Shown piece by piece: positions 1-64,000 of a stretch of DNA of 64,000 nt; positions within the stretch are counted from its first letter, which is position 1, and each line of letters opens with the position of its first letter. Made by a program: the position numbers and the translations under genes. A model generated the notes under the pieces. It had not been told where the DNA came from, did not search any database, and saw nothing but the letters and a program-made list of their open reading frames with translations. Origin of the DNA: Flintibacter sp. KGMB00164 (GTDB lineage Bacteria; Bacillota; Clostridia; Oscillospirales; Oscillospiraceae); NCBI RefSeq assembly GCF_008727735.1, contig NZ_CP044227.1:2429001-2493000 (forward strand). The letters are read 5' to 3'.

Positions 1-1
1 G

Positions 2-1150
2 AAACCCAAAAAGCCGAATATCCTGGTTCGTGTGCTGGCCCTTCTGGTCACTGCCGCCCTGCTCATTGGGGCGGTATTTCTGGTAGCCAACCGGGACAAA
101 TTCAATCTGGACGCTCTGAAGCGCTGGTTTGAATACCGGGACCTGAAAACCAGCGACACCGGCGAGGCCGCCCCCTTCTCCCACGCGGGAGGAGACCAGG
201 CCACCTTCGCCTATCTGGAGGACGGCATCCTGCTCTCCTCCACCTCCGGTGTGCGCTACTACTCCTTCTCGGGTGAGACCTACGCCCAGGAGGTACTCAC
301 CTTGGAGCACCCCACCCTCTCCACCGCCGGAGCTACCGGCGTGGCCTACGATGTGGGCGGTCAGAACCTGTTTGTCTTCCGCAACGCCCAAGAAGCCTTC
401 CGCCTCACCCTGGACGACGGAAACAGCCTGCTCTCCGCCCGGGTCAACGAGGCGGGCTGGCTGGCTGTCACCGCCCAGCAGAGTGGCTATAAGGGCAGCG
501 TCACGGTGTACAACAGCACCTTTGACAAGACAGTCATTCAGATCAATCTCTCCAGCACCTTTATCATGGATGCCGTTCTCTCCCCCGACTGCAAGACAGT
601 GGCCATTCTAACCTTGGGGCAGTCGGGCGGCTCCTATGAAAGCCAGGTCCGCTTCTACCCCGTGGACCAGAAGGAGCCCTCTGCGGTGGTCTCTCTGGGC
701 AACCTGGTTCCCCTGGACCTGGATTACGAAAACGGAGCCCTGTGGGTGCTGGGCGAGGACGAGGTGGTCATTGTCTCCCCCAACGGAAAGGAGACCGCCA
801 CCTATTCTCTGGGCGGCAACTATCTGAAGGGCTGTGACCTGGGCGGCGACGGCTTTGCCGTGCTGCTGCTGGGCCGCTACCGGGCGGGCTCGGCCAACCA
901 GATCGTCACCGTGGATTCCAATGGGGAGGAGATTGCCACCCAGTCTCTCACCTCCTCCGTGCTCTCCTTTGACGCGGCAGGGCGGTATTTCTCCCTGCTC
1001 ACCGGCGATACCCTCACCATCTACACGTCTGATATGACAACATATAGTATTCTGGAGCATACGCAAAACGCCCGGTATACGGCGCTGTCCTCCTCCGGGG
1101 CCGCCGTGCTGGCCAATGCCCAGCAGGCTTGGCTGTACCTGCCCAACTAA
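2..1150 (+). CDS. DUF5711-like membrane-anchored beta-propeller protein (5' partial)
   Basis: The reading frame is open to the left edge, so the true start lies outside the window. The first visible GTG is at 32. A basic stretch is followed by one hydrophobic segment (about residues 8-30), giving a type II membrane anchor or uncleaved signal. The rest is about 330 residues rich in short beta-strand patterns with G-Y/F and S/T repeats, like WD40 or propeller-like extracytoplasmic domains. I infer a DUF5711-type protein of Clostridia; no catalytic residues are recognisable. It lies 36 bp upstream of a cvpA-like gene on the same strand and probably shares its transcript. Function unknown. Confidence 0.6.
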   Translation, partial: KPKKPNILVRVLALLVTAALLIGAVFLVANRDKFNLDALKRWFEYRDLKTSDTGEAAPFSHAGGDQATFAYLEDGILLSSTSGVRYYSFSGETYAQEVLTLEHPTLSTAGATGVAYDVGGQNLFVFRNAQEAFRLTLDDGNSLLSARVNEAGWLAVTAQQSGYKGSVTVYNSTFDKTVIQINLSSTFIMDAVLSPDCKTVAILTLGQSGGSYESQVRFYPVDQKEPSAVVSLGNLVPLDLDYENGALWVLGEDEVVIVSPNGKETATYSLGGNYLKGCDLGGDGFAVLLLGRYRAGSANQIVTVDSNGEEIATQSLTSSVLSFDAAGRYFSLLTGDTLTIYTSDMTTYSILEHTQNARYTALSSSGAAVLANAQQAWLYLPN

Positions 1151-1186
1151 GAAGCGCCCCCCACGCGGGGAAATAAGGAGATTCCC

Positions 1187-1912
1187 ATGAGCTATCTTTT
1201 CTTTGACCTGATCCTTGCCGTTGTCCTGGCCGTTACCCTGTTTCAAGGCTACCGCAAGGGCTTTGTCCTGACCCTGTGCGGCTTTCTGGCTGTGTTCGTG
1301 GCCTTTATCGGGGCCTCCGTTCTCTCTGACGCTCTGGCGGAACCGGTCAGCCAGATGGTCCGCCCCGCTATTGAGCTCAACATCAACTCCGCTCTGGAGG
1401 AAAGCCTCCAGGAGCAGGGCGTGACCCTTCCCGAGGGAAGCACTTCCTCTTCGGACAGCTCCGGCCTGGACGGCCTGGGTGAGGACTTCTCCCTGGAGCA
1501 GATCCTGGACCTGGTGGGCGACTCCGCTCTGGTACAGTATTTCTCGGACGCCATTCACGGCGCGGTGAGCCAGGGCGTGCTGGCGGTGACCTCCAATGTG
1601 GTGGAGTCCATTGCCGGATACATCGCCCTGCAGATCGCCCAAGGCGTGCTGTTTATCATCTGCTTTGTCCTGGTGCTGGTGGCCTGGCACTTCCTCAGCC
1701 AGGCTCTGAACCTGGCCTTCAAGCTGCCGGTACTGTCCACCCTCAACCACTGGGCGGGCGCGGGCATGGGTCTCATCAAGGGAGCCGCCCTGCTATTTAT
1801 CGCCTGCTGGCTGCTGCGCAGCATGATCCCCCAGGAGGCGGTGGACGGCACCATGCTGCTCCACTTCTTCTGCACCACCAATCCCTTTGCCCTGATGGCC
1901 AGCTTTCTGTAA
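1187..1912 (+). CDS. CvpA family membrane protein
   Basis: This 241-residue integral membrane protein starts 7 nt after AAGGAG. The N-terminus carries the CvpA-like pattern of a first helix followed by F-x-G-Y-R-K-G-F. A soluble acidic/serine-rich insert (about residues 80-110) separates the first two helices from the C-terminal helices at about 140-180 and 195-220. The family is named for colicin V production in E. coli; in Firmicutes the role is not settled (envelope integrity or division have been proposed). It lies between the DUF5711-like gene and the Clp ATPase. The family call is good; no function can be given. Confidence 0.8.
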   Translation: MSYLFFDLILAVVLAVTLFQGYRKGFVLTLCGFLAVFVAFIGASVLSDALAEPVSQMVRPAIELNINSALEESLQEQGVTLPEGSTSSSDSSGLDGLGEDFSLEQILDLVGDSALVQYFSDAIHGAVSQGVLAVTSNVVESIAGYIALQIAQGVLFIICFVLVLVAWHFLSQALNLAFKLPVLSTLNHWAGAGMGLIKGAALLFIACWLLRSMIPQEAVDGTMLLHFFCTTNPFALMASFL

Positions 1913-1994
1913 TTCATGACCAGTTCATAATTGTGGTGTATGATACCCCGTAACTTGGAGCGTAACACGTTCACTCCGGAAAGGAGCGCAATAT

Positions 1995-4301
<2,307 letters not shown>

Positions 4302-4331
4302 CAAAATATAAAACCGCTTTTGCGATATAAA

Positions 4332-4374
4332 CCAGTGGGCCAGTCCAAACGGACTGGCCCACTGGCTTTCTTTT
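4332..4374 (+). terminator. Rho-independent terminator after the Clp ATPase
   Basis: A perfect 15-bp stem (4332-4346 with 4351-4365) around an AAAC loop is followed by CTTTCTTTT. It closes the forward operon. With A-rich sequence on its left it could also serve the convergent minus-strand gene that ends at 4400. Confidence 0.9.
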
Positions 4375-4399
4375 GATTAAAAATTTGTTTTCGTTGTAC

Positions 4400-5971
4400 T
4401 TAGGGCATGGTCGGCTCAGTGGGGATGAGAGAGCCAAGCAGCTCCATCAGGTCCACAACGGAAGCGCCTGCGGGAGGCTCCGTCGCGGGCTGGGTGCTGG
4501 TGGTCTGATAGGTCCCGTCCATCATCATATCCAAAGTCATATCCACCTGATAGAGGGTTCCGCTGCCCTCCTGGCCCTCACCCTGAGAGACCGCCATATT
4601 CATGGCCAACTCCATTTTGGAGCCCTTCATGGAGGTGGTAATGGACAGCTCTCCGCCTGCCACATTGGGATCGGCTTTCAGCTCCATGGCGTAGCCGTTC
4701 ACCTTGCCGCCGCTGGTGTAGAGGGTGAAGGTGCCCTGGATACCGCCCTCATTGAGGAAGGTATTCACATAGCTGGAGCCGGACTTGACAAAGTGGCTGT
4801 CGCCGCAGATGGTGTTGAGCAGCTCCAGATAGTCCGTGGTGGTAAAGGCTACGCTGTTAAGGGGCATATCCTTCAGCATCTGGGGCAGCAGCTGGGAGAA
4901 GCTCTCGTCCAGAGAGGCGTTGGACAGCTCCATAAGCTGGGCATAGGTCATGCCGGTCTGCTCAGACATGGCATCATAAAACGCGGCCATATCCATCTTA
5001 TACCAGCTCTCGGTATCCCAGCCATTGAGGTTCCCCAGCTGCTTGGAATCCAGCTTGAAGTAGAAGATTCCGTCGGTGGTATCACCCCGCATGGAGAAGC
5101 CCAGATCCATGGGGAACAGAGGCTCCCCTTCCGGAGAGGTCATCGCACCGGTCAGATCCAACCCGCCTGTTACCATTGAGGCATCCATGGTCATATCGGT
5201 ATCAAACTCAAACGCAGTGGTGCCGCCAGTGATCATATCGTAGTCGCCCTTGGCCGTAAACGAGAGATCGCTGTTGGTCTCCTGGATCTTCTGCTTCATG
5301 GTCAGGTCCATGGAATAGCTACCGGTGACCTTCTGGTTTTTCTCCACAAAGGTGCGGTTATAGGCCTGATACTCATCCATCCGATCATAGGTCTCGGTGT
5401 TGGCGGCCAGAATGGCATCTACGTCATCGATGATGACCGCTGCCACCTCGCCGTCCCAGCCTACATTGTAGCCCAGCGCGTCGGCCAGCAGGCCGAAGGG
5501 AATATAGGTGCGGTTCTGGTAGACATAGGGGGCCACTTCACTCTGGATATGCTCCACAACCTGGGCCTGATGCCCATGGGGGTCTGCCGTGGTATTTCCT
5601 TCATACCAGTAGGTAATGTCGTTGGAGCCAATGGTGAGTTCAACGGTCAAATCTCCCTGTTTGGTATTCCCCTGAAAGGCGGTATAAGACACATCGGGCT
5701 TGACGGCGGTGACCGTACCGGTGGCGCCATCCCATGTCATATCCTCCTCTGCAAAGCCCAGCTGCTCAAACACAGCCACAAAGGGCAGGCAGGAGCGGTT
5801 CTCCCGGATCTGAGGCACTGCATCGGGGAAGGTGACGTACTCTCCATTGACCATCACATAGAAGTCCCCCTGCTTGGCGGGGAGGGTATCGTTGTCCGCA
5901 GCCAGAGCGGGCAGCGTCAACAGGGCGGCGGTCACGCCGGTGCACAGCAGCAGGCGAAGATGCTTTTTCAT
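4400..5971 (-). CDS. Secreted protein with copper amine oxidase N-terminal-like (stalk) domain
   Basis: This 523-residue protein starts with a clear signal peptide (MKK, hydrophobic core, cleavage near LPALA-A). Residues 30-190 contain two copies of the copper-amine-oxidase N-domain pattern (V-x-G-x-Y/F, a run like RTYIPFGLLADALGYNVGWD, then a strand repeat), a fold used as a structural stalk in Firmicute surface proteins. The remaining 300 residues look like a beta-rich lipid- or ligand-binding domain with many Met and Thr; I do not recognise it. There is no Cys lipobox or LPXTG, so release or loose wall association is likely. It is monocistronic, with its own promoter at 6009-6037. Confidence 0.75.
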   Translation of the reverse strand: MKKHLRLLLCTGVTAALLTLPALAADNDTLPAKQGDFYVMVNGEYVTFPDAVPQIRENRSCLPFVAVFEQLGFAEEDMTWDGATGTVTAVKPDVSYTAFQGNTKQGDLTVELTIGSNDITYWYEGNTTADPHGHQAQVVEHIQSEVAPYVYQNRTYIPFGLLADALGYNVGWDGEVAAVIIDDVDAILAANTETYDRMDEYQAYNRTFVEKNQKVTGSYSMDLTMKQKIQETNSDLSFTAKGDYDMITGGTTAFEFDTDMTMDASMVTGGLDLTGAMTSPEGEPLFPMDLGFSMRGDTTDGIFYFKLDSKQLGNLNGWDTESWYKMDMAAFYDAMSEQTGMTYAQLMELSNASLDESFSQLLPQMLKDMPLNSVAFTTTDYLELLNTICGDSHFVKSGSSYVNTFLNEGGIQGTFTLYTSGGKVNGYAMELKADPNVAGGELSITTSMKGSKMELAMNMAVSQGEGQEGSGTLYQVDMTLDMMMDGTYQTTSTQPATEPPAGASVVDLMELLGSLIPTEPTMP

Positions 5972-6008
5972 ACAAGGCTCCTTTCTCAGATAGAGGATTG
6001 GTACCTTA

Positions 6009-6055
6009 ATTATATATTTCAGAAAATTTTAAGTCAATTAAGATCATCTTAATTG
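6009..6055 (-). promoter_or_regulatory. Promoter with overlapping 21-bp palindrome
   Basis: On the minus strand there is TTGACT (6032-6037), a 17-bp spacer and TATAAT (6009-6014), an almost ideal vegetative promoter for the gene starting at 5971. A perfect 10-bp inverted repeat around a single central base (6035-6055) overlaps the upstream half of the -35 box, a typical place for a repressor operator. Confidence 0.7.
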
Positions 6056-6103
6056 TTTGATATAACGAATCTTTTTCTGCTGCTCCGGGAAAAGCGAATC
6101 TCC

Positions 6104-8665
6104 TTACTCTAAATTAAACCAGCAATAAAAACGGACACTGTACCCCTCATCCAGCACCAGACGGAACGTCCATGTTTTCCCAGCGCTGTCTCCGTTCATG
6201 GCAGCGTTGTCCGAGAGCGTGAACTCAATTCCCTCAAAGCCCTTCTCCACACGGTCTGTGATGGTAAAGGAGCTCCAGCTCCAGGCAGTGTACATGCCAT
6301 CTATTTTCTCACCGCAGGGCACGTCATCCCGGAAGTAGAGCGCTCCCTCATAGAACAGGAAGGGGGCATCGGGCCCGGAGAGCATTTCATCCACCATACG
6401 CTGCGCCAAGGCGTCGGAGAAGTAGAACTGGAACGCTCCCAGCAGTTCGTTCCGGTTCTGGGGGTATCCTCCGCCCCGCACCAGCTTCCACTGTTCGGGC
6501 AGGGTCTGGGCCTGGTAGCCCGCCTGGGCCAGCTCCTCACGGGTAAAGGTGTACTCCCCGGTCCCGCCGATATAGCCCTGGTACAGCTGCATCCATTCTT
6601 CCGCCCCGGCATAGGCCACCTGAGCCATAGCCTGCCATTTCTCCTCCTCCGACAGGTCGGGCAGTTCATACCAAAACAGGGGGTACTCCGGAGAAATATC
6701 AGAAATTCTTAGCCCCACAATGCTCCCGTTGCGGACGATCAAATAGGCCGTCATAGAGTAATCCCGCAGCCAGCCCTCCTCATCCAGCTCCATGCCTCCG
6801 GCAACCACCACGTTTTCCGGGTGGTCCACCAAAAAGCGGTACTCAATCTCATATACCGCGTATCCCAGCTCCATTCTCTGGAAGGACAGGGACTGGACGC
6901 GGCCGTCCAGGTAGTCATAGCCCTGGGTCCCTTCCGGCGGCCCCTGCTTCACTCGATCCTCCAGCCACTCCTGGACCAGGGCGTGGATGCTGTCCAGCTG
7001 GAAGCTGTCCAGCAGTTCGTCCACCCGCTCATACAGGGCGTTGTACCGCTCCATCTCCCCGGGAACGGTTTCGTCATAGCGCACGTCGCTGGGACCAATA
7101 GCATACAAAACCCCTTGGGCTGTCTGACCCAGGAAACGCTGTCCATGGGGATAGCCCGCATCGGCAATGCCCTGCCAATCGGTTGGGTCGGTCAAGTAAA
7201 TACCTACCAGCCAGCCCGCTCCATCCCAGTCTCCCGCGTTCTTCATGTAGAAGTCCACGCCGCCGTCCATTTCCTGGATGTCCACGCCCTCTGCCCAGCC
7301 TTCGGGCAGGGTAAGGGTAAAGCCATAGTCGTAGTTGCGGTAGTACGGGTAGGGCTTGGAATACTCCCTCACATGGGGCAGCAGATCCACCGTGTACGAC
7401 TGTCCCTCCAGATCAATGTACATGGACAGCTCGGTGATATCACCAACAGATTCTCCGTCCAGGTCAAAGGAGTAGGTCTTCCCCGGGGTCCAGGCCGTCT
7501 CGTCCAGGTAGTGTAGGCTCATGCCGCCCAACCATTCGACCTCGGCCCGCCCGGCAATATGCAGGCTCCAGTCCCGCTCCCCCTCCGGCAGGGTAAAGGA
7601 GACGGTCTGCCCGTCATAGGTGATGGTGTTTTCCAGCTCCTCTACCGCCTGGTCCGGCCCGCTGTTCTGGGTCTGCTCGCAGGCCACCAGACCCCCTGCC
7701 AGCACAGCACAGGCCAGGGCCAGACACACCAGAGCCCGGCCCCGCTTTTTTGACACAAACAGGTTGGTGAGCCGGGCCTTCAGTTCCTCCTTACTGCTGC
7801 CAAAGCGGCTGGAGAGAACGGGCCCTGCCCCTTCCGCCGCGCACTCCAGCAGCAGACGGCCATACCGATGGCGGAAGGCGGAATTTTCTTTGCCCGCTAC
7901 GTCCTCGTCACAGCACAGCTCCAGATTCCGGCCTGCCACACGGCTCATCCACCACACCAGAGGGTTGAACCAGTGCAGCCAGCAGGCTGCCATCATCAGG
8001 CCCTTGTACTCCAGGTCCCGGCGGCGCAGGTGGTTAAGCTCATGGAGGACTACCAGGGGGTCGCACTCCTCCTGAGGGATCAGCAGCACCGGACGCAGCA
8101 CGCCAAGCACCATGGCAGTGCGTACCCGGTCACTGCGCCGCACCTGAAAGCCGCGCTTGAGCCCCAGCCGCAGAGCCAAATATTGAATCTGCTCCCGGGT
8201 CTCGGGGGATACCGGACGCGCCCAGCGCAGCAGAGCCCGCCGGGTGACCAGGTAGCTGCTGATTTGGATGAGGGCGATGGCAAACACACCGGTCAGCCAT
8301 AACGTTCCCAACACCACCGCCACCGGCACCTCGGTCTGGGCGGTCAGGTCAGGCTCTTGCTCCGTTTGTGGAAGGGATGGTTCCACATTGGGCCCCACCG
8401 GAGAGAGCTGATCGTCCGGCAGCTCTCCCGAGGGGCGATTCGTGGGGATGGTCACCTCATACTGCGGCACCTGCACTGTCACCGCAGGCTTGGGCAGAGT
8501 GATCTCCACCGGTACCACCAGCCGAACGGCCAGCAGCAGCCACAGGATGTATAAGCTCTTGGCCTTTACCCGGCTTTGCAGCCACCGGGAGGCCAGCAGC
8601 AGGGGCAGCAGCACCGCCGACACGGTGGCCGACAGCCAGACCACGCGCAAAAACAGGGTCTCCAT
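6104..8665 (-). CDS. M56 family (BlaR1/MecR1-type) membrane metallopeptidase sensor
   Basis: This 853-residue protein has N-terminal transmembrane helices at about 5-28 and 36-55, an extracytoplasmic Pro-rich loop, another helix at about 115-140, then a cytoplasmic zinc protease domain with HELNH at 208-212 and a downstream helix near 315-335. The C-terminal 500 residues are extracellular and beta-rich. They lack an obvious penicillin-binding SxxK/SxN sensor, so the signal is probably not a beta-lactam. The start codon abuts the stop of the BlaI-type gene with no gap, the classic repressor-sensor arrangement: the protease relieves BlaI repression when its sensor domain is triggered. The inducer is unknown. 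Confidence 0.85.
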   Translation of the reverse strand: METLFLRVVWLSATVSAVLLPLLLASRWLQSRVKAKSLYILWLLLAVRLVVPVEITLPKPAVTVQVPQYEVTIPTNRPSGELPDDQLSPVGPNVEPSLPQTEQEPDLTAQTEVPVAVVLGTLWLTGVFAIALIQISSYLVTRRALLRWARPVSPETREQIQYLALRLGLKRGFQVRRSDRVRTAMVLGVLRPVLLIPQEECDPLVVLHELNHLRRRDLEYKGLMMAACWLHWFNPLVWWMSRVAGRNLELCCDEDVAGKENSAFRHRYGRLLLECAAEGAGPVLSSRFGSSKEELKARLTNLFVSKKRGRALVCLALACAVLAGGLVACEQTQNSGPDQAVEELENTITYDGQTVSFTLPEGERDWSLHIAGRAEVEWLGGMSLHYLDETAWTPGKTYSFDLDGESVGDITELSMYIDLEGQSYTVDLLPHVREYSKPYPYYRNYDYGFTLTLPEGWAEGVDIQEMDGGVDFYMKNAGDWDGAGWLVGIYLTDPTDWQGIADAGYPHGQRFLGQTAQGVLYAIGPSDVRYDETVPGEMERYNALYERVDELLDSFQLDSIHALVQEWLEDRVKQGPPEGTQGYDYLDGRVQSLSFQRMELGYAVYEIEYRFLVDHPENVVVAGGMELDEEGWLRDYSMTAYLIVRNGSIVGLRISDISPEYPLFWYELPDLSEEEKWQAMAQVAYAGAEEWMQLYQGYIGGTGEYTFTREELAQAGYQAQTLPEQWKLVRGGGYPQNRNELLGAFQFYFSDALAQRMVDEMLSGPDAPFLFYEGALYFRDDVPCGEKIDGMYTAWSWSSFTITDRVEKGFEGIEFTLSDNAAMNGDSAGKTWTFRLVLDEGYSVRFYCWFNLE

Positions 8666-9046
8666 TTACATGCCCCCCTTTTCCTCCAGCTCATCCAGAT
8701 AGGCCCGCAGCTCCTCCACCTCGCTTTGGTCTAGGGCTCCGCCGTCGTGGAGGGCGGCGGCAAAGCGCTTGAGGGACCCCTCGTACAGCTTGCCCAGGAT
8801 GGTGCGTCCCTCCTGGCGGCGATAGGCCTCTCGCTCCACCAGCGGGGTGTAGCGGTTCGTTTTCCCCTCCTTGCGGCAGGCCAGATAGCCCTTCTCCTCC
8901 AGGCGCTTGAGGTAACTGTGCAGGGCGCTGGCGGTAAGGGGCCGTTCCAGCCGCTCCAAAATAGCGGGCGCGGTGGCCTCCTTCAGTTCCCACACCACCA
9001 GCATAATGTCCAGCTCCGACTCGGGCAGACGGGGATAGTCCTTCAT
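8666..9046 (-). CDS. BlaI/MecI/CopY family repressor
   Basis: This 126-residue winged-helix repressor starts after AGGAGG. The N-terminus (LPESELDIMLVVWELKEATA) is the typical BlaI/MecI opening, followed by the recognition region with SALHSYLKRLEEKGYL and a wing containing KEGKTNRYTPLV. The C-terminus is a dimerisation helix bundle. It is transcribed with the M56 sensor and very likely represses its own promoter through the paired dyads at 9068-9109. Confidence 0.9.
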   Translation of the reverse strand: MKDYPRLPESELDIMLVVWELKEATAPAILERLERPLTASALHSYLKRLEEKGYLACRKEGKTNRYTPLVEREAYRRQEGRTILGKLYEGSLKRFAAALHDGGALDQSEVEELRAYLDELEEKGGM

Positions 9047-9067
9047 GGAGCACTCCTCCTTTCTATT

Positions 9068-9122
9068 TCTGCATTTGCAGATCTTTCAATAATATTCTAC
9101 ATTTGCAGAAATTGATTGTCAA
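9068..9122 (-). promoter_or_regulatory. Promoter with two BlaI-type operator dyads
   Basis: On the minus strand TTGACA (9117-9122), a 17-bp spacer and TAGAAT (9094-9099) form the promoter of the repressor-sensor operon. Two 14-bp dyads of form TCTGCA-N2-TGCAGA occur at 9068-9081 (perfect) and 9096-9109 (one change), centred 28 bp apart. One covers the -10/spacer and the other the start of transcription. This is the layout expected for two BlaI dimers shutting the promoter. Confidence 0.75.
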
Positions 9123-9137
9123 GAAGTTTTCCTCAAT

Positions 9138-10172
9138 TTATTGCCAAATGTGCAAAAAGAGCCGCGCCATGCTCCACCCCAGGACCACACAGCCGGGAAA
9201 GGTAAGTCCCCAGGCCAGGGCAATGGTACCCGCCACCCTCCAGTCCGCCTTCTTTTCCCCGGCGGAGCCCACTCCCAGCAGCGCGGCGGTGCGGGTATGG
9301 GTGGTGGAGACGGGCAGGCCCAGGATGGTGGCCACCAGCAGGCAGCCCACTCCTGCCACATCGCAAGCTACCCCATCCCGGGGGTTGAGGGTCACCATCT
9401 CCCGGCCCACCGTGTCGATGATCCGCCGTCCCCCCATTCCGGTGCCCAGCGCCATTCCCACCGCGCAGAACACCAGCAGCCACAATGGCACTACAAAGGT
9501 CTGCTCGTCCTGCCGTCCCTGGACCAGAGCCGTCCCCAGCAGAAACACCCCCAGAAACTTCTGGCCGTCCTGCGCTCCGTGGAAAAAGGCAGTGGCCGCC
9601 GCTCCGGGAAGCTGAAGGCAGCAAAAGAGGCGGTCCGATCCTCTCCATGTTCCGGCCCACCGTCCCATCTGCCGCCCACACCAGAACCCGGCGGCGGTGG
9701 ACAGCAGCAGGCCCAGCAGCACCTTCCCCCAGCTCTCCCAGCGCACACAGCTCCAGCTTCCCTCCAGAGCTACCGCTGCCCCGGTGATCCCCGCCACTAA
9801 GGCGTGGCTCTCGCTGGTAGGAATACCCCACCGCCAACACACCACTGCCCAGACCACCACCCCCGCCATTCCGGCGCTCAGGGCAATGGAGGCCGCCCGT
9901 GGGCCGCCGGAAAAGGCGGCGATGGAGTAGACCGTCTCGGCCACCGAGGCGTTTACCGCCGTCACGCAGCACACTCCGGCAAAGTTGCACACCGCCGCCA
10001 GAATCACCGCCCTGCGAAAGGGCAGCGCTCCCGTGACCACCGCTCCGGCAATGGCGTTGGGAGCATCGGTCCAGCCGTTGACCAGCAGCACCCCCAGAGT
10101 GAGCAGCGTAAACAGGGCCAGAGCCGGGGTTTCTCCCAGCTGCTGCAAAAAGGCAAAAAAAGAGTGGGACAT
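9138..10172 (-). CDS. PiT family inorganic phosphate transporter
   Basis: This 344-residue membrane protein has the family's duplicated structure. The first repeat carries NGWTDAPNAIAG near the N-terminus and the second HGAQDGQKFLG near the middle; both are versions of the PiT signature G-x-N/Q-D-x-x-N/K. About ten hydrophobic segments are visible. I chose the ATG at 10172, 5 nt after GGAGGTGA, rather than upstream GTG/TTG codons. It probably moves phosphate (or a metal-phosphate) with a cation. No PhoU-like gene lies beside it, and it appears to be a single gene between the blaI promoter and dinB. Confidence 0.85.
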   Translation of the reverse strand: MSHSFFAFLQQLGETPALALFTLLTLGVLLVNGWTDAPNAIAGAVVTGALPFRRAVILAAVCNFAGVCCVTAVNASVAETVYSIAAFSGGPRAASIALSAGMAGVVVWAVVCWRWGIPTSESHALVAGITGAAVALEGSWSCVRWESWGKVLLGLLLSTAAGFWCGRQMGRWAGTWRGSDRLFCCLQLPGAAATAFFHGAQDGQKFLGVFLLGTALVQGRQDEQTFVVPLWLLVFCAVGMALGTGMGGRRIIDTVGREMVTLNPRDGVACDVAGVGCLLVATILGLPVSTTHTRTAALLGVGSAGEKKADWRVAGTIALAWGLTFPGCVVLGWSMARLFLHIWQ

Positions 10173-10202
10173 GAACTCACCTCCATGTCCCACGGTATGT
10201 CC

Positions 10203-11447
10203 CTATTTTGGATGATATGCGCCACCCGGCGGCGGAGCGTGCCGCTCCCGGTCCATGCCTTTGGGGGTGGAGGCCCGGCCAATGGCCCCCTTGCCGTACT
10301 TGTCCCGGATGGCGTCCATGGCCCGGTCCAGCTGCTCCAGACGCTGGCGCTTTTCCTCCTCTGCCCCGGCAAACAGGTCCTGCTGGGCCACGGCCTCGTC
10401 CTCGGCCACCAGATAGATGGCGGTAACGGTGAGCGCCCGCACCGGCAGGCTCATATTCCACAGCTGGTCGGCCAGGTCCATGGCCTCCCGGGCCAGCTCC
10501 CGGCTGAGATTGGTGGGCCGGTCCAGCTGCTTCTGGCGGCTCACATCCCGAAAATCCGGGTTCCGAACGGTGAGAGCCACACCGCCGCACTTCATACCAT
10601 GGCGGCGCAAGCGGGCGGCCACTTGGTCGGAGAGCATGGCAATGCCGGAGGCGATCTCCTCCCGTCCCTGGAGGTTTTTAGGGAATGTCAATCCGTTGCC
10701 CACCGACTTGGGGGGCGCGTGCTCCCCCGCCGGAGCCACCGGAGCGCGGTCCAGGCCATTGGCGTAGTCGTGGAGTTGGGCTCCCGGCCGCCCCAACAGC
10801 TGATAGAGGGCCTCCCGGTCAAACCGGGCCAGTTCCCCGATGGTGCGCACCCCAAACTTCTCCAACGTGCGCCCCGCCGCCCGGCCCACAAACAGCAGGT
10901 CAGTCACCGGGAGAGGCCAAACGATGGTTTTGAAATTTTCGGGAGTGATACAGGTGGTGGCGTCGGGCTTTTTGTAGTCGCTGCCCAGCTTGGCAAACAC
11001 CTTGTTGAAGGACACCCCCACCGAGATGGTCAGCCCCAGCTCTCCCCGCATCCGCTCCCGCAGGCGGTCGGCCAGGGCTGCCGGGTCCCCTCCGAAGAGG
11101 TGGAGGGTGCCGGTAACATCCAGCCAGCTCTCATCGATGCCGAAGGGCTCCACCAGATCGGTGTACTCCTGGTAGAACTCATTGACCCGCCGGGAGTATT
11201 CCCGGTACCGGTCGTGGTGGGCGGGCAGCAGCACCAGGTCCGGGCACTTTTTCCGTGCCTGCCAGATGGTCTCGGCAGTCTTTACCCCGAACCGCTTGGC
11301 TGGCTCATTTTTGGCCAGGATGATGCCGTGGCGGCTCTCCGGGTCGCCGCACACCGCCACGGGCAGGTGGCGCAGCTCCGGGTGGCTCAGCAGCTCCACC
11401 GAGGCGTAAAAGCTATTCAGATCACAGTGGAAAATCACCCGCTCCAC
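10203..11447 (-). CDS. dinB: DNA polymerase IV (Y-family translesion polymerase)
   Basis: This 414-residue protein starts at GTG. The palm-domain metal ligands are visible: Asp9 in FHCDLNSFYASVE and Asp105-Glu106 in GIDESWLD. The steric-gate Tyr follows in SFYASVE. The thumb HhH region and little-finger domain follow, with an extra roughly 60-residue basic tail but no recognisable C-terminal beta-clamp-binding peptide. It performs error-prone bypass synthesis at lesions. The upstream region carries a LexA-like box overlapping its -35 element, consistent with SOS induction. Confidence 0.93.
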   Translation of the reverse strand: MERVIFHCDLNSFYASVELLSHPELRHLPVAVCGDPESRHGIILAKNEPAKRFGVKTAETIWQARKKCPDLVLLPAHHDRYREYSRRVNEFYQEYTDLVEPFGIDESWLDVTGTLHLFGGDPAALADRLRERMRGELGLTISVGVSFNKVFAKLGSDYKKPDATTCITPENFKTIVWPLPVTDLLFVGRAAGRTLEKFGVRTIGELARFDREALYQLLGRPGAQLHDYANGLDRAPVAPAGEHAPPKSVGNGLTFPKNLQGREEIASGIAMLSDQVAARLRRHGMKCGGVALTVRNPDFRDVSRQKQLDRPTNLSRELAREAMDLADQLWNMSLPVRALTVTAIYLVAEDEAVAQQDLFAGAEEEKRQRLEQLDRAMDAIRDKYGKGAIGRASTPKGMDRERHAPPPGGAYHPK

Positions 11448-11467
11448 GGCCCCACCCCCTTTTCTTT

Positions 11468-11507
11468 ATCATAGCGCGTCCACCCATTTATGTCAAACAA
11501 ACGTTCT
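11468..11507 (-). promoter_or_regulatory. dinB promoter with LexA-like box
   Basis: On the minus strand TTGACA (11491-11496), a 17-bp spacer and TATGAT (11468-11473) precede dinB. Directly overlapping the -35 is AGAACGTTTGTTTG (11494-11507), which fits the Gram-positive LexA/DinR consensus CGAAC-N4-GTTYG except for the first base. Divergent from the promoter at 11518. Confidence 0.65.
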
Positions 11508-11517
11508 GTTTTCTCCA

Positions 11518-11546
11518 TTGACATCCGCTTCTCTCCCCGATACAAT
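11518..11546 (+). promoter_or_regulatory. Forward promoter for the basic small protein
   Basis: TTGACA (11518-11523), a 17-bp spacer and TACAAT (11541-11546). Transcription would start near 11553, leaving a roughly 115-nt leader rich in GC inverted repeats before the gene at 11669. It lies back-to-back with the dinB promoter. Confidence 0.65.
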
Positions 11547-11668
11547 GGGGCTGGAGATAAAAACACAGGGCGGTTGGTAGTCCGTCCGCGGGCCGCGCTC
11601 CCGTCAGTAGCCTTCCCTCCCGGGTCGTCCCTTCTCCATATTCACATTTTTATGGGAGGAAACTGAAT
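11547..11668 (+). promoter_or_regulatory. Structured leader, possible yjdF-type riboswitch
   Basis: The 120-nt leader between the promoter and the gene at 11669 contains a GC-rich segment with CCGTCCGCGGGCCGCG and CCTTCCCTCCCGGG blocks that can pair in several ways. Because the gene product resembles YjdF, whose genes often carry an azaaromatic-binding RNA, this leader is a candidate. No consensus match was verified. Confidence 0.3.
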
Positions 11669-12088
11669 ATGGAACGGAACATCAGCCAGTTCACTGTGTT
11701 GTTCCAGCCCCCCTTCTGGGTGGGCATTGCCGAACGCTGGAGTCAGGACGGCTACCAGGCCACCCGGGTGGTTTTTGGGGCGGAGCCCACCGACGCCCAG
11801 TTGTACCAGTGGCTCCAGAGAGAGTGGCCCCGGCTGCCCTTTGGCCCTGTTTTACCAGAGACAGCCCCCCGGCCGGCCTTGGCTAATCCAAAGCGGATGC
11901 AGCGTGAAGCCGCCAAAGCCACCCAGCCAAAGGGACTGGGTACCAAAGCCCAGGAGGCCCTCGCCCGTCAGCGGGAGGCCGTTGGTTTGGAGCGACAGGC
12001 CCGCCGGGCCGCCCAAAAACGGCAGACACAGGAGGAACGCTTCCGGCTCCGTCAGGAAAAAAAGCGCGAAAAGCGGCGCGGGCATTAA
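11669..12088 (+). CDS. Hypothetical basic protein, YjdF-like N-terminus
   Basis: This 139-residue protein starts after GGGAGGAAACTGAAT. Residues 5-55 (QFTVLFQPPFWVGIAE, then VFGAEPTDAQLYQWL) resemble the start of the YjdF/DUF2992 family, in which a short beta domain is followed by a highly charged Lys/Arg/Glu/Gln helix; residues 70-139 here are such a helix. In other Firmicutes yjdF genes sit under an azaaromatic-sensing riboswitch, and the GC-rich leader here (11550-11665) could hold one, but I cannot confirm the fold. Possible role in response to aromatic compounds. Its stop codon lies inside the terminator stem. Confidence 0.6.
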   Translation: MERNISQFTVLFQPPFWVGIAERWSQDGYQATRVVFGAEPTDAQLYQWLQREWPRLPFGPVLPETAPRPALANPKRMQREAAKATQPKGLGTKAQEALARQREAVGLERQARRAAQKRQTQEERFRLRQEKKREKRRGH

Positions 12089-12108
12089 GCCCGCGCCGCT
12101 TTATTCTA
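12073..12108 (+). terminator. Rho-independent terminator overlapping the stop codon
   Basis: An 11-bp GC stem (12073-12083 with 12089-12099) encloses ATTAA, whose TAA is the stop of the preceding gene, followed by TTTATTCTAT. The stop codon therefore sits in the loop. Confidence 0.85.
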
Positions 12109-12113
12109 TCAAA

Positions 12114-12803
12114 TCAGATTACACCGGCCAACACCAGAGCAAACACCACAAAGGTGGCCAGCAGAGCCAGAGAGAACAGCACGAAACCAGCGCTGATCTT
12201 CTTGGCCTGGGTGCTCTGAGAGGGAGGCACCACGCCAGCGCCCCGCAGGGCAGCCACCACAGGGGGATAAATGAGCAGGGTAGCAGCCATATTCATGCCG
12301 CCCTTGGCCAGGTTAAAGGGCAGGAACAGGGTGGGCAGCATGGCCGCCACATCCGCCCGGGAGAAACCAGTCATGTACAGGGGGGTGATGAGGTAATTCC
12401 ACAGCAGCATCACCGCGGTCAGGGCGACTACACCGCAGGCCAGGCCCAGCACAGCGCCCTTCTTGGTGTGCATCTTTTTGTAAATGAAGGATGCGGTGCA
12501 GCAGAAGGCACAGGTGGCCAGGGCGTTCATGATAAAGCCAATGGGACCGGTGGTGCTGATGGTGATCATCTCGATAAACGCCACCAGAATGGAGATGATG
12601 GCGGCAGCCATAGGACCAAAGGTGAAACCGCCGATGCAGATGATCACATCTTTGAAGTCAAAGTCCAGAAACATGACGCTGGGCATCAGCTTGGAGGCCA
12701 GCATCACAATGTAGGCGATTCCGGTAAGCATGGCCATGCTCACCATCACTTTGGTATTCATTCTGGAGCGGGCGGAGGTGCTGGTCATGGAAGGTGCGGA
12801 CAT
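12114..12803 (-). CDS. ribU: ECF transporter S component, riboflavin-specific (RibU family)
   Basis: This 229-residue membrane protein starts at ATG 12803, 8 nt after AAGGAG. An N-terminal extension before it in frame overlaps the riboswitch expression platform and was rejected. Six hydrophobic helices are visible, with LKLMPSVMFLDFDFKDVIIC in the loop, a pattern of RibU substrate-binding subunits. It captures riboflavin and works with a shared energising module (EcfT, EcfA, EcfA') encoded elsewhere. The FMN riboswitch immediately upstream supports the vitamin assignment. Confidence 0.9.
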   Translation of the reverse strand: MSAPSMTSTSARSRMNTKVMVSMAMLTGIAYIVMLASKLMPSVMFLDFDFKDVIICIGGFTFGPMAAAIISILVAFIEMITISTTGPIGFIMNALATCAFCCTASFIYKKMHTKKGAVLGLACGVVALTAVMLLWNYLITPLYMTGFSRADVAAMLPTLFLPFNLAKGGMNMAATLLIYPPVVAALRGAGVVPPSQSTQAKKISAGFVLFSLALLATFVVFALVLAGVI

Positions 12804-12918
12804 AAAAAAACACTCCTTTTTGTTTGATACATCTGAAAGAGCATGTCTTCCAGGTGTAAAACAATCAAGGAGGTGCGCTTTATGCATGCCGGAACGGCAC
12901 ACACTATTGTTTTGACAC

Positions 12919-13040
12919 ACATCTTCTTCCATCCGGACTATACCGTTGGTCCCGGAGTTTCACCGGGTCAGCGGACCTGCTTGCAGGTCCGGTCGCGGAC
13001 TATACCGCCAGTGGGGAATTTCACCCCGCCCTGAAGACAT
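12919..13040 (-). promoter_or_regulatory. FMN riboswitch (RFN element)
   Basis: Read on the minus strand, the element contains the conserved blocks TCTTCAGGGCGGGGTGAAAT, CCCCACTGGCGGTATAGTCC, then CCCGGTGAAACTCCGGGACC, ACGGTATAGTCCGGATG and the closing GAAGAAGAT, i.e. the P1-P6 core of RFN. A variable GGACCTGCAAGCAGGTCC hairpin is P3-like. When FMN is abundant it should reduce expression of the riboflavin transporter at 12114-12803. The 115 nt between aptamer and start codon hold the expression platform. Confidence 0.95.
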
Positions 13041-13133
13041 ATCATTCAGTTGTCCATGTCTTATTATACACGGCGCAAAGAAAATTGCAACCCCCCGTTT
13101 TTTGGCAAATTAGAACAAATATTCGACTCTCCG

Positions 13134-13162
13134 TTGACTTTCCCTGTCCGCTATATTACAAT
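13134..13162 (+). promoter_or_regulatory. Promoter of the SLOG-queH pair
   Basis: TTGACT (13134-13139), a 17-bp spacer and TACAAT (13157-13162). Just upstream, AGAACAAATATTCG (13112-13125) is a weaker LexA-like half-palindrome (one mismatch in each arm); I do not claim it. Confidence 0.6.
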
Positions 13163-13196
13163 GATTCCAAATCCCTGTCGGAGAGGAGGACCTGCC

Positions 13197-13709
13197 ATGG
13201 ACAAGAGCACCACCTGCTGCTTTACCGGCCACCGCCCGGACAAGCTGCCCTGGGGCACCCACGAGGATGATCCACGCTGCATGGCACTGAAGCAGCGGCT
13301 GGACGCTGCCCTGATGCAGGTCTATGACGGAGGCGTCCGCCATTTTATCTGCGGCATGGCCCGGGGAGCTGATCTCTACTTTGCCGAGGCGGTACTCGCT
13401 CTGCGGGAACGTCGGCCCGGAGTCACCCTGGAGTGCGCCCGCCCCTGCGAGAGTCAAGCCCACAGCTGGCCCCAGAAAGAGCAGGAGCGCTATCAGTCCA
13501 TTCTGGACCGGTGTGACTATGAGACTCTGGTGCAGCACCGCTACGACCGCTTCTGCATGATGCGCCGCAACCGCTACATGGTGGACCACGCCGCCCATAT
13601 TCTCACCGTCTACAACGGCGTGCCCCAGGGGGGCACGGCCCAAACTTTGTTATATGCCATTCGGAAGGGCCTGCTGGTCCATCCGGTACCACTGGAGGAA
13701 GAAACATGA
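13197..13709 (+). CDS. SLOG-family (DUF1273/YpsA-like) protein
   Basis: This 170-residue protein starts at ATG 13197 after GGAGGA. CCFTGHRPDKLPWG near the start and FICGMARGADLYFAE in the middle are hallmarks of the DUF1273/YpsA branch of the SLOG Rossmann-like superfamily, which may bind a nucleotide-derived ligand (for example ADP-ribose). The C-terminal VYNGVPQGGTAQTLLYA completes the ligand-binding fold. B. subtilis YpsA has been linked to division and stress; the biochemical activity is unknown. It overlaps queH by 4 bp (ATGA). Confidence 0.8.
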   Translation: MDKSTTCCFTGHRPDKLPWGTHEDDPRCMALKQRLDAALMQVYDGGVRHFICGMARGADLYFAEAVLALRERRPGVTLECARPCESQAHSWPQKEQERYQSILDRCDYETLVQHRYDRFCMMRRNRYMVDHAAHILTVYNGVPQGGTAQTLLYAIRKGLLVHPVPLEEET

Positions 13710-14287
13710 ACACGCTCATGCACATCTGCTGCGCCCCCTGCGCCAACCGCCCCATCGCCCAGCTGCGGGAGGAGGGACACTCTGTCACCGGCTTCTGGTT
13801 TAACCCCAACATCCACCCCTATACCGAGTACCAGGCCCGGAAGGCCACTCTGGAGGGCTACGCCAAGGAAATCGGCATGAAACTGATCATCGGCGGCCGG
13901 TATGACCTGCGCTCCTTTATTACCAACGTAGCCGACAACATCGACGGCCGCTGTGCCTACTGCTACCGGGTGCGCATGGAGGAGACCGCCAAATACGCCG
14001 CCGAGCACGGGTTTGACTCCTTCACCACTTCCCTGCTCATCTCCCCCTACCAGAAACACGATGCCATCGCCGCCATTGCCCGGGAGATGGGACAGCAATA
14101 TGGAGTAGAATTCCTCTACCGGGACTTCCGCCCCCTGTTCCGGGAGGGCCAGGAGTTCGCCCGGGAGCACAGCTTCTACATGCAGAAGTACTGCGGTTGC
14201 ATCTTCAGCGAGGAGGAGCGCTATATGGCCGCCAAGTGGAAGAAGGAGGCCAAGCGCCGGGAGCAGGAAAACGCCGGCCTGGCTTGA
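13706..14287 (+). CDS. queH: Epoxyqueuosine reductase QueH
   Basis: This 193-residue protein has the QueH (DUF208) pattern: ICCAPCANR at the N-terminus, FNPNIHPYTEY, DGRCAYCYRVRM in the middle and YCGCIFS at the C-terminus. These Cys residues bind an Fe-S cluster and a mononuclear iron. It reduces epoxyqueuosine to queuosine in tRNA wobble position 34, replacing the cobalamin-dependent QueG. It is translationally coupled to the SLOG gene through ATGA. No other queuosine genes are in the window. Confidence 0.93.
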   Translation: MNTLMHICCAPCANRPIAQLREEGHSVTGFWFNPNIHPYTEYQARKATLEGYAKEIGMKLIIGGRYDLRSFITNVADNIDGRCAYCYRVRMEETAKYAAEHGFDSFTTSLLISPYQKHDAIAAIAREMGQQYGVEFLYRDFRPLFREGQEFAREHSFYMQKYCGCIFSEEERYMAAKWKKEAKRREQENAGLA

Positions 14288-14315
14288 TGCTGCTTTTTCT
14301 TTTAAATATTTTAAA

Positions 14316-14356
14316 TATAAAAAAGCCAGTCCCGATTGGGACTGGCTCTTTCGTTT
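14316..14356. terminator. Bidirectional terminator between queH and gltS
   Basis: A 10-bp stem (14324-14333 with 14338-14347) has CTTTCGTTT on the forward side and a T-run (TTTTTTATATTT) on the reverse side, so it can end both convergent transcripts. Confidence 0.85.
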
Positions 14357-14376
14357 GGCTGGGAAACTTTCTGAAC

Positions 14377-15615
14377 TTAGCCGAAGATGGGCAGGATGTT
14401 CAGGAAGCCGGTGATGATCAGGCCGTTGAAGAAGTCGATGAACAGGGAGCCGACCAGAGGCACTACGAAGTAGGCCTGAGGAGCGGGACCATAGCGCTTG
14501 GTAACAGCCTGCATGTTGGCCATGGCGTTGGGGGTAGCGCCCATGCCGAAGCCACAGAAGGCAGCGGTCATGACAGCGGCCTCGTAGTCGCGGCCCATGA
14601 TGTTGTACACCACGAAGCGGGCGTAGAAGTACATCAGGATGGTCTGAGCAGCCAGCATGGCGATCATGGCAACGGCAACGCTGGCCAGCTGCCACAGAGC
14701 CACGGACATCAGAGCGATGGCCAGGAAGATGGACAGAGAAACATTGCCCCACAGGTCCAGAGCGCGGGAAGGCATCACGATGTGCTTGGCATCGCAGAAG
14801 TTACGGATAACAGCAGCGATGAGCATGGCGCCGATGTAAGTGGGGAAGGTGAAGCTGAAGTGGAAGTTGCCGATGTTGATCTGGATGCCGTTCAGGGCGG
14901 CGGTGAGCAGGGTGCCCAGGCCGGCGGCAACGATCAGCAGGATGGCGGCGTTGGTGAAGGAGTCCACGTCCACGCGCTCAGCCTTCTCACGGTCGGCCTC
15001 GCTCATGTCGTTCAGCTCCACACCGGTCTCGCTCTCGGTGGACTTCAGGTTGTACTTGTTGATGATGCCGCGGGCAGTGGGGCCACCCATCAGGGAGCCG
15101 GCCACCAGACCATAGGTAGCGGCAGCAATGGCGATGACGTTGGCGCTCTCAATGCCCATGCCCTCCATCAGAGGACCATAGGAGCCGGCAGTGCCGTGGC
15201 CGCCAACCATGGGGATGGAGCCGGTACACAGGCCCAGGCGCAGATCCCAACCGAAGACGCCGGCCAGGACGGAGCTAAGCACGTTCTGCAGGCACACCAT
15301 CACGATGGCCACCAGCAGGAAGGTGATAACCTTCTTGCCGCCCTTCTTCAGCAGGCGGAAGCAAGCGGTGTAACCGACGCTGGTGAAGAACAGGGTCATG
15401 AAGAAGTCCTTGACGTTAGAGTCAAAGGTGAACTCCACGATACCGCCCATGTACAGGCACAGGTGGACGATAGCGAAGATCAGGCCGCCCACCACGGGGG
15501 CAGGGATACAACACTTTCTCAGGAATTCAACGCGGTTGGTCAGGAATCGTCCCAGGACAAACAGCATCATGGCGATGGCTGCAGTCTGGTACATATTCAG
15601 AGCAATCTGGGGCAT
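14377..15615 (-). CDS. gltS: Sodium/glutamate symporter
   Basis: This 412-residue membrane protein has two inverted halves of about five helices each and a cytoplasmic loop near the middle (TESETGVELNDMSEADREKA). The conserved Gly-rich reentrant segments GSIPMVGGHGTAGSYGP and AFCGFGMGATPNAMANMQ, matching the GltS family, are both present. It imports glutamate with Na+. Downstream of a two-component system of GlnK/GlnL type on the same strand, separated by a 277-bp control region holding direct repeats. Confidence 0.93.
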   Translation of the reverse strand: MPQIALNMYQTAAIAMMLFVLGRFLTNRVEFLRKCCIPAPVVGGLIFAIVHLCLYMGGIVEFTFDSNVKDFFMTLFFTSVGYTACFRLLKKGGKKVITFLLVAIVMVCLQNVLSSVLAGVFGWDLRLGLCTGSIPMVGGHGTAGSYGPLMEGMGIESANVIAIAAATYGLVAGSLMGGPTARGIINKYNLKSTESETGVELNDMSEADREKAERVDVDSFTNAAILLIVAAGLGTLLTAALNGIQINIGNFHFSFTFPTYIGAMLIAAVIRNFCDAKHIVMPSRALDLWGNVSLSIFLAIALMSVALWQLASVAVAMIAMLAAQTILMYFYARFVVYNIMGRDYEAAVMTAAFCGFGMGATPNAMANMQAVTKRYGPAPQAYFVVPLVGSLFIDFFNGLIITGFLNILPIFG

Positions 15616-15857
15616 GTTTTCCTCTCTCCTTTTCTATGTACTAATTGGTTTCCCAGTTCCTACATGAGGGGATTTTACACAGCTTCCTTCAAATTGCTTC
15701 AAAATCCTACGGCGTAAAAATTTTTTCCCCAAATTTCACAATTTTTCGTTTTTCATTTTGGGGCATCTGACCACTTATTTACGATATTTTCCTGTTTCTT
15801 CCTCCTGATTTGTATTATCCTACCCTTTGACTTCCAAGATGGAAGATTATCGCAGAA

Positions 15858-15888
15858 ATAGGTCAAGATATGCAAACTTATAGGTCAA
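15858..15888 (-). promoter_or_regulatory. Direct repeats upstream of gltS, candidate response-regulator site
   Basis: TTGACCTAT (minus strand) occurs at 15858-15866 and 15880-15888, 22 bp apart (two helical turns); a degenerate third TTGACC lies at about 15890-15895. They sit 240-275 bp upstream of gltS at the end of the response-regulator gene. Further down, CTTCCATCTTGGAAG (near 15829-15843) is an inverted repeat. The rest of the gap is AT-rich without an ORF. Confidence 0.5.
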
Positions 15889-15892
15889 TGGG

Positions 15893-16729
15893 TCAATCTT
15901 CCTCCGCCAGCACCAGCATACCATCCAAAAAGCATTTCAGGTTAGCCTTGCCCTTGCTGCCCTTGCCCTGGATAAAGGCCATCTCCGCGCGCACCTCCTG
16001 GAATGGGAACAGCCGGGAGGCATACTGGGTAAAGACCTCGTTTCCATAGTCGTCCAGTCCCAGGCTGGCCAGATGGTTGAGCCCACGCTCCACCGCCCGG
16101 CGTGCCCGCTGCTCCATAGACTTGGGACTGTCGCTGAGCTGGGCACACAGGGCGCCCACCCCCACCTGGCACACCTGCTGGTGCCGGTCCAGCAGGTACA
16201 TGCACATATCCATAATATCCTTTGCCCCCTTCTCTCCAGCCATGCCCAGCTGGCTCAGGGCATATTGAATCCGCTTGCGCTGCACATCAGAGCGAGACTG
16301 CCGCTCCACCACGGGAGTCTGCTTGATGGTAAACACACTTTGAATGGTGTTCAGATCTCGCTCATTTTCCATCTGCTGGCGGATATTCCGAATCACCTGA
16401 CGCACTTCAATGAGGTTGATAGGCTTGTTGATAAAGAAATCCACTCCGGCCAGGTAGGCCTTGGCTACCATCTCTTTGCTGCTGACCTGGGAGATCATGA
16501 TAAATTTTGCCAGACAGCCCCGCTCCTTCAGCTCGCGGACCACCTGTATCCCGTCCTTGCCGGGCATCAGCAGGTCCACCAACACCAGGTCCGGTGCCAG
16601 CGCCAGGATCTTATCCAGGTCCAGTCCGCTTCCGCTGTCTCCGCACACGGTCCCCAGGTCGTTGCTCTCTACAATATCCTCTAAAATGCTGATGACTGAG
16701 ATATCGTCTTCTACAATATAGATTCTCAT
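15893..16729 (-). CDS. Response regulator, GlnL/YcbB type
   Basis: This 278-residue regulator has an N-terminal receiver domain: Asp8-Asp9 acidic pocket (IVEDDIS), phosphoacceptor Asp56 in LVLVDLLMPG, Lys106 in FFINKP. After a linker, residues 145-278 form a helical DNA-binding domain resembling the YcbB domain of B. subtilis GlnL rather than a standard winged helix. GlnL controls glutamine uptake genes; here the gene adjoins a glutamate symporter, so a similar amino-acid response is likely. Overlaps the kinase gene by 4 bp. Confidence 0.8.
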   Translation of the reverse strand: MRIYIVEDDISVISILEDIVESNDLGTVCGDSGSGLDLDKILALAPDLVLVDLLMPGKDGIQVVRELKERGCLAKFIMISQVSSKEMVAKAYLAGVDFFINKPINLIEVRQVIRNIRQQMENERDLNTIQSVFTIKQTPVVERQSRSDVQRKRIQYALSQLGMAGEKGAKDIMDMCMYLLDRHQQVCQVGVGALCAQLSDSPKSMEQRARRAVERGLNHLASLGLDDYGNEVFTQYASRLFPFQEVRAEMAFIQGKGSKGKANLKCFLDGMLVLAEED

Positions 16730-18030
16730 GCTTCTCCTCCCCTCAGTGCATCCATGGGAATGGTCACCTGAAAACAGGCTCCCTCCCCCTCACTGCTGGT
16801 CACCTCAATGGTTCCATCCAGCTCCTCTACCAAAAACCGTACCGCCGGCAGGCCTACGCCCCGGTTGATGTTTCCGGTCTGGGGATCAAATTTGGTGGAA
16901 TAGCCCACCTGGAACAGATTCTGCATGGCCCGCTTGGAGATACCAGGCCCGGTATCCCGCACGGTCAGCACCATCTGCTCCCGGACCACCCGTTCCTCCA
17001 CCAGGATCATCCCCGAACCCCGTCCGCTTTGAATGGCTTCCGCGGCGTTCATCACCAGATTTTTCAGTACCGACATAAGCCGGTAGTGCTCCGCAGTGGC
17101 AAAATCCGTCTCACACCGACATTCCAGCAGCACATCATTCTGACGTTCTCCCAGAATATGCCGCATGGTATCCCGCAAAATATGCAGCAGATCGGACATG
17201 CGCATAGTCTCATCGTTGTAGGCGTCGGCTACCTCGCCCTCAATGCCCCGGATAATACTGAGATTGTCCTTTTTTACCTCGTGCACGTCCCGGGCGATAG
17301 ACAGGGCAAGCTGACGCAGAGGCTCAGGATAGTCCTCCGCTCCCAGCTGCTCGTAGAGCTGATAGGCCCGGGTCATGATCCCTTCAATGTTTTCTGCGTC
17401 TTTTTTTAGAAAATACAGTTCATTTTTCAAATTGGCGGTAAGCAGGAACAAACGCTGATAGCGCCGCTCGTGTTCCTCCTCCATCAGCAGGCGCTGATAG
17501 CGCCGCATCCCCCACAGAATACCCGCAGCCAGCAGAGAGCGTGCCAGTCCCAGCAGCACCAGGGTCACAATGGCCGGCGCATCCGGCAACGCCATCCGGG
17601 ACAAGGTCAGGTCCTCCATATTGGAGAGCATATCGCAGATCCAGAAGCTGCGCCACAGCGTGGTAAGGGATGCCTCATACCGGTTTGGCACCTGGAGACA
17701 CAGCAGGCAGTCGTAGCAGAGATAGAACAAGGCTCCCGGGTACTCCTGGCAGGCCACGAACATCAAATCTTCGCCCCCGGCCACTCCAATGATACACCGC
17801 ACCACCAGAACCGTCAGCGCAGTCAGCACTCCGGTATCGGGCTTGCGGCTGTCCTGCATCAGGGTAAGCAGAAGCACAGGATAGAGTACCACAGCCGCTG
17901 AGATACGGAAATTTTCCGCCCAGATGTTGAAGAACAGCTCCGCGCTTAAAGCCGTGCCCAGAGCCGCCAGCAGCTTGCGTTCCCATCGGCTGGCCCGCCA
18001 TCGAATGAGTTGTCTCTTTTTTCCCTCCAA
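16726..18030 (-). CDS. GHKL sensor histidine kinase (GlnK/YcbA-like)
   Basis: This 434-residue kinase starts at TTG 18030, 7 nt after AAGGAGG; the longer in-frame ATG upstream lacks a ribosome site. Five or six hydrophobic helices (about 20-190) form a membrane sensor, then a coiled-coil with HEVKKDNLSIIRG as a noncanonical phosphoacceptor region (His near the V-K-K-D-N motif, as in Spo0B-type kinases). The ATP-binding domain has VMNAAEAI (N box), DTGPGIS (G1) and GVGLPAV (G2). It should phosphorylate the overlapping response regulator, sensing glutamine/glutamate or energy status by analogy with GlnK. Confidence 0.8.
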   Translation of the reverse strand: MEGKKRQLIRWRASRWERKLLAALGTALSAELFFNIWAENFRISAAVVLYPVLLLTLMQDSRKPDTGVLTALTVLVVRCIIGVAGGEDLMFVACQEYPGALFYLCYDCLLCLQVPNRYEASLTTLWRSFWICDMLSNMEDLTLSRMALPDAPAIVTLVLLGLARSLLAAGILWGMRRYQRLLMEEEHERRYQRLFLLTANLKNELYFLKKDAENIEGIMTRAYQLYEQLGAEDYPEPLRQLALSIARDVHEVKKDNLSIIRGIEGEVADAYNDETMRMSDLLHILRDTMRHILGERQNDVLLECRCETDFATAEHYRLMSVLKNLVMNAAEAIQSGRGSGMILVEERVVREQMVLTVRDTGPGISKRAMQNLFQVGYSTKFDPQTGNINRGVGLPAVRFLVEELDGTIEVTSSEGEGACFQVTIPMDALRGGEA

Positions 18031-18135
18031 ACCTATGTCCTCCTTCGTATACCGCCCAGGGGGGCAACCGGTCTTATTATACCACGTCTTTGTTCTTTTG
18101 CCTAGAAACACACTGCTCCACCAGCTTGTTTATGG

Positions 18136-18171
18136 TATAAAAAAACGTCTGCGCGAAATGCGCAGACGTTT
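18136..18171 (-). terminator. Terminator of the infC-rpmI-rplT operon
   Basis: A 12-bp stem (18143-18154 with 18160-18171) encloses ATTTC on the minus strand, followed by TTTTTTTATACC, just past the rplT stop. Confidence 0.9.
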
Positions 18172-18184
18172 GAAAGGATAAAAC

Positions 18185-18541
18185 TTAGGCCAGGGCCTTC
18201 TTGGCAGTCTCAGTGAGCTGAGCGAAAGCGGCCTTATCGTTCACAGCCAGCTCGGAGAGCATCTTGCGGTTGATCACGATGCCAGCCTTCTTCAGGCCGT
18301 TCATGAAGGTGGAATAGTTCATGCCGTTCATCTTGCAGGCGGCATTGATGCGGGTGATCCACAGCTGACGGAAGTCACGCTTCTTCAGCTTACGGCCGGT
18401 GTAGGCGTAAGAGCCGGACTTCATCACAGCCTGGTTGGCCATCTTGAAGTGCTTGGACTTAGCACCCCAGTAGCCCTTGGCCATCTTCAGGATCTTATTT
18501 CTTCTCTTGCGCGTCATCATCGCGCCCTTAACTCTTGCCAT
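18185..18541 (-). CDS. rplT: 50S ribosomal protein L20
   Basis: 118 residues, normal length. Starts [20 protein letters not shown] and contains the canonical [10 protein letters not shown] and [12 protein letters not shown] segments. L20 binds 23S rRNA early in 50S assembly and also acts as the autoregulator of this operon in Firmicutes by binding the infC leader. Last gene of infC-rpmI-rplT. Confidence 0.98.
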
Positions 18542-18561
18542 TGTTCGTTCCCTCCCTCTTC

Positions 18562-18771
18562 TTACTTGTACAGGATCATGCGCTTGATGGCGGCCTCATT
18601 GGTCTTGTCGGCATAAGTGGTGCCGCGCAGAGCCCGCTTGAGCTTGGTGGTCTTGCCGTGACCGTTGAGCAGGTGACGCTTCTTGGTCATGGCGCGCTTG
18701 ACCTTGCCGGACTTCGTGAGGGAAAAGCGCTTCTTAGCGCCGCTATGAGTCTTGATCTTGATCTTCGGCAT
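18562..18771 (-). CDS. rpmI: 50S ribosomal protein L35
   Basis: 69 residues; starts [16 protein letters not shown], the family signature, with the basic [15 protein letters not shown] core. A few residues longer than most L35 at the C-terminus. Lies between infC and rplT in the conserved order. Confidence 0.97.
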
Positions 18772-18792
18772 AACAGAAAACTCCTTTGCTTC

Positions 18793-19323
18793 TTACTTTT
18801 TGGCGTCCTTGGCAGGCTTGGGGGACAGGAAGATGGACATGTGGCGTCCCTCCAGCTTCGGACTTTTATCCATCACGGCGGTCTCGCCGCAGGACTCGGC
18901 AAACTTCAGCAGCAGATCCTGACCGATGTTGGTGTGGGCCATCTCACGGCCGCGGAACCGCACGGTCACCTTGCAGCGGTTGCCCTCAGACAGGAACTTC
19001 TGGGCGTTGCGCAGCTTAACATTGAAGTCGTTGACGTCAATGCTGGGGGACATGCGGATCTCTTTGATCTCCACTACCCGCTGGTTTTTACGGGCTTCCT
19101 TTTCGCGCTTGGTCTGCTCGAACCGGTACTTGCCGTAGTCCATCAGCTTGCATACCGGGGGCACAGCGTTGGGAGAGATCTTGACCAGGTCCAGGTTCTG
19201 CTCCTCAGCCATGCGCAGCGCCTCCTGAGAGGACATGATGCCAAGCTGCTCACCGGTCTCAGAGATCAGGCGGACCTCCTTGTCCCGGATTTCTTCGTTG
19301 GTTTGATGACCTGTGTTAGCGAT
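18793..19323 (-). CDS. infC: Translation initiation factor IF-3, ATC start codon
   Basis: 176 residues if translation begins at ATC 19323, which follows GGAGGTG by 7 nt. Starting at the first ATG (19236) would remove 29 residues including NEEIRDKEVRLI, which is invariant in the IF-3 N-domain, and would have no ribosome site. The N-domain, the basic linker (FEQTKREKEARKNQ) and the C-domain with EIRMSPSIDVNDF and VTVRFRGREMAH are all intact. IF-3 rejects non-AUG starts, so a rare start codon lets it repress itself; most bacteria use AUU. Confidence 0.95.
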   Translation of the reverse strand: MANTGHQTNEEIRDKEVRLISETGEQLGIMSSQEALRMAEEQNLDLVKISPNAVPPVCKLMDYGKYRFEQTKREKEARKNQRVVEIKEIRMSPSIDVNDFNVKLRNAQKFLSEGNRCKVTVRFRGREMAHTNIGQDLLLKFAESCGETAVMDKSPKLEGRHMSIFLSPKPAKDAKK

Positions 19324-19334
19324 GGGAAAGCACC

Positions 19335-19489
19335 TCCAAACAAAAAAATAAACGCGGCTGCCGGAATGGCGCCCGCGTCACAAAAATCCCCGCCAAGTCT
19401 CCCTGGCGAAGAAGTGAAACCTTGTTAACCCTTTGGCTCTGGCCTGGGGTGAGGTACGGGGCACCGTTCCTGCTTTCTTTTGCTCATAT
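19335..19489 (-). promoter_or_regulatory. L20-type leader with transcription attenuator
   Basis: The roughly 150-nt leader of infC holds a 3' hairpin with ACGCGG/CCGCGT arms (19352-19378) followed on the minus strand by TTTATTTTTTTG, an intrinsic terminator 20 nt before the ribosome site. Upstream are a CGCCA/TGGCG hairpin (near 19392-19410) and GC-rich segments that could form the L20-binding structure. This matches the Firmicute L20 leader, in which excess L20 promotes termination. The detailed fold was not computed. Confidence 0.75.
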
Positions 19490-19518
19490 ATTTTATCAGT
19501 GTGTCTCGCCCTTGTCAA
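19490..19518 (-). promoter_or_regulatory. infC operon promoter
   Basis: On the minus strand TTGACA (19513-19518), a 17-bp spacer and TAAAAT (19490-19495). The start of transcription would fall near 19483, leaving the attenuator leader. Confidence 0.75.
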
Positions 19519-19754
19519 GTATTATTTTATCTTTTTCCGTCTTTCCTTCCATCCCCGCAAATATTTACATAACCTTCTTTTTTCGCCCTGCTTCTACAAA
19601 AAGTTTTACACACTTTCCACACTACTTTCCACATTTTATTGTTATTTCCTGCACACTGTTCTAAATCTTCTTGTTTTCTCCCTTCCATTTTCTTCTTGAT
19701 TCCATCTTGTAAGGTTACATAATGCGTCAAATTGCTTTTTTATTTGAAAAGAAT
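19519..19754. other. AT-rich intergenic stretch without recognisable gene
   Basis: Strikingly T-rich on the forward strand and much lower in GC than its surroundings. Short open frames exist on both strands but have no ribosome sites or family resemblance. It separates the infC promoter from the end of the tsaD transcript. Confidence 0.6.
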
Positions 19755-19795
19755 AAGCCCTCCCCCGACGGTATTGTTCCCGCAGAGGAGGGCTT
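19755..19795 (-). terminator. Terminator after tsaD
   Basis: AAGCCCTCC (19755-19763) pairs with GGAGGGCTT (19787-19795) across a 23-nt loop, with ATTCTTTTC on the minus-strand exit side, 15 nt past the tsaD stop. Confidence 0.75.
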
Positions 19796-19809
19796 GAAAA
19801 TTTCCATGT

Positions 19810-20820
19810 TTAACCTAGGGAAATATCCCGGGTGGCATAAGCGTTCAGATCCAGGCCGGCCACATGTCCGGCTTTCCATTCATAAAATCCCTGGCAGCCG
19901 ATCATAGCGGCGTTGTCGCCGCAGTACTTCAGCTCCGGCAGGTAAAGCTTGTCCCCGCTCTTGGCGCAGGCGGCTTGCAGGTCTGCGCGGATGCGGCTGT
20001 TGGCCGCCACGCCTCCGGCCACCGCCAGTCGGCCGTAGCCCTTCATTCGGGCGGCCGCCATGGCCCGGGGTACCAGCGAGTCGCTCACCGCCCGGCCAAA
20101 GCTGGCGGCAAAGTCGGGCAGGGCTAACTCCTCCCCCTTCTGCTGGGTGTTGTGAATAAGGTTGAGACTGGCCGTCTTCAAGCCGGAGAAGGACATATCC
20201 AGCTCATGGCCGGCCACATGGGCGCGGGGCAACTCGTACCGGCTGTCATCTCCCCCCTGAGCCAGGCGGTCCATAGGGCCGCCGCCGGGGTAACCGATGC
20301 CCAGCACCCGGGCCACCTTGTCAAAGCACTCCCCTGCTGCATCGTCACGGGTGCCGCCCAGCACCTCCATCTCGGTATAGGACTTCACGTCCACAATGGC
20401 GGTCGTGCCGCCGGAGACGCACAGACAGACAAAGGGGGGCTCCAGATCAGGGTGGGTGAGGTAATTGGCCGCAATATGGCCCCGCACATGGTGGACTGGG
20501 ATCAGGGGCAGATCCAGGGCCATGGACGCGCCCTTGGCAAAGTTCACTCCCACCAGCACCGCGCCGATGAGACCAGGCGCATAGGTCACAGCGATGGCAT
20601 CCAGGTCACTCCGGGTCATCCCCGCCTGCTCCAAAGCCTGGTCGGCCAGACCGGTCACCGCCTCCACATGCTTGCGGGAGGCGATCTCGGGCACTACGCC
20701 GCCGTAAATGGTGTGCATCTCAATTTGGGAGGCTACACAGTTGGACAGTACCGTCCGCCCGTCTTTGACAACTGCGGCGGCGGTCTCATCGCAGGAGGAT
20801 TCAATGGCTAAAATATTCAT
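19810..20820 (-). CDS. tsaD: tRNA N6-adenosine threonylcarbamoyltransferase
   Basis: 336 residues, normal length. N-terminal MNILAIESSCDETAAAVV, metal ligands His111 and His115 in HHVRGH, the GGTTAI nucleotide loop and C-terminal GVAANSRIR and CGDNAAMIG are all present. It transfers threonylcarbamoyl onto A37 of ANN-decoding tRNAs with TsaB and TsaE, which are not in this window. rimI, often a tsaB/tsaD neighbour, lies 4.5 kb away. Confidence 0.97.
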   Translation of the reverse strand: MNILAIESSCDETAAAVVKDGRTVLSNCVASQIEMHTIYGGVVPEIASRKHVEAVTGLADQALEQAGMTRSDLDAIAVTYAPGLIGAVLVGVNFAKGASMALDLPLIPVHHVRGHIAANYLTHPDLEPPFVCLCVSGGTTAIVDVKSYTEMEVLGGTRDDAAGECFDKVARVLGIGYPGGGPMDRLAQGGDDSRYELPRAHVAGHELDMSFSGLKTASLNLIHNTQQKGEELALPDFAASFGRAVSDSLVPRAMAAARMKGYGRLAVAGGVAANSRIRADLQAACAKSGDKLYLPELKYCGDNAAMIGCQGFYEWKAGHVAGLDLNAYATRDISLG

Positions 20821-20853
20821 ACTGCTCCTTCTTCCAGTTTGCAGGAAACAAAG

Positions 20854-21711
20854 TTAATATAGTTTCTCTTTCTCCATAACCGCATCGATTCGGTTAAAGC
20901 GTTCAGTGCTGGTCACATCCCGCTGTCCGCTGATGGCCAGCAGGAACACCTCCGACAGACTGAGAGGAGCCACATAGGAGTTGGTAAATCCCAGTCCTTC
21001 CACCTGTGCCACCACCACCACATCCGCCTTGCTGGCCAGCGGGCAGGTACGCCGGTCTGTCATCAAAATAATTTTTGCCCCGTTCTCCCTGGCAATGTCC
21101 ATCAGCACGCCACAGATCTGGGAATAGCGCGGGAAGCTGTACAGAAACAAGCAGTCTTTATCGGTAATATCCAATACATTTTCCACGGCCGTGGCATCTG
21201 CATGGGTCACAGGAACCACATGGGGAGTCAAAAACAGCAGCTTGCTGGCCATATATTGGGCGCAGCAGGCTGTTCCGCGAAATCCCGCAATATATTTGCG
21301 GTCACTGCTGAGCAGGATGTCCACCACCTGGCCCACCGTTCCCTGATCCAGTTGGGCAAAGCTCTTTTGCAGATTCTCTAAGGTATAGCCCCCAACATCA
21401 CTGATCAAGCTGTCCTGCTTGAGCTGCGCTCTGCTGCGGGCATACTTCTCTCCCGGAGACAGGTCCTGCTGGACCTGATTGATCTGTCTGGCCGCCCGGG
21501 CGTTCATCTCTCCCCGGAAGTCTGCATAACCCTTGAACCCGAGTTTGCGGATGAAGCGGATTACCGACGTGTCGCTGACTCCGATGGCTTCTGCAAGGGA
21601 GGTAGAGGTCTGAAACCCAATGGTATTCAGATTGGCCAAAATATACTCCGCAATCTCCGCGTCGGTGCGTGTCAGGGACATTCCCTGTATCTTTTTCACC
21701 AAATCATCCAT
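20854..21711 (-). CDS. MurR/RpiR family transcriptional regulator
   Basis: 285 residues. The N-terminal helix-turn-helix (about 15-75) contains SLAEAIGVSDTSVIRFIRKLGFKG split over two helices, the RpiR signature. A SIS (sugar isomerase) domain spans about 130-265 with YIAGFRGTACCAQYMASK and SFPRYSQ. RpiR proteins usually sense phosphosugars, but several control amino-acid catabolism; here the neighbour upstream is an aminotransferase-transporter-RraA operon on the same strand, so that is the likely target. It has its own promoter (21740-21768). Confidence 0.88.
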   Translation of the reverse strand: MDDLVKKIQGMSLTRTDAEIAEYILANLNTIGFQTSTSLAEAIGVSDTSVIRFIRKLGFKGYADFRGEMNARAARQINQVQQDLSPGEKYARSRAQLKQDSLISDVGGYTLENLQKSFAQLDQGTVGQVVDILLSSDRKYIAGFRGTACCAQYMASKLLFLTPHVVPVTHADATAVENVLDITDKDCLFLYSFPRYSQICGVLMDIARENGAKIILMTDRRTCPLASKADVVVVAQVEGLGFTNSYVAPLSLSEVFLLAISGQRDVTSTERFNRIDAVMEKEKLY

Positions 21712-21739
21712 GTTACCCTCTCCTCACTGATACAGGGAA

Positions 21740-21768
21740 AGGATACCACAGTTTGCCATTGTGGTCAA
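21740..21768 (-). promoter_or_regulatory. RpiR-gene promoter with CCACA/TGTGG dyad
   Basis: On the minus strand TTGACC (21763-21768), a 17-bp spacer and TATCCT (21740-21745). The spacer is framed by CCACA and TGTGG arms (21746-21764), a dyad that could be the regulator's own operator. Confidence 0.55.
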
Positions 21769-21781
21769 TCTCCAGCCAATT

Positions 21782-21818
21782 GCAGCGGGCGGCATGGACA
21801 CGCCATACCGCCCGCTGC
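21782..21818 (-). terminator. Hairpin at the end of the aminotransferase operon
   Basis: An 11-bp GC stem (21782-21792 with 21808-21818) lies 30 nt beyond the aminotransferase stop. The exit side lacks a long T-run, so termination may be partial, letting some transcripts read into the regulator gene. Confidence 0.55.
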
Positions 21819-21850
21819 AAGAAGGGAAAACATCATTGATTTATCTTTGT

Positions 21851-23047
21851 TTACTTCAACTGGACCAATGCATGCTCCAGTCGATCCAGCGCCTTTTCCA
21901 GATTCTCCATGGAATTGGAATAGGAGATTCGGATCTTCCCAGGGACATTGTACGCCTCACCGGGCACTGTGGAGATCAGCGCCTCATCCAGAAGATACTG
22001 GCACAGGTCTACAGCATTCTCGATCACCTTATCTCCAAACCGCTTACCGAGATAGGGCTGCACATCCGGATATACATAGAACGCACCCTTTACATCCGGA
22101 CATGTAATTCCTTCTATGGCATTGAGCCGCTGCACCACATAGTCTTTTCTCCGCTTGAACTCTTCCACCATAACCTGCATGTCATGCTGAGAGCCCTGCA
22201 GAGCCGCCAGAGCTGCCTTCTGGGAAATCGCGCTGGTAGCAGAGGTAGTCTGGCTCTGCACCGCCATGATTCCCTTGATCACATCCGCCCGGGCCGCGGC
22301 ATAGCCGATACGCCAGCCCGTCATGGCGTAAGCCTTGGAAAAACCATTGACGGTAATGGTCCGCTCCCATACCTCCCGGGAGATGGAGGCCACACTGAAG
22401 TGCTTTGCGCCGTCATAGACCATTTTTTCATAGATCTCATCAGCCACGATAAAGAAATCGTGCTTGACCGCCAGATCGGCCAGCTCCCGCAGGCTCTCCT
22501 CGCTGTACACCGCACCGGTGGGATTGTTGGGGGTGCAGATGACGATAGCCTTGGTGCGCGGGGTGATAGCTGCCCGGATGGCATCCAGGTCCAGCTCATA
22601 ATTGTCCTGCCGCACCGGCACAAACACCGGAGTAGCACCCGCCAGACGAATCATCTCCGTGTAGCTGACCCAACAGGGAATGGGGAGCAGTATCTCGTCT
22701 CCAGGCCCTGCAATCACCATCATAGCACTGGCAATGGCCTGCTTGGCTCCCACTGCAGTGGTCACCTCATTGACGGTATAGTCCAAACCATTGTCCTCTT
22801 TCAGCTTCTTTACAATGGCCTGGCGAAGCTCCAAAATGCCGTTGCCGGGGGTATATTTGGTGAAATTATCTGCGATGGCCTTCATACCGGCCACCTTGAT
22901 GTAATCGGGAGTTCCAAAATCCGGTTCTCCTACGTTAAGGGAAATAATATCTTTCCCCTGCCGCTTCAGCTCTGCCACCTTGGCGATCAGAGCCGAGGTG
23001 GGAGAACCGCTGAACTTACTCATTCGTTCCGCAAGTGTGGTTGCCAT
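21851..23047 (-). CDS. Class I PLP-dependent aminotransferase (aspartate aminotransferase-like)
   Basis: 398 residues, starting at ATG 23047, 7 nt after GAGGAG; the ATG six bases upstream is too close to the ribosome site. Fold type I features: SLNVGEPDFGTPDYI near the N-terminus, NNPTGAVYS, the PLP Lys in NGFSKAYAMTGWRIGY and the carboxylate-binding Arg in GKIRISYSNS. This is the AspB/PatA-like subgroup, active on aspartate, aromatic or alanine substrates. Third gene of the operon RraA-like, DAACS transporter, aminotransferase; it could convert imported aspartate or glutamate analogues to 2-oxo acids. Confidence 0.9.
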   Translation of the reverse strand: MATTLAERMSKFSGSPTSALIAKVAELKRQGKDIISLNVGEPDFGTPDYIKVAGMKAIADNFTKYTPGNGILELRQAIVKKLKEDNGLDYTVNEVTTAVGAKQAIASAMMVIAGPGDEILLPIPCWVSYTEMIRLAGATPVFVPVRQDNYELDLDAIRAAITPRTKAIVICTPNNPTGAVYSEESLRELADLAVKHDFFIVADEIYEKMVYDGAKHFSVASISREVWERTITVNGFSKAYAMTGWRIGYAAARADVIKGIMAVQSQTTSATSAISQKAALAALQGSQHDMQVMVEEFKRRKDYVVQRLNAIEGITCPDVKGAFYVYPDVQPYLGKRFGDKVIENAVDLCQYLLDEALISTVPGEAYNVPGKIRISYSNSMENLEKALDRLEHALVQLK

Positions 23048-23087
23048 ACTCATTCTCCTCTAAAAATCATATTCTTCGTCGTCATAC

Positions 23088-24326
23088 TCACTTGCTTACC
23101 ATTGTCTTATTGTAATCTTCACCCGTCCACAGGTGTTCGTTTTTAGCCACCAACATAGTACCCAGAACATCACCCGAAACATTGACCGTAGTGTGAGACA
23201 TATCGATCAAACGATACATACCAGAAATGGGACCCATAAGATCCATGGGCAGGCCCAGCAATTCCAGGAAGATGGCGCCAGTCACGATTCCTCCGCCAGG
23301 AATACCAGGCGCTGCAATAGACATCAGTGTAGAAATGGTAATAACCATGATAATCTGAGACATAGTCAACTGCAGACCGTAAATCTGAGCTACAAAGAAA
23401 GCCAAAACCGTCTTGTACAAAGCTGCACCTGTCAGGTTGATCGTAGCACCCAACGGAATAGAGAAGGAAGCAATGCTGTTCGGAATCTGAAGCCGCCGAG
23501 TAGCCTCCATGGTAATGGGAATGGTACCGGAACTGGAGTTTGTTGCCACAGTATTGACCCAAATAGGAATCATCTCTTTACACATTCCGCGGTAATTAAT
23601 CTTCGTATAGGCTTTTGTGATCAAACTATAAATCAGCCAGATCAGCAAGCATCCAGTCCAGTCAGTAGCCACAAACTTTGCCAAGTTGCCAAACAGCTGT
23701 GGTCCATACACTGCAGTAACATTAGCCATCAACGCAAAGATACCAATAGGAGAATAGATCATTACAATATCCAGCATTTTGTAGGTAAGTGTTGCGCCCG
23801 CATTCATAAAATCAGTAAATGGCTTTACTTTGTCGCCCAAGAGCACTAATGCAACACCCAAAATTACGGTAAAGAACACCAGCTTCATAATGTCCTGGTC
23901 GGCCATAGCTGCAACAATATTGGTAGGAATCATATCCATCAGGAAGGCCGAGAAGGAAGGCGTCGTCACTTCCGAGGCATCAAAGGCTGTAAGACCAGTC
24001 GTATCGAAACCTACACCCGGATTAAAAACATGTACTACGGCAATACCGATCAAGCAGGCCCCGACGGTCATGACTACATAAACCAGCAGCACCTTTAATC
24101 CAACGCGCTTCAGCTTATTTACGTCACCAATGGCTGCAATGCCACTGGCAATACTGAAAAGAACTACCGGTACGATCAACATTTTGATCAAATTCATAAA
24201 AGCGGTTCCAAATGGTTCCACCCAAACAGCAAAATCATAAAACAGAAGGCCAGCAACAATACCAAGAACCAGTGCAATCATTGAGCGGTGGGGTAGATAC
24301 TTTTTACCAAACAAGTATTCTTTCAT
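23088..24326 (-). CDS. Dicarboxylate/amino acid:cation symporter (DAACS, GltP/GltT-like)
   Basis: 412 residues from ATG 24326, 6 nt after GAGGTG. About eight helices and the two reentrant hairpins are visible. The HP1 serine-rich motif appears as NTVATNSSSGTIPITME and the TM7 NMDGT-like motif as GATINLTGAALYK (Asp-Gly replaced by Leu-Thr-Gly). HP2 reads SIAAPGIPGGGIV. Replacement of the usual N-M-D-G by N-L-T-G is characteristic of the branch transporting substrates other than plain glutamate (serine/threonine or unusual acids), so substrate is open. Noticeably lower GC than adjacent genes. Confidence 0.88.
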   Translation of the reverse strand: MKEYLFGKKYLPHRSMIALVLGIVAGLLFYDFAVWVEPFGTAFMNLIKMLIVPVVLFSIASGIAAIGDVNKLKRVGLKVLLVYVVMTVGACLIGIAVVHVFNPGVGFDTTGLTAFDASEVTTPSFSAFLMDMIPTNIVAAMADQDIMKLVFFTVILGVALVLLGDKVKPFTDFMNAGATLTYKMLDIVMIYSPIGIFALMANVTAVYGPQLFGNLAKFVATDWTGCLLIWLIYSLITKAYTKINYRGMCKEMIPIWVNTVATNSSSGTIPITMEATRRLQIPNSIASFSIPLGATINLTGAALYKTVLAFFVAQIYGLQLTMSQIIMVITISTLMSIAAPGIPGGGIVTGAIFLELLGLPMDLMGPISGMYRLIDMSHTTVNVSGDVLGTMLVAKNEHLWTGEDYNKTMVSK

Positions 24327-24422
24327 TTCCTTCACCTCAAAATCCATTTCTCCCAAAGGCTCTGCCTTTGTTTACTCAATACTTTTCCTGCTTCTCCTCA
24401 TTTAAATGCCATTTGATAATTT

Positions 24423-25121
24423 TTATTCTCCATACGCTCCATCAATAAACTCCGTATTCTTTGCCTGCAGGGTCTTCATCACCCAGGCACGGTTGGAGGT
24501 TCCATTTTTGGCTGCCTCCACCTTGGCCTCATCCTGCTGATGGAACTTCTTCGCCGCCTCCAGCACAGCCGGGGCGTCTTTCAGCGGAATCACAATAATG
24601 CCGTCGGCGTCAGCCACAATGATGTCGCCCGGATTCACACTCACTCCGCCGCAGGCAATGGGCACATTGATCTCCCCGGGTCCCTCTTTATGGGGGCCGC
24701 CAGGGGTAGAACCGTTGGCATAGACCGGCAGATCCATCTGCCGCACCGCGTCCACATCCCGAATGGGGCCATCCAGCACCAGCCCGCCCAGCTTACGCTG
24801 GTACTTGGCATAGGTAAACATGATCTCACCCATCAAAGACCGGGTCTGATCCTCATCGTTGGACACCACAATGATGTCACCCGGCTGAGCCATGTCCAGC
24901 GCCTGATGGAGAAACAGGTTGTCGCCCGCTCTGGCTTTTACCGTCAGCGCCGGACCCACCATGATCCCCTGAAAGCCGCTCATAAGCTTGATTCTGGGAT
25001 TCATGGCGCAGGAGCGCCCCATGGTATCGGCAATGTTTGCCGCGGGCAGCCCTGCAAAGCCATCCAACAGTTCCTGGCTTGGCATGGGCCGCTTTAAAAA
25101 CACACGATTTCCAACTGCCAT
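24423..25121 (-). CDS. RraA-like protein (HMG/oxaloacetate aldolase family)
   Basis: 232 residues from ATG 25121, 5 nt after GGAAGG. The fold's signature GGLVLDGPIRDVDAVRQ includes the Arg-Asp pair used for Mg2+ and substrate binding in 4-hydroxy-4-methyl-2-oxoglutarate aldolases; GEINVPIACGGVSVNPGDII and VADADGIIVIP also fit. Members cleave branched 4-hydroxy-2-oxo acids or decarboxylate oxaloacetate; a few bind RNase E, which is unlikely here. As first gene of an operon with an acid transporter and an aminotransferase it probably processes the 2-oxo acid made by transamination. Confidence 0.85.
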   Translation of the reverse strand: MAVGNRVFLKRPMPSQELLDGFAGLPAANIADTMGRSCAMNPRIKLMSGFQGIMVGPALTVKARAGDNLFLHQALDMAQPGDIIVVSNDEDQTRSLMGEIMFTYAKYQRKLGGLVLDGPIRDVDAVRQMDLPVYANGSTPGGPHKEGPGEINVPIACGGVSVNPGDIIVADADGIIVIPLKDAPAVLEAAKKFHQQDEAKVEAAKNGTSNRAWVMKTLQAKNTEFIDGAYGE

Positions 25122-25168
25122 TTCTGCCTTCCTTTCTGTATGTACCGGTTGGGTGTTGTTCTGCATTC

Positions 25169-25197
25169 ATTTTAGTTTTCTGTTGTTTATTTGTCAA
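25169..25197 (-). promoter_or_regulatory. Promoter of the RraA-transporter-aminotransferase operon
   Basis: On the minus strand TTGACA (25192-25197), a 17-bp spacer and TAAAAT (25169-25174). The flanks repeat TTGTTTAT-like sequence and its complement (25181-25240), possible regulator sites. Confidence 0.7.
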
Positions 25198-25242
25198 CAT
25201 ATTATCTTGCGAGTGAATATTTTTCTGCAGAATAAACAACAC

Positions 25243-25285
25243 AAAAATTCCCGCCTGTGGTTTTTCAACCATTTTCAGGCGGGAA
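25243..25285 (-). terminator. Terminator after rimI
   Basis: TTCCCGCCTG (25248-25257) pairs with CAGGCGGGAA (25276-25285), with TTTTTGTGTTG on the minus-strand exit side. Confidence 0.85.
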
Positions 25286-25306
25286 TCCATCCAATATTTT
25301 TATTTT

Positions 25307-25756
25307 TTACTGTTTTTCAAAATATCTGGTCATAAGAACCGCATCTTCCCTGGGCTTGTCATAGTAGTTTTTCCGCAGTCCTGCCTGAGTAAATCCGTGC
25401 TTCTCATACAGGGCGATAGCCGCCTGGTTGGAAGCACGCACCTCCAGGGTGAGGAAAGCCAGGTTTACCTCGCCAAAGCGGCAGAACACGTCCAAAAGGG
25501 CGCTGGCCACCCCGTGGCGGCGAGCGTCGGGTTCCACCGCCACGTTGTCGATGTACCCCTCATCTACAATGACGTGCAGGCCAGCATAGCCCAGTACGTT
25601 GCCCTCCTCATCTTCGGCCACGATAAAGCTGGCCTGGGTATCAAACAGGGCGTCGGCCAGCATGTTCTCCGTCCAGGGACTGGAGAAGCAGGCCTGCTCC
25701 AGCCGGGCGATCTGCTCAATGTGACTGCGGTCCATAGGTACGATTTGATAGTACAT
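25307..25756 (-). CDS. rimI: Ribosomal protein S18-alanine N-acetyltransferase
   Basis: 149 residues of GNAT fold. The CoA-binding signature appears as VAVEPDARRHGVASALLD (R-x-x-G-x-A), preceded by YIDNV, and the RimI-specific LEVRASNQAAIALYEKHGF with the catalytic C-terminal Tyr region NYYDKPREDAVLM. Starts at ATG after AGGAG. It acetylates the N-terminal alanine of S18 in E. coli; Firmicute members can have wider specificity. Follows a 44-codon membrane-protein gene by 33 bp. Confidence 0.92.
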   Translation of the reverse strand: MYYQIVPMDRSHIEQIARLEQACFSSPWTENMLADALFDTQASFIVAEDEEGNVLGYAGLHVIVDEGYIDNVAVEPDARRHGVASALLDVFCRFGEVNLAFLTLEVRASNQAAIALYEKHGFTQAGLRKNYYDKPREDAVLMTRYFEKQ

Positions 25757-25789
25757 AATAAAAACTCCTGGTATAAATCAAATATAAAA

Positions 25790-25924
25790 TCACAATACAG
25801 AGTGAGAATTTCCTTGTGGCTGGGAGATTCTTTTCTTCCACAGCCGATGAATTCCATAAACTGCACAGGCCAGCAGACTCACCAGAAAGATCCTCAGCAG
25901 CATACGATCTGTGCGGTTTTTCAT
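25790..25924 (-). CDS. Small single-helix membrane protein (44 aa)
   Basis: Not long enough for usual gene calls but well supported: AAGGAGG stands 7 nt before ATG 25924, and the product is MKNRTDRMLL followed by a single hydrophobic helix (residues 11-25) and a basic, polar tail ending at TGA 25790. Predicted topology has a positively charged tail inside. It is probably co-transcribed with rimI. Function unknown; no family recognised. Confidence 0.7.
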   Translation of the reverse strand: MKNRTDRMLLRIFLVSLLACAVYGIHRLWKKRISQPQGNSHSVL

Positions 25925-26236
25925 AAAAAAACCTCCTTGTCACAAGGCTTGCGGCATATCGGCGGTTTCTCTCAACGCATACTCGTATAGTTTAATCATA
26001 CACCATTCATCTGATCCTGTAAAGCGGCACAACTGCACCGGCAGATTTCACAATTTCATTGCCTGATTTTCGTGAAAGCTACGATTTTTCTTTTCCTGTC
26101 AAAATGTTGAAACCTTTTCCTGTGTATCCCCGTCTATATAAATGAGGTTATTATTTTGTCTCTATTTTCAGCCGACCACGCAAGCCCTTCCACCCCGGGG
26201 CGCTCTGTGCGCTCCCCCATCAGAAAGGAAATGACC
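25925..26236. other. Intergenic region between divergent units
   Basis: It holds the upstream control sequences for the small membrane protein gene (minus) and the SLH gene (plus). TATATAAATG near 26136 may be a -10-like element for the plus gene, with TTGAAA at 26109 too far for a standard promoter. An in-frame ATG at 26156 lacks a ribosome site. No RNA gene or repeat recognised. Confidence 0.4.
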
Positions 26237-27199
26237 ATGCTTCGACGCGCCCTCTCCCTCCTGCTTACCGCCTGCGCCCTGTGCGCTCTGCTGGTTCCAA
26301 GCAGTCTGGCCGCCACCATCCAGAGCAATCAGGCCGTTTACCATCTCTCTCAGGACCCGGACGGGACAGAGAGCTTTCTCTACTCCCCCACCCTGTCCCA
26401 CACCTTGACGCTGCTGCCTCCCGGCACTGTCGTGCGCAGTGACCTCGGCAATCAGATCATCGTGGAGCGCTTTACCTACCGCGCCTCCTCCGGCTACTGG
26501 GCACTGGAAAATACCCTCACCTCCCAGGAGCACCTGACTGTGCGGGACCACAACTATATCTACCATGTCATCACTCAGGATCCCCACTCCAATCAGGCCA
26601 TGGACGCCGGGGTTTGGGTTCGCGCATCGGGAAGCGGCGGGCTCAACACCACCACCATTACCGGGGAGCCGGTGGATGAGTGGGCAGTGGATCTGGTCAA
26701 CGAGGCCATTGCCATGAATCTGATGCCGGCGCGCCTTAAGGGCCAGGATCTGCGCGGCTCCATCAGCCGGTTGCAGTTTGCCTCCCTGGCGGTGCGGCTG
26801 TATGAGGCCATGGGCGGAGAGGCCATCTCTGCCCCCAGCCACACTCCCTTCACCGACACTTCTGACCCAGAGGCAGGCAAGGCCTGGGCACTGGGGCTGA
26901 CTGCCGGCACCTCTGCCACTACCTTCTCTCCCTCCCAGTCCATCTCCCGGGAGCAGGCAGCCACCATGCTCGCCGCCGTCTACCGCAAGCTGGGCGGCAG
27001 CGTGGAGGGACAGTCCGGCTCTTTTGCCGACGACAGCTCCATCGCCTCCTGGGCCAAGAGCAGCGTGTACTTTATGGCCCGCCACGACATTATCGTGGGT
27101 ACTGGAAATAACCGCTTTTCTCCTCAGCGCAGCGCCCAGCGCCAGTCCTGCCTTATTATGGCCCTGCGCATGTTCCAAACTCTGAACCCCACCGATTGA
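26237..27199 (+). CDS. Secreted SLH-domain protein
   Basis: 320 residues from ATG 26237, 6 nt after AAAGGAA. Signal peptide MLRRALSLLLTACALCALLV with cleavage near SSLAA. Residues 25-150 form an unrecognised beta-rich domain. About 165-315 hold three SLH-like repeats: NEAIAMNLMP with GSISRLQFASLAVRLYEA; AWALGLTAGTSATTFSP with SISREQAATMLAAVYR; and FMARHDIIVGTGNNRFSP with RQSCLIMALRMF. SLH repeats anchor proteins to pyruvylated wall polymers. Monocistronic with a strong terminator. Confidence 0.88.
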   Translation: MLRRALSLLLTACALCALLVPSSLAATIQSNQAVYHLSQDPDGTESFLYSPTLSHTLTLLPPGTVVRSDLGNQIIVERFTYRASSGYWALENTLTSQEHLTVRDHNYIYHVITQDPHSNQAMDAGVWVRASGSGGLNTTTITGEPVDEWAVDLVNEAIAMNLMPARLKGQDLRGSISRLQFASLAVRLYEAMGGEAISAPSHTPFTDTSDPEAGKAWALGLTAGTSATTFSPSQSISREQAATMLAAVYRKLGGSVEGQSGSFADDSSIASWAKSSVYFMARHDIIVGTGNNRFSPQRSAQRQSCLIMALRMFQTLNPTD

Positions 27200-27212
27200 C
27201 ACGGACAAAACT

Positions 27213-27252
27213 GCCCCCGCCGGCTGAGATGCCGGCGGGGGCTTTCTTGTTT
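27213..27252. terminator. Terminator between SLH gene and U32 gene
   Basis: A 12-bp stem (27213-27224 with 27231-27242) of nearly pure GC is followed by TTTCTTGTTT on the forward strand. The minus-strand U32 gene ends at 27251, so the hairpin may serve both. Confidence 0.9.
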
Positions 27253-28465
27253 AAGGGGTCAGCTCTGCCTGACGGCGCAGCAGGGACAGAGGAGGCACCG
27301 GCTGAGGCAGCTTCATGCGGAAGACCATCTGGGGCTTGCGCACCTGCTCCAAAGCTTCTCCCGTCTCGTCCCACAGTCCCTCTACGGTAAGGGTCTGGGG
27401 CCGTACGTCGGGACCTACCAGCTCCAGGGTATCCCCCACAGAGAACTTGTTGTTCAGCGTGAGGGTGGCGTTGCCCTGCTCGTCACAGGACTGCACCTTG
27501 GCCACGATCTGCCAGTCCCGGACATAGCGGGAGTTTTCGGTATACTGGCCCGGCTGGCCGAAATAGAAGCCGGTGGAGTAATGCCGGTGGCTGATGTGCT
27601 CCACTTCATCCCGCCATACCGGGTCCAGAGGCTGTCCCGCCGCCGCCGCGTCGATGGCATGGCGGTAAGCGCCGGTGACAATGGCGGCATAGTAGGCGCT
27701 CTTGGCCCGGCCCTCCAGCTTCAGAGAGTCCAGACCCGCCTCCATCAGCTCGGCCACGTGGTCGATCATGCACATATCCTTGGAGTTCATAATGTAGGTC
27801 TCCCCATTCTCCTCAAAGACGGGGAAATACTCGCCGGGCCGCTTCTCCTCCATCAGGGCGTACTGGTAGCGGCAGGGCTGGGCGCAGGCTCCCCGGTTGG
27901 AGTCCCGGCCCGTCATGTAGTTGGACAGCAGACACCGTCCAGAATAGCTTACGCACATAGCCCCGTGAGCGAAGGCCTCGATCTCCAGTTCTTTGGGGGT
28001 CTTGAGGCGGATCTCCCGGATCTCATCAAGGCTCAGCTCCCGGGCCAGGATCACCCGGCTGGCTCCCAGGTCGTGCCAGGCGGTGGCAGACTGGTAGTTG
28101 ACGATGCTGGCCTGGGTGGAAATGTGGCACTGGACGTGGGGGGCGTGGCGCTTGGCCAGAGCCAGGGTACCCACGTCGGCCAGGATGATGGCATCCACTC
28201 CCACGCTGTCCAGATATTCCAGCCACTCCGGGAGCCGGGCCACCTCCTCATTGCGGGGCATGGTGTTGCAGGTCACATGGACCCGCACTCCCTTGCTGTG
28301 GCACAGTTCCACGGCGGTTTTCAGCTCTTCGGGGGTAAAATTGCCCGCAAAAGAGCGCATACCAAACATGGTACCCGCCAGATAGACCGCGTCCGCTCCG
28401 TAGGCCAGGGCCATCTGAAGCCGCTCCATATCTCCTGCCGGAGCCAGCAGTTCCGGTTTTTTCAT
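27251..28465 (-). CDS. Peptidase U32 family protein (RNA hydroxylation type)
   Basis: 404 residues. Opens with MKKPELLAPAGDMERLQMAL and GADAVYLAG, the U32 start, and carries the U32 signature around EAFAHGAMCVSYSGRC with further Cys in GACAQPCRY, which fit an Fe-S site. C-terminal beta domain is present. Although named peptidases, TrhP/YrrN and RlhA members catalyse prephenate-dependent hydroxylation of tRNA or rRNA bases; this is the likely role. Follows mltG on the minus strand, a linkage seen in Firmicutes (mltG, methyltransferase, U32). Confidence 0.9.
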   Translation of the reverse strand: MKKPELLAPAGDMERLQMALAYGADAVYLAGTMFGMRSFAGNFTPEELKTAVELCHSKGVRVHVTCNTMPRNEEVARLPEWLEYLDSVGVDAIILADVGTLALAKRHAPHVQCHISTQASIVNYQSATAWHDLGASRVILARELSLDEIREIRLKTPKELEIEAFAHGAMCVSYSGRCLLSNYMTGRDSNRGACAQPCRYQYALMEEKRPGEYFPVFEENGETYIMNSKDMCMIDHVAELMEAGLDSLKLEGRAKSAYYAAIVTGAYRHAIDAAAAGQPLDPVWRDEVEHISHRHYSTGFYFGQPGQYTENSRYVRDWQIVAKVQSCDEQGNATLTLNNKFSVGDTLELVGPDVRPQTLTVEGLWDETGEALEQVRKPQMVFRMKLPQPVPPLSLLRRQAELTP

Positions 28466-28486
28466 ATCGGTTCTCCCTCCAGAGTA

Positions 28487-28520
28487 CAGGCCCCGGAGTA
28501 GCTCCGGGGCCTGCTTTTGT
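28487..28520. terminator. Hairpin between mltG and the U32 gene
   Basis: An 11-bp stem (28487-28497 with 28503-28513) has T-rich sequence only on the forward side. On the minus strand, in the direction of mltG transcription, the exit side is not T-rich, so it may work as a processing or partial stop signal. Confidence 0.5.
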
Positions 28521-29647
28521 TATTTGTTGTAAAGCTCCTGAGTAGCAATGAAGTTCTGCTGCTCCCGCAAGGTCTTGAAGAAGTGGTGTACTCCGTCGTC
28601 GCCCAGGGCGTAGTAGTAGTACGAAGTGCTGTTGGGATTCATAGCTGCCTTGATGGACTCCAGACCGGGGTTGGAGATGGGTCCGGCAGGCAGTCCCTTG
28701 TAGAGGTAGGTGTTATAGGGGGAATCAATGGCCTTATCCGCCTCAGTAGGCACCTTGCCACCATTGATATAGGCCAGGGTGGCGTCGATCTGCAGATATC
28801 CCTGGGTTCCGCCGCTGGGGTTATTCAGGCGGTTGTAGATGACCGAGGCGATATCGGCCCGGTCATTGCCGTCCGTCTCCTTCTCGATCATGGACGCAAT
28901 GGTGATGATCTCATGGATGGTACGGCCGCTGTCTGCCACCTCCTGGCGCATTGCGTCGGTAAACTGCTCGTCAAAGCGCACCAGCATCTTGTTGATGACA
29001 TACAGGGGGTTCTGGGGGGTGGTAAATTCGTAGGTGTCCGGGTAGAGATAGCCCTCCAGGCGGTGATAGTCCCCCAGCTCCAGATCCTGGAGGAAGGAGA
29101 AGGCGTAGTCGTGGTTGGCCGCCATATCCTGCAGGTCCTCCACGCTGGCCACACCCTTCTCCTCCAACAGCGTGAAGATCTGATCCACGGTGTAGCCCTC
29201 GGGAATGGTCACGGTGACGGTGGCCCGGGTGGCCGAGTTGGCACTCATGCCGGACAGCAGGGCCCGGTAGTCCATATCGGTGTTCAGGGTAAAGGTGCCT
29301 GCCACCACGTCGTCCTTGCTGCGGGTGAAGGTGGCAAAGAGATTGAAGAGGAACTTATATTCGATGAGTCCCTCGTCCTTGAGCTTTTCAGCCACATCAC
29401 CAAAGCTGTCGTCATTGGTAATGGTAATGGTAGCGGTCTTCTCTGGTTTGTTCAGAGCCAGCACGTCGTTGGCAGCCACCCAGCCGATGCAGGCCAGCAG
29501 CGCGGACACGCCGATGACAAAAATCGCATAGATGGCCGCTCCGCTCAGGCCAGAGCGCTTTTTCCGGCGCCGTGTGTTGGATGAGCGCTGCGTCTCCTCC
29601 CGCCGCCGCGGCTGTCTGGAGGAGGAAGATTGATAATCCTGTGCCAT
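28520..29647 (-). CDS. mltG: Endolytic murein transglycosylase MltG
   Basis: 375 residues from ATG 29647, 8 nt after AGGAG; longer frames upstream are Arg/Pro-rich and lack a ribosome site. A basic cytoplasmic stretch (RRKKR), one helix (about 42-65), a LysM-like domain (VTVTIPEGYTVDQIF) and the YceG catalytic core follow. The catalytic Glu lies in ASMIEKET. It cuts nascent glycan strands and sets strand length. Upstream of the U32 gene. Confidence 0.93.
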   Translation of the reverse strand: MAQDYQSSSSRQPRRREETQRSSNTRRRKKRSGLSGAAIYAIFVIGVSALLACIGWVAANDVLALNKPEKTATITITNDDSFGDVAEKLKDEGLIEYKFLFNLFATFTRSKDDVVAGTFTLNTDMDYRALLSGMSANSATRATVTVTIPEGYTVDQIFTLLEEKGVASVEDLQDMAANHDYAFSFLQDLELGDYHRLEGYLYPDTYEFTTPQNPLYVINKMLVRFDEQFTDAMRQEVADSGRTIHEIITIASMIEKETDGNDRADIASVIYNRLNNPSGGTQGYLQIDATLAYINGGKVPTEADKAIDSPYNTYLYKGLPAGPISNPGLESIKAAMNPNSTSYYYYALGDDGVHHFFKTLREQQNFIATQELYNK

Positions 29648-29859
29648 AGAGTCAGCTCCTAAATCAAATCTGCCGGATGGACCGGGCCTTGGCTCCGGCT
29701 CCGTCGGCTCCGGTCCTTGGGCCGGTCCAATGGTTGGGTTGGGAACGGCGCCCGCCCGCAAGAAAATTTTCTTTGCCAGGGAACCTGGGACAGGGGGCTG
29801 CCATAGACTATACCAGAACGCCGGGAAAACCCCGGCGGGGTAAGTGAGGTGAAACAACA

Positions 29860-30003
29860 ATGTGCTTTGGCAATAACGGCTTTGGCGGCAACGGCTGCCT
29901 GTGGATCATCCTGCTGATCATCGTCCTGTGCTGCTGCTGCGGCAACAACGGCGCCAGCGAGAGCAGCAACGGCTGCGGCTGCAACAACGGCTGCGGCTGC
30001 TGA
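29860..30003 (+). CDS. High-cysteine small membrane protein (HCB-type, 47 aa)
   Basis: GAGGTG stands 8 nt before ATG 29860. The product opens MCFGNNGFGGNGCLWIILL, passes one short hydrophobic helix ending in CCCC, then a Gly/Asn/Cys tail with repeated CGC; 10 of 47 residues are Cys. This resembles the proteins annotated in Clostridia as chorion-class high-cysteine HCB protein 13 and, in layout, YjcZ-type sporulation peptides. Function unknown; a spore-coat or membrane role is possible. It has its own terminator. Confidence 0.75.
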   Translation: MCFGNNGFGGNGCLWIILLIIVLCCCCGNNGASESSNGCGCNNGCGC

Positions 30004-30031
30004 CCCTACACTAGGCCCCGGCGCGGGGCAA

Positions 30032-30058
30032 AGCGGGACTTCAAGTCCCGCTTTTTTT
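30032..30058 (+). terminator. Terminator after the cysteine-rich gene
   Basis: AGCGGGACT (30032-30040) pairs with AGTCCCGCT (30043-30051) across a two-base loop, followed by seven T's. The T-run touches the 3' end of the convergent cyclo-ligase gene. Confidence 0.9.
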
Positions 30059-30644
30059 ATGTCTGTATCCAGATGGCCTCCTGCTCGGTGAGCACAACCT
30101 CCACCCGGGCGTCGTGACCCTCGATGGGCACCTGCTCCTGAAGAAGGACACCCCGGCACAGACCTGCCGTCCGGCCGGAAAAATCCTCCAGCCAGCGGTC
30201 GTAGTAGCCGCCCCCAAAGCCCAGCCGGTACCCCCGGCGGTCATAGCTTACGGCGGGAACAAGGGCCAGCGCAATGTCTTTTTTCTCCAGCAGCGGAGCC
30301 TCTTCCGACGGCTCCCAGATGCCGAAGGCGGCCTGCTTCATCGGGATGCGGGGATCAAACTGCCGCACCTCCATCTGGTGTCCGGGCAGCATCCGGGGAA
30401 GGCCTACCCGCTTGCCCTGCCGGGTCAGCTCCCGCACCAGCCGCTCCGTCTCCGGCTCCCGTCCCGGGATGCCCCAGAACAGAAACAGCGTGTCCGCTGC
30501 CTGTACCTGAGGCAGGGACAAAAAGCGGTCAAACAGGGCCCGGTCGCTCTCCAGACGCTGCTGCGGTGTCAGGGCAGCAATCTCCCGCCTCACCCGGGCG
30601 CGTAATGCCTTTTTGGCCTCAGCGATAGTAGAAGATACGTCCAT
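30057..30644 (-). CDS. 5-formyltetrahydrofolate cyclo-ligase
   Basis: 195 residues from ATG 30644 (a TTG at 30659 is an alternative). Substrate and ATP motifs are visible: KKALRARVRREI at the N-terminus, FLFWGIPGREPET, and GYRLGFGGGYYDRWL near the C-terminus, the family signature. It converts 5-formyl-THF to 5,10-methenyl-THF with ATP, recycling a folate storage form. It overlaps the DJ-1 gene upstream by 26 bp, so both are translated from one message. Confidence 0.93.
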   Translation of the reverse strand: MDVSSTIAEAKKALRARVRREIAALTPQQRLESDRALFDRFLSLPQVQAADTLFLFWGIPGREPETERLVRELTRQGKRVGLPRMLPGHQMEVRQFDPRIPMKQAAFGIWEPSEEAPLLEKKDIALALVPAVSYDRRGYRLGFGGGYYDRWLEDFSGRTAGLCRGVLLQEQVPIEGHDARVEVVLTEQEAIWIQT

Positions 30645-31164
30645 TGATCTCGTCCGCAACCTCTTTGCCCCGCAAAACCTCCACCAGCTTCAGACCGAAG
30701 TCGAAGGAGGAGCCGCAGGCGTGGCCGGTAACAAACTTGCCGTCTGCCACGGCGCGCTCCTGGGGCAGCACCTCGGCTTTGCCCAGCTGGTCGTGGCGGG
30801 TGGGATAGGAGGTGGCCTTTCGGCCGTCCAGCAGACCCCAGCGGGCCAGCAGCACGGGGCCGGCGCACAGGGCGGCCAGCCAGATATTCCGCTTGGCGGC
30901 CTCCTGGATGAGCTGGGAGACCGCTTCACTGTTCCACAGGTTCTCCACGCCCACGCCGCCGCCGGGCAGCACGATCATCTCCGCCTGGTCCAGATCCACC
31001 TGGGACAGCTCCAGGTCGGCCTGGACGGTAATGTTGTGTCCCCCGGTGACGGTGGGGCCGGACAGGGAGACCAGCGCGGTCTCCAGCCCGCCCTGCCGCA
31101 GCAGATCGGTGGGGACGATAGCCTCGGACTCCTCAAAGCCGGGGGCCAGCAGTACATATACCAT
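30619..31164 (-). CDS. DJ-1/PfpI family protein
   Basis: 181 residues starting 6 nt after AAGGAGG. Glu in PGFEESEAI and the nucleophilic Cys in LAALCAGPVLLA define the DJ-1/YajL branch. C-terminal VTGHACGSSFDFGLKLVEVL matches. Possible roles are glyoxal/methylglyoxal detoxification or protein repair. Start of a minus-strand pair with the cyclo-ligase. Confidence 0.92.
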   Translation of the reverse strand: MVYVLLAPGFEESEAIVPTDLLRQGGLETALVSLSGPTVTGGHNITVQADLELSQVDLDQAEMIVLPGGGVGVENLWNSEAVSQLIQEAAKRNIWLAALCAGPVLLARWGLLDGRKATSYPTRHDQLGKAEVLPQERAVADGKFVTGHACGSSFDFGLKLVEVLRGKEVADEINGRIFYYR

Positions 31165-31199
31165 GGATAACCCTCCTTGTTGTCCTGTTGTCCGGTCTC

Positions 31200-31868
31200 T
31201 TACAGCACAGGGGCCGCCAGGGACCAGATCTCCTCATGAATCTCCTCCACGCTGCGCACCTCGCCCTGGGCGTTGACGCAGGGGATCACCTTCCAGCCCA
31301 GCAGCTGGGCGGCCTGCAGGGCACTGTCCCGACAGGCAGCAAGATATCCGGTGTCCAGCTCGTGGATGTCGGCCTTGGTGTGGGTGGCGGCCTCCCGGCG
31401 GCGCAGCAGTTCTACCGCCCGCTCGGTGGGCATATCCAGATAGAGCACCAGATCGGGCCGGGGCAGGCCCAGCTTATCGTGCTCAAAGTCGTCCAGCCAG
31501 CGCAGGAAGGCCTCCCGCTCCTGGGGGGCACACTTCACCGCCTGGTGCACCGCGTTGGAGGTGGTGTACCGGTCGGTGAGCACCAGTCCGCCCTGCTCAT
31601 AGTACTCCCCCCACACCTTTTTCAGGGAGGCGTACCGGTCCACCGCATAGAAGGCGGAGGCGGCATAGGGGTTTACATCCTGGGGATGGGTGCCGAATTC
31701 CCCCGCCAGATACATGCGGATGAGGGCGGAGGAGGGCTCTTTATACTGGGGAAAAACCAGCTTCTGGTACTCCCGGCCGCTCTGGGTCACCCGGCGGCAC
31801 AGGGCCTGAAACTGGGTGGACTTACCGGAGCCGTCGGTACCCTCGAATACAATCAGCCGTCCCGCCAT
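31200..31868 (-). CDS. tmk: dTMP kinase
   Basis: 222 residues from ATG 31868; the preceding GTG is an alternative. P-loop FEGTDGSGKST at residues 7-17, DRYTTSNAVHQA for the DR(Y/H) substrate motif and a LID region RREAATHTKADIHE are visible. It phosphorylates dTMP to dTDP. Not beside holB as in many genomes; here its start overlaps the stop of the TagA-like gene by one base (TGATG). Confidence 0.9.
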   Translation of the reverse strand: MAGRLIVFEGTDGSGKSTQFQALCRRVTQSGREYQKLVFPQYKEPSSALIRMYLAGEFGTHPQDVNPYAASAFYAVDRYASLKKVWGEYYEQGGLVLTDRYTTSNAVHQAVKCAPQEREAFLRWLDDFEHDKLGLPRPDLVLYLDMPTERAVELLRRREAATHTKADIHELDTGYLAACRDSALQAAQLLGWKVIPCVNAQGEVRSVEEIHEEIWSLAAPVL

Positions 31869-32608
31869 CACAGAACCCCCGGACGGCGGCGGCCGGTGAC
31901 GCGCTGCCCGGCAGCCTTCACCAGCACCAGGGGCAGCTTGGCCATGCGTCCAAAGCGCTTGGGCTCACGGCTGAGGCGGTACGCCCACTCCATACCCATC
32001 TTCTGCCACTTCTCGGGAGCCCGCTCCACGTTGCCAGCAAACACGTCCAGCGCGCCGCCCAGGCCGATGGCCATCTTAGCTCCGGTGAGCAGACCAAAGC
32101 GGGCGATCCACTTCTCCTGCTTGGGGGCGCCCAGGCAGACAAACAGCAGATCGGGCTGGGCGGCGGCCACTTCCCGGGCCACCGGATCAGACTCCTTGAA
32201 GTAGCCGTCGTGGGTGCCGCAGATCACGATCTTGGGATGCTGCTCCACGATCTTGGCAGCGGCCTCCTCGGCCACGCCGGGCTTGGCGCCCAGCAGATAG
32301 AGCCGGCCGCCCAGCTCGTTGAGCTCCTCCAGCATGTCGCATGCAAAGTCAAAGCCGGCTACCCGCTCCTTTAAAGGTGTACCCAAAATCTTGGCGGAAT
32401 AGACCACCCCGATGCCGTCGGGCAGCACCAAATCAGCCCGGTTGAGGATCTTCTGGAACTCCAGGTCCTTTTCCGCAGCCAGCAGAAACTCGGGATTGGG
32501 GGTAACTACGTAGTGAAAATCGCTGCCCCGCAGCAGCTCCCGGCCCGCCTGGCGGGCCTCCTCGCGGGTCAGGTTGTCAAATTGGATGCCTAACACATTC
32601 GTTTTCAA
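31868..32608 (-). CDS. WecG/TagA/CpsF family glycosyltransferase
   Basis: 246 residues if started at TTG 32608, 8 nt after GGAGG; a GTG five codons upstream overlaps the ribosome site. Family motifs: VTPNPEFLLAA, RADLVLPDGIGVVY with the catalytic Asp region, GAKPGVAEEAA, and LLFVCLGAPKQEKWI. The C-terminal KRFGRMAKLP is an amphipathic membrane-contact tail. Such enzymes transfer N-acetylmannosamine (TagA) or related sugars to undecaprenyl-linked intermediates in wall polymer synthesis. Partner genes are not in the window. Confidence 0.9.
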   Translation of the reverse strand: MKTNVLGIQFDNLTREEARQAGRELLRGSDFHYVVTPNPEFLLAAEKDLEFQKILNRADLVLPDGIGVVYSAKILGTPLKERVAGFDFACDMLEELNELGGRLYLLGAKPGVAEEAAAKIVEQHPKIVICGTHDGYFKESDPVAREVAAAQPDLLFVCLGAPKQEKWIARFGLLTGAKMAIGLGGALDVFAGNVERAPEKWQKMGMEWAYRLSREPKRFGRMAKLPLVLVKAAGQRVTGRRRPGVL

Positions 32609-32768
32609 TGGAACATCCTCCACATCATCAAAGAATTGGTTGGACTATGGTCATGCCTTTTTGAGGGCAATGGTTTCATTCAGGCATCCTATTCTATCAC
32701 GCTTCCGGAAAAAAGTCTATGAAAAAGGGGTAAACAATCCGATTTCCGGGAAATTCCCCGAATTTCGA

Positions 32769-32797
32769 TTGACGAAGGGGGCTGGTGGCACCATAAT
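32769..32797 (+). promoter_or_regulatory. Promoter of the pyruvate-kinase-like gene
   Basis: TTGACG (32769-32774), a 17-bp spacer and CATAAT (32792-32797), placing the start near 32804 and leaving a 27-nt leader with AAGGAG. Confidence 0.65.
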
Positions 32798-32830
32798 AGA
32801 GACAACAGCAAAAGAAGGAGCGAATGTTCC

Positions 32831-33829
32831 ATGGAGTTTTATGCCACTCTGGGTGGCTCCTGCGCCGACCGAGCCACCCTGGACGGGCTGTTTGCCGCCG
32901 GAATGACCGGCGCGCGGCTCAATTTGTCTCACACCACGCTCCCCCAGTGCGCCCCCCTGCTGGAGGATATCTATTGGCCTGCCGCCCGCGCCTGCGGCCG
33001 GGCCGCCCATCTCATCATAGACCTGCAAGGCCCGGAGCTGCGGGTGGGTACCCTCACTGCTCCCGTTGCGCTGGAGTCCGGGAGCCGGACCGTGCTTGGC
33101 CCCGGCGGCATCCCCATTCCCACCGCCGCCCTGGAGGCTACCCAGCCGGGAGACCGCATCTCCCTGGACGACAGCGCCCTGCTGGTACAGGTGGAGGAAA
33201 AGCGCCCGGACGGTCTTTTCTGCCGGGTAGAGCGGGGCGGGCAGCTTCAAAGCCGCAAGAGCCTGGCCATTCTAGGCCGGGAGGTCCATACTCCCACCCT
33301 CACCCAGGCGGACCTGGACAATCTGGCCCAGGCCAAACGCTTTGGCGTGACCCACATTCTGCAGCCCTTTGTCCGGGGCGCGGAGGACATCCACACCCTG
33401 CGCCGGGCCATGACCGAGGCCGGTCTGGAGCACGGGAAGATCATGGCAAAAATCGAAAACCAGCGGGGACTGGAGAAGCTGGACGAGATCATCGATTCTG
33501 CCGACATCGTCTGTATTGCCCGGGGCGACCTGGGCAACAGCATGCCCCTGTGGCAGCTGCCCTCCGCCCAGAAGCACATTGCCCGCGCCTGCCGCTCGGC
33601 AGGGAAGCCGTTCTTTGTAGTCACCCAGCTGCTCTGGTCCATGCAGCAGCGGGCCGTGCCCACCCGGGCAGAGGTGAGCGATATCTACAACGCGGTGCTG
33701 GACGGCTCCTGCGCGCTGATGCTCACCGGCGAGACCGCCGCGGGCAGCTACCCCGTGGAGGCCATGGATTATCTGGTCAAAACGGCCTGTCAGGCCATGA
33801 CCGATTTGGGAAAGGAGAACGCCATATGA
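32831..33829 (+). CDS. Pyruvate kinase-like protein without C-terminal domain
   Basis: 332 residues, against about 470-590 for standard Firmicute enzymes. The barrel A domain is recognisable: ARLNLSHT, the small B domain (about 70-145), KIMAKIENQRGLEKLDEI with the catalytic Lys and the metal-ligand Glu, CIARGDLG with the second metal ligand Asp, the TQLL Thr, and LTGETAAGSYPVEAM. The allosteric C domain is missing altogether. Changes from consensus include ARGDLGNS for ARGDLGVE and VVTQLLWSM for TATQMLDSM. It could be an unregulated or altered-specificity kinase. Overlaps the next gene by 4 bp. Confidence 0.8.
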   Translation: MEFYATLGGSCADRATLDGLFAAGMTGARLNLSHTTLPQCAPLLEDIYWPAARACGRAAHLIIDLQGPELRVGTLTAPVALESGSRTVLGPGGIPIPTAALEATQPGDRISLDDSALLVQVEEKRPDGLFCRVERGGQLQSRKSLAILGREVHTPTLTQADLDNLAQAKRFGVTHILQPFVRGAEDIHTLRRAMTEAGLEHGKIMAKIENQRGLEKLDEIIDSADIVCIARGDLGNSMPLWQLPSAQKHIARACRSAGKPFFVVTQLLWSMQQRAVPTRAEVSDIYNAVLDGSCALMLTGETAAGSYPVEAMDYLVKTACQAMTDLGKENAI

Positions 33830-34419
33830 TACAGCATATTTTGTTTGTCAACGCCTGTATGCGCGGTCGGGAGGAATCCCGTACCTGGCAGCTCAGCCAG
33901 GCCTTTTTGGACGCCTGCAAAGAACGCTGGCCCAAGGCCGAAATTCTGGAGCGGGACCTTACCGCCTGCGACCTGCCGGTGCTCACCGGCCCTATGACGG
34001 CGGAGCGGGATGCGCGCTTCCAGGCCGACCCCTGGGACCCCATGTTTGCCCCCGCCCATGAGATGCAGGGCGCTGATCTGGTGGTGGTGGCAGCGCCCTA
34101 TTGGGACCTCACCTTCCCCGCCGCCCTGAAAGTCTACCTGGAGTGGGCCAGCGTGCTGGGCATCACCTTCCACTACACCCTGGAAGGCCAGCAGGAGGGC
34201 CTGTGCAAGGCAGGCAACCTGGTGTATATTACCACCGCCGGAGGGGAGATCGGCGATAAAAACTTCGGCTATGACTATTTAAAGGGACTTAGCGACATGT
34301 TCGGCATCTCCCGCACCCACTGTCTCACCGCCGAGGGACTGGACGTGTGGGAAAATGACGCCCAGGCCATTTTGAACCGGGCCAAACGGGAGGCAAAGCA
34401 TCTGGCCCAAACCCTCTAA
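33826..34419 (+). CDS. NAD(P)H-dependent flavodoxin-fold oxidoreductase
   Basis: 197 residues starting within ATGA at the end of the kinase-like gene. The N-terminus FVNACMRGREESRTWQLS and the FMN loop VVAAPYWDLTFPAALKVYLEW place it in the NQO/AzoR-type flavodoxin_2 family, and ITTAGGEIGDKNFGYDYL supports this. It probably reduces quinones, azo or nitro compounds with FMN. Coupling to a pyruvate-kinase-like gene is unusual. Confidence 0.88.
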   Translation: MIQHILFVNACMRGREESRTWQLSQAFLDACKERWPKAEILERDLTACDLPVLTGPMTAERDARFQADPWDPMFAPAHEMQGADLVVVAAPYWDLTFPAALKVYLEWASVLGITFHYTLEGQQEGLCKAGNLVYITTAGGEIGDKNFGYDYLKGLSDMFGISRTHCLTAEGLDVWENDAQAILNRAKREAKHLAQTL

Positions 34420-34519
34420 GCTTTCAGAACGGACAGCCCATAGCGTCCGCGGCTCTGCCCTCGTCTGTGGGAAACTGCGCGTGCTTTGACTAAAATAAAA
34501 TAGAGAAGGAGCGATCACC

Positions 34520-37315
34520 ATGAAACGAAGTACCTCTCCCCTGGCAAAACTCATTGCTTTGACCTGTGTACTTGCCCTGGTGCTGTCTCTGATCCCAGCT
34601 GCCTGGGCGGCGGGCAGCAATCGGGACAGTGGTTCCACCTCTCTGCCCAAGCTGTCCAAAGAGGAGATCACGCAGCTGCTCCGTGAGAATCCCAACACCA
34701 TGCCCGACCAGGTCTTTGACGTGACCCCCTCTGTCACCGCCCCCTACTCCATTGGCCAGGTGAGCAGCCAGGCCCTTCAGCGGGCGGTGGACCGGCTCAA
34801 CGCCCTGCGGCGCATTGCCGGACTTCCCTCCGTCACCCTGGACGCCAGTCTGTGCGAGAATGCCCAGTACGGTGCGGTGCTCACTGCCGCCAACGGCGGT
34901 CTGAGCCACAGTCCCAGCAAACCCGCCGATATGGACGAGAGCTTCTATAAGCAGGGTTACTCCGCCGCCTCGTCCAGCAACCTGTATGCCGGTGTCACCC
35001 TCGCCTTTGCCCCTGACGGCTTCATGGACGACAGCGACAGCTCCAACATCAGCCGGGTGGGCCACCGCCGCTGGCAGCTCAACCCCACTCTGGGCAAAGT
35101 GGGATTTGGCTATGCCCAGTCCTCCAGCGGGTACGGCCGCTATGTAACCGAGAAGGTCTTTGACCGCAGCGGCTCCGGGTGCGACTATGACTTTATCGCC
35201 TGGCCTGCTTCCGGCAACTTTCCCACCAACACTGGCGGTTTTGAAACAAATACCGCCTGGAGCGTCACTCTCAATCCCCAGAAGTATGCCATCCCCTCCC
35301 TGTCCCAGCTCACCATCACCCTGGTGCGGGAGAGCGACGGCAAGAGCTGGGTACTGTCTGGGAACGAGAGTTATAACGCCGGCGCAGGCCGCTACCTCAA
35401 TGTGAACACCGGCAACTACGGCGTAGCCAACTGCATCATTTTCCGCCCCGACAATATCGACCGGTATGAGGGCGTCTACACCGTCACCATTGACGGGTTG
35501 AAGAGCAAAAGCGGCTCTCCCGCCGCCTTCTCCTACCAGGTGGATTTCTTTGATCCGGACACCTATAACCAGCAGCCCGTCGAGCCGGAGGAGCCGGAAG
35601 AACCGGAAAAGCCCGTGGAACCGGAGCGCCCCTCCAACACCAGCTTTGCCGACGTTCCCGCTGCCAGCTGGTTTGCCCCCTATGTGACTCTGGCCACCAA
35701 AGAGGGCCTGATGACCGGCACCGGAAGCAATACCTTCAGCCCCAACGGAAATCTGACTCTGGGCCAGACCATGGTACTGGCCTATCAGCTCCACAGCCAG
35801 GGTAAAGGCACGCTGCCCAAAGTCTCTGCCTCCTCTCCCTGGTACGCCCCCTACTACCAGTACTGTGTAAACTACGGCATTGTTCTGCCCGGAGTCGGCC
35901 TGTCCCAGATGGACCGCAAAGCCACCCGCTACGAGATGGTGGCTCTGCTGGATCAGGCCGTTCCGGCCAGCCAGCTTCCTGCCATCAACGATATTCCCGA
36001 CGGCTTTATCCCGGATGTGGATGAGGGCGACCCCTACGGCCCTCAGGTATACAAGTGGTACCGGGCCGGAGCTCTGTCTGGCGGCACCAACTACCGCTTT
36101 AACGGCAGCAGCAACATTACCCGTGCAGAAGTTTGTGTGATTCTGTGTCAGGTGGCCGGCCTGGTGGATCGGGTCACCATCAACGTCCCCAGTCAAGAGG
36201 TCACCAATGTGTCTTTGACTCTGGCGGCTACCTCCCTTCCGGTGGGAGAGAGCACCACAGGCAGTGCTGCGATCTACCCCAGCAACGCCGCAGACAAGAC
36301 GCTCACCTGGTCCTCCAGCGATCCTTCCGTGGCCACCGTCACCCAGAGCGGCCGCATTACCGCCCAGAGCGCGGGCACCGCGGTCATCACAGTCACCGCC
36401 AAAAACGGAGTAAAGGATTCTGCGGTTCTGACCGTGACCAAGCCTGTCTCCATCGATCCCCAGGCCATGGCCGAGGAGGTGGTACGTCTGGTCAATGCGG
36501 AGCGCGCCAAGGAGGGGCTGTCTCCTCTGAGCATCAGCGAAAAAGCCACCCAGGGCGCCCAGATCCGTGCCCAGGAGATTTTGACGCTCTTCGACCACAC
36601 CCGCCCCGACGGCTCCAGCTTCTCCAGCATCTTTAAAGACGTGGGCATCAGCTACTACACTGCCGGCGAGAACATTGCCATGGGATACCCCTCCCCCGAA
36701 GCTGTGGTGGCGGGCTGGATGAATTCTCCCGGCCATCGGGCCAATATCCTCAACGCCAATTTCAGTGCGATCGGTGTGGGCTATGCCCCGGGGAACGCCT
36801 GGGTCCAGCTGTTTATCGGCTCCAGCGAAAAAGAGGAAGGCAATACCGGCTCGAACAGTGGGAACTCCTCCGGCAACGACCGATACTTTACCAAGGAGAG
36901 CCCGCTGCCTGCCGACGGCTGCACCGACTACTACCGCCAGGACTGGGAGGGCGGCCAGTATATGGAGCTGAAGGTCACCGGGAAAAACACCGTTCAGTTC
37001 TCCGGCTGCGTGAAAGCTACTCCAGGTCTTTATAATTATGCTCTGCTATGGGTGGCAGGCGGCAAACAGGCCAATCGGGCCGAGATGCCTTTTACTTCTA
37101 TGGTTCCCTTCCAAGGCACCGCTGTGGCAGATCTGAACGCCCTGGAACGGCTGTATGCCGAAGATCCCAATGCCAAATCCCATGTTTCTGCGATGATCTG
37201 CCAGAACTATACCCCCGGCGACAGCGCTTTTGGCGGCTTCACCTTCCGGGGTGTGGACATTTTCCTTGTGCTGGACGAATCGGGCAGCTGTCAATTAAAA
37301 GTGGAACATAACTGA
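34520..37315 (+). CDS. Large surface protein: CAP - SLH - Big2 - CAP
   Basis: 931 residues. Signal peptide to about residue 30 (LVLSLIPAAWA). Residues 85-230 form a first CAP/SCP-like domain (LNALRRIAGLPSVTLD, GLSHSPSKPAD, SRVGHRRWQLNP). A beta domain and a Glu/Pro-rich linker (EPEEPEEPEKP) follow, then three SLH-like repeats at about 370-550, a Big2 Ig-like domain at about 565-645 (SVATVTQSGRITAQSAGTAV) and a second, canonical CAP domain at about 655-770 (VNAERAKEGLSPL, FDHTRPDGSSF, AGENIAMGY, WMNSPGHRANIL). The last 150 residues are unrecognised. Likely bound to wall polysaccharide by SLH. Confidence 0.88.
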   Translation: MKRSTSPLAKLIALTCVLALVLSLIPAAWAAGSNRDSGSTSLPKLSKEEITQLLRENPNTMPDQVFDVTPSVTAPYSIGQVSSQALQRAVDRLNALRRIAGLPSVTLDASLCENAQYGAVLTAANGGLSHSPSKPADMDESFYKQGYSAASSSNLYAGVTLAFAPDGFMDDSDSSNISRVGHRRWQLNPTLGKVGFGYAQSSSGYGRYVTEKVFDRSGSGCDYDFIAWPASGNFPTNTGGFETNTAWSVTLNPQKYAIPSLSQLTITLVRESDGKSWVLSGNESYNAGAGRYLNVNTGNYGVANCIIFRPDNIDRYEGVYTVTIDGLKSKSGSPAAFSYQVDFFDPDTYNQQPVEPEEPEEPEKPVEPERPSNTSFADVPAASWFAPYVTLATKEGLMTGTGSNTFSPNGNLTLGQTMVLAYQLHSQGKGTLPKVSASSPWYAPYYQYCVNYGIVLPGVGLSQMDRKATRYEMVALLDQAVPASQLPAINDIPDGFIPDVDEGDPYGPQVYKWYRAGALSGGTNYRFNGSSNITRAEVCVILCQVAGLVDRVTINVPSQEVTNVSLTLAATSLPVGESTTGSAAIYPSNAADKTLTWSSSDPSVATVTQSGRITAQSAGTAVITVTAKNGVKDSAVLTVTKPVSIDPQAMAEEVVRLVNAERAKEGLSPLSISEKATQGAQIRAQEILTLFDHTRPDGSSFSSIFKDVGISYYTAGENIAMGYPSPEAVVAGWMNSPGHRANILNANFSAIGVGYAPGNAWVQLFIGSSEKEEGNTGSNSGNSSGNDRYFTKESPLPADGCTDYYRQDWEGGQYMELKVTGKNTVQFSGCVKATPGLYNYALLWVAGGKQANRAEMPFTSMVPFQGTAVADLNALERLYAEDPNAKSHVSAMICQNYTPGDSAFGGFTFRGVDIFLVLDESGSCQLKVEHN

Positions 37316-37350
37316 TTCTGAAACACCTCTTTTCTCCCATTCATTCCCTC

Positions 37351-37380
37351 CGGGGGCCGCAGCGCGGCCCCCGGTTTTTC
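37351..37380 (+). terminator. Terminator after the CAP-SLH gene
   Basis: CGGGGGCCGC (37351-37360) pairs with GCGGCCCCCG (37364-37373), followed by GTTTTTCTT, 35 nt past the stop codon and immediately before the polA promoter. Confidence 0.9.
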
Positions 37381-37409
37381 TTGCCCACCTGCGGGAAGAC
37401 TGGTATACT
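37381..37409 (+). promoter_or_regulatory. polA promoter
   Basis: TTGCCC (37381-37386), a 17-bp spacer and TATACT (37404-37409), 48 bp before the polA start codon. Confidence 0.65.
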
Positions 37410-37457
37410 AAGAGAGAAATGTTACCCCTTCCGGGGAAGAAACGAGAGGATACCCAC

Positions 37458-40160
37458 ATGAAAAAACTGATGGTCCTGGACGGCAACTCCCTGGTCAACC
37501 GGGCTTTTTACGGAGTGAGCCAGAATCTCACCACCCGCTCCGGCCAGCCTACCAACGCCATCTTCGGCTTTTTGAATATCCTGGGCAAGCTGCTGGACGA
37601 CAGCAACCCCGACGCCCTGTGCGTCACCTTTGACCGCAAGGCTCCCACCTTCCGCCACCTGGCCTATGACGGCTACAAGGCCACCCGGAAGGGGATGCCC
37701 GATGAGCTGGCCAGCCAGATGCCCATTTTGAAGGACGTGCTGTCTGCCATGAACATCCCCATCTACGAGATGGACGGCTGGGAGGCGGACGACCTGATGG
37801 GCACCATCGCCGCCAAGGACACCGCCGCTGGCTGGGACACCATTGTGGTCACCGGCGACAAGGACTCTCTCCAGCTGGTTACCGACCATACCACCGTCAA
37901 GCTGGTGTCCACCCGCATGGGCCGCACCACCACCAAGGATATGACCCCCGACGCCTTCCGGGCCGAGTATGGCTTTGACCCCATCCACATCATTGACCTC
38001 AAGGCCCTCATGGGGGACGCCAGCGACAACATCCCCGGCGTCAAGGGCGTGGGCGAGAAGACTGCTATGGCCCTGGTGGGCCGTTACGGCTCCATCGATG
38101 ACCTGTACGCCGCCATGCCAACCCCGGAGATGGCCCCCGGCACCCCCGCCAAGCCGGGCGTCATCAAAAAGCTCCAGGAGGGGGAGGAGATGGCCCGCAT
38201 GTCCTACGACCTGGCCACCATCCGCTGTGATGCCCCTCTGGACTTTGACCCGGAGCAGAACCTGCGCAAAGAGGTGGACAACGACCGCCTCTATCAGCTG
38301 TTCCTGGAGCTGGAATTTGCCAAGCTCATCGACAAATACCACCTCACCGCTCCTCAGGGGGAGGGCGCGCCCCAGGAGGGCAAGATGGTGGAGGGCACCT
38401 GCACCAGCGAGGTGGTGCAGGATGCCGCCCGGGCGGAGGAGCTTCTGGCCCTGTGGCGGCAGGCCGACTATGTGGCCGTGCTGACCCTGCCCGGCCTGGA
38501 CGCTTTTTGCGTTAGCTATCAGAACAGTCCCTCCGAGGCCCACGGCGCTCTGCTCTTTGCCAACCGCCTGGAGAACTACAACCAGGTGCTCCAGGCCCTC
38601 TTCGCTGCCGACATCCGGAAGGTGGTCCACGGGGCCAAGGAGCTGGAGAAGGAACTGATGGACCAGGGTATTGAGCCCCAGGGCATCCTCTTTGACACCG
38701 AGCTGGCCGCCTACCTTCTCTCCCCCACCGACGGCAGCTACGAGCTGGAGAAGCTGGGGATCACCTACTATAACCAGGAGTTCGCCAAAGCCAAAGAATA
38801 TTTGGTTCCCGGCGCGTTTGACTCCCTGTTCTCTCTAGAACCGGAAGGCCAATCCGCCGGCCCCATGGGTGCATTTTTGAGCCACTGCGCCCTCATTGAC
38901 TGCCTGTATGAGACCCTGTCCCAGCGTCTGGAGGAGCTGAACCTCACCAAGCTCTATGAGGAGATCGAGCTGCCACTATGCCCCGTGCTGGCCGAGATGG
39001 AGCGCTCCGGCGTGCTGGTGGACCGGAAGGCTCTGGCTGCCTTCGGCGAAGCTCTGGCTCAGGGCATCGAGAAGGACCAGGCCCTCATCTATGAGCTGGC
39101 CGGAGAGGAGTTCAACATCAACTCCACCCAACAGCTGGGCAAGATCCTCTTTGACAAGCTGGGCCTGCCTCCGGTGAAGAAGACAAAGACCGGCTACTCC
39201 ACTAACGCGGAGGTGCTGGAGAAACTGCGGGGTAAACACCCCATCATCGAGGCTATTCTGGACTACCGCCAGCTCACCAAGCTGAAATCTACCTACGCTG
39301 ACGGCCTGGGCAAGGTCATCGCCCCCGACGGGCGCATCCACACCTGCTTCCAGAACACCGTCACCGCCACCGGGCGGCTCTCCTCCACCGAGCCTAACCT
39401 GCAGAACATCCCCATCCGCACCCAGCTGGGCGCTCAGCTGCGGGAGATGTTTGTGGCCGCGCCCGGCAAGGTGCTGGTGGACGCGGACTACTCCCAGATC
39501 GAGCTGCGCCTTCTGGCTCACATGGCCGGAGATCAGGCCATGATCGAGGGCTTCCACAGCGGAGCGGACATCCACACCATCACCGCCTCCCAGGTCTTTG
39601 GGGTGACCCCCGACCAGGTCACGCCCCAGATGCGCCGCAGCGCCAAGGCGGTGAACTTCGGCATCGTTTACGGCATCTCCCCCTTCTCCCTGAGCCAGGA
39701 CATCGGGGTGTCGGTGCAGCAGGCCAAGGAGTATATGGACAAGTATTTTGCCCACTATTCCGGCGTGCGGGCCTATATGGACGGGGTAGTGGAGCAGGGC
39801 AAGCAGGACGGCTATGTGGCCACCCTGTTTGGCCGCCGCCGCTGGCTGCCAGAGCTCAAGTCCTCCAACTTCAATACCCGCTCCTTCGGCGAGCGGGTGG
39901 CGCTGAACATGCCCATTCAGGGAACTGCTGCCGACATCATCAAGCTGGCTATGATCCGGGTGCGGGACCGCCTGCTCCGGGAGGGACTGGAAGGGCGTCT
40001 GGTTCTCCAGGTCCACGACGAACTGATCGTAGAGTGCCCGGAAGCAGAGGCCGAGACGGTGTGTAAGCTGGTCAAAGAGGAGATGGAGGGCGTGTGCCAG
40101 CTGTCTGTCCCTCTGCTGGCCGAGACTCACGCCGGCACTACCTGGGCTTCCGCTCATTGA
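37458..40160 (+). CDS. polA: DNA polymerase I
   Basis: 900 residues from ATG 37458, 7 nt after GAGAGG. The 5'-3' nuclease domain (1-290) has MVLDGNSLVNRAFYG, EADDLMGT, VTGDKDSLQLV and GDASDNIPGVKGVGEKTA. The central domain (about 320-480) keeps the fold but not the DEDD catalytic residues: the FDTET position reads VAVLTLPG, so proofreading is probably lost, as in other Firmicutes. The polymerase domain holds TATGRLSSTEPNLQNIP, DYSQIELRLLAHMAGD, RSAKAVNFGIVYG and the C-terminal VHDELIVE. It repairs gaps and processes Okazaki fragments. The stop codon lies within the first hairpin of the array. Confidence 0.97.
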   Translation: MKKLMVLDGNSLVNRAFYGVSQNLTTRSGQPTNAIFGFLNILGKLLDDSNPDALCVTFDRKAPTFRHLAYDGYKATRKGMPDELASQMPILKDVLSAMNIPIYEMDGWEADDLMGTIAAKDTAAGWDTIVVTGDKDSLQLVTDHTTVKLVSTRMGRTTTKDMTPDAFRAEYGFDPIHIIDLKALMGDASDNIPGVKGVGEKTAMALVGRYGSIDDLYAAMPTPEMAPGTPAKPGVIKKLQEGEEMARMSYDLATIRCDAPLDFDPEQNLRKEVDNDRLYQLFLELEFAKLIDKYHLTAPQGEGAPQEGKMVEGTCTSEVVQDAARAEELLALWRQADYVAVLTLPGLDAFCVSYQNSPSEAHGALLFANRLENYNQVLQALFAADIRKVVHGAKELEKELMDQGIEPQGILFDTELAAYLLSPTDGSYELEKLGITYYNQEFAKAKEYLVPGAFDSLFSLEPEGQSAGPMGAFLSHCALIDCLYETLSQRLEELNLTKLYEEIELPLCPVLAEMERSGVLVDRKALAAFGEALAQGIEKDQALIYELAGEEFNINSTQQLGKILFDKLGLPPVKKTKTGYSTNAEVLEKLRGKHPIIEAILDYRQLTKLKSTYADGLGKVIAPDGRIHTCFQNTVTATGRLSSTEPNLQNIPIRTQLGAQLREMFVAAPGKVLVDADYSQIELRLLAHMAGDQAMIEGFHSGADIHTITASQVFGVTPDQVTPQMRRSAKAVNFGIVYGISPFSLSQDIGVSVQQAKEYMDKYFAHYSGVRAYMDGVVEQGKQDGYVATLFGRRRWLPELKSSNFNTRSFGERVALNMPIQGTAADIIKLAMIRVRDRLLREGLEGRLVLQVHDELIVECPEAEAETVCKLVKEEMEGVCQLSVPLLAETHAGTTWASAH

Positions 40161-40545
40161 TGTGGGCGAAAAATTTCGCCCACATCAATGATAGGCTGCA
40201 CGCAAGATGGGCCTCGATTCCTTACGGAAAAGTCGGCCCATCTTGCGCGAGGAGTGTCATTTCCGACGCACATGTCGCCGGAAATGACGAAATTATATTT
40301 TATTCCATCGCCTGCGGGCGATGGAACTCCTTGCAGGAGGGCTTTTATCTGCAGTGGAATAAAACCAACTTCTTTTCCTTGCATTTTGTCGAATCCTAAC
40401 TTAAAATGGAAGTATACGGGAGAGGTCCTACTCAGCGCAGCTGTGTAGGATCACTCCCGACCCAGAAGCGAAACGCAGTTTCGCACAACGTTCTTTTCCA
40501 AGCTTTCTTACAAGAAAGCGGCAAGAAAGCGGGCAAGAAAGTGCG
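40155..40545. repeat. Array of consecutive inverted repeats downstream of polA
   Basis: In about 390 bp I count at least seven hairpins: 40155-40190 (17-bp arms, two-base centre, overlapping the polA stop); 40201-40247 (12-bp arms); 40256-40288 (10-bp arms); 40298-40364 (10-bp closing stem enclosing two inner hairpins at 40305-40325 and 40327-40339, a three-way shape); 40417-40459 (CGGGAG/CTCCCG closing an inner TCCTAC/GTAGGA stem); 40468-40484; and 40502-40519. The end has three tandem 11-12-bp units starting CAAGAAAG (40511-40545). No protein-coding signal. May be a degenerate mobile extragenic element or a structured RNA. Confidence 0.75.
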
Positions 40546-40561
40546 AAAAAGGAGGTAATGT

Positions 40562-40801
40562 ATGAACTGGCTGAGATGGTTATTTGATCGGGCGGACGAG
40601 TATGCCGCCGAGAGCACCTGGCGTGACTTCGCCCTGGTGAAGATCTGCCTTTGCGCCGTGGGAATTTTGCTGGGCCTTCTGGTTCCCTCCCGGCACAAGC
40701 CCAAAGTGGCCATTCTGGCCGGGATCGCCTTCGTGGCCACCTACATCCCCCTGATGGCCGACTTCCTCCCCTACCTGCTGGAGTCCAAAGAAGAATACTA
40801 A
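40562..40801 (+). CDS. Small membrane protein (79 aa)
   Basis: Starts 6 nt after AAGGAGG. An amphipathic N-terminal helix (MNWLRWLFDRADEYAAE) is followed by two transmembrane helices at about 27-42 and 49-70 and an acidic tail (ESKEEY). Similar short proteins in Clostridia are often annotated as phosphate ABC transporter permease-like, without evidence of function. It is transcribed alone, with a terminator directly after it, and stands next to the hairpin array, which forms its 5' region. Confidence 0.75.
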   Translation: MNWLRWLFDRADEYAAESTWRDFALVKICLCAVGILLGLLVPSRHKPKVAILAGIAFVATYIPLMADFLPYLLESKEEY

Positions 40802-40806
40802 GCATA

Positions 40807-40836
40807 AAGCGCCCGTCCACAAGGACGGGCGCTTTT
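40807..40836. terminator. Terminator between the small membrane protein gene and spoIIR
   Basis: A 10-bp stem GCGCCCGTCC/GGACGGGCGC with a CACAA loop and TTTTT on the forward side. It also ends at the stop codon of the convergent spoIIR gene. Confidence 0.88.
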
Positions 40837-41459
40837 TAGTTTCCGGCAAACAGTCCCCGCAGTTCTCCCAGCAGCTCCAGGGACTTGAATTTCAGCACAT
40901 ACCCCTCATTCTCCCGGGTCATCAGCCCGGCTTGATTCTCCGTAAAGAGTCCTGCCGCCGTGGCCTCCTCTACGCTCTCGGTGGCCGCTCCCAGGCACAG
41001 GGGCGGAAAGGCCACGCACCACCAGTTCTGACCCTCTCCCTCTCCAATCACTACCCGCAGTGCCGTATACTCTCCCGCAGGCAGGGCAAAGTTTTCATAT
41101 TCCTTGGTGGGGAACCAGCACTCCTCCAGCTGAGCCGTGACGGGATAACCCTTGCCTGCCTCGTCCACCACCTGCTGCCCCGCCGCGGCCAACTCGTCCA
41201 GGTTGTCCTCCAAAATCTCTCGTGCCTGCTCCAGGGTAGCATCTTCCGGATAGAGGTCCTCGGCTTGCTCCAGCACCCGGTCCCGCACGGCCAGCTTCAG
41301 CTCCTGGTCGGCCTGGCTGTCGGAGTTGGCCAGCACATGCAGTCGGATCACCTGCCCGGCCAGCTCTGCCTGCTCCTGCCCGGCCCAGGCACTCCACAGC
41401 AGCGCCGCCAGCACGCCGCACAACAGGGCCACTTCCCACCGCTTCAGCTTCCGATCCAT
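40836..41459 (-). CDS. spoIIR: Stage II sporulation protein R
   Basis: 207 residues from ATG 41459. An N-terminal helix (about 10-27) serves as signal or anchor. The SpoIIR signature VIRLHVLANSDSQADQELKL and C-terminal GEGQNWWCVAFPPLC are clear. In Bacillus the forespore secretes SpoIIR, which activates SpoIIGA in the mother cell to process pro-sigma-E. Expression is normally forespore-specific; a hairpin with its T-tail directly precedes the start codon here. An upstream in-frame ATG inside that hairpin (near 41489) would add about ten residues. Confidence 0.95.
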   Translation of the reverse strand: MDRKLKRWEVALLCGVLAALLWSAWAGQEQAELAGQVIRLHVLANSDSQADQELKLAVRDRVLEQAEDLYPEDATLEQAREILEDNLDELAAAGQQVVDEAGKGYPVTAQLEECWFPTKEYENFALPAGEYTALRVVIGEGEGQNWWCVAFPPLCLGAATESVEEATAAGLFTENQAGLMTRENEGYVLKFKSLELLGELRGLFAGN

Positions 41460-41467
41460 AAAAAACA

Positions 41468-41503
41468 CCGTCCATCCTATGTAGTACATAGTAGGATGGA
41501 CGG
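41468..41503. terminator. Hairpin with T-tails between ispE and spoIIR
   Basis: A 12-bp stem CCGTCCATCCTA/TAGGATGGACGG with inner pairing ATGTA/TACAT. The minus-strand exit reads TGTTTTTT and the forward exit CTTTTTT, so it can terminate in either direction. Its minus-strand tail ends at the spoIIR start codon. Confidence 0.8.
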
Positions 41504-41515
41504 CTTTTTTCCATT

Positions 41516-42367
41516 TTAAACACTCCGGCACAAAAAAGTGTCCCGGTATCCCTCTTGCAGGGCTGCTCGAGCCTCCCGTGCTGCCTCTTCGCTGTCAAAC
41601 AGACCGAAGGCGGTGGGACCGGTGCCGCTCATGTTGGCGCCCAGGGCACCTTTTTGGATGAGCACATGCTTGATCTCCGCCACCCGGGCCTGATAGCGCT
41701 CAGGCAGCACATCTTCAAACACGTTGTACATCCGCCGGGCAACCTCCTCCAGGCTGCCCGCCTTCAGCGCCTCCAGCATACCGGCCGTATCGGGACGGCA
41801 GCGGATTTTGCAGCTGTCAATGCGTGCAAACAGCTCGGGGGTAGAGATGGGGAAATCCGGCTTGCAGGCCACCACCCAGCAAGGCGGTAGGGCGGGCAGC
41901 GGGGTGAGCACCTCGCCTCGTCCCTCGGCCAGGGCGGTACCTCCCAGCACACAATAGGGCACGTCGGAACCTACCTTCTCCCCCACTTTGGCCAGCTCTG
42001 TGGGAGTAAAGGGGCTGCCCGCCTGCTCATTGAGCGCCCGCAGCACCGCGGCCGCGTCGCTGCTGCCTCCGGCCATACCGGCACAGACCGGGATACGCTT
42101 TTGGATCTCAATATCCAGGTGCTCCGGCTCCCGACCCAAGGCCTCCCAAAATCGCAGGGCGGCGGCAGCGGCCAGGTTTTTGTCTCCCGTGGGCAAAAAA
42201 CGCAGATTGGTCTTTACCCGCAGCCCCTGTCCTTCGTTGGGCGTGAGGGTAAGGGTGTCGTGAAGAGTAACCGACTGCATCACCATGCACAGATCGTGAT
42301 AGCCGTCCTCCCGCTTTCCCAGCACATCCAGGGTCAAATTCAGCTTTGCCCAGGCCCGCGTCTTCAT
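41516..42367 (-). CDS. ispE: 4-diphosphocytidyl-2-C-methyl-D-erythritol kinase
   Basis: 283 residues of GHMP kinase fold. AKLNLTLDVLGKREDGYHDL at the start (the Lys contacts substrate), the ATP loop PVCAGMAGGSSDAAAVLRAL, and the C-terminal GALGANMSGTGPTAFGLF all fit. Fourth step of the non-mevalonate isoprenoid pathway. Upstream of spoIIR on the minus strand, a common clostridial neighbourhood. Confidence 0.96.
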   Translation of the reverse strand: MKTRAWAKLNLTLDVLGKREDGYHDLCMVMQSVTLHDTLTLTPNEGQGLRVKTNLRFLPTGDKNLAAAAALRFWEALGREPEHLDIEIQKRIPVCAGMAGGSSDAAAVLRALNEQAGSPFTPTELAKVGEKVGSDVPYCVLGGTALAEGRGEVLTPLPALPPCWVVACKPDFPISTPELFARIDSCKIRCRPDTAGMLEALKAGSLEEVARRMYNVFEDVLPERYQARVAEIKHVLIQKGALGANMSGTGPTAFGLFDSEEAAREARAALQEGYRDTFLCRSV

Positions 42368-42386
42368 ACACGGCGCCCCCTTTCTC

Positions 42387-43670
42387 TCAGTCCCGGATCC
42401 TCCGGGCCTCCAGGTAAAACCGTTTATCCTGCGCCCGACCCATGGAGAAGGTCTTACGGGGCAGCACCCCGTCGTGGATCACGGTGGGGAACAGCTCCTC
42501 CTTGCCCATGGCGGGCAGCAAAAAGGCAATGGTATCCTTCCGCCGGGCCAGATCCCGGGCCACCTGGGCCCCGTGGATGTAGTCCACCCGGCCGGGATTA
42601 TTTTGCAGATAATCATCCAGGAAACGCTGAAGGGTCCCCACCGGCAGCTGAGCCTTGGGGTTGGGAACCGTCACGATCCCCTGGCAGTCTCCCCAGACAT
42701 AGGGCAGCACGTGGCCCTCCCCCTCCCCGTGGATGAGGCCGGGGTAATATGCCTCCATGGCGGCCAGCAGCTGCTGCGGCTCCACCCCGAACACCACCCG
42801 GTGGATGGGTTCAAATTCCAGAGCACTATCATGGAGGTTGTTGAGCTCCACCAGGGCAAACCGGGCGGGCAGCGTATCCCAATGCTCCGGCGGGGTGAGC
42901 CGCTTTTGCCGCTCATAGCACTCCTTGGCGGTGGCCAGGGAGTGGTTTCCGTCCCCTACCGCAAACAGCAGCACGGGCAGGTCCTCCTTCAAATGGTACC
43001 GCGCCCGGAAGGCTTCCGGATCGGCCAGGGCGGTGAGAGCCTTGGCCACCTGCTCCTTCTGCTGCTGGGTCAGTTCCCAGCCCCGCAGGCGGCCGCCGCC
43101 CTCCATGAGATCAAAGTCATAAAGAAGGGTCATATCCTCCGTCTGATCCGCCAGAGGCTCGATGACCGTCTTGTCCGGATCGTCGGCCAGCAGCATCACG
43201 TGGGGCAGCTCGATGGGGGCGTTTTTCCGCACCGCCACCCGGGGTGGGATGCGGGAGAGGACGGTGCCCTCAGTGGCCCGCACCAGACTCTCGGCTCCAG
43301 GCTCGTAGTCGTACTGCTCCAGATCCACCATGCCCATCAGCCCTCGGCGCACCTTTCCGCCCTCCAGAATACGCTCCACATAGAACAGGGCGTCGGGGTG
43401 GCAGACAAAGCGGCCCTCCCGGAGGTAGCGGCTCATGGTGTTGTTGATCTCCATGATGTCGGTCTCCACATTGGGACCCTCCAGGCAGCTCTCCGGCAGA
43501 ATGAGCCGCAGAGCAGAGGGGGCGCGGCCCACATACTCTGCTACCCGCTGCCAGTATTCCGGCTGAGAGGTATACTGGTCGCAGGCCACCACGCTCCACT
43601 TGGAGTATTCACAGTCCTTGGGCAGCAGAATGTCCGCAGGACGGAAGGGCAGGGATTCAAACGCGTTCAT
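42387..43670 (-). CDS. DUF1015 family protein
   Basis: 427 residues from ATG 43670, 5 nt after AGGTGA. The family is recognised by SLPFRPADILLP at the start, QYTSQPEYW, LFAVGDGNHSLATAKECYE in the middle and the C-terminal GKEELFPTVIHDGVLPRKTFSMG. DUF1015 proteins occur near serine and phosphoserine metabolism genes in anaerobes and may act as kinases or SerC/SerA-linked factors; the function is not established for this branch. The next upstream gene encodes ThrH, a phosphoserine phosphatase, which fits that link. Confidence 0.88.
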   Translation of the reverse strand: MNAFESLPFRPADILLPKDCEYSKWSVVACDQYTSQPEYWQRVAEYVGRAPSALRLILPESCLEGPNVETDIMEINNTMSRYLREGRFVCHPDALFYVERILEGGKVRRGLMGMVDLEQYDYEPGAESLVRATEGTVLSRIPPRVAVRKNAPIELPHVMLLADDPDKTVIEPLADQTEDMTLLYDFDLMEGGGRLRGWELTQQQKEQVAKALTALADPEAFRARYHLKEDLPVLLFAVGDGNHSLATAKECYERQKRLTPPEHWDTLPARFALVELNNLHDSALEFEPIHRVVFGVEPQQLLAAMEAYYPGLIHGEGEGHVLPYVWGDCQGIVTVPNPKAQLPVGTLQRFLDDYLQNNPGRVDYIHGAQVARDLARRKDTIAFLLPAMGKEELFPTVIHDGVLPRKTFSMGRAQDKRFYLEARRIRD

Positions 43671-43698
43671 GATTTTCACCTATGTTTCCAAAATTAGG

Positions 43699-44298
43699 TC
43701 AAAGGGCCTTGCGGATGCCCTCCAGCAGCTCTCCAAACTCCTCAAAGGCGGGCAGCTCGGGGTGGTCGGCCTTGATTTTGTCGGTGCTCTTGAAGAGGAA
43801 GCCCGCCTTGCTGGCCTGGATCATACCCAGGTCGTTGTAGCTGTCTCCGGCGGCGATGGTCTCATAGCCCATGGACTGCAGGGCCTTCACCGTGGTGAGC
43901 TTGGACTGCTCGCAGCGCATCTTGAAGCCGGTGATCTCCCCGTCGGGAGCCACCTCCAGGCTGTTGCAGAAGATGGTGGGCCAGCCCAGCTTCTTCATCA
44001 GGGGCTGGGCAAACTCCTCAAAGGTGTCGCTGAGGATGACCACCTGGGTCATGGTGCGCAGCTCATCCAAAAACTCCTTAGCCCCGGGCAGGGGGTCGAT
44101 CTTGGCGATGGTGGCCTGGATCTCCTTCAGACCCAGTCCGTGCTCTTTCAGGATGCCCAGACGCCAGCGCATGAGCTTGTCGTAGTCGGGCTCGTCCCGG
44201 GTAGTGCGCTTGAGCTCAGGGATGCCGCTCTCTTCCGCAAAGGCGATCCAGATTTCGGGGACCAGAACGCCCTCCATATCCAAACATACGATATTCAT
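43699..44298 (-). CDS. thrH: Phosphoserine phosphatase / homoserine phosphotransferase ThrH
   Basis: 199 residues of HAD fold, starting after GGAGGA. The nucleophile motif is CLDMEGVLVPE (Asp7, with Glu at +2 instead of Asp, typical of ThrH), motif II VILSDTF, and motif IV AAGDSYNDLGM. ThrH hydrolyses phosphoserine and can move its phosphate to homoserine. Lies between DUF1015 and an aminotransferase, suggesting a serine/threonine cluster. Confidence 0.93.
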   Translation of the reverse strand: MNIVCLDMEGVLVPEIWIAFAEESGIPELKRTTRDEPDYDKLMRWRLGILKEHGLGLKEIQATIAKIDPLPGAKEFLDELRTMTQVVILSDTFEEFAQPLMKKLGWPTIFCNSLEVAPDGEITGFKMRCEQSKLTTVKALQSMGYETIAAGDSYNDLGMIQASKAGFLFKSTDKIKADHPELPAFEEFGELLEGIRKAL

Positions 44299-44336
44299 GA
44301 TCTTATTCCTCCATGCCGCTTCTCAGTTCGTCCGGC

Positions 44337-45521
44337 TTATTCTTCTCCCTGCTTACGGCGCAGGTTCTGCAAAAAGTTATCCATACGGCTGACCGCCTCG
44401 GCGATGTCCTTCATGGAAGCGGCGTAGCAGGCCCGCACAAAGCCCTCGCCGCCCGGTCCAAAGGCAGTGCCGGGAATGACGGCCACCTTCTCCTCCATGA
44501 GGAAGCGCTCACAGAACTCCTCCGAGGTCAGGCCGCTGGACTTGATGCAGGGGAATACGTAAAAGGCGCCCTTGGGCTCAAAGCAGGTAAGGCCGATGCG
44601 GTTGAGGTTTTCCACCAGGTAGCGGCGGCGGCTGTCGTACTCCTCCCGCATATGTTCAATGTCCTTGTCGCCGTTGCGCATGGCTTCGATGGCGGCGTAC
44701 TGGCTGGTGGTGGGCGCGGACATGATGCCAAACTGGTGCAGCTTGGTCATAGCGGCGATCACCGGCTGGGGAGCGCACACATAGCCCATGCGCCAGCCGG
44801 TCATGGCATGGCTCTTGGAGAAGCCGTTGACCACCACGGTGCGCTCATACATATCGGTAAGGTTGGCCATGGACACGTGGCGCTGGCCGTAGGTAAGCTC
44901 GGCGTAAATTTCGTCGGAGATCACCATGATATCAGTGCCCCGCAGCACCTCGGCAATAGCCTCCAGGTCGGGGCGGCTCATGATGCCGCCGGTGGGGTTG
45001 GAGGGGAAGGGCAGCACCAGCACCTTGGTCTTGGGGGTGATGGCGGCCTTGAGCTGCTCGGGGGTGAGGCGGAACTGGTCCTCCGCCTTCAGCTCTACAT
45101 ACACCGGCACGCCGCCGGCCATCTCGGTAAGAGGCCCGTAGCACACAAAGGAGGGCACGGGCACGATGACCTCGTCACCGGGGTTCAGCAGGCAGCGCAG
45201 GGCCAGGTCGATGGCCTCACTGCCGCCCACAGTGACCAGGATCTGCTTGGCGTAGTCGTAGCTCAGATCAAAGCGGCGGCGCAGGTAGTTGGAGATCTCC
45301 CGCCGCAGCTCCAGCATACCGGCGTTGGAGGTGTACTTGGTGTGGCCCCGCTCCAGGGAGTAGATACCCGCGTCCCGGATGTGCCAGGGTGTAACAAAGT
45401 CGGGCTCGCCGATACCCAGGGAGATGGCGTCGGTCATCTCCTCCAGGATGTCGAAAAACTTACGGATGCCCGAGGGCTTGATATTCTGGATGCGCTGAGA
45501 AATGATCTGGTCGTAATTCAT
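44337..45521 (-). CDS. Class I aminotransferase (AraT/PatA-like)
   Basis: 394 residues. SLGIGEPDFVTPWHIRDAGI near the start, PLP-contact FPSNPTGG, the Schiff-base Lys in NGFSKSHAMTGWRMGYV and the Arg in GEGFVRACYA define fold type I. Its start overlaps the stop of the Lrp-family gene by 4 bp (ATGA), a layout typical of feedback-regulated amino-acid aminotransferases. Substrate probably aromatic or branched amino acids; not resolved here. Confidence 0.92.
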   Translation of the reverse strand: MNYDQIISQRIQNIKPSGIRKFFDILEEMTDAISLGIGEPDFVTPWHIRDAGIYSLERGHTKYTSNAGMLELRREISNYLRRRFDLSYDYAKQILVTVGGSEAIDLALRCLLNPGDEVIVPVPSFVCYGPLTEMAGGVPVYVELKAEDQFRLTPEQLKAAITPKTKVLVLPFPSNPTGGIMSRPDLEAIAEVLRGTDIMVISDEIYAELTYGQRHVSMANLTDMYERTVVVNGFSKSHAMTGWRMGYVCAPQPVIAAMTKLHQFGIMSAPTTSQYAAIEAMRNGDKDIEHMREEYDSRRRYLVENLNRIGLTCFEPKGAFYVFPCIKSSGLTSEEFCERFLMEEKVAVIPGTAFGPGGEGFVRACYAASMKDIAEAVSRMDNFLQNLRRKQGEE

Positions 45522-45997
45522 GAAAACACAAACTCCCTCTCCTGGGGCTCCGGACGGCGGAATACCAGGTGTTTTTCCTTATATTTCTTCAAAATGAAGT
45601 GGGTGGCCGTGCCGGTGACTCCCTCCAGAGGAGCCAGACGCTCGCCCACAAACTGGGCTACCTCCCGCAGGGTGCGGCCGGAGATAATGACCGTCAGGTC
45701 AAACGAACCGCTCATCAGGTACATGCTCTCTACCTCATCGTACTGGTAGATGCGCTCTGCGATGCGGTCAAAACCGTCGATGCTCTGGGGGACGACCTTC
45801 ACCTCGATGAGCGCGGTGACATTCTCCCGCTTCACCCGGTCCCAGTCGATAATGGCCTGATAGCCCAGAATGGTCCCGTCCTGCTCCAGGCGTGCCATCT
45901 CCGCCTTCACCTGTTCCTCGGTCATGCCCGCCTGTGCGGCCAACTGTGCTGCGGACTGGGTGCAGTCCTGCTCCAGCAGCTCCAGCAGTGTGTTCAT
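45518..45997 (-). CDS. Lrp/AsnC family transcriptional regulator
   Basis: 159 residues. N-terminal helix-turn-helix (AAQLAAQAGMTEEQVKAEMARL), a beta linker (GTILGYQAIIDWDRV), then the RAM ligand-binding domain (VEVKVVPQSIDG analogue, SMYLMSGSFDLTVIISG). Translationally coupled to the aminotransferase, whose substrate is likely its effector. A CCAAT-N5-ATTGG dyad just before the start codon may be its operator. Confidence 0.92.
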   Translation of the reverse strand: MNTLLELLEQDCTQSAAQLAAQAGMTEEQVKAEMARLEQDGTILGYQAIIDWDRVKRENVTALIEVKVVPQSIDGFDRIAERIYQYDEVESMYLMSGSFDLTVIISGRTLREVAQFVGERLAPLEGVTGTATHFILKKYKEKHLVFRRPEPQEREFVFS

Positions 45998-46018
45998 AGG
46001 ATACGTCCTCCTTTTTTG

Positions 46019-46074
46019 CCAATATCAAATTGGTGTGTTCTGAATATTATAGCGCATTTTGACTGTATGCGCAA
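46019..46074 (-). promoter_or_regulatory. Promoter and dyad of the Lrp-aminotransferase operon
   Basis: On the minus strand TTGCGC (46069-46074), a 17-bp spacer and TATAAT (46046-46051). Downstream CCAAT-N5-ATTGG (46019-46033) is an inverted repeat between the transcription start and the ribosome site, suitable for autoregulation. Confidence 0.65.
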
Positions 46075-46099
46075 TGCTGGGTCTGTTCTTTCCGCACAA

Positions 46100-46130
46100 A
46101 AAAGACGCCCGCCAGCGGCGGACGTCTTTT
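46100..46130. terminator. Terminator after the TRAP permease gene
   Basis: AAAAGACG-CGCC arms (46100-46113) pair with GGCG-CGTCTTTT (46117-46130), with A-run and T-run on either side, so it works in both directions; 17 nt past the permease stop. Confidence 0.8.
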
Positions 46131-46147
46131 GCTTATGCTCAATTGTG

Positions 46148-48133
46148 TTACGCAGCCACAGAGCGATCCTTTTTGGCGCTCAGATACTGATATACACAGA
46201 TACCAGCCACCAGAACCAGACCGATCAGGTCGGTCACGGTGCCGGGGATCATCATGCACAGGCCGCCGACAGCCATAATAACACGGAACAGGGGGTTGAT
46301 CTTCTTGTAGAGGAAGCCGTTGAGGGCGGCAGCCACACCGAAGATGCCCAGCAGAGAGGTGACACAGATCTGGATGATCTGGACCACCATCATCACCGTA
46401 GAGGTACCCTTACTGAACTCGAAGAGCATCACAGGGCTGAACGCAAAGATGTAGGGGACAATAAAGGCCGCGATGGCAAGTCGTGTTGCGTTGAATGCGG
46501 TCTTCATGGGAGGAGCCTTGGCGATAGCGGAGCCGGCGTAGGCAGCCAGAGCCACGGGCGGGGTAATGTCGGCCACGATGCCGAAGTAGAACACGAAGAA
46601 GTGGGCAGCCACCTTGGGGATACCGATGGCAGGGCTCATCAGGATGGGGGCGCAGGTGGAAGCCATGATGCAGTAGTTAGCGGTGGTAGGCACGCCCATG
46701 CCCAGCACGATGCAGCACAGCATGGTGAGGAACAGAGCGATAATCGCCTGGCCGCCGGAGATCTTTACGATGGCGGTGATAAGCTTGGAAGCCAGACCGG
46801 TGGAGGTGATGCAGCCAGCCACGATACCAGCCATGGCGCAGGCCACAGCCACGGTGATGGTGCCCTTGCCGCCAGCCTCCAGGGCGTCGAAGATCTTGGC
46901 GGGAGTGATGCGGTCTTCCTTATTGACAATACCCACCAGAATGGTGATCACGATGGCCACCGCAGCGCAGAACTGCATGGTCTTCATGTTCAGGGAGACC
47001 ATGACCACCAGAACAACCAGGGGCAGCAGCAGGTAAACCTTGGGCAGCAGCTTGCGCATCTTGGGCAGCTGCTCTCTGGGAATACCCTTCAGGCCCAGCT
47101 TCTTGGCTTCCAGATGGACCGCAATGTAAATGCCGGTGAAGTAGAGGATAGCGGGCAGGATGGCCTTCAGTGCTACCTGAGCATAGGGGATACCCATGTA
47201 CTCAGCCATCAGGAAGGCAGCAGCGCCCATGATGGGGGGCATGATCTGACCGCCGGTGGAGGCAGCAGCCTCAACGGCGCCGGCAAACTGAGGCTTATAG
47301 CCCGTCTTCTTCATCATGGGAATGGTGACGGAGCCGGTGGTCACAGTGTTGCCCACGGAAGAGCCGGACACCATGCCGCACAGAGCGGAGGAGATAACGG
47401 CTACCTTGGCGGGGCCGCCGGAGGAAGAACCGGCCACGGAGTTTGCCAAATCAATAAAGAAGTTGGAAATTCCGGTGCGTTCCAGGAAGGCGCCGAAAAT
47501 AATAAACACAACAATGTAGGTGGCACACACCTTTACAGGAGTGCCCATCACGCCGCTGGTGGTATAGAACAGGTCATAGATGACCTTTCCGAACCGAACA
47601 TTGGCAAAGGTGTAAATCAGCAGAGCGCCCGCCACACACAAAATGGGCAACCCTACGCAGCGGCGGCACAGCTCCGCCAGTGCCAGTACACCGATGATGG
47701 CAATAGCCACCATGAAGGGCTCATTGGTTACCTTGGTTGCTTTCAGCAGGATATCCTTGGCGTTGGCTGCAAAGTAGAAGAAGGAGCCTGCGCCAAGCAC
47801 CATGATAACCAAATCATACCAAGGGATGTAGTTTACCTTCATATATCCCTTTTTCACAGGATAGTTCAGGTAACCGATGATAAGGATCAGACCCAGGAAC
47901 ATGGTCAGACGAACCTCCAGCAGGCCGCTGACAAACAAAGTCACGATGATACAGTACAGGGAAAAGAGCGCCATGATGGTCTTGACCACCAGCTTGGGCT
48001 TTCCTTCCCAAATACGGGTGTTGGACTCACGGTCATATTTTTTCATGACCTCGTCCACTGCGTCGGCAACGTTCACGTCCGCTTCCACGTCGGCTGCAGC
48101 TGCCTGTTTCTCCCTTTCTTTTTCGTAATCCAT
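46148..48133 (-). CDS. TRAP transporter fused permease (DctQ-DctM)
   Basis: 661 residues with about 18 hydrophobic segments. The first third is the small-subunit (DctQ-like, four to five helices) and the rest the large DctM unit with GSSVGNTVTTGSVTIPMMKK, AAASTGGQIMPPIMGAAAFL, CCIVLGMGVPTTANYCIMAS and YFGIVADITPPVALAAYAGS, the 4TM/12TM fused TAXI-type signature. It imports an organic acid or amino acid using a Na+ gradient, fed by the TAXI binding protein encoded upstream. Confidence 0.95.
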   Translation of the reverse strand: MDYEKEREKQAAAADVEADVNVADAVDEVMKKYDRESNTRIWEGKPKLVVKTIMALFSLYCIIVTLFVSGLLEVRLTMFLGLILIIGYLNYPVKKGYMKVNYIPWYDLVIMVLGAGSFFYFAANAKDILLKATKVTNEPFMVAIAIIGVLALAELCRRCVGLPILCVAGALLIYTFANVRFGKVIYDLFYTTSGVMGTPVKVCATYIVVFIIFGAFLERTGISNFFIDLANSVAGSSSGGPAKVAVISSALCGMVSGSSVGNTVTTGSVTIPMMKKTGYKPQFAGAVEAAASTGGQIMPPIMGAAAFLMAEYMGIPYAQVALKAILPAILYFTGIYIAVHLEAKKLGLKGIPREQLPKMRKLLPKVYLLLPLVVLVVMVSLNMKTMQFCAAVAIVITILVGIVNKEDRITPAKIFDALEAGGKGTITVAVACAMAGIVAGCITSTGLASKLITAIVKISGGQAIIALFLTMLCCIVLGMGVPTTANYCIMASTCAPILMSPAIGIPKVAAHFFVFYFGIVADITPPVALAAYAGSAIAKAPPMKTAFNATRLAIAAFIVPYIFAFSPVMLFEFSKGTSTVMMVVQIIQICVTSLLGIFGVAAALNGFLYKKINPLFRVIMAVGGLCMMIPGTVTDLIGLVLVAGICVYQYLSAKKDRSVAA

Positions 48134-48165
48134 AGAGCAAAATCCTTTCTGCGTTCTCCTTTACG

Positions 48166-48292
48166 GTTCCGCGGCTGCCTGCGGAACACACGCGCCCGCA
48201 CGCCCTTTAGGGAATGCGGGCGCTTCTGCTTCGCAAGTTGATCCCGCAATTCACAGCGGGCTGCGGCGGACTAATCCGCCGCAGCCCATCAA
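48166..48292. repeat. Hairpin cluster between TAXI binding-protein and permease genes
   Basis: In 180 bp between genes there are several inverted repeats: GTTCCGC/GCGGAAC (48166-48187), GCGCCCGCA/TGCGGGCGC (about 48192-48222, with inner CCCT/AGGG), CCCGC/GCGGG (48243-48260) and a 13-bp stem with CTAA loop (48258-48287). None has a T-run. Such structures stabilise the 3' end of the binding-protein message relative to the permease. Confidence 0.65.
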
Positions 48293-48315
48293 TTGACTGT
48301 CAGCAGGGATTGGAT

Positions 48316-49362
48316 TTACTTGGTGGGAACTTCGATGCCCTTCTCAGCGAAGTAGGCCGCAGCACCGGGATGATAGGGAACAGCGGTGTTGGAAGCGGCA
48401 AACTCCAGATCCAGCTCAGCGCCCTTACTGTGGGCAGCAGCCAGAGCCTCGGTGTTCTCGAAGATACCGAACAGGAAGTTGTACACATCGGCCTCAGACA
48501 CGTCGTCGCGGGCGATCACAGTAGCGACCACGGCCACGGTGGTGGCGTCGGCTTCCATCTCATAAGCATCAGCGGAGATGACGGCCTTCTCGTAGTAGGG
48601 AGAGCTCTCCTTCAGCTTGTCGATGTGCTCGTCGTCCAGGTTAACCAGATACACGTCCTTGGTGGTGGCCAGGGAGGTGATGGCGGTGGTGGGAGCGCCG
48701 GCAACCACGAAAGCGGCGTCGATCTTGCCGTCCTGCAGGGACTCAGCGCTGGTGCCGAAGTCCTCCAGAGTGGCCTGGATGTCGTTCTCGGTCATATCAT
48801 AAGCGGCCAGAACGTCAATGGCGTTATAGTACACGCCGGAACCGGGAGCGCCGATGGACACGCGCTTACCCTTCAGGTCGGCAACGGTCTTGATTTCGGG
48901 ATCCAGGGTAACAATCTGGACCTGCTCCATGTACAGGGAAGCGACGGTGGAGAAGTCAGTGACGGCAGCGCCATCGAAGTTACGGATGCCCTGGTAGGCA
49001 TAAGCCATAACGTCGGACTGCACGAAGCCCAGCTGGGCGTCGCCAATCTCCATGTTCTCAATGTTAGCCTGAGAACCGCCGGAAGAAATAACGGTCACCT
49101 GGGTGCTGGTAGCCTCGCCAACCTTACCGGCCAGAACGCCGCCAAAGCCGAAGTAGGTACCCTGATCACCGCCAGTGGTGAAGGTCAGGCTGGTGCCGCC
49201 CTCTTTGCCGCCGGTCACGGTCTCAGTGCCAGCATTGGAGCCGGAGCCAGAACCAGAGCCAGAGCCGGAACCAGAACTGCTACCGCCGGAAGTGGTGCAG
49301 GCCGTGAGGGACAGGCTGGCAGTAAGAGCCAGAGCCAGAACCAGAGCAAGTTTCTTTTTCAT
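48316..49362 (-). CDS. TAXI family TRAP solute-binding lipoprotein
   Basis: 348 residues starting 7 nt after GGAGGA. Lipoprotein signal with lipobox LTAC (Cys22), followed by a Gly/Ser linker. The mature protein has TFTTGGDQGTYFGFGGVLAG, GKRVSIGAPGSGVYYNAIDVL and AFVVAGAPTTAITSLA, the TAXI signatures. It probably binds glutamate or another acidic solute; the ligand is not determined from sequence. First gene of the transporter operon. Confidence 0.95.
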   Translation of the reverse strand: MKKKLALVLALALTASLSLTACTTSGGSSSGSGSGSGSGSGSNAGTETVTGGKEGGTSLTFTTGGDQGTYFGFGGVLAGKVGEATSTQVTVISSGGSQANIENMEIGDAQLGFVQSDVMAYAYQGIRNFDGAAVTDFSTVASLYMEQVQIVTLDPEIKTVADLKGKRVSIGAPGSGVYYNAIDVLAAYDMTENDIQATLEDFGTSAESLQDGKIDAAFVVAGAPTTAITSLATTKDVYLVNLDDEHIDKLKESSPYYEKAVISADAYEMEADATTVAVVATVIARDDVSEADVYNFLFGIFENTEALAAAHSKGAELDLEFAASNTAVPYHPGAAAYFAEKGIEVPTK

Positions 49363-49414
49363 GTAGATTCCTCCAATTCAATGATTGATTTGCAGGGACA
49401 ATACTTGCAGGCTT

Positions 49415-49521
49415 ATTATAGTATATTTGTTAAAAAAACGCAATAACGTTTTTTAACGTTTTGTGAACTACGTCAAAAATGTTATCATTTTTCCCTATTT
49501 CTGTATTTTTTTCATAACGTT
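49415..49521 (-). promoter_or_regulatory. TAXI operon promoter and AACGTT repeats
   Basis: On the minus strand TTGCGT (49438-49443), a 17-bp spacer and TATAAT (49415-49420). Upstream, the palindrome AACGTT flanked by T-runs recurs at 49445-49450, 49455-49460 and 49516-49521. The first two are 10 bp apart, one helical turn. They may bind a regulator. Confidence 0.6.
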
Positions 49522-49561
49522 TTTGAATGTTCTTTATGACATTTTAACATCGTCTTTTTGA

Positions 49562-50257
49562 CTAAGGACGCCATCCGTCCATGGCCTGTTCCAGCTTTGC
49601 CAGGGCCCGTTTTTCGATACGGGACACATAGGACCGGCTGATACCGCACCGGGCAGCCACCTCACGTTGCGTCCGTGGAGGCTGGTCATCCAGTCCGTAG
49701 CGCAGGGTGATGATGGCCCGCTCCCGGGGGTTGAGGCACTCCCCCACACACTGCCGCACTCGCCTGCACGCATCCCGGGTATCCAGGTCCTCCAGCATGT
49801 TGTCATCCACAGCAATGACATCCATCAAGGACAGGGAATTTCCGTCCCCGCCGTTTTCCATGGTGTCGGAAAGTGAGACCTCCCCCTGGAGTTTCTTCTG
49901 CGCCCGGAAGTGCATGAGGATCTCATTTTCAATACACCGGGAGGCATAGGTGGCCAGGCGCACGTTCTTATCTGCTTTAAAGGTGGAGATCCCTTTGATG
50001 AGGCCAATAGTGCCGATAGAGATCAGGTCGTCCTGGTCCCCGGTCTGAGCGTAATATTTTTTGACTATATGAGCCACCAGCCGCAGATTGTGCTCCACCA
50101 GAATATTCCGCGCCTCCAGGTCCCCCTGGGCGCACCGCTCCAAATATTTGCGCTCCTCCTCCGCTTTCAGCGGCCGGGGGAAGGAGCCTCCGCCTCCTGA
50201 CAGCCGCAGGGTAAAAAACAGGCCGTTGAGCACCAGATAGATCACTGGGGAAAGCAT
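49562..50257 (-). CDS. sigK: RNA polymerase sporulation sigma factor SigK (uninterrupted)
   Basis: 231 residues from ATG 50257, 7 nt after AGGAGGTG. A hydrophobic pro-sequence (MLSPVIYLVLNGLFFTLRL) precedes region 1.2 (EEERKYLERCAQGD). Region 2 has NLRLVAHIVKKYY and DLISIGTIGLIKGI, and region 4 TQREVAARCGISRSYVSRIEKRAL. This is the late mother-cell factor; in B. subtilis it is split by the skin element but here the frame is continuous. The pro-sequence implies activation by a SpoIVFB-type protease. Confidence 0.95.
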   Translation of the reverse strand: MLSPVIYLVLNGLFFTLRLSGGGGSFPRPLKAEEERKYLERCAQGDLEARNILVEHNLRLVAHIVKKYYAQTGDQDDLISIGTIGLIKGISTFKADKNVRLATYASRCIENEILMHFRAQKKLQGEVSLSDTMENGGDGNSLSLMDVIAVDDNMLEDLDTRDACRRVRQCVGECLNPRERAIITLRYGLDDQPPRTQREVAARCGISRSYVSRIEKRALAKLEQAMDGWRP

Positions 50258-50328
50258 AGACAGACACCTCCTGCCCCACTGTATTCTGCCCCTGCCCGTC
50301 CCTATGTCCATTTGTCCCAAAAAGCGGC

Positions 50329-50360
50329 AAAGGAGCCGCCCGAAAATCGGGCGGCTCCTT
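50329..50360 (-). terminator. Terminator of the bil-like operon
   Basis: A 12-bp stem (AGGAGCCGCCCG with CGGGCGGCTCCT, about 50331-50359) with an AAAAT loop, followed on the minus strand by TTTGCCGCTTTTT, 12 nt past the flavodoxin stop. Confidence 0.8.
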
Positions 50361-50370
50361 CTCCTTATAT

Positions 50371-50853
50371 TTATTTCGTCACTGCCTGCTTCAGCCCATC
50401 CAGATCCTGCTGGTCGGGATGGCTGAGGGCGCGGTCAAAGTTTTCCAGCATCATGGTACGCCGGGGGCTGTCCTCCATGGCTTCGTAGCGGTCCCGCACC
50501 ACCTGGGGCATCTTGCCCTGGCACATGTAGGTCCCAACCACCTGCACACCGGAGGCTAGATTCTCCTTCACCCGGCCCAGGATCTGCTCAAAGTAGGCGG
50601 GCGCACCGCCAAACCCGGCCGTGCCGAAGAGAAACACCTTCTGATTGGTCAGGCTTTGGAGAAAGTGGGAGGTCTGCTCGTCGCAGGTACCCTTGTCCGT
50701 CCAGAATCCTACGTAGATGGTATCGGCGCCGAGGGCCTCGGCGTGAGGCGCGCCGAAGTAGCTGCACTCCTCCTGGGGCAGCGCCTCCCGGATGGCCTGG
50801 GCCAGCAGGGCAGTGTTGCCGGTGCGGCTGCTGTAAACGATGGAATAGCTCAT
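50371..50853 (-). CDS. bilS: Flavodoxin family protein, BilS-like
   Basis: 160 residues. The FMN phosphate loop SSRTGNTALLAQAI and the later VFLFGTAGFGGAPAYFEQIL identify a short flavodoxin. The C-terminal RYEAMEDSPRRTMMLENFDRAL is typical of the clostridial flavodoxin group seen next to ene-reductases. Its start is fused to the bilR stop as ATGA. In the published bilirubin operon, BilS is a flavodoxin that helps electron supply to the reductase. Symbol assigned by position and family, so moderately confident. Confidence 0.8.
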   Translation of the reverse strand: MSYSIVYSSRTGNTALLAQAIREALPQEECSYFGAPHAEALGADTIYVGFWTDKGTCDEQTSHFLQSLTNQKVFLFGTAGFGGAPAYFEQILGRVKENLASGVQVVGTYMCQGKMPQVVRDRYEAMEDSPRRTMMLENFDRALSHPDQQDLDGLKQAVTK

Positions 50854-51962
50854 TTCGTTTCCTTCCTTTCATAAATGCAGTGGACGCCCTGGTGGGCCAT
50901 CATGCCTCCCAGGCACTTTTTGTTGCAGCGGACACAGCGGTGGATCTCCCCGGCCTGGCCGGAGCACACCTTGTTGGGCCACTCCGGGTCGGCAGTCAGC
51001 TGACGGCTCATGGCGGCACAGTCGATGCGGTCGCTTTTCAGCTGCTCCTCCACAAAGTCGGGATCGGTGAGCCCGCCCACACCGCAGATGGGCAGCTTGG
51101 TGAGCTTTCGCACCTGGTCACAGAACTTCAAGAAACAGCCCTCTGCCCCAAATTCCGGGTGATTCTTCGGGGGGATGGTGTCGCTGAGTTCTCCGTGGTT
51201 GGCCAGAGTCACATGGAAGCTGGTAACCCCCGCCTGCTCCAGCAGAGGGACGAAGATGGGCAGCTCCTCCTCCAGCACGCCGGCGTTTCCATAGTGTGGA
51301 TTCTCCTGACGCACGGCCAGTTTATAGTCAATGGGCACGTCGGGCAGACGGCGGCGGATGGCGGACACCGCCTCCACCGCAAAGCGGGCCCGGTTTTCGG
51401 GGCTGCCGCCGTAGCGATCGGTACGATGGTTAAAGACGGAGGAACTGAAGCTGCCGCACATCCGGTCCCCGTGGACCTGGACCATGTCAAATCCCGCCTG
51501 GATGGCCAGTTCGGCCGCTTTGCCAAAGGCGTCGGTGATCTCCTCCACTTTTTTCTCCGGCAGGCCGGTAATGTAAGGCCCTACCTGCTGGTTCAGCAGA
51601 GGCCGCAGCTCCTCCATAGAGATGCGCTTGGTGAGCACACCGGGGATGTATTTGATCATCCCCTTCAGGTTGGAGTCGGACTGGTGGAGCTGGGCACACA
51701 GCTTACACCCATAGGGGTGGACGGCATCTGCCAGACTCTTGTAAAACTCCATACCCTTCTTGGTGTACAGAGATGGTCCAAAGCCGTGGGGCAGTACCGG
51801 AACATCGCCGATGATGATCATAGCGCAGCCTCCGGCGGCAATCTTCTTCATCCGCTCCAGCAGTTCCTCCTGGGGGAGTCCCAAGCTGGTGGGCGCAAAG
51901 AGGATACGGTTCTTTAAGGTAAGCCCGCCGTAATTCAGGGGGCTGTTGATGGTCTCATACAT
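50850..51962 (-). CDS. bilR: Bilirubin reductase candidate (old yellow enzyme family)
   Basis: 370 residues: an OYE/2,4-dienoyl-CoA reductase TIM barrel without the C-terminal NAD domain. The FMN motif RILFAPTSLGLP lies at 20-31. At 161-167 it has VQVHGDR, ending in Asp166-Arg167 where ordinary OYEs have His-Gly-x-His/Tyr; Asp166 and Arg167 are, as I recall, the active-site pair of BilR. HRTDRYGGSPENRARF follows, and near the end C-x2-C-x3-C (CVRCNKKC) plus a later Cys can hold a 4Fe-4S cluster. It should reduce bilirubin bridge bonds to urobilinogen. Overlaps the MarR gene by 28 bp. Confidence 0.85.
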   Translation of the reverse strand: MYETINSPLNYGGLTLKNRILFAPTSLGLPQEELLERMKKIAAGGCAMIIIGDVPVLPHGFGPSLYTKKGMEFYKSLADAVHPYGCKLCAQLHQSDSNLKGMIKYIPGVLTKRISMEELRPLLNQQVGPYITGLPEKKVEEITDAFGKAAELAIQAGFDMVQVHGDRMCGSFSSSVFNHRTDRYGGSPENRARFAVEAVSAIRRRLPDVPIDYKLAVRQENPHYGNAGVLEEELPIFVPLLEQAGVTSFHVTLANHGELSDTIPPKNHPEFGAEGCFLKFCDQVRKLTKLPICGVGGLTDPDFVEEQLKSDRIDCAAMSRQLTADPEWPNKVCSGQAGEIHRCVRCNKKCLGGMMAHQGVHCIYERKETK

Positions 51963-52372
51963 GTGGAATTCGCTTCTTTCTTGGTGGCTTTTGCCAAGAG
52001 GGCAAAGAGCTGCTCCCGCTCGTTCTCATCCAGGGCGGCCAGTGCCTGCTGGTCCCAGTCGAAAAACACCTGGTGGCTCACCTGAAAGGCCTCTTGCCCC
52101 TTGGGGCTCAGGTCCAGGTGGTAGGCCCGGCCCGACTTCTCCCGGGTGAGGAACCCCTCCTCCACCAGCTTGGTCACGGTGCGCTGGGAGTACCCCCAGT
52201 CCAGCCCAAGGGCGGCGGTGAGCTCAGCCTGGGTGCAGCCCGGGTGCTTGCCCACATAGATCACCGGAAACAGGGAGCCAAAATTGAGCCCCAGCTTCTG
52301 CAGGCGCTGGGTGGTGTAGGCGGTAAAGCCGCGGTGAAAGACGGTGGCGTAGTAGGCCAGAGTCTGGAACAT
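51935..52372 (-). CDS. bilQ: MarR family regulator (BilQ-like)
   Basis: 145 residues from ATG 52372; the ribosome site AAGGAG is 11 nt upstream. The winged helix includes TQAELTAALGLDWGYSQRTV and the wing LTREKSGRAYHLDLSPKG, with dimerisation helices at both ends (FQTLAYYATVFHRGF, LDENEREQLFALLAKAT). First gene of the operon. It most likely binds the two palindromes over its own promoter and is released by a ligand, possibly a bile pigment. The symbol rests on synteny. Confidence 0.82.
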   Translation of the reverse strand: MFQTLAYYATVFHRGFTAYTTQRLQKLGLNFGSLFPVIYVGKHPGCTQAELTAALGLDWGYSQRTVTKLVEEGFLTREKSGRAYHLDLSPKGQEAFQVSHQVFFDWDQQALAALDENEREQLFALLAKATKKEANSTCMRPSTAP

Positions 52373-52391
52373 GAAACGGTCAACTCCTTTT

Positions 52392-52433
52392 CTTGACTTA
52401 GTCAAGTATATCATGCAACTTGACAAAGTCAAG
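52392..52433 (-). promoter_or_regulatory. Operon promoter covered by two perfect 15-bp palindromes
   Basis: On the minus strand TTGACT (52427-52432), a 16-bp spacer and TATACT (52405-52410) precede the MarR gene. Two 15-bp palindromes of form CTTGACT-N-AGTCAAG stand at 52392-52406 and 52419-52433, 27 bp apart centre to centre. One covers the -35 and the other the -10/start. This is a textbook MarR double operator. Confidence 0.88.
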
Positions 52434-52446
52434 TGTAATTCGAAAA

Positions 52447-52477
52447 TTTTTGGAGCCGCAGCCAGCGGCTCCAAAAA
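52447..52477 (-). terminator. Terminator after uridine phosphorylase
   Basis: TTTTTGGAGCCGC pairs with GCGGCTCCAAAAA around AGCCA; on the minus strand the exit is AAATTTTC, so the T-run is within the stem's 3' arm. It separates the phosphorylase transcript from the bil-like promoter. Confidence 0.75.
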
Positions 52478-52478
52478 A

Positions 52479-53252
52479 TCACAGCTTCTTATCTTCCTGG
52501 ATCAGCAGCTTCAGGGCCTCGATTCCCACCTGGATGGCGGCGGAAGTATCGTGGGACTCCTTCTGGTCCAACCCATCCTTCTCCCGCTCCTGGTTCCAGA
52601 TCACATGGAATACCGAGCCGCACCGCACCCCTCGCGCGGCAGCCACGGCAAACAGGGCGGCCGACTCCATCTCGCTGGCCAGCACCCCAAGGCGCTTCCA
52701 GGCCTCCCACTTCTGCTCCAGTTCGTAACTGACCGGCATACGGGCAGGAGAATGCTGTCCATAAAAGGAGTCCTTACACTGGACCACGCCCGCGTGCCAG
52801 GGTTTTTGCAGGTTTTGGGCCGCCTTTACCAGGGCCTGGGTCACGGTAAAGTCAGGAACGGCGGGCCACTCCATAGGGGCATACTCCCGGCTGGTACCCT
52901 CCATGCGCACCGCACCGGTGGCCACCACCACGTCATCGCTCTGGACCTCCAGCTTGATGCCGCCGCAGGTACCCACCCGTACAAAGGTGTGGCAGCCCAG
53001 GTTGCACAGCTCCTCCATGGCAATGGCGGCGGAGGGTCCGCCGATTCCGGTGGACACCACGCTCACCTTCTCCCCCAGGAGGGTTCCGGTATAAGTGGTG
53101 TACTCCCGGTTGGTCTGAACATGGACTGGGTCATCAAAGTGCCGGGCAATGGCTTCACACCGCCCCGGGTCGCCGGGGAGGATGCAGTATTTACCCACCT
53201 GTCCGGGGGCGCACTGGATGTGAAATTGAAGTTCACGGCTTTGTTCATCCAT
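52479..53252 (-). CDS. Uridine phosphorylase family nucleoside phosphorylase
   Basis: 257 residues from ATG 53252, 7 nt after AGGAGG. The phosphate loop [43 protein letters not shown] and [12 protein letters not shown] match the NP-I uridine phosphorylase branch. It splits uridine (or related nucleosides) to base plus ribose-1-phosphate for salvage. Monocistronic, divergent from the thrS T-box. Confidence 0.92.
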
Positions 53253-53321
53253 AGAAAAACCTCCTGTGGCGTTTTTGTCCATTATACCCTCTGTTTTCCT
53301 CCTATACAAGTTACTTTCCTC

Positions 53322-53350
53322 TTGACAGCACCTGATATTGGTGATATATT
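53322..53350 (+). promoter_or_regulatory. thrS promoter
   Basis: TTGACA (53322-53327), a 17-bp spacer and TATATT (53345-53350). Transcription would start near 53357, giving a roughly 410-nt leader with a T-box. Confidence 0.78.
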
Positions 53351-53356
53351 TTCTGC

Positions 53357-53722
53357 GTAAAATTGGCACAGACGGAGACCAAGCCGCCCTTGCCCCGCCC
53401 AGAGAGGAACACAGCTTGCTGAAAGTGTTCTGCGCAGGCCGGCGGCCGCAACCACTCCTGAGCCGCCCGGGAAACAACCGGGACGGGTCCTCCCGTTACA
53501 GAGGTCACAAGCGGTTAGATGTCACGCTGCGTCCCTTCCGCAATGGCCAACTGCTCCACACTTCGCCGAACATGCCGCCGGGCTGCGCCCGTCCTGTTTT
53601 TCGGTCTGCGTGTGTCGCTGTTGTCCTGCTCCCAGGGACTCCGCGCTTCTAACAAGCAGGGTGGAACCGTGGAGCTTTTTTCGCTTCACCCCTGACACAA
53701 CGCAGGGGTGAGGCGTTTTTTA
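53357..53722 (+). promoter_or_regulatory. T-box riboswitch controlling thrS
   Basis: The T-box sequence AGGGTGGAACCGTGG is at 53658-53672, followed by a terminator with arms GCTTCACCCCTG and CAGGGGTGAGGC (about 53683-53715) and a T-run. The 5' half shows Stem I hallmarks: AGAGAGGAACACAGCTTGCT with GAAAGTGTTC, and ACTCCTGAG after the specifier. The triplet ACC at 53451-53453 precedes that motif and is a plausible threonine specifier. Uncharged tRNA-Thr binding would favour the antiterminator. Confidence 0.92.
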
Positions 53723-53770
53723 TGTCCTCCGCCCCCGAAAACCAATTAAATTTGCAAGGAGGAACACACC

Positions 53771-55576
53771 ATGTCTGAAGAAGTCAAGAACGAATTTACC
53801 TTTGAAAATCCCGAGTACCGCAAGACCTATTGGCACACCTGCTCCCACGTGCTGGCTCAGGCCATGAAGCGGCTGCACCCCGAGGTGAAGCTGGCCATCG
53901 GCCCCAGCATTGAGAACGGGTTCTACTATGACTTTGACACCCCCCGCCCCTTCACCCCCGAGGATCTGGCCGCCCTGGAGGCTGAGATGCGCAAGATCTG
54001 CAAGGAGAAGCTGAAGCTGGAGCGCTTTGAGCTGCCCCGTGAGGAGGCCATCAAGTTCATGGAGGAGAAGGAGGAGCCCTACAAGGTGGAGCTCATCCAG
54101 GACCTGCCTGAGGACGCCCACATCTCCTTCTACAAGCAGGGCGACTTCACCGACCTGTGCGCCGGTCCCCACCTGGACTCCACCGGCCGCATCAAGGGCA
54201 ACGCCATCAAGCTCACCAGCGCTACCGGCGCCTACTGGCGGGGCGATTCCAACCGCAAGATGCTCCAGCGCATCTACGGCGTGGCCTTCCCCAAGAAGGA
54301 CGAGCTGGACGCATACCTGGCCAAGCAGGCCGAGGCTCTCAAGCGTGACCACAACAAGCTGGGCCGTGAGCTGGAGTACTTTACCACCGTGGACGTGATC
54401 GGTCAGGGCCTGCCCGTGCTGCTGCCCAAGGGCGCCCGGGTGGTCCAGCTGCTCCAGCGCTGGATCGAGGACACCGAGCAGAAGCGCGGCTACCTGCTGA
54501 CCAAGACCCCCCTGATGGCCAAGCGGGACCTGTACAAGATCTCCGGCCACTGGGATCACTATCTGGACGGCATGTTCATCCTGGGCGATCCCCACGATGA
54601 GACCAAGGAGTGCTTTGCCCTGCGTCCCATGACCTGCCCCTTCCAGTATCAGGTCTATCTCAACCGCCAGCGCTCCTACCGTGAGCTGCCCATGCGTCTG
54701 GGCGAGACCTCTACCCTGTTCCGCAATGAGGACTCCGGCGAGATGCACGGCTTGATCCGTGTGCGCCAGTTCACCATCTCTGAGGGCCACCTGATCCTCC
54801 GCCCCGACCAGCTGGAGGAGGAGTTCAAGGGCTGCCTGGATCTGGCCAAGTACTGCCTGGGCACCCTGGGCCTGCTGGACAAGTGCACCTTCCGTTTCTC
54901 CCAGTGGGATCCCGCCAACCCCAACAACAAGTATGAGGGTACCGCCGAGCAGTGGGAGGAGGCCCAGCGGGTCATGGCTCAGATCCTGAAAGACCTGGAC
55001 GTGGACTACACCGTGGGCATCGACGAGGCCGCCTTCTACGGTCCCAAGCTGGACATCCAGTACAAGAACGTCTACGGCAAGGAGGACACCCTGGTCACCA
55101 TCCAGATCGACATGCTCCTGGCTGAGAAGTTCGGCATGTACTATATCGACGAGAACGGCGAGAAGAAGCTGCCCTATATCATCCACCGCACCTCCATGGG
55201 CTGCTACGAGCGCACCCTGGCCTACCTCATCGAGGAGTTCGCCGGCGCTCTGCCCGTGTGGATGGCTCCCGAGCAGGTCCGCTTCCTGCCCGTCACCGAC
55301 CGTGCCTGCGACTACTGCGCCGACCTGGCCCGCCAGCTCTCCGACCTGGGCTACCGGGTGGATGTGGACTACCGCAACGAGAAGATCGGCAAGAAGATCC
55401 GCGAGGCCACCATGGAGAAGATCCCCTACATGATCGTGGTGGGCGACCGGGACATGGAGAACAACACCGTGTCCGTGCGTCTGCGCACTGGCGAGGATCT
55501 GGGCGCCATGCCTATGGCCGACTTTATCGCCAAGCTCAAGGCTGTGGTGGATTCCAAGTCCCTGGAGCTGAACTAA
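53771..55576 (+). CDS. thrS: Threonine--tRNA ligase without TGS domain
   Basis: 601 residues, against about 640 in E. coli. The N-terminal TGS domain is missing: the editing-domain motif HTCSHVLAQAM occurs at residue 22 rather than near 73. Editing domain Cys/His (YYDFD, DLCAGPHLDSTG), class II motif 2 (MRLGETSTLFRNEDSG, GLIRVRQFT), zinc-binding Cys in RPMTCPFQ and His residues, and motif 3 (IIHRTSMGCYERTLAYLIE) are present. The C-terminal anticodon domain is intact (PVTDRACDYCADLARQL). Expression is under the T-box. Confidence 0.95.
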   Translation: MSEEVKNEFTFENPEYRKTYWHTCSHVLAQAMKRLHPEVKLAIGPSIENGFYYDFDTPRPFTPEDLAALEAEMRKICKEKLKLERFELPREEAIKFMEEKEEPYKVELIQDLPEDAHISFYKQGDFTDLCAGPHLDSTGRIKGNAIKLTSATGAYWRGDSNRKMLQRIYGVAFPKKDELDAYLAKQAEALKRDHNKLGRELEYFTTVDVIGQGLPVLLPKGARVVQLLQRWIEDTEQKRGYLLTKTPLMAKRDLYKISGHWDHYLDGMFILGDPHDETKECFALRPMTCPFQYQVYLNRQRSYRELPMRLGETSTLFRNEDSGEMHGLIRVRQFTISEGHLILRPDQLEEEFKGCLDLAKYCLGTLGLLDKCTFRFSQWDPANPNNKYEGTAEQWEEAQRVMAQILKDLDVDYTVGIDEAAFYGPKLDIQYKNVYGKEDTLVTIQIDMLLAEKFGMYYIDENGEKKLPYIIHRTSMGCYERTLAYLIEEFAGALPVWMAPEQVRFLPVTDRACDYCADLARQLSDLGYRVDVDYRNEKIGKKIREATMEKIPYMIVVGDRDMENNTVSVRLRTGEDLGAMPMADFIAKLKAVVDSKSLELN

Positions 55577-55590
55577 ATCGCTTTTCACAT

Positions 55591-55625
55591 GGCCGGAGGA
55601 CGGTTCCCGCCCTCCGGCCATTTTT
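55591..55625 (+). terminator. Terminator after thrS
   Basis: GGCCGGAGG (55591-55599) pairs with CCTCCGGCC (55611-55619) across an 11-nt loop, followed by ATTTTT, 15 nt after the stop. Confidence 0.88.
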
Positions 55626-55648
55626 CACATTAAGGAGGTTTTCCCTTC

Positions 55649-56620
55649 ATGCAGCAAATCACCGGCACCCTGGTCAGCTTGGCTACCTATTTGGCTCTGG
55701 TGGCCGTGGGCGCCTTTCTGGGTTCCCGCCCTGTACTCCGTTCCCGGACGCTCCCCTGGCTGGGCCGCTTTCAGACCGCCGCCCTGCTTCTGCTCATCTT
55801 CACCTTAGGTGCAGAGCTGGGCGCGAACGAGGAGATCGTGGCCTCTCTGGGCGTCATTGGCCTCAACGCCTTCCTCATCACGGCCGCCGCCATGGCGGGC
55901 AGCCTGCTGGCCGTACATATTCTGCGCAAGTATATTTTGAAGCTGGACAAACACGGGCAGCCGGCCGGTTCCGCTCAAACCCAGGAGAAACATGGAGAAA
56001 AGGTCAAGGTGGACCACACCCTCACTCTGCTCATTGTCTTCACTGTGGCGCTCGGCATGGTCCTGGGCCACTTTGTCCTGCCCGATGCCCTGGCCGTCCA
56101 CTGCGGTCAGATCATCCAGCTCGGTCTGTACCTGCTGCTGTTCCTGGTAGGACTGGACCTTGGACGGCAGGAGGGCATGCTGTCCAGCGTGCGTCAGGCC
56201 GGCCTGCGGGTGGTTCTGGTCCCGCTGGCCGTCATGGTTGGCACCTTTACAGTGACCGCCTTGGCAGGTCTGCTGCTCCCCCTTGGTCCCAAGGACTGTG
56301 TGGCCGCCGCGGCCGGCTTTGGGTGGTACTCCCTGGCCCCCACCCTGCTGGCCCCCTACTCCCTCACCGTATCGGCCACCGCCTTTCTTTCCAACGTCCT
56401 GCATGAGCTGTTCGCCATTGTCCTTGCTCCCATAGTAGCTCAGCGATTTGGATATATCGAAACCGTGGCCCTTCCCGGCGCCGCCGCCATGGATACGGTG
56501 CTGCCCGTGGTGGTCAGCGCCACCGACCAGCGCATGGCCATCTATTCTTTCACCTCGGGGGTCATCCTCTCTTTGTCGGTCCCCCTGTTTATCCCCGCCA
56601 TTATCGCCCTGCCCTTCTGA
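55649..56620 (+). CDS. lysO: LysO family lysine exporter
   Basis: 323 residues with about eight helices. The N-terminal membrane unit (VGAFLGSRPVLRSRTLPWLGRFQTAALLLLIFTLG) and the C-terminal segments AAAAGFGWYSLAPTLLAPYS and PGAAAMDTVLPVVVSAT fit LysO/YbjE (DUF340), which exports lysine and gives resistance to its analogues. A 35-residue charged loop (about 95-130) lies mid-protein. In a monocistronic position after the thrS terminator; no lysine riboswitch seen upstream. Confidence 0.88.
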   Translation: MQQITGTLVSLATYLALVAVGAFLGSRPVLRSRTLPWLGRFQTAALLLLIFTLGAELGANEEIVASLGVIGLNAFLITAAAMAGSLLAVHILRKYILKLDKHGQPAGSAQTQEKHGEKVKVDHTLTLLIVFTVALGMVLGHFVLPDALAVHCGQIIQLGLYLLLFLVGLDLGRQEGMLSSVRQAGLRVVLVPLAVMVGTFTVTALAGLLLPLGPKDCVAAAAGFGWYSLAPTLLAPYSLTVSATAFLSNVLHELFAIVLAPIVAQRFGYIETVALPGAAAMDTVLPVVVSATDQRMAIYSFTSGVILSLSVPLFIPAIIALPF

Positions 56621-56689
56621 ATTTTGCAACCATCCCCTCCCCTTTGCGTCTATATGGATAGAGAACCCATTGGAAGAAAGGAGACCGCC

Positions 56690-57250
56690 ATGGAAGACCA
56701 GCAGATCATCCAGTTATATTGGGACCGGCGGGAGCAGGCCATCTGGGAGAGCGACCGAAAATATGGCTCCTACTGCCGCTCCATCGCCCGGCGCATCCTG
56801 GCGGTGGAGGAGGACGCGGAGGAGTGTGTCAACGACACGTGGCTCCACGCCTGGAACGCCATGCCTCCCCAGCGCCCCAGCATTCTCTCCGCCTTTTTCG
56901 GCAAACTGGCCCGCAACCTGTCCTTGGACCGCTGGCGGCGCAACCGGGCAGCCAAGCGGGGCGGCAGTCAGGTTGAACTGGCTCTTCACGAGCTTGGGGA
57001 CTGCCTTCCCGCTCCCGGCGGGCCGGAGCAGGCTCTGGACGAGAAAGAGACAGGCCGGGTCATCTCTCAGTTTCTCCGCAGCCAGCCGGAGCTGGACCGG
57101 GCTCTGTTCATCCGCCGCTACTGGCATCTGGAGTCCATTGCCGCTCTGGCCCAGAGCTTCCATCTGCGGGAGAGCCAGGTCAAATCCCGGCTGTTCCGCA
57201 CCCGTCAGCGGCTGAAGGCCACTCTGGAACAGGAGGGGATCGCGGTATGA
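56690..57250 (+). CDS. Sigma-70 family (ECF-like) sigma factor
   Basis: 186 residues from ATG 56690, 6 nt after AAAGGAG. Region 2 contains CRSIARRILAVEEDAEECVNDTW with the aromatic/acidic region 2.4 (LHAWNAMPP), and region 4 the helix-turn-helix LAQSFHLRESQVKSRLFRTRQRL. Overlaps the following membrane-protein gene by 4 bp (ATGA), the usual sigma/anti-sigma pairing. Signal unknown. Confidence 0.9.
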   Translation: MEDQQIIQLYWDRREQAIWESDRKYGSYCRSIARRILAVEEDAEECVNDTWLHAWNAMPPQRPSILSAFFGKLARNLSLDRWRRNRAAKRGGSQVELALHELGDCLPAPGGPEQALDEKETGRVISQFLRSQPELDRALFIRRYWHLESIAALAQSFHLRESQVKSRLFRTRQRLKATLEQEGIAV

Positions 57251-57753
57251 ACGAGGAATTTCTGCTCCAGGCTGTGGGGCACATTGATGAGGACCTAATC
57301 GCTGAGGCGGAGGAATACCGCCCGGCAAAACGTCCCTCCCTGCGCCGTCCCCTGGCTGGACTGGCCGCCTGCCTGGCGGTGGTGTTTGGACTGTACTGGG
57401 GGATGAACAATCTGGGCATGGGCAGTGCAAATAGCGGCAGCGGCAGCGCCGCAAGCGGTGAGTCCCAGCAAAATTCCAACTCCGGCATCACTGACAATTC
57501 CCAAGGCTCCGGCGGCGATGTTTGCCCGGCCATCTGGGTGGACGGGCAGCTCTACTGGTCCACCTTCCAGGCCATCTCCGGCGAGGTGGAGGAGAGCGCC
57601 ATCCTGGGCACCACCACCTACACCGACGGCCTGCCCGACGAGGACGGCGAGGCCAATTTCAACCGGGAGGGAACCCTCTACGCCCGCACCGACGAGGGTA
57701 TCGCGGTGGAGATTGACGGCGAGTGGGTGCTCTTCACCCCGGACGGACCATAA
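57247..57753 (+). CDS. Putative anti-sigma factor (membrane, 168 aa)
   Basis: Starts inside the sigma stop (ATGA). The N-terminal 35 residues are charged (MNEEFLLQAVGHIDEDLIAEAEEY), one transmembrane helix follows at about 37-52 (LAGLAACLAVVFGLYWG), then a Gly/Ser/Asn linker and a roughly 85-residue outside domain rich in acidic and aromatic residues. The cytoplasmic stretch probably holds the sigma. Sensor domain not recognised. Ends in a terminator starting at its stop codon. Confidence 0.75.
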   Translation: MNEEFLLQAVGHIDEDLIAEAEEYRPAKRPSLRRPLAGLAACLAVVFGLYWGMNNLGMGSANSGSGSAASGESQQNSNSGITDNSQGSGGDVCPAIWVDGQLYWSTFQAISGEVEESAILGTTTYTDGLPDEDGEANFNREGTLYARTDEGIAVEIDGEWVLFTPDGP

Positions 57754-57792
57754 AAAAATGTGCAGAGAGGAAACCTCTCTGCACATTTTTTT
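57751..57792 (+). terminator. Terminator, copy 1 of a duplicated sequence
   Basis: The stem AAATGTGCAGAGAGG/CCTCTCTGCACATTT with an AAA loop and T-run begins in the stop codon of the anti-sigma gene. A copy identical over 41 bp lies at 59571-59611. Confidence 0.92.
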
Positions 57793-57864
57793 CTCAAACA
57801 GCGACCATTCCAGTCACATTTTTGCTATTTGAGTTGTATTAAGGGTGAAAGGAGGCAGAGGAAC

Positions 57865-58347
57865 ATGATTGAATGGAACGCTCCCCAACAGGCGGAGCGC
57901 TTTGTAACGGTCTATGCCGACCCAATTCTTCGACTGTGTCTATCCTATTCCCTAAGCCGGGAGGACGCCCAAGACATCTGCCAGGACGTCTTTCTCAAGC
58001 TGCTGGAACGAAAACAGCAATTTGAAAATGCAGAGCATGAGCGGGCCTTCATCCTGCGCATGACTATCAACGCCTGCAAAAATTGTTTGAAATGTGCGGG
58101 ACGGCGGCGGGTGGTACCCATGGACCAGGCCGAGCGGGTAGCAGCTCCGGAGGAACACAGCGAAGATCTGATGGAGCTTATCCGAGCACTGCCGGAACAC
58201 TACGGCGCAGTGGTATATCTCTTCTACTATGAGGGATACAGCTTGGATGAAATCGCCAAACTATGCGGCTGCACCCCAGCCACCGCCCGAAAACGGCTTA
58301 GCCGAAGCCGGAATTTGCTGAGAAAGGAGCTGCAGTTGGTCTTATGA
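57865..58347 (+). CDS. Sigma-70 family (ECF-like) sigma factor, second
   Basis: 160 residues from ATG 57865. Region 2 has CLSYSLSREDAQDICQDVFLKLLE and region 4 LDEIAKLCGCTPATARKRLSRSR, preceded by PEHYGAVVYLFYYEGYS. Not closely similar to the first sigma gene, so an independent acquisition or an old duplication. Overlaps the following anti-sigma-like gene by 4 bp. Confidence 0.92.
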   Translation: MIEWNAPQQAERFVTVYADPILRLCLSYSLSREDAQDICQDVFLKLLERKQQFENAEHERAFILRMTINACKNCLKCAGRRRVVPMDQAERVAAPEEHSEDLMELIRALPEHYGAVVYLFYYEGYSLDEIAKLCGCTPATARKRLSRSRNLLRKELQLVL

Positions 58348-59555
58348 GCAAATTTACCCAGGACTTTTCCCATATTGAATTTACACAGGATGAAAAGGCC
58401 GCGCTAGCCCAGCGTTTACAGCAGGCGGCGGAGCAGGAGGAGACTATGACGGACAACACCAAGAAAAAGGTGCGAAACGTAAGCCGGGGCATGGTAGTAG
58501 GCCTTGCCGCTGCCGCGATCTTGACGGTAGGCGCTCTGGCGGCCGTCCTGAACCCCACTTGGGGCGGGCTGTTCTCCTTCCAGTCCTCCGAGGAGCAGGA
58601 ACTGCTGGAAAAGCTGACCTATGAGATTGGAGAGACGAAGACAGTGGACGGCTGGGAAATTACCCTGAGCCGGTGCGCTGGGGATGACACCATGCTCTAT
58701 ATCTGGATGGATATGAAGGCTCCGGATAGCTTTGTCTATGAGCCCCCAGAGGACTACCTGGACTTGCAGGCGGACTGGGACCTGATGGTAAACGGCGTCC
58801 AACAGAATGGCGGCAGCGGAATATCTAACATCACCTGGGACCAGGCGACGAGAACCCTCACCTACTGCTCCGGATGGCCCACCCAAAATTCAGTGGCAGG
58901 TAAAGTGGCGGATATTGTTCTGGAACCTCTTAGTTGGGACGGTTGGAACCAAGAATCGGAGGAATGGGTCAAACTCCCCCTTTGGGAAGGCGATGTGGTA
59001 TTTGAGGATGTGAAGCTGGACTATCCAGATCAGACCATCCGCCTGACCCCCAATGTGGAGGTTCCCTATCTGGATGGCACCGCTACCCTAACCAAACTGG
59101 AGTTTTCCCCTTTCCGGGCCTTTGCTCGGGTGGATGGAGGTTCCTGTTATTTCCATCACCACTACTGGGTAAAAGAAGAGAATGTTCCATCTCAAAAGCA
59201 AGGGACTACGGTTACCTCGGATGAAGGGGACTTTACCGTCACGGCTGGAGATTCCAATGTAGGGGGACTTGAACGCGATGGTTACCGGCTGGCCTATGGA
59301 ACGATTGATTGTTGGAGCAGCCTAACGGTGGAATTCCACATGAAGGACGGAACTGTCGTTATACCACGAAGTGCGGTGCTATCCGATTGTCAGGACGGCT
59401 TTGACACAGAGGGCCATGTCTATGCTGGGGAGTGCTATGTGGAGCGGAGGATGGAATATGAGGCAACACCAATCTATGGTATGCCTGACCGGATTATTGA
59501 CCCCACCCAGGTGGACTATGTGACCGTCTGCGGGGTGGATATTCCCATAAACTGA
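58344..59555 (+). CDS. DUF4179-like anti-sigma membrane protein
   Basis: 403 residues, starting within the sigma stop (ATGA). A cytoplasmic helix-rich N-terminus (about 1-50, IEFTQDEKAALAQRLQQAAE) is followed by a transmembrane helix (about 52-72, GMVVGLAAAAILTVGALAAV) and a 330-residue external domain beginning LTYEIGETKTVDGWEITL, the DUF4179 pattern. It should hold the preceding sigma factor and release it on an external signal. Confidence 0.85.
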   Translation: MSKFTQDFSHIEFTQDEKAALAQRLQQAAEQEETMTDNTKKKVRNVSRGMVVGLAAAAILTVGALAAVLNPTWGGLFSFQSSEEQELLEKLTYEIGETKTVDGWEITLSRCAGDDTMLYIWMDMKAPDSFVYEPPEDYLDLQADWDLMVNGVQQNGGSGISNITWDQATRTLTYCSGWPTQNSVAGKVADIVLEPLSWDGWNQESEEWVKLPLWEGDVVFEDVKLDYPDQTIRLTPNVEVPYLDGTATLTKLEFSPFRAFARVDGGSCYFHHHYWVKEENVPSQKQGTTVTSDEGDFTVTAGDSNVGGLERDGYRLAYGTIDCWSSLTVEFHMKDGTVVIPRSAVLSDCQDGFDTEGHVYAGECYVERRMEYEATPIYGMPDRIIDPTQVDYVTVCGVDIPIN

Positions 59556-59570
59556 CCGCTGCCTGACGGA

Positions 59571-59611
59571 TAAAAAAATGTGCAGAGAGGAAACCTCTCT
59601 GCACATTTTTT
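59571..59611. terminator. Terminator, copy 2 of the duplicated sequence
   Basis: Identical over 41 bp to 57751-57791. The stem is symmetric with an A-run on one side and T-run on the other, so it also ends the convergent CNNM gene, which finishes at 59610. Confidence 0.92.
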
Positions 59612-60932
59612 ATTTCTCTCGGGACTCTTTGGATTTATTCTCTTTTTCCCGTTTGTCTCTGGACTTGCTCTCTTTTTCCTCCGGCTCCTCCAGGACCCGG
59701 ACCTGAATTTCCAGCACCCGGCGGTGCTCCACCTGAGTAACGGTGACGTCCAGACCCTCAGCCTGGAAGTGGTCGCCCACCTCGGGCACCCGGCCCACCT
59801 GCTCCATGACCCAGCCGGACACGGTGGCCGCGTCGCAGCTGCCCTTTACCTGGAACAGGTCGTACATATCGTCCAGATCGGCAGAGCAGGCGATGAGGTA
59901 GCTGCCGTCGGGCTGCTTCTGGAAGGTCTCGATGACCTCGTCATGCTCATCCCAGATCTCGCCCACCAGCTCCTCTACGATGTCCTCCAGGGTAGCGATA
60001 CCCTCGGTGCCGCCGTACTCATCCACCACCACGGCCATGTGGGCCTTGTTCTTCTGGAGGATGCGCAGCAGCTCGGAGATCTTGGTGTTTCCGGTAGTAT
60101 AAAGGACAGGCGCCTTCAGATTGGTCAGGTCCGTCTCGCCGCGATAGCGGGCGGCGTAAAAGTCCTTCTCATGGATGACGCCGATGATATTGTCAATGCT
60201 GTCGTGATAAATAGGCAGACGGGAGTAGCCGCTCTCCACAAACAGGGAGGCCGCCTCCTCCATGGTGGCGTCGTCCTCCACCGCCACCAGGTCCACCCGG
60301 GGAGTGAGAATCTCGGACACCTCCAGATCGTTAAACTCGATGGCATTGCGGATGAGATCGCTCTCGTGCTGGTCCAGACCGCCCTCGTTCTCCGCCTGGT
60401 CTACCATGCCCACCAATTCTTCTTCGGTAATACCGTCCTCTCCGCTGTTGCGGAACACCAGGGACAGCAGGCGCTTCCACTGGGCAAACAGGAAGTTAAG
60501 CGGAGTGAGGATCAGTACGAGCACCCGCAGGAGAGGGGCCGAAAACATGGCAAAGGCCTCCGGGTGTTCCTTGGCCAGGCTCTTGGGGGAAACCTCGCCG
60601 AAAATCAGGATCACAATGGTGAGCACCGTAGCGGACACCGTGGGACCCCGCACATCGTCGATGAGCTTGATAAAAAGCACCGCGCCGATGGTGGTGGCCA
60701 CGTTGTTGACGATGTTGTTGCCGATCAGGATGGTAGACAGAAGCTTGTCATAGTCCTCCGCCAGGTCCAGGGTACGCTGGGCTCTCCGGTCCCCGTTGTC
60801 CGCCCGGTTTTTCAGGCGGATGCGGTTGAGAGAGGTAAAGGCCGTCTCGGTGGCGGAAAAATAGGCGGACATCATCACAAGAAAAATCAGGGCGGCAATC
60901 ATGCCTATACTGGTACTGTCCATGTTGGACAC
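59610..60932 (-). CDS. Hemolysin/CNNM family transporter with CBS and CorC domains
   Basis: 440 residues. The CNNM membrane domain (about 1-190, three to four helices) contains [19 protein letters not shown], and [14 protein letters not shown] is the conserved membrane motif. A CBS pair (about 205-335) holds [12 protein letters not shown] and [29 protein letters not shown]. The C-terminal CorC_HlyC domain follows (about 350-425). A basic tail, rich in Lys and Glu, ends the protein. The family acts in Mg2+ or Co2+ export in bacteria; the hemolysin name is historical. Confidence 0.93.
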
Positions 60933-61054
60933 ATCAACTCCACTTTCTTAATAAATTTTTTGCGCTGGTTAGTAATGTACTATATCATAGTTTTCCCAGG
61001 ATTGCAAACAGCATATCCAACGGATTTTCCAGGTTTTCTGCCGATTTTCTATCA

Positions 61055-61090
61055 GAAAACGCGGTGTGCATACCAGCACACCGCGTTTTC
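61055..61090. terminator. Terminator after htpG
   Basis: GAAAACGCGGTGTGC (61055-61069) pairs with GCACACCGCGTTTTC (61076-61090), a perfect 15-bp stem with A/T ends; 10 nt past the htpG stop. Confidence 0.88.
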
Positions 61091-61099
61091 ATCCGTTTC

Positions 61100-63013
61100 T
61101 TACACCATCAGGCTGCAAACCAACTGGGCGTATTCTGCAGGGTCTTCCAGGGGCAGCTCTGCCAGCAGCAGAGCCTGACCGTAGAGCAGCTTGGAGTACT
61201 TCTCCACCGTCTCCTTGTCGCCCTCGTCCACCGCCTTCTTCAAAGCGGCGTAGGGAGCGGAGTCGGCGTTGAGCTCCAGCACCCGCTCGGCCTTCATGTG
61301 CTCGCCGCCCTCCAGCTTGCGCATGTAGCGCTCCATCTCCAGAGAGACAGGGCCGTCAGCGGACAGGCACACCGCGCCGGTCTTGAGGATCTTGGAGATC
61401 CGCACCTCCTTGACCTTGTCGCCCAGCACTTCCTTCACGGCCTCCAGCACAGGCTTGCCGGCCTCGGCCTTCTCCTCGGACTCCTTCTTCTCCTCCTCGG
61501 TCTGAGGCAGAGCGTCCTCGGCGGTGGCGGACTTGAACTTCTTGCCGTCAATCTCGCCCAGAGCCTGCATGACAAAGTCGTCCACGTCCTCGGTGCAGTA
61601 GAGGATCTCATAGCCCTTATCCAGGATGCGCTCCACCTGGGGCAGCTTGGCGATCTTGTCCACGCTCTCGCCGCAGGCGTAGTAGTAATAGGGCTGATCC
61701 TCCGGCATCCGGTCCTTATAGGCGGCCAGAGTGGTGTTCTTGCCCTCCTTGGAGGACCAGAACAGCAGCAGATCCTGGAGCATCTCCTTGTGGGCGCCGT
61801 ACTCGGCCACCACGCCGTACTTGATCTGGTTGCCGAAGGCGGCCCAAAACTTCTCGTACTTCTCGGGCTCCTCCTTCTGCATCTTCAGCAGCTCGGCCTT
61901 GATCTTCTTCTCCAGGGCCTTGGCAATGACGCTGAGCTGACGGGTGTGCTGGAGGACCTCACGGCTGATGTTCAGGGAGAAGTCGGCGGAGTCCACCACG
62001 CCCTTGACAAAGCGGAAGTAGTCAGGCAGCAGGTCGGCGCACTTGTCCATGATGAGCACGCCGGAGGAGTAGAGCTGCAGGCCCTTCTGGTACTCCCGGG
62101 TATAGAAGTCATAGGGGGCCTTCTCGGGGATATAGAGCAGGGCCTTGTAGGTCACCGCGCCCTCGGCGCTGGTGTGGATGACGGCCAGGGGATCCTGCCA
62201 GTCCATGAACTTCTCTTTGTAGAAGTTGTTGTACTCCTCGGGCTTGACCTGAGCCTTGGGACGCTGCCACAGAGGCACCATGGAGTTGATGGTCTTCCAC
62301 TCCTTCACGGTCTCCCACTCGGGCTTATAGTCCTCGCCGGCGTCGGCGGGCTTCTCCTTCTGGCGGTAGTCCTCCACCTCCATGACGATGGGGTAGCGGA
62401 TGTAATCGGAGTACTTTTTGATTAGTTCCTGTAATTTATAGGTTTCAAGATACTGATCGTAGTTCTCATCTTCCACATTGGCCTTGATGTGCATGATGAC
62501 ATCGGTACCTACGGTGTCCTTCTCGCACTCGGTGACGGTATAACCGTCGGCCCCGTCGGACTGCCACATATAAGCCTGGTCACTGCCGTAGGCCTTGGAG
62601 ATGACGGTGACGTGGTCGGCCACCATAAAGGCGGAGTAGAAGCCCACGCCGAACTGACCAATGACGTCGATGTCCTCGGGCTTGTCCTCCTTGGCCAGGT
62701 CCTGCTTGAACTGGAAGGAGCCGCTCTTGGCGATGGTACCCAGGTTGCTCTCCAGGTCCTCCTTGCTCATGCCCACGCCGTTATCAGAGACGGTGAGGGT
62801 ACGCTTGTCCTTATCGGGGACAATGGTGATTTTCAGCTCGCTGCGGTCCACAGGCACCTGGTCGTCGGTGAGAGCCTTGTAGGCCAGCTTATCTTCCGCA
62901 TCGCTGGCGTTGGAAATGAGCTCCCGCAGGAAGATCTCCTTGTGGGTGTAGATGGAGTTGACCATCAGGTCCAGCAGGCGCTTGGATTCTGCCTTAAACT
63001 GTTTCTTTGCCAT
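61100..63013 (-). CDS. htpG: Molecular chaperone HtpG (Hsp90)
   Basis: 637 residues. The GHKL ATPase domain shows FLRELISNASDA, the conserved DNGVGMSKEDL and QFGVGFYSAFMVAD; the middle domain has YIPEKAPYDFY and VLIMDKCADLLPDYFRF, and NISREVLQHTR. C-terminal dimerisation domain intact. Start at ATG 63013 is 11 nt from GGAGG; a GTG/ATG option a little upstream is possible. It helps fold or activate client proteins under stress. A perfect CIRCE operator overlaps its promoter, so it is under HrcA. Confidence 0.97.
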   Translation of the reverse strand: MAKKQFKAESKRLLDLMVNSIYTHKEIFLRELISNASDAEDKLAYKALTDDQVPVDRSELKITIVPDKDKRTLTVSDNGVGMSKEDLESNLGTIAKSGSFQFKQDLAKEDKPEDIDVIGQFGVGFYSAFMVADHVTVISKAYGSDQAYMWQSDGADGYTVTECEKDTVGTDVIMHIKANVEDENYDQYLETYKLQELIKKYSDYIRYPIVMEVEDYRQKEKPADAGEDYKPEWETVKEWKTINSMVPLWQRPKAQVKPEEYNNFYKEKFMDWQDPLAVIHTSAEGAVTYKALLYIPEKAPYDFYTREYQKGLQLYSSGVLIMDKCADLLPDYFRFVKGVVDSADFSLNISREVLQHTRQLSVIAKALEKKIKAELLKMQKEEPEKYEKFWAAFGNQIKYGVVAEYGAHKEMLQDLLLFWSSKEGKNTTLAAYKDRMPEDQPYYYYACGESVDKIAKLPQVERILDKGYEILYCTEDVDDFVMQALGEIDGKKFKSATAEDALPQTEEEKKESEEKAEAGKPVLEAVKEVLGDKVKEVRISKILKTGAVCLSADGPVSLEMERYMRKLEGGEHMKAERVLELNADSAPYAALKKAVDEGDKETVEKYSKLLYGQALLLAELPLEDPAEYAQLVCSLMV

Positions 63014-63061
63014 GATAATTGACGCCTCCATATATGAAAGTAGTTGTAAACAAAAAAATCG

Positions 63062-63088
63062 TTAGCACTCATTTTCCATGAGTGCTAA
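63062..63088 (-). promoter_or_regulatory. CIRCE operator (HrcA) upstream of htpG
   Basis: TTAGCACTC and GAGTGCTAA arms of 9 bp flank a 9-bp spacer (ATTTTCCAT on the plus strand), an exact match to the CIRCE consensus. It lies between the -10 region and the start codon. Confidence 0.97.
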
Positions 63089-63092
63089 CGAT

Positions 63093-63121
63093 ATGATAGC
63101 GCAGTCCCGATCAAATTGCAA
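63093..63121 (-). promoter_or_regulatory. htpG promoter
   Basis: On the minus strand TTGCAA (63116-63121), a 17-bp spacer and TATCAT (63093-63098). The CIRCE arm begins 4 bp after the -10 box, so bound HrcA would cover the transcription start. Confidence 0.65.
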
Positions 63122-63169
63122 GGGAGTTCATAATTTTTTTACACTTTCCCTCTTAGAGTGCCAATTTTC

Positions 63170-63730
63170 TTACTCCTCCATGGTGCGGGGATCGGGCAGG
63201 TCGATGTAGGTAGGCTCATGGCCCACCGCCTGGACATACTTGAGCAGATCCTCCTTCTTCAGGCGGATGGTGGAGGTGGAGATACCGGGGTGGCCGGAGA
63301 TGTACTCGTCGTTCATAAGATCCCGGTCGATCACCAGGCGCACCTCGTTCTCCTTGTCAAACAGCAGCTCCAGGGCGGAGACGGAGCCGGGAATAGTAGA
63401 CAGGTAGTCCCGCATGTGGTTCTCGTCGGCAAAGGAGAGACGGGAACAACCCAGCTGAGCGGAGAGGAACTTGGTCTTGAAGGGCTTATCCCCTGGCATC
63501 ATCAGCAGATAGAACTCCGTCTGCTGGCGGTTGCAGAGGAACAGATTCTTGCAGATCTTGGCTCCCAGGATGGACTCGATTTTCAAGCAGTCCTCCATGG
63601 TGTCGGCGTGGTCGTGATCTACCCGGGCAAATTCAATCCCCAGTTCCTCCAGTTTATCGTAGACGGCCTCCTCCTGGGGGATGCGCTGGTCGGAGGGACG
63701 GCCCGTGTGGCAGACAGGGTCAATATACAT
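63170..63730 (-). CDS. YbaK/ProRS-associated domain protein
   Basis: 186 residues from ATG 63730, 8 nt after AAAGGAG. The INS/YbaK-like fold is shown by GIEFARVDHDHADTMEDC, KNLFLCNRQQTEFYLLMMPG with the conserved Lys, FKTKFLSAQLGCSRLSFAD and GSVSALELLFDKENEV. It resembles the ProX/PrdX type of trans-editing deacylase, which hydrolyses misacylated Ala-tRNA(Pro) or a related tRNA. Free-standing gene. Confidence 0.92.
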   Translation of the reverse strand: MYIDPVCHTGRPSDQRIPQEEAVYDKLEELGIEFARVDHDHADTMEDCLKIESILGAKICKNLFLCNRQQTEFYLLMMPGDKPFKTKFLSAQLGCSRLSFADENHMRDYLSTIPGSVSALELLFDKENEVRLVIDRDLMNDEYISGHPGISTSTIRLKKEDLLKYVQAVGHEPTYIDLPDPRTMEE

Positions 63731-63798
63731 GGAACACACTCCTTTATCCACATTTTGTCTCATCATAGCACAGAAAAACCCGGCCAGACAAGTCCCAC

Positions 63799-63827
63799 TT
63801 GCGGGATTTCTTCCCCGGGATTACAAT
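63799..63827 (+). promoter_or_regulatory. Promoter of the right-edge gene
   Basis: TTGCGG (63799-63804), a 17-bp spacer and TACAAT (63822-63827), 28 bp before the start codon of the partial gene at 63856. Confidence 0.6.
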
Positions 63828-63855
63828 GAAGAAAACCCATTGGCAGGAGGCTGCT

Positions 63856-64000
63856 ATGAAGATCTATCGTATTGGTCAGACGCTGGCTGCACTGGAACAG
63901 ATGCCCGAAACCGGTGAAGGTACTCTGGTACTGCTCACCTCAGAAGAGCTGGACAAATGTACCTCTCTGCCTGGGCTGGAAGGTACCCTGCATCACACCC
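63856..64000 (+). CDS. Unidentified protein (3' partial, 48 codons visible)
   Basis: Starts at ATG 63856, 6 nt after CAGGAGG. The visible N-terminus opens MKIYRIGQTLAALEQMPETG and continues with a hydrophobic strand (GTLVLLTSEEL). The gene runs off the right edge. The pattern could be the start of a CorA-type magnesium transporter, but too little is visible to name it. Confidence 0.6.
   Translation, partial: MKIYRIGQTLAALEQMPETGEGTLVLLTSEELDKCTSLPGLEGTLHHT

Follow-up and report, generated by a model that had tools for sequence, protein, structure and literature searches.

What does the three-gene cluster beside sigK in Flintibacter sp. KGMB00164 produce, and how is it controlled? The window, that is the whole stretch of 64,000 nucleotides analyzed here (NZ_CP044227.1, positions 2,429,001 to 2,493,000), stems from a genome that consists of a single contig of 2.92 Mb. 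A sequence-only reading had described the cluster as a complete bilirubin-reduction locus, bilQ-bilR-bilS, with urobilinogen as the presumed product. The locus and its surroundings comprise the following features:

49562..50320, minus strand: sigK, a neighbour outside the bil system (NCBIfam PRK05803, 284.4 bits, cut-off 252)
50329..50361, minus strand: intrinsic-terminator-like stem directly 3' of bilS (15-pair stem, then a T-rich tail)
50371..50853, minus strand: bilS, flavodoxin-like protein, 160 aa (NCBIfam NF045594, 228.7 bits, cut-off 155; Pfam Flavodoxin_3)
50850..51962, minus strand: bilR, short-form bilirubin reductase, 370 aa (NCBIfam NF045592, 567.6 bits, cut-off 425; motifs, trees and 1PS9 alignment)
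51935..52372, minus strand: bilQ, MarR-family regulator, 145 aa (NCBIfam NF045593, 156.6 bits, cut-off 125; Pfam MarR_2, 32.6 bits against 27, and MarR, 25 against 24.6, both barely above cut-off)
52405..52432, minus strand: promoter-like site TTGACT-16-TATACT ahead of bilQ (10/12 matches in the promoter scan)
52447..52477, strand unassigned: inverted repeat with T/A runs and 13-nt perfect arms, between the uridine phosphorylase gene and bilQ
52479..53477, minus strand: uridine phosphorylase, a neighbour outside the bil system (NCBIfam TIGR01718, 321.3 bits, cut-off 280.3)

Along the minus strand the uridine phosphorylase gene lies upstream, followed by bilQ-bilR-bilS and, downstream, by sigK. 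Recomputation from the window confirmed that the bil genes overlap in the order originally described, bilQ and bilR by 28 bp and bilR and bilS by 4 bp (ATGA). The single promoter and terminator of the sequence-only reading, whose locus end at 52433 includes the promoter, were recovered as well; a promoter scan of 49400-53800 returned four further promoter-like sites. The inverted repeat at 52447..52477 may represent the terminator of the uridine phosphorylase gene, the true start of which is probably located further inside the open reading frame; the family match begins at residue 85. The sigK neighbourhood also held: the gene resides 3' of bilS on the same strand, passes PRK05803 and stays below the cut-off of TIGR02846 (281.1 bits, cut-off 298.65). 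To look for an insertion of the operon at sigK, 61 genomes were surveyed, 46 of them with a sigK match. Thirty sigK loci were read, and the adjacency of bilS and sigK proved common to some relatives of the same genus (five of the 30, window included); we see no functional meaning in it. No udp match occurred in the flanks of these 30 loci, which at 1500 bases were too short to span the bil genes. In the same-genus genomes G011, G037, G045 and G084 sigK matched as two separate parts, as in skin-type elements, at distances of about 140 kb (G011), 15 kb (G037) and 57 kb (G084) or on two contigs (G045); sigK of the window is whole. Downstream of sigK, two minus-strand genes (46148-49362) were read by eye as a putative TAXI-type TRAP transporter consisting of a membrane and a solute-binding protein.

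The identification as bilQ, bilR and bilS is supported by curated models, by the HGDR motif and by trees. All three proteins of the window exceed the cut-offs of the NCBIfam equivalogs of these names, and the same models are matched above cut-offs by the loci of C. symbiosum ATCC 14940 and C. difficile CD160, strains other than those in PMC10769871. Related loci were collected from a scan of named genomes; among the best 80 of 93 confirmed loci, bilQ is immediately upstream of bilR in 65 and bilS immediately downstream in 60. The full Q-R-S order is present in 54 of these 80 and, because all three proteins of the window in addition pass curated equivalog cut-offs, the arrangement is non-random. 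A sample of 29 BilQ sequences, window included, passes E 1e-36 on the BilQ model throughout. The sequence-only reading had numbered the BilR residues of the HGDR motif correctly (residues 164-167, with Asp166 and Arg167), and its use of this motif as a BilR mark agrees with PMC10769871, which defines BilR and tested D166 and R167. Of 79 BilR rows aligned from the best 80 of 93 loci, two loci with short frames being left out, 76 carry HGDR, two LGDR and one HGDH.

FadH, the 2,4-dienoyl-CoA reductase of PDB entry 1PS9, shares with BilR of the window the old-yellow-enzyme (OYE) domain, as judged by sequence, and a C-x2-C-x3-C-x11-C cysteine pattern. Cysteines 343, 346, 350 and 362 of BilR align with the cysteine motif of 1PS9, the residues of which we take to be 4Fe-4S ligands, and they are kept in 78/79 rows from the best 80 of 93 loci (L049 is gapped at that place). 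On the other hand, BilR carries HGDR where FadH has its active-site stretch, and the alignment stops at residue 355 of the 671 residues of 1PS9, so that the NADPH domain is missing; the FAD and NADPH domains that follow the barrel in FadH-type enzymes are absent from the 370-aa protein.

In trees the reductase groups with BilR from C. symbiosum and C. difficile and not with non-BilR OYE proteins. When 79 short BilR rows were set against four long BilR and four other OYE rows, the short rows fell on one side of a branch with a starred SH-aLRT value of 99 in a quick search without bootstrap that gave a long outgroup branch warning and in which L106 and L114 are broken frames translated through. 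The five longest-branched of nine OYE rows (L003, L015, L017, L018, L020) are omitted from this tree, and L080 and L105 (frames below 330 aa) from all trees; its long BilR sequences are four chosen rows from a search of 394 genomes of the order, the short BilR rows of which are not included. An earlier tree with nine other OYE rows concurs (starred 100), again with a long outgroup branch warning. A class-level search of 196 genomes, in which few candidates were scored per genome, yielded no long BilR above cut-off. BilR of the window is 66% identical to that of C. symbiosum and 48-49% identical to that of C. difficile. Among 80 relatives (own genome included) BilR exceeds the cut-off in ten, all within the 49 of this genus, and at E 1e-60 plasmids provided a single distant match with 36% identity.

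The reductase might nevertheless be a bilR-like OYE protein with another natural substrate, for example a different bilin or a dietary enone, and reduce bilirubin only as a side reaction, if at all. Two related loci (L103, and L107 from Flintibacter muris; bilR at 4001) encode proteins that have LGDR in place of HGDR; neither bilQ nor bilS nor the operator box introduced below was found there. These BilR-like proteins may have a different substrate and be misnamed. The copy in G021, taken as the counterpart of L107, passes the BilR cut-off with 485.3 bits, and the family call alone consequently does not fix function. We consider a different substrate very unlikely for the protein studied here, because HGDR is intact, the protein falls into the short-BilR group, and neighbours and models are those of the C. 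symbiosum and C. difficile operons. In terms of sequence, the locus is a further member of the known bilQRS kind. It shares genes, gene order, HGDR motif and NCBIfam equivalogs with the operons of C. symbiosum and C. difficile (PMC10769871) and differs from them in belonging to another genus and in its stronger predicted boxes.

The expected reaction product requires a correction of the original proposal. According to a 2026 preprint (PMC13252198), BilR acts on biliverdin as well as bilirubin and reduces the C5 and C15 methine bridges only; the vinyl groups require a second enzyme, BilV, which carries an AHAH motif, and BilR without BilV yields divinyl-urobilinogen instead of urobilinogen. The locus resembles the BilR-short subtype without bilV in that preprint: BilR has 370 aa and no NAD(P)H domain, and no BilV-like gene was found. 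A PF00724 search, in which all six candidates were scored, revealed two OYE genes in the genome, bilR and a gene for a 406-aa protein with HNAY, and hence no BilV-type protein with AHAH within the OYE family, to which this search, run without a BilV sequence as positive control, was limited; a vinyl reductase of another family would escape it. Since BilV was not found in the genome, the vinyl groups would remain and divinyl-urobilinogen is the expected end product in this organism. Accordingly, the description of the locus as complete stands for bilQ, bilR and bilS and does not extend to BilV, for which the OYE search gave no candidate, and the suggestion that the organism makes urobilinogen has to be replaced by divinyl-urobilinogen on the basis of PMC13252198. 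The flavodoxin probably takes part in electron transfer, as stated in PMC10769871, and BilS may well be the electron donor to BilR, a reductase that lacks an NAD(P)H domain. Enzyme activity in this organism, cofactors and electron route are what we infer from these relationships. Deconjugation of bilirubin glucuronide by a beta-glucuronidase was also considered and found no support: the one PF02836 protein detected in the genome reaches 125.9 bits on the NCBI beta-glucuronidase model, the cut-off of which is 544.

Control of the operon appears to reside in two tandem 15-bp palindromes, CTTGAC-N3-GTCAAG, which lie 27 bp apart and span the bilQ promoter:

52419..52433, minus strand: predicted BilQ operator, upstream box CTTGACTTTGTCAAG, a palindrome kept in relatives that contains the -35 hexamer
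52392..52406, minus strand: predicted BilQ operator, downstream box CTTGACTAAGTCAAG, likewise a palindrome kept in relatives

The downstream box begins with the two bases that end the -10 sequence TATACT and should cover the transcription start. In the window alone the motif is not significant when up to two mismatches are allowed (five found; 9/100 shuffles reach five). In the whole 2.92-Mb genome, the exact sequence occurs twice, both times in the bilQ promoter, and the reversed control pattern once. A wider BilQ regulon was sought and rejected: boxes with one mismatch add eight genomic sites as compared to 25 for the reversed control and were taken as chance. In all eight the central triplet includes G or C. 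The BilQ regulon probably consists of bilQ and bilR/bilS alone.

Single boxes are unspecific. At least one exact box is present in 25/80 relatives, 17 of which have no BilR above cut-off, and the reversed control pattern occurs in 23/80; the specific element is the box pair. Eight of the ten BilR-bearing relatives (own genome included) have an exact box before the bil locus, judged by contig and position, the exceptions being G021 and G035. When 67 bilQ promoters were inspected (the window and 66 loci), 62 contained a box with at least 10 of 12 matches within 110 bp, where shuffles lead to an expectation of 0.25. In 70 of the best 80 of 93 loci, the first bil gene has a box of this quality no more than 150 bp away, as opposed to 15 of 1544 control windows, and 62 loci have paired boxes (10 and 9 matches or better) with a spacing of 28 (54 loci), 27 (seven) or 29 (one). 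Both boxes match 12/12 in the window; the values are 10 and 9/12 for C. symbiosum and 9 and 9/12 for C. difficile. Loci without a box are L085, L090, L094, L098, L103, L107, L111, L112, L113 and L114. BilQ occurs without a box of at least 10 matches in L085 and L094, where the adjacent regulators are BilQ according to the model (159 and 145.3 bits), and in two C. difficile loci (9/12). In L097 boxes are present and no BilQ exceeds the cut-off.

MarR-type autorepressors with palindromes in their promoters are a known class. BilQ resembles them as a winged-helix regulator whose gene opens the operon and whose promoter is overlaid by palindromes, and is set apart by the two-box arrangement which, in the genome of the window, was found at its own promoter only. 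Some MarR proteins activate transcription, and BilQ could be an activator or both repress and activate. We regard this as unlikely given the position of the boxes. In the window, one contains the -35 hexamer. The other coincides in part with a TATACT-like -10 sequence, which the second box forms in 61 of the 62 paired loci from the best 80 of 93. With boxes over -35 and -10, binding of BilQ should block polymerase. Autorepression, in which BilQ dimers on both boxes would cover -35 and -10, is the simplest model.

Fifteen of the best 80 of 93 loci have bilR without adjoining bilQ, and nine of these 15 keep the box, eight before bilR (L043, L048, L050, L071, L096, L097, L099, L108) and one before bilS-bilR (L092). 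BilQ above cut-off is encoded elsewhere in the genome for 8/9 of the boxed loci (not L097) versus 0/6 of the unboxed loci (Fisher test, 0.0014). All eight separated bilQ genes have a box with 11 or 12 of 12 matches near their start, which in six cases is paired at a spacing of 28 bp. None of the best MarR genes other than bilQ from the remaining seven genomes has a box with at least 10 matches (0/7). Overall, box and BilQ are concordant in 74/79 rows from the best 80 of 93 loci. Strict phylogenetic pairing provided at most five independent pairs, two on starred branches, with a sign test p of 1; this test cannot reach significance because there are too few independent events.

Furthermore, the double core, TTGAC-N3-GTCAA twice at a distance of 14-15 without mismatch, was searched in 394 genomes of the order. 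It is present in six and its reversed control in none, and all six pairs are situated directly upstream of bilQ (five) or bilR (one). Behind the pair, bilQ is followed by bilR in the window, G429 and G649, and bilR itself follows in G561. BilR was found at E 1e-110 in 16/394 genomes (14 above cut-off) and in five of the six genomes with an exact pair (Fisher test, 3e-7). The fifth pair, in G459 (L219:1500-2570), precedes bilQ-bilS, and a long BilR with HGDR is encoded on another contig; BilS thus remains under the box although the BilR of this genome is of the long form. The sixth, in G608 (L217:1563-1991), precedes a lone bilQ in a genome without BilR at E 1e-110. BilQ and BilS of G459 and BilQ of G608 exceed the NCBI cut-offs.

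The double palindrome could instead be the site of another regulator, such as a MarR protein of the FabT type. Related TTGA/TCAA palindromes are common sites of MarR proteins, and BilQ of C. symbiosum does score on the NCBI FabT model, with 45.9 bits against a cut-off of 200. This reading is highly improbable in view of the restriction of the exact box to the bil promoter in the genome of the window, the tracking of the box with BilQ in trans (8/9 versus 0/6) and the position of all six exact pairs in front of bilQ or bilR. We predict that the double palindrome is the operator of BilQ. In the literature covered, bilQ appears alongside bilR in a single paper, PMC10769871. Its accessible text describes no operator for BilQ and uses this term solely for the lac segment of a construct; that of PMC13252198 mentions no operator, palindrome, regulator or MarR protein. 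Literal spellings of the box gave no match in the literature covered, which comprised sources other than subscription papers and supplements. The conserved candidate operator and the small proposed regulon are the new part; the operon type is already known.

With considerable confidence we propose a short-type bilQRS operon that leads to divinyl-urobilinogen and is subject to autorepression by BilQ via the two CTTGAC-N3-GTCAAG palindromes and to release by pigment. Most likely, BilQ represses its own operon by binding both tandem 15-bp boxes, and a bile pigment or a product thereof most likely releases it. Binding, repression and ligand are inferred parts of this model. Cys46 of BilQ was discarded as a thiol switch or covalent pigment site. 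The residue is invariant in 29 aligned BilQ proteins, but four bilQ genes of Faecalibacterium encode Ala here (in five rows, of which L048 and L188 represent one gene) and L191 has Thr, and Cys is also present at this place in 7/18 other MarR proteins.

As an operon, the locus extends the list of known bilirubin reducers by one genome, and a BilR call alone does not imply full conversion to urobilinogen. The added value lies in a testable proposal for a switch of bilirubin reduction that names both operator and repressor and predicts a very small regulon. The proposed operator makes the ligand sensed by BilQ directly testable in E. coli, and the box can serve as a marker for BilQ-controlled genes, including those of split operons and stand-alone bilQ. 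On balance, the sequence comparisons lead us to lean towards a more general view, in which BilQ would be a dedicated bile-pigment-responsive repressor in gut Bacillota that acts through tandem CTTGAC-N3-GTCAAG spaced 27-28 bp and has bilQ, bilRS and, in trans, separated bilR and bilS genes under its control. If this is true, BilQ and its tandem operator may be usable as a ready-made biosensor for bilirubin or biliverdin.
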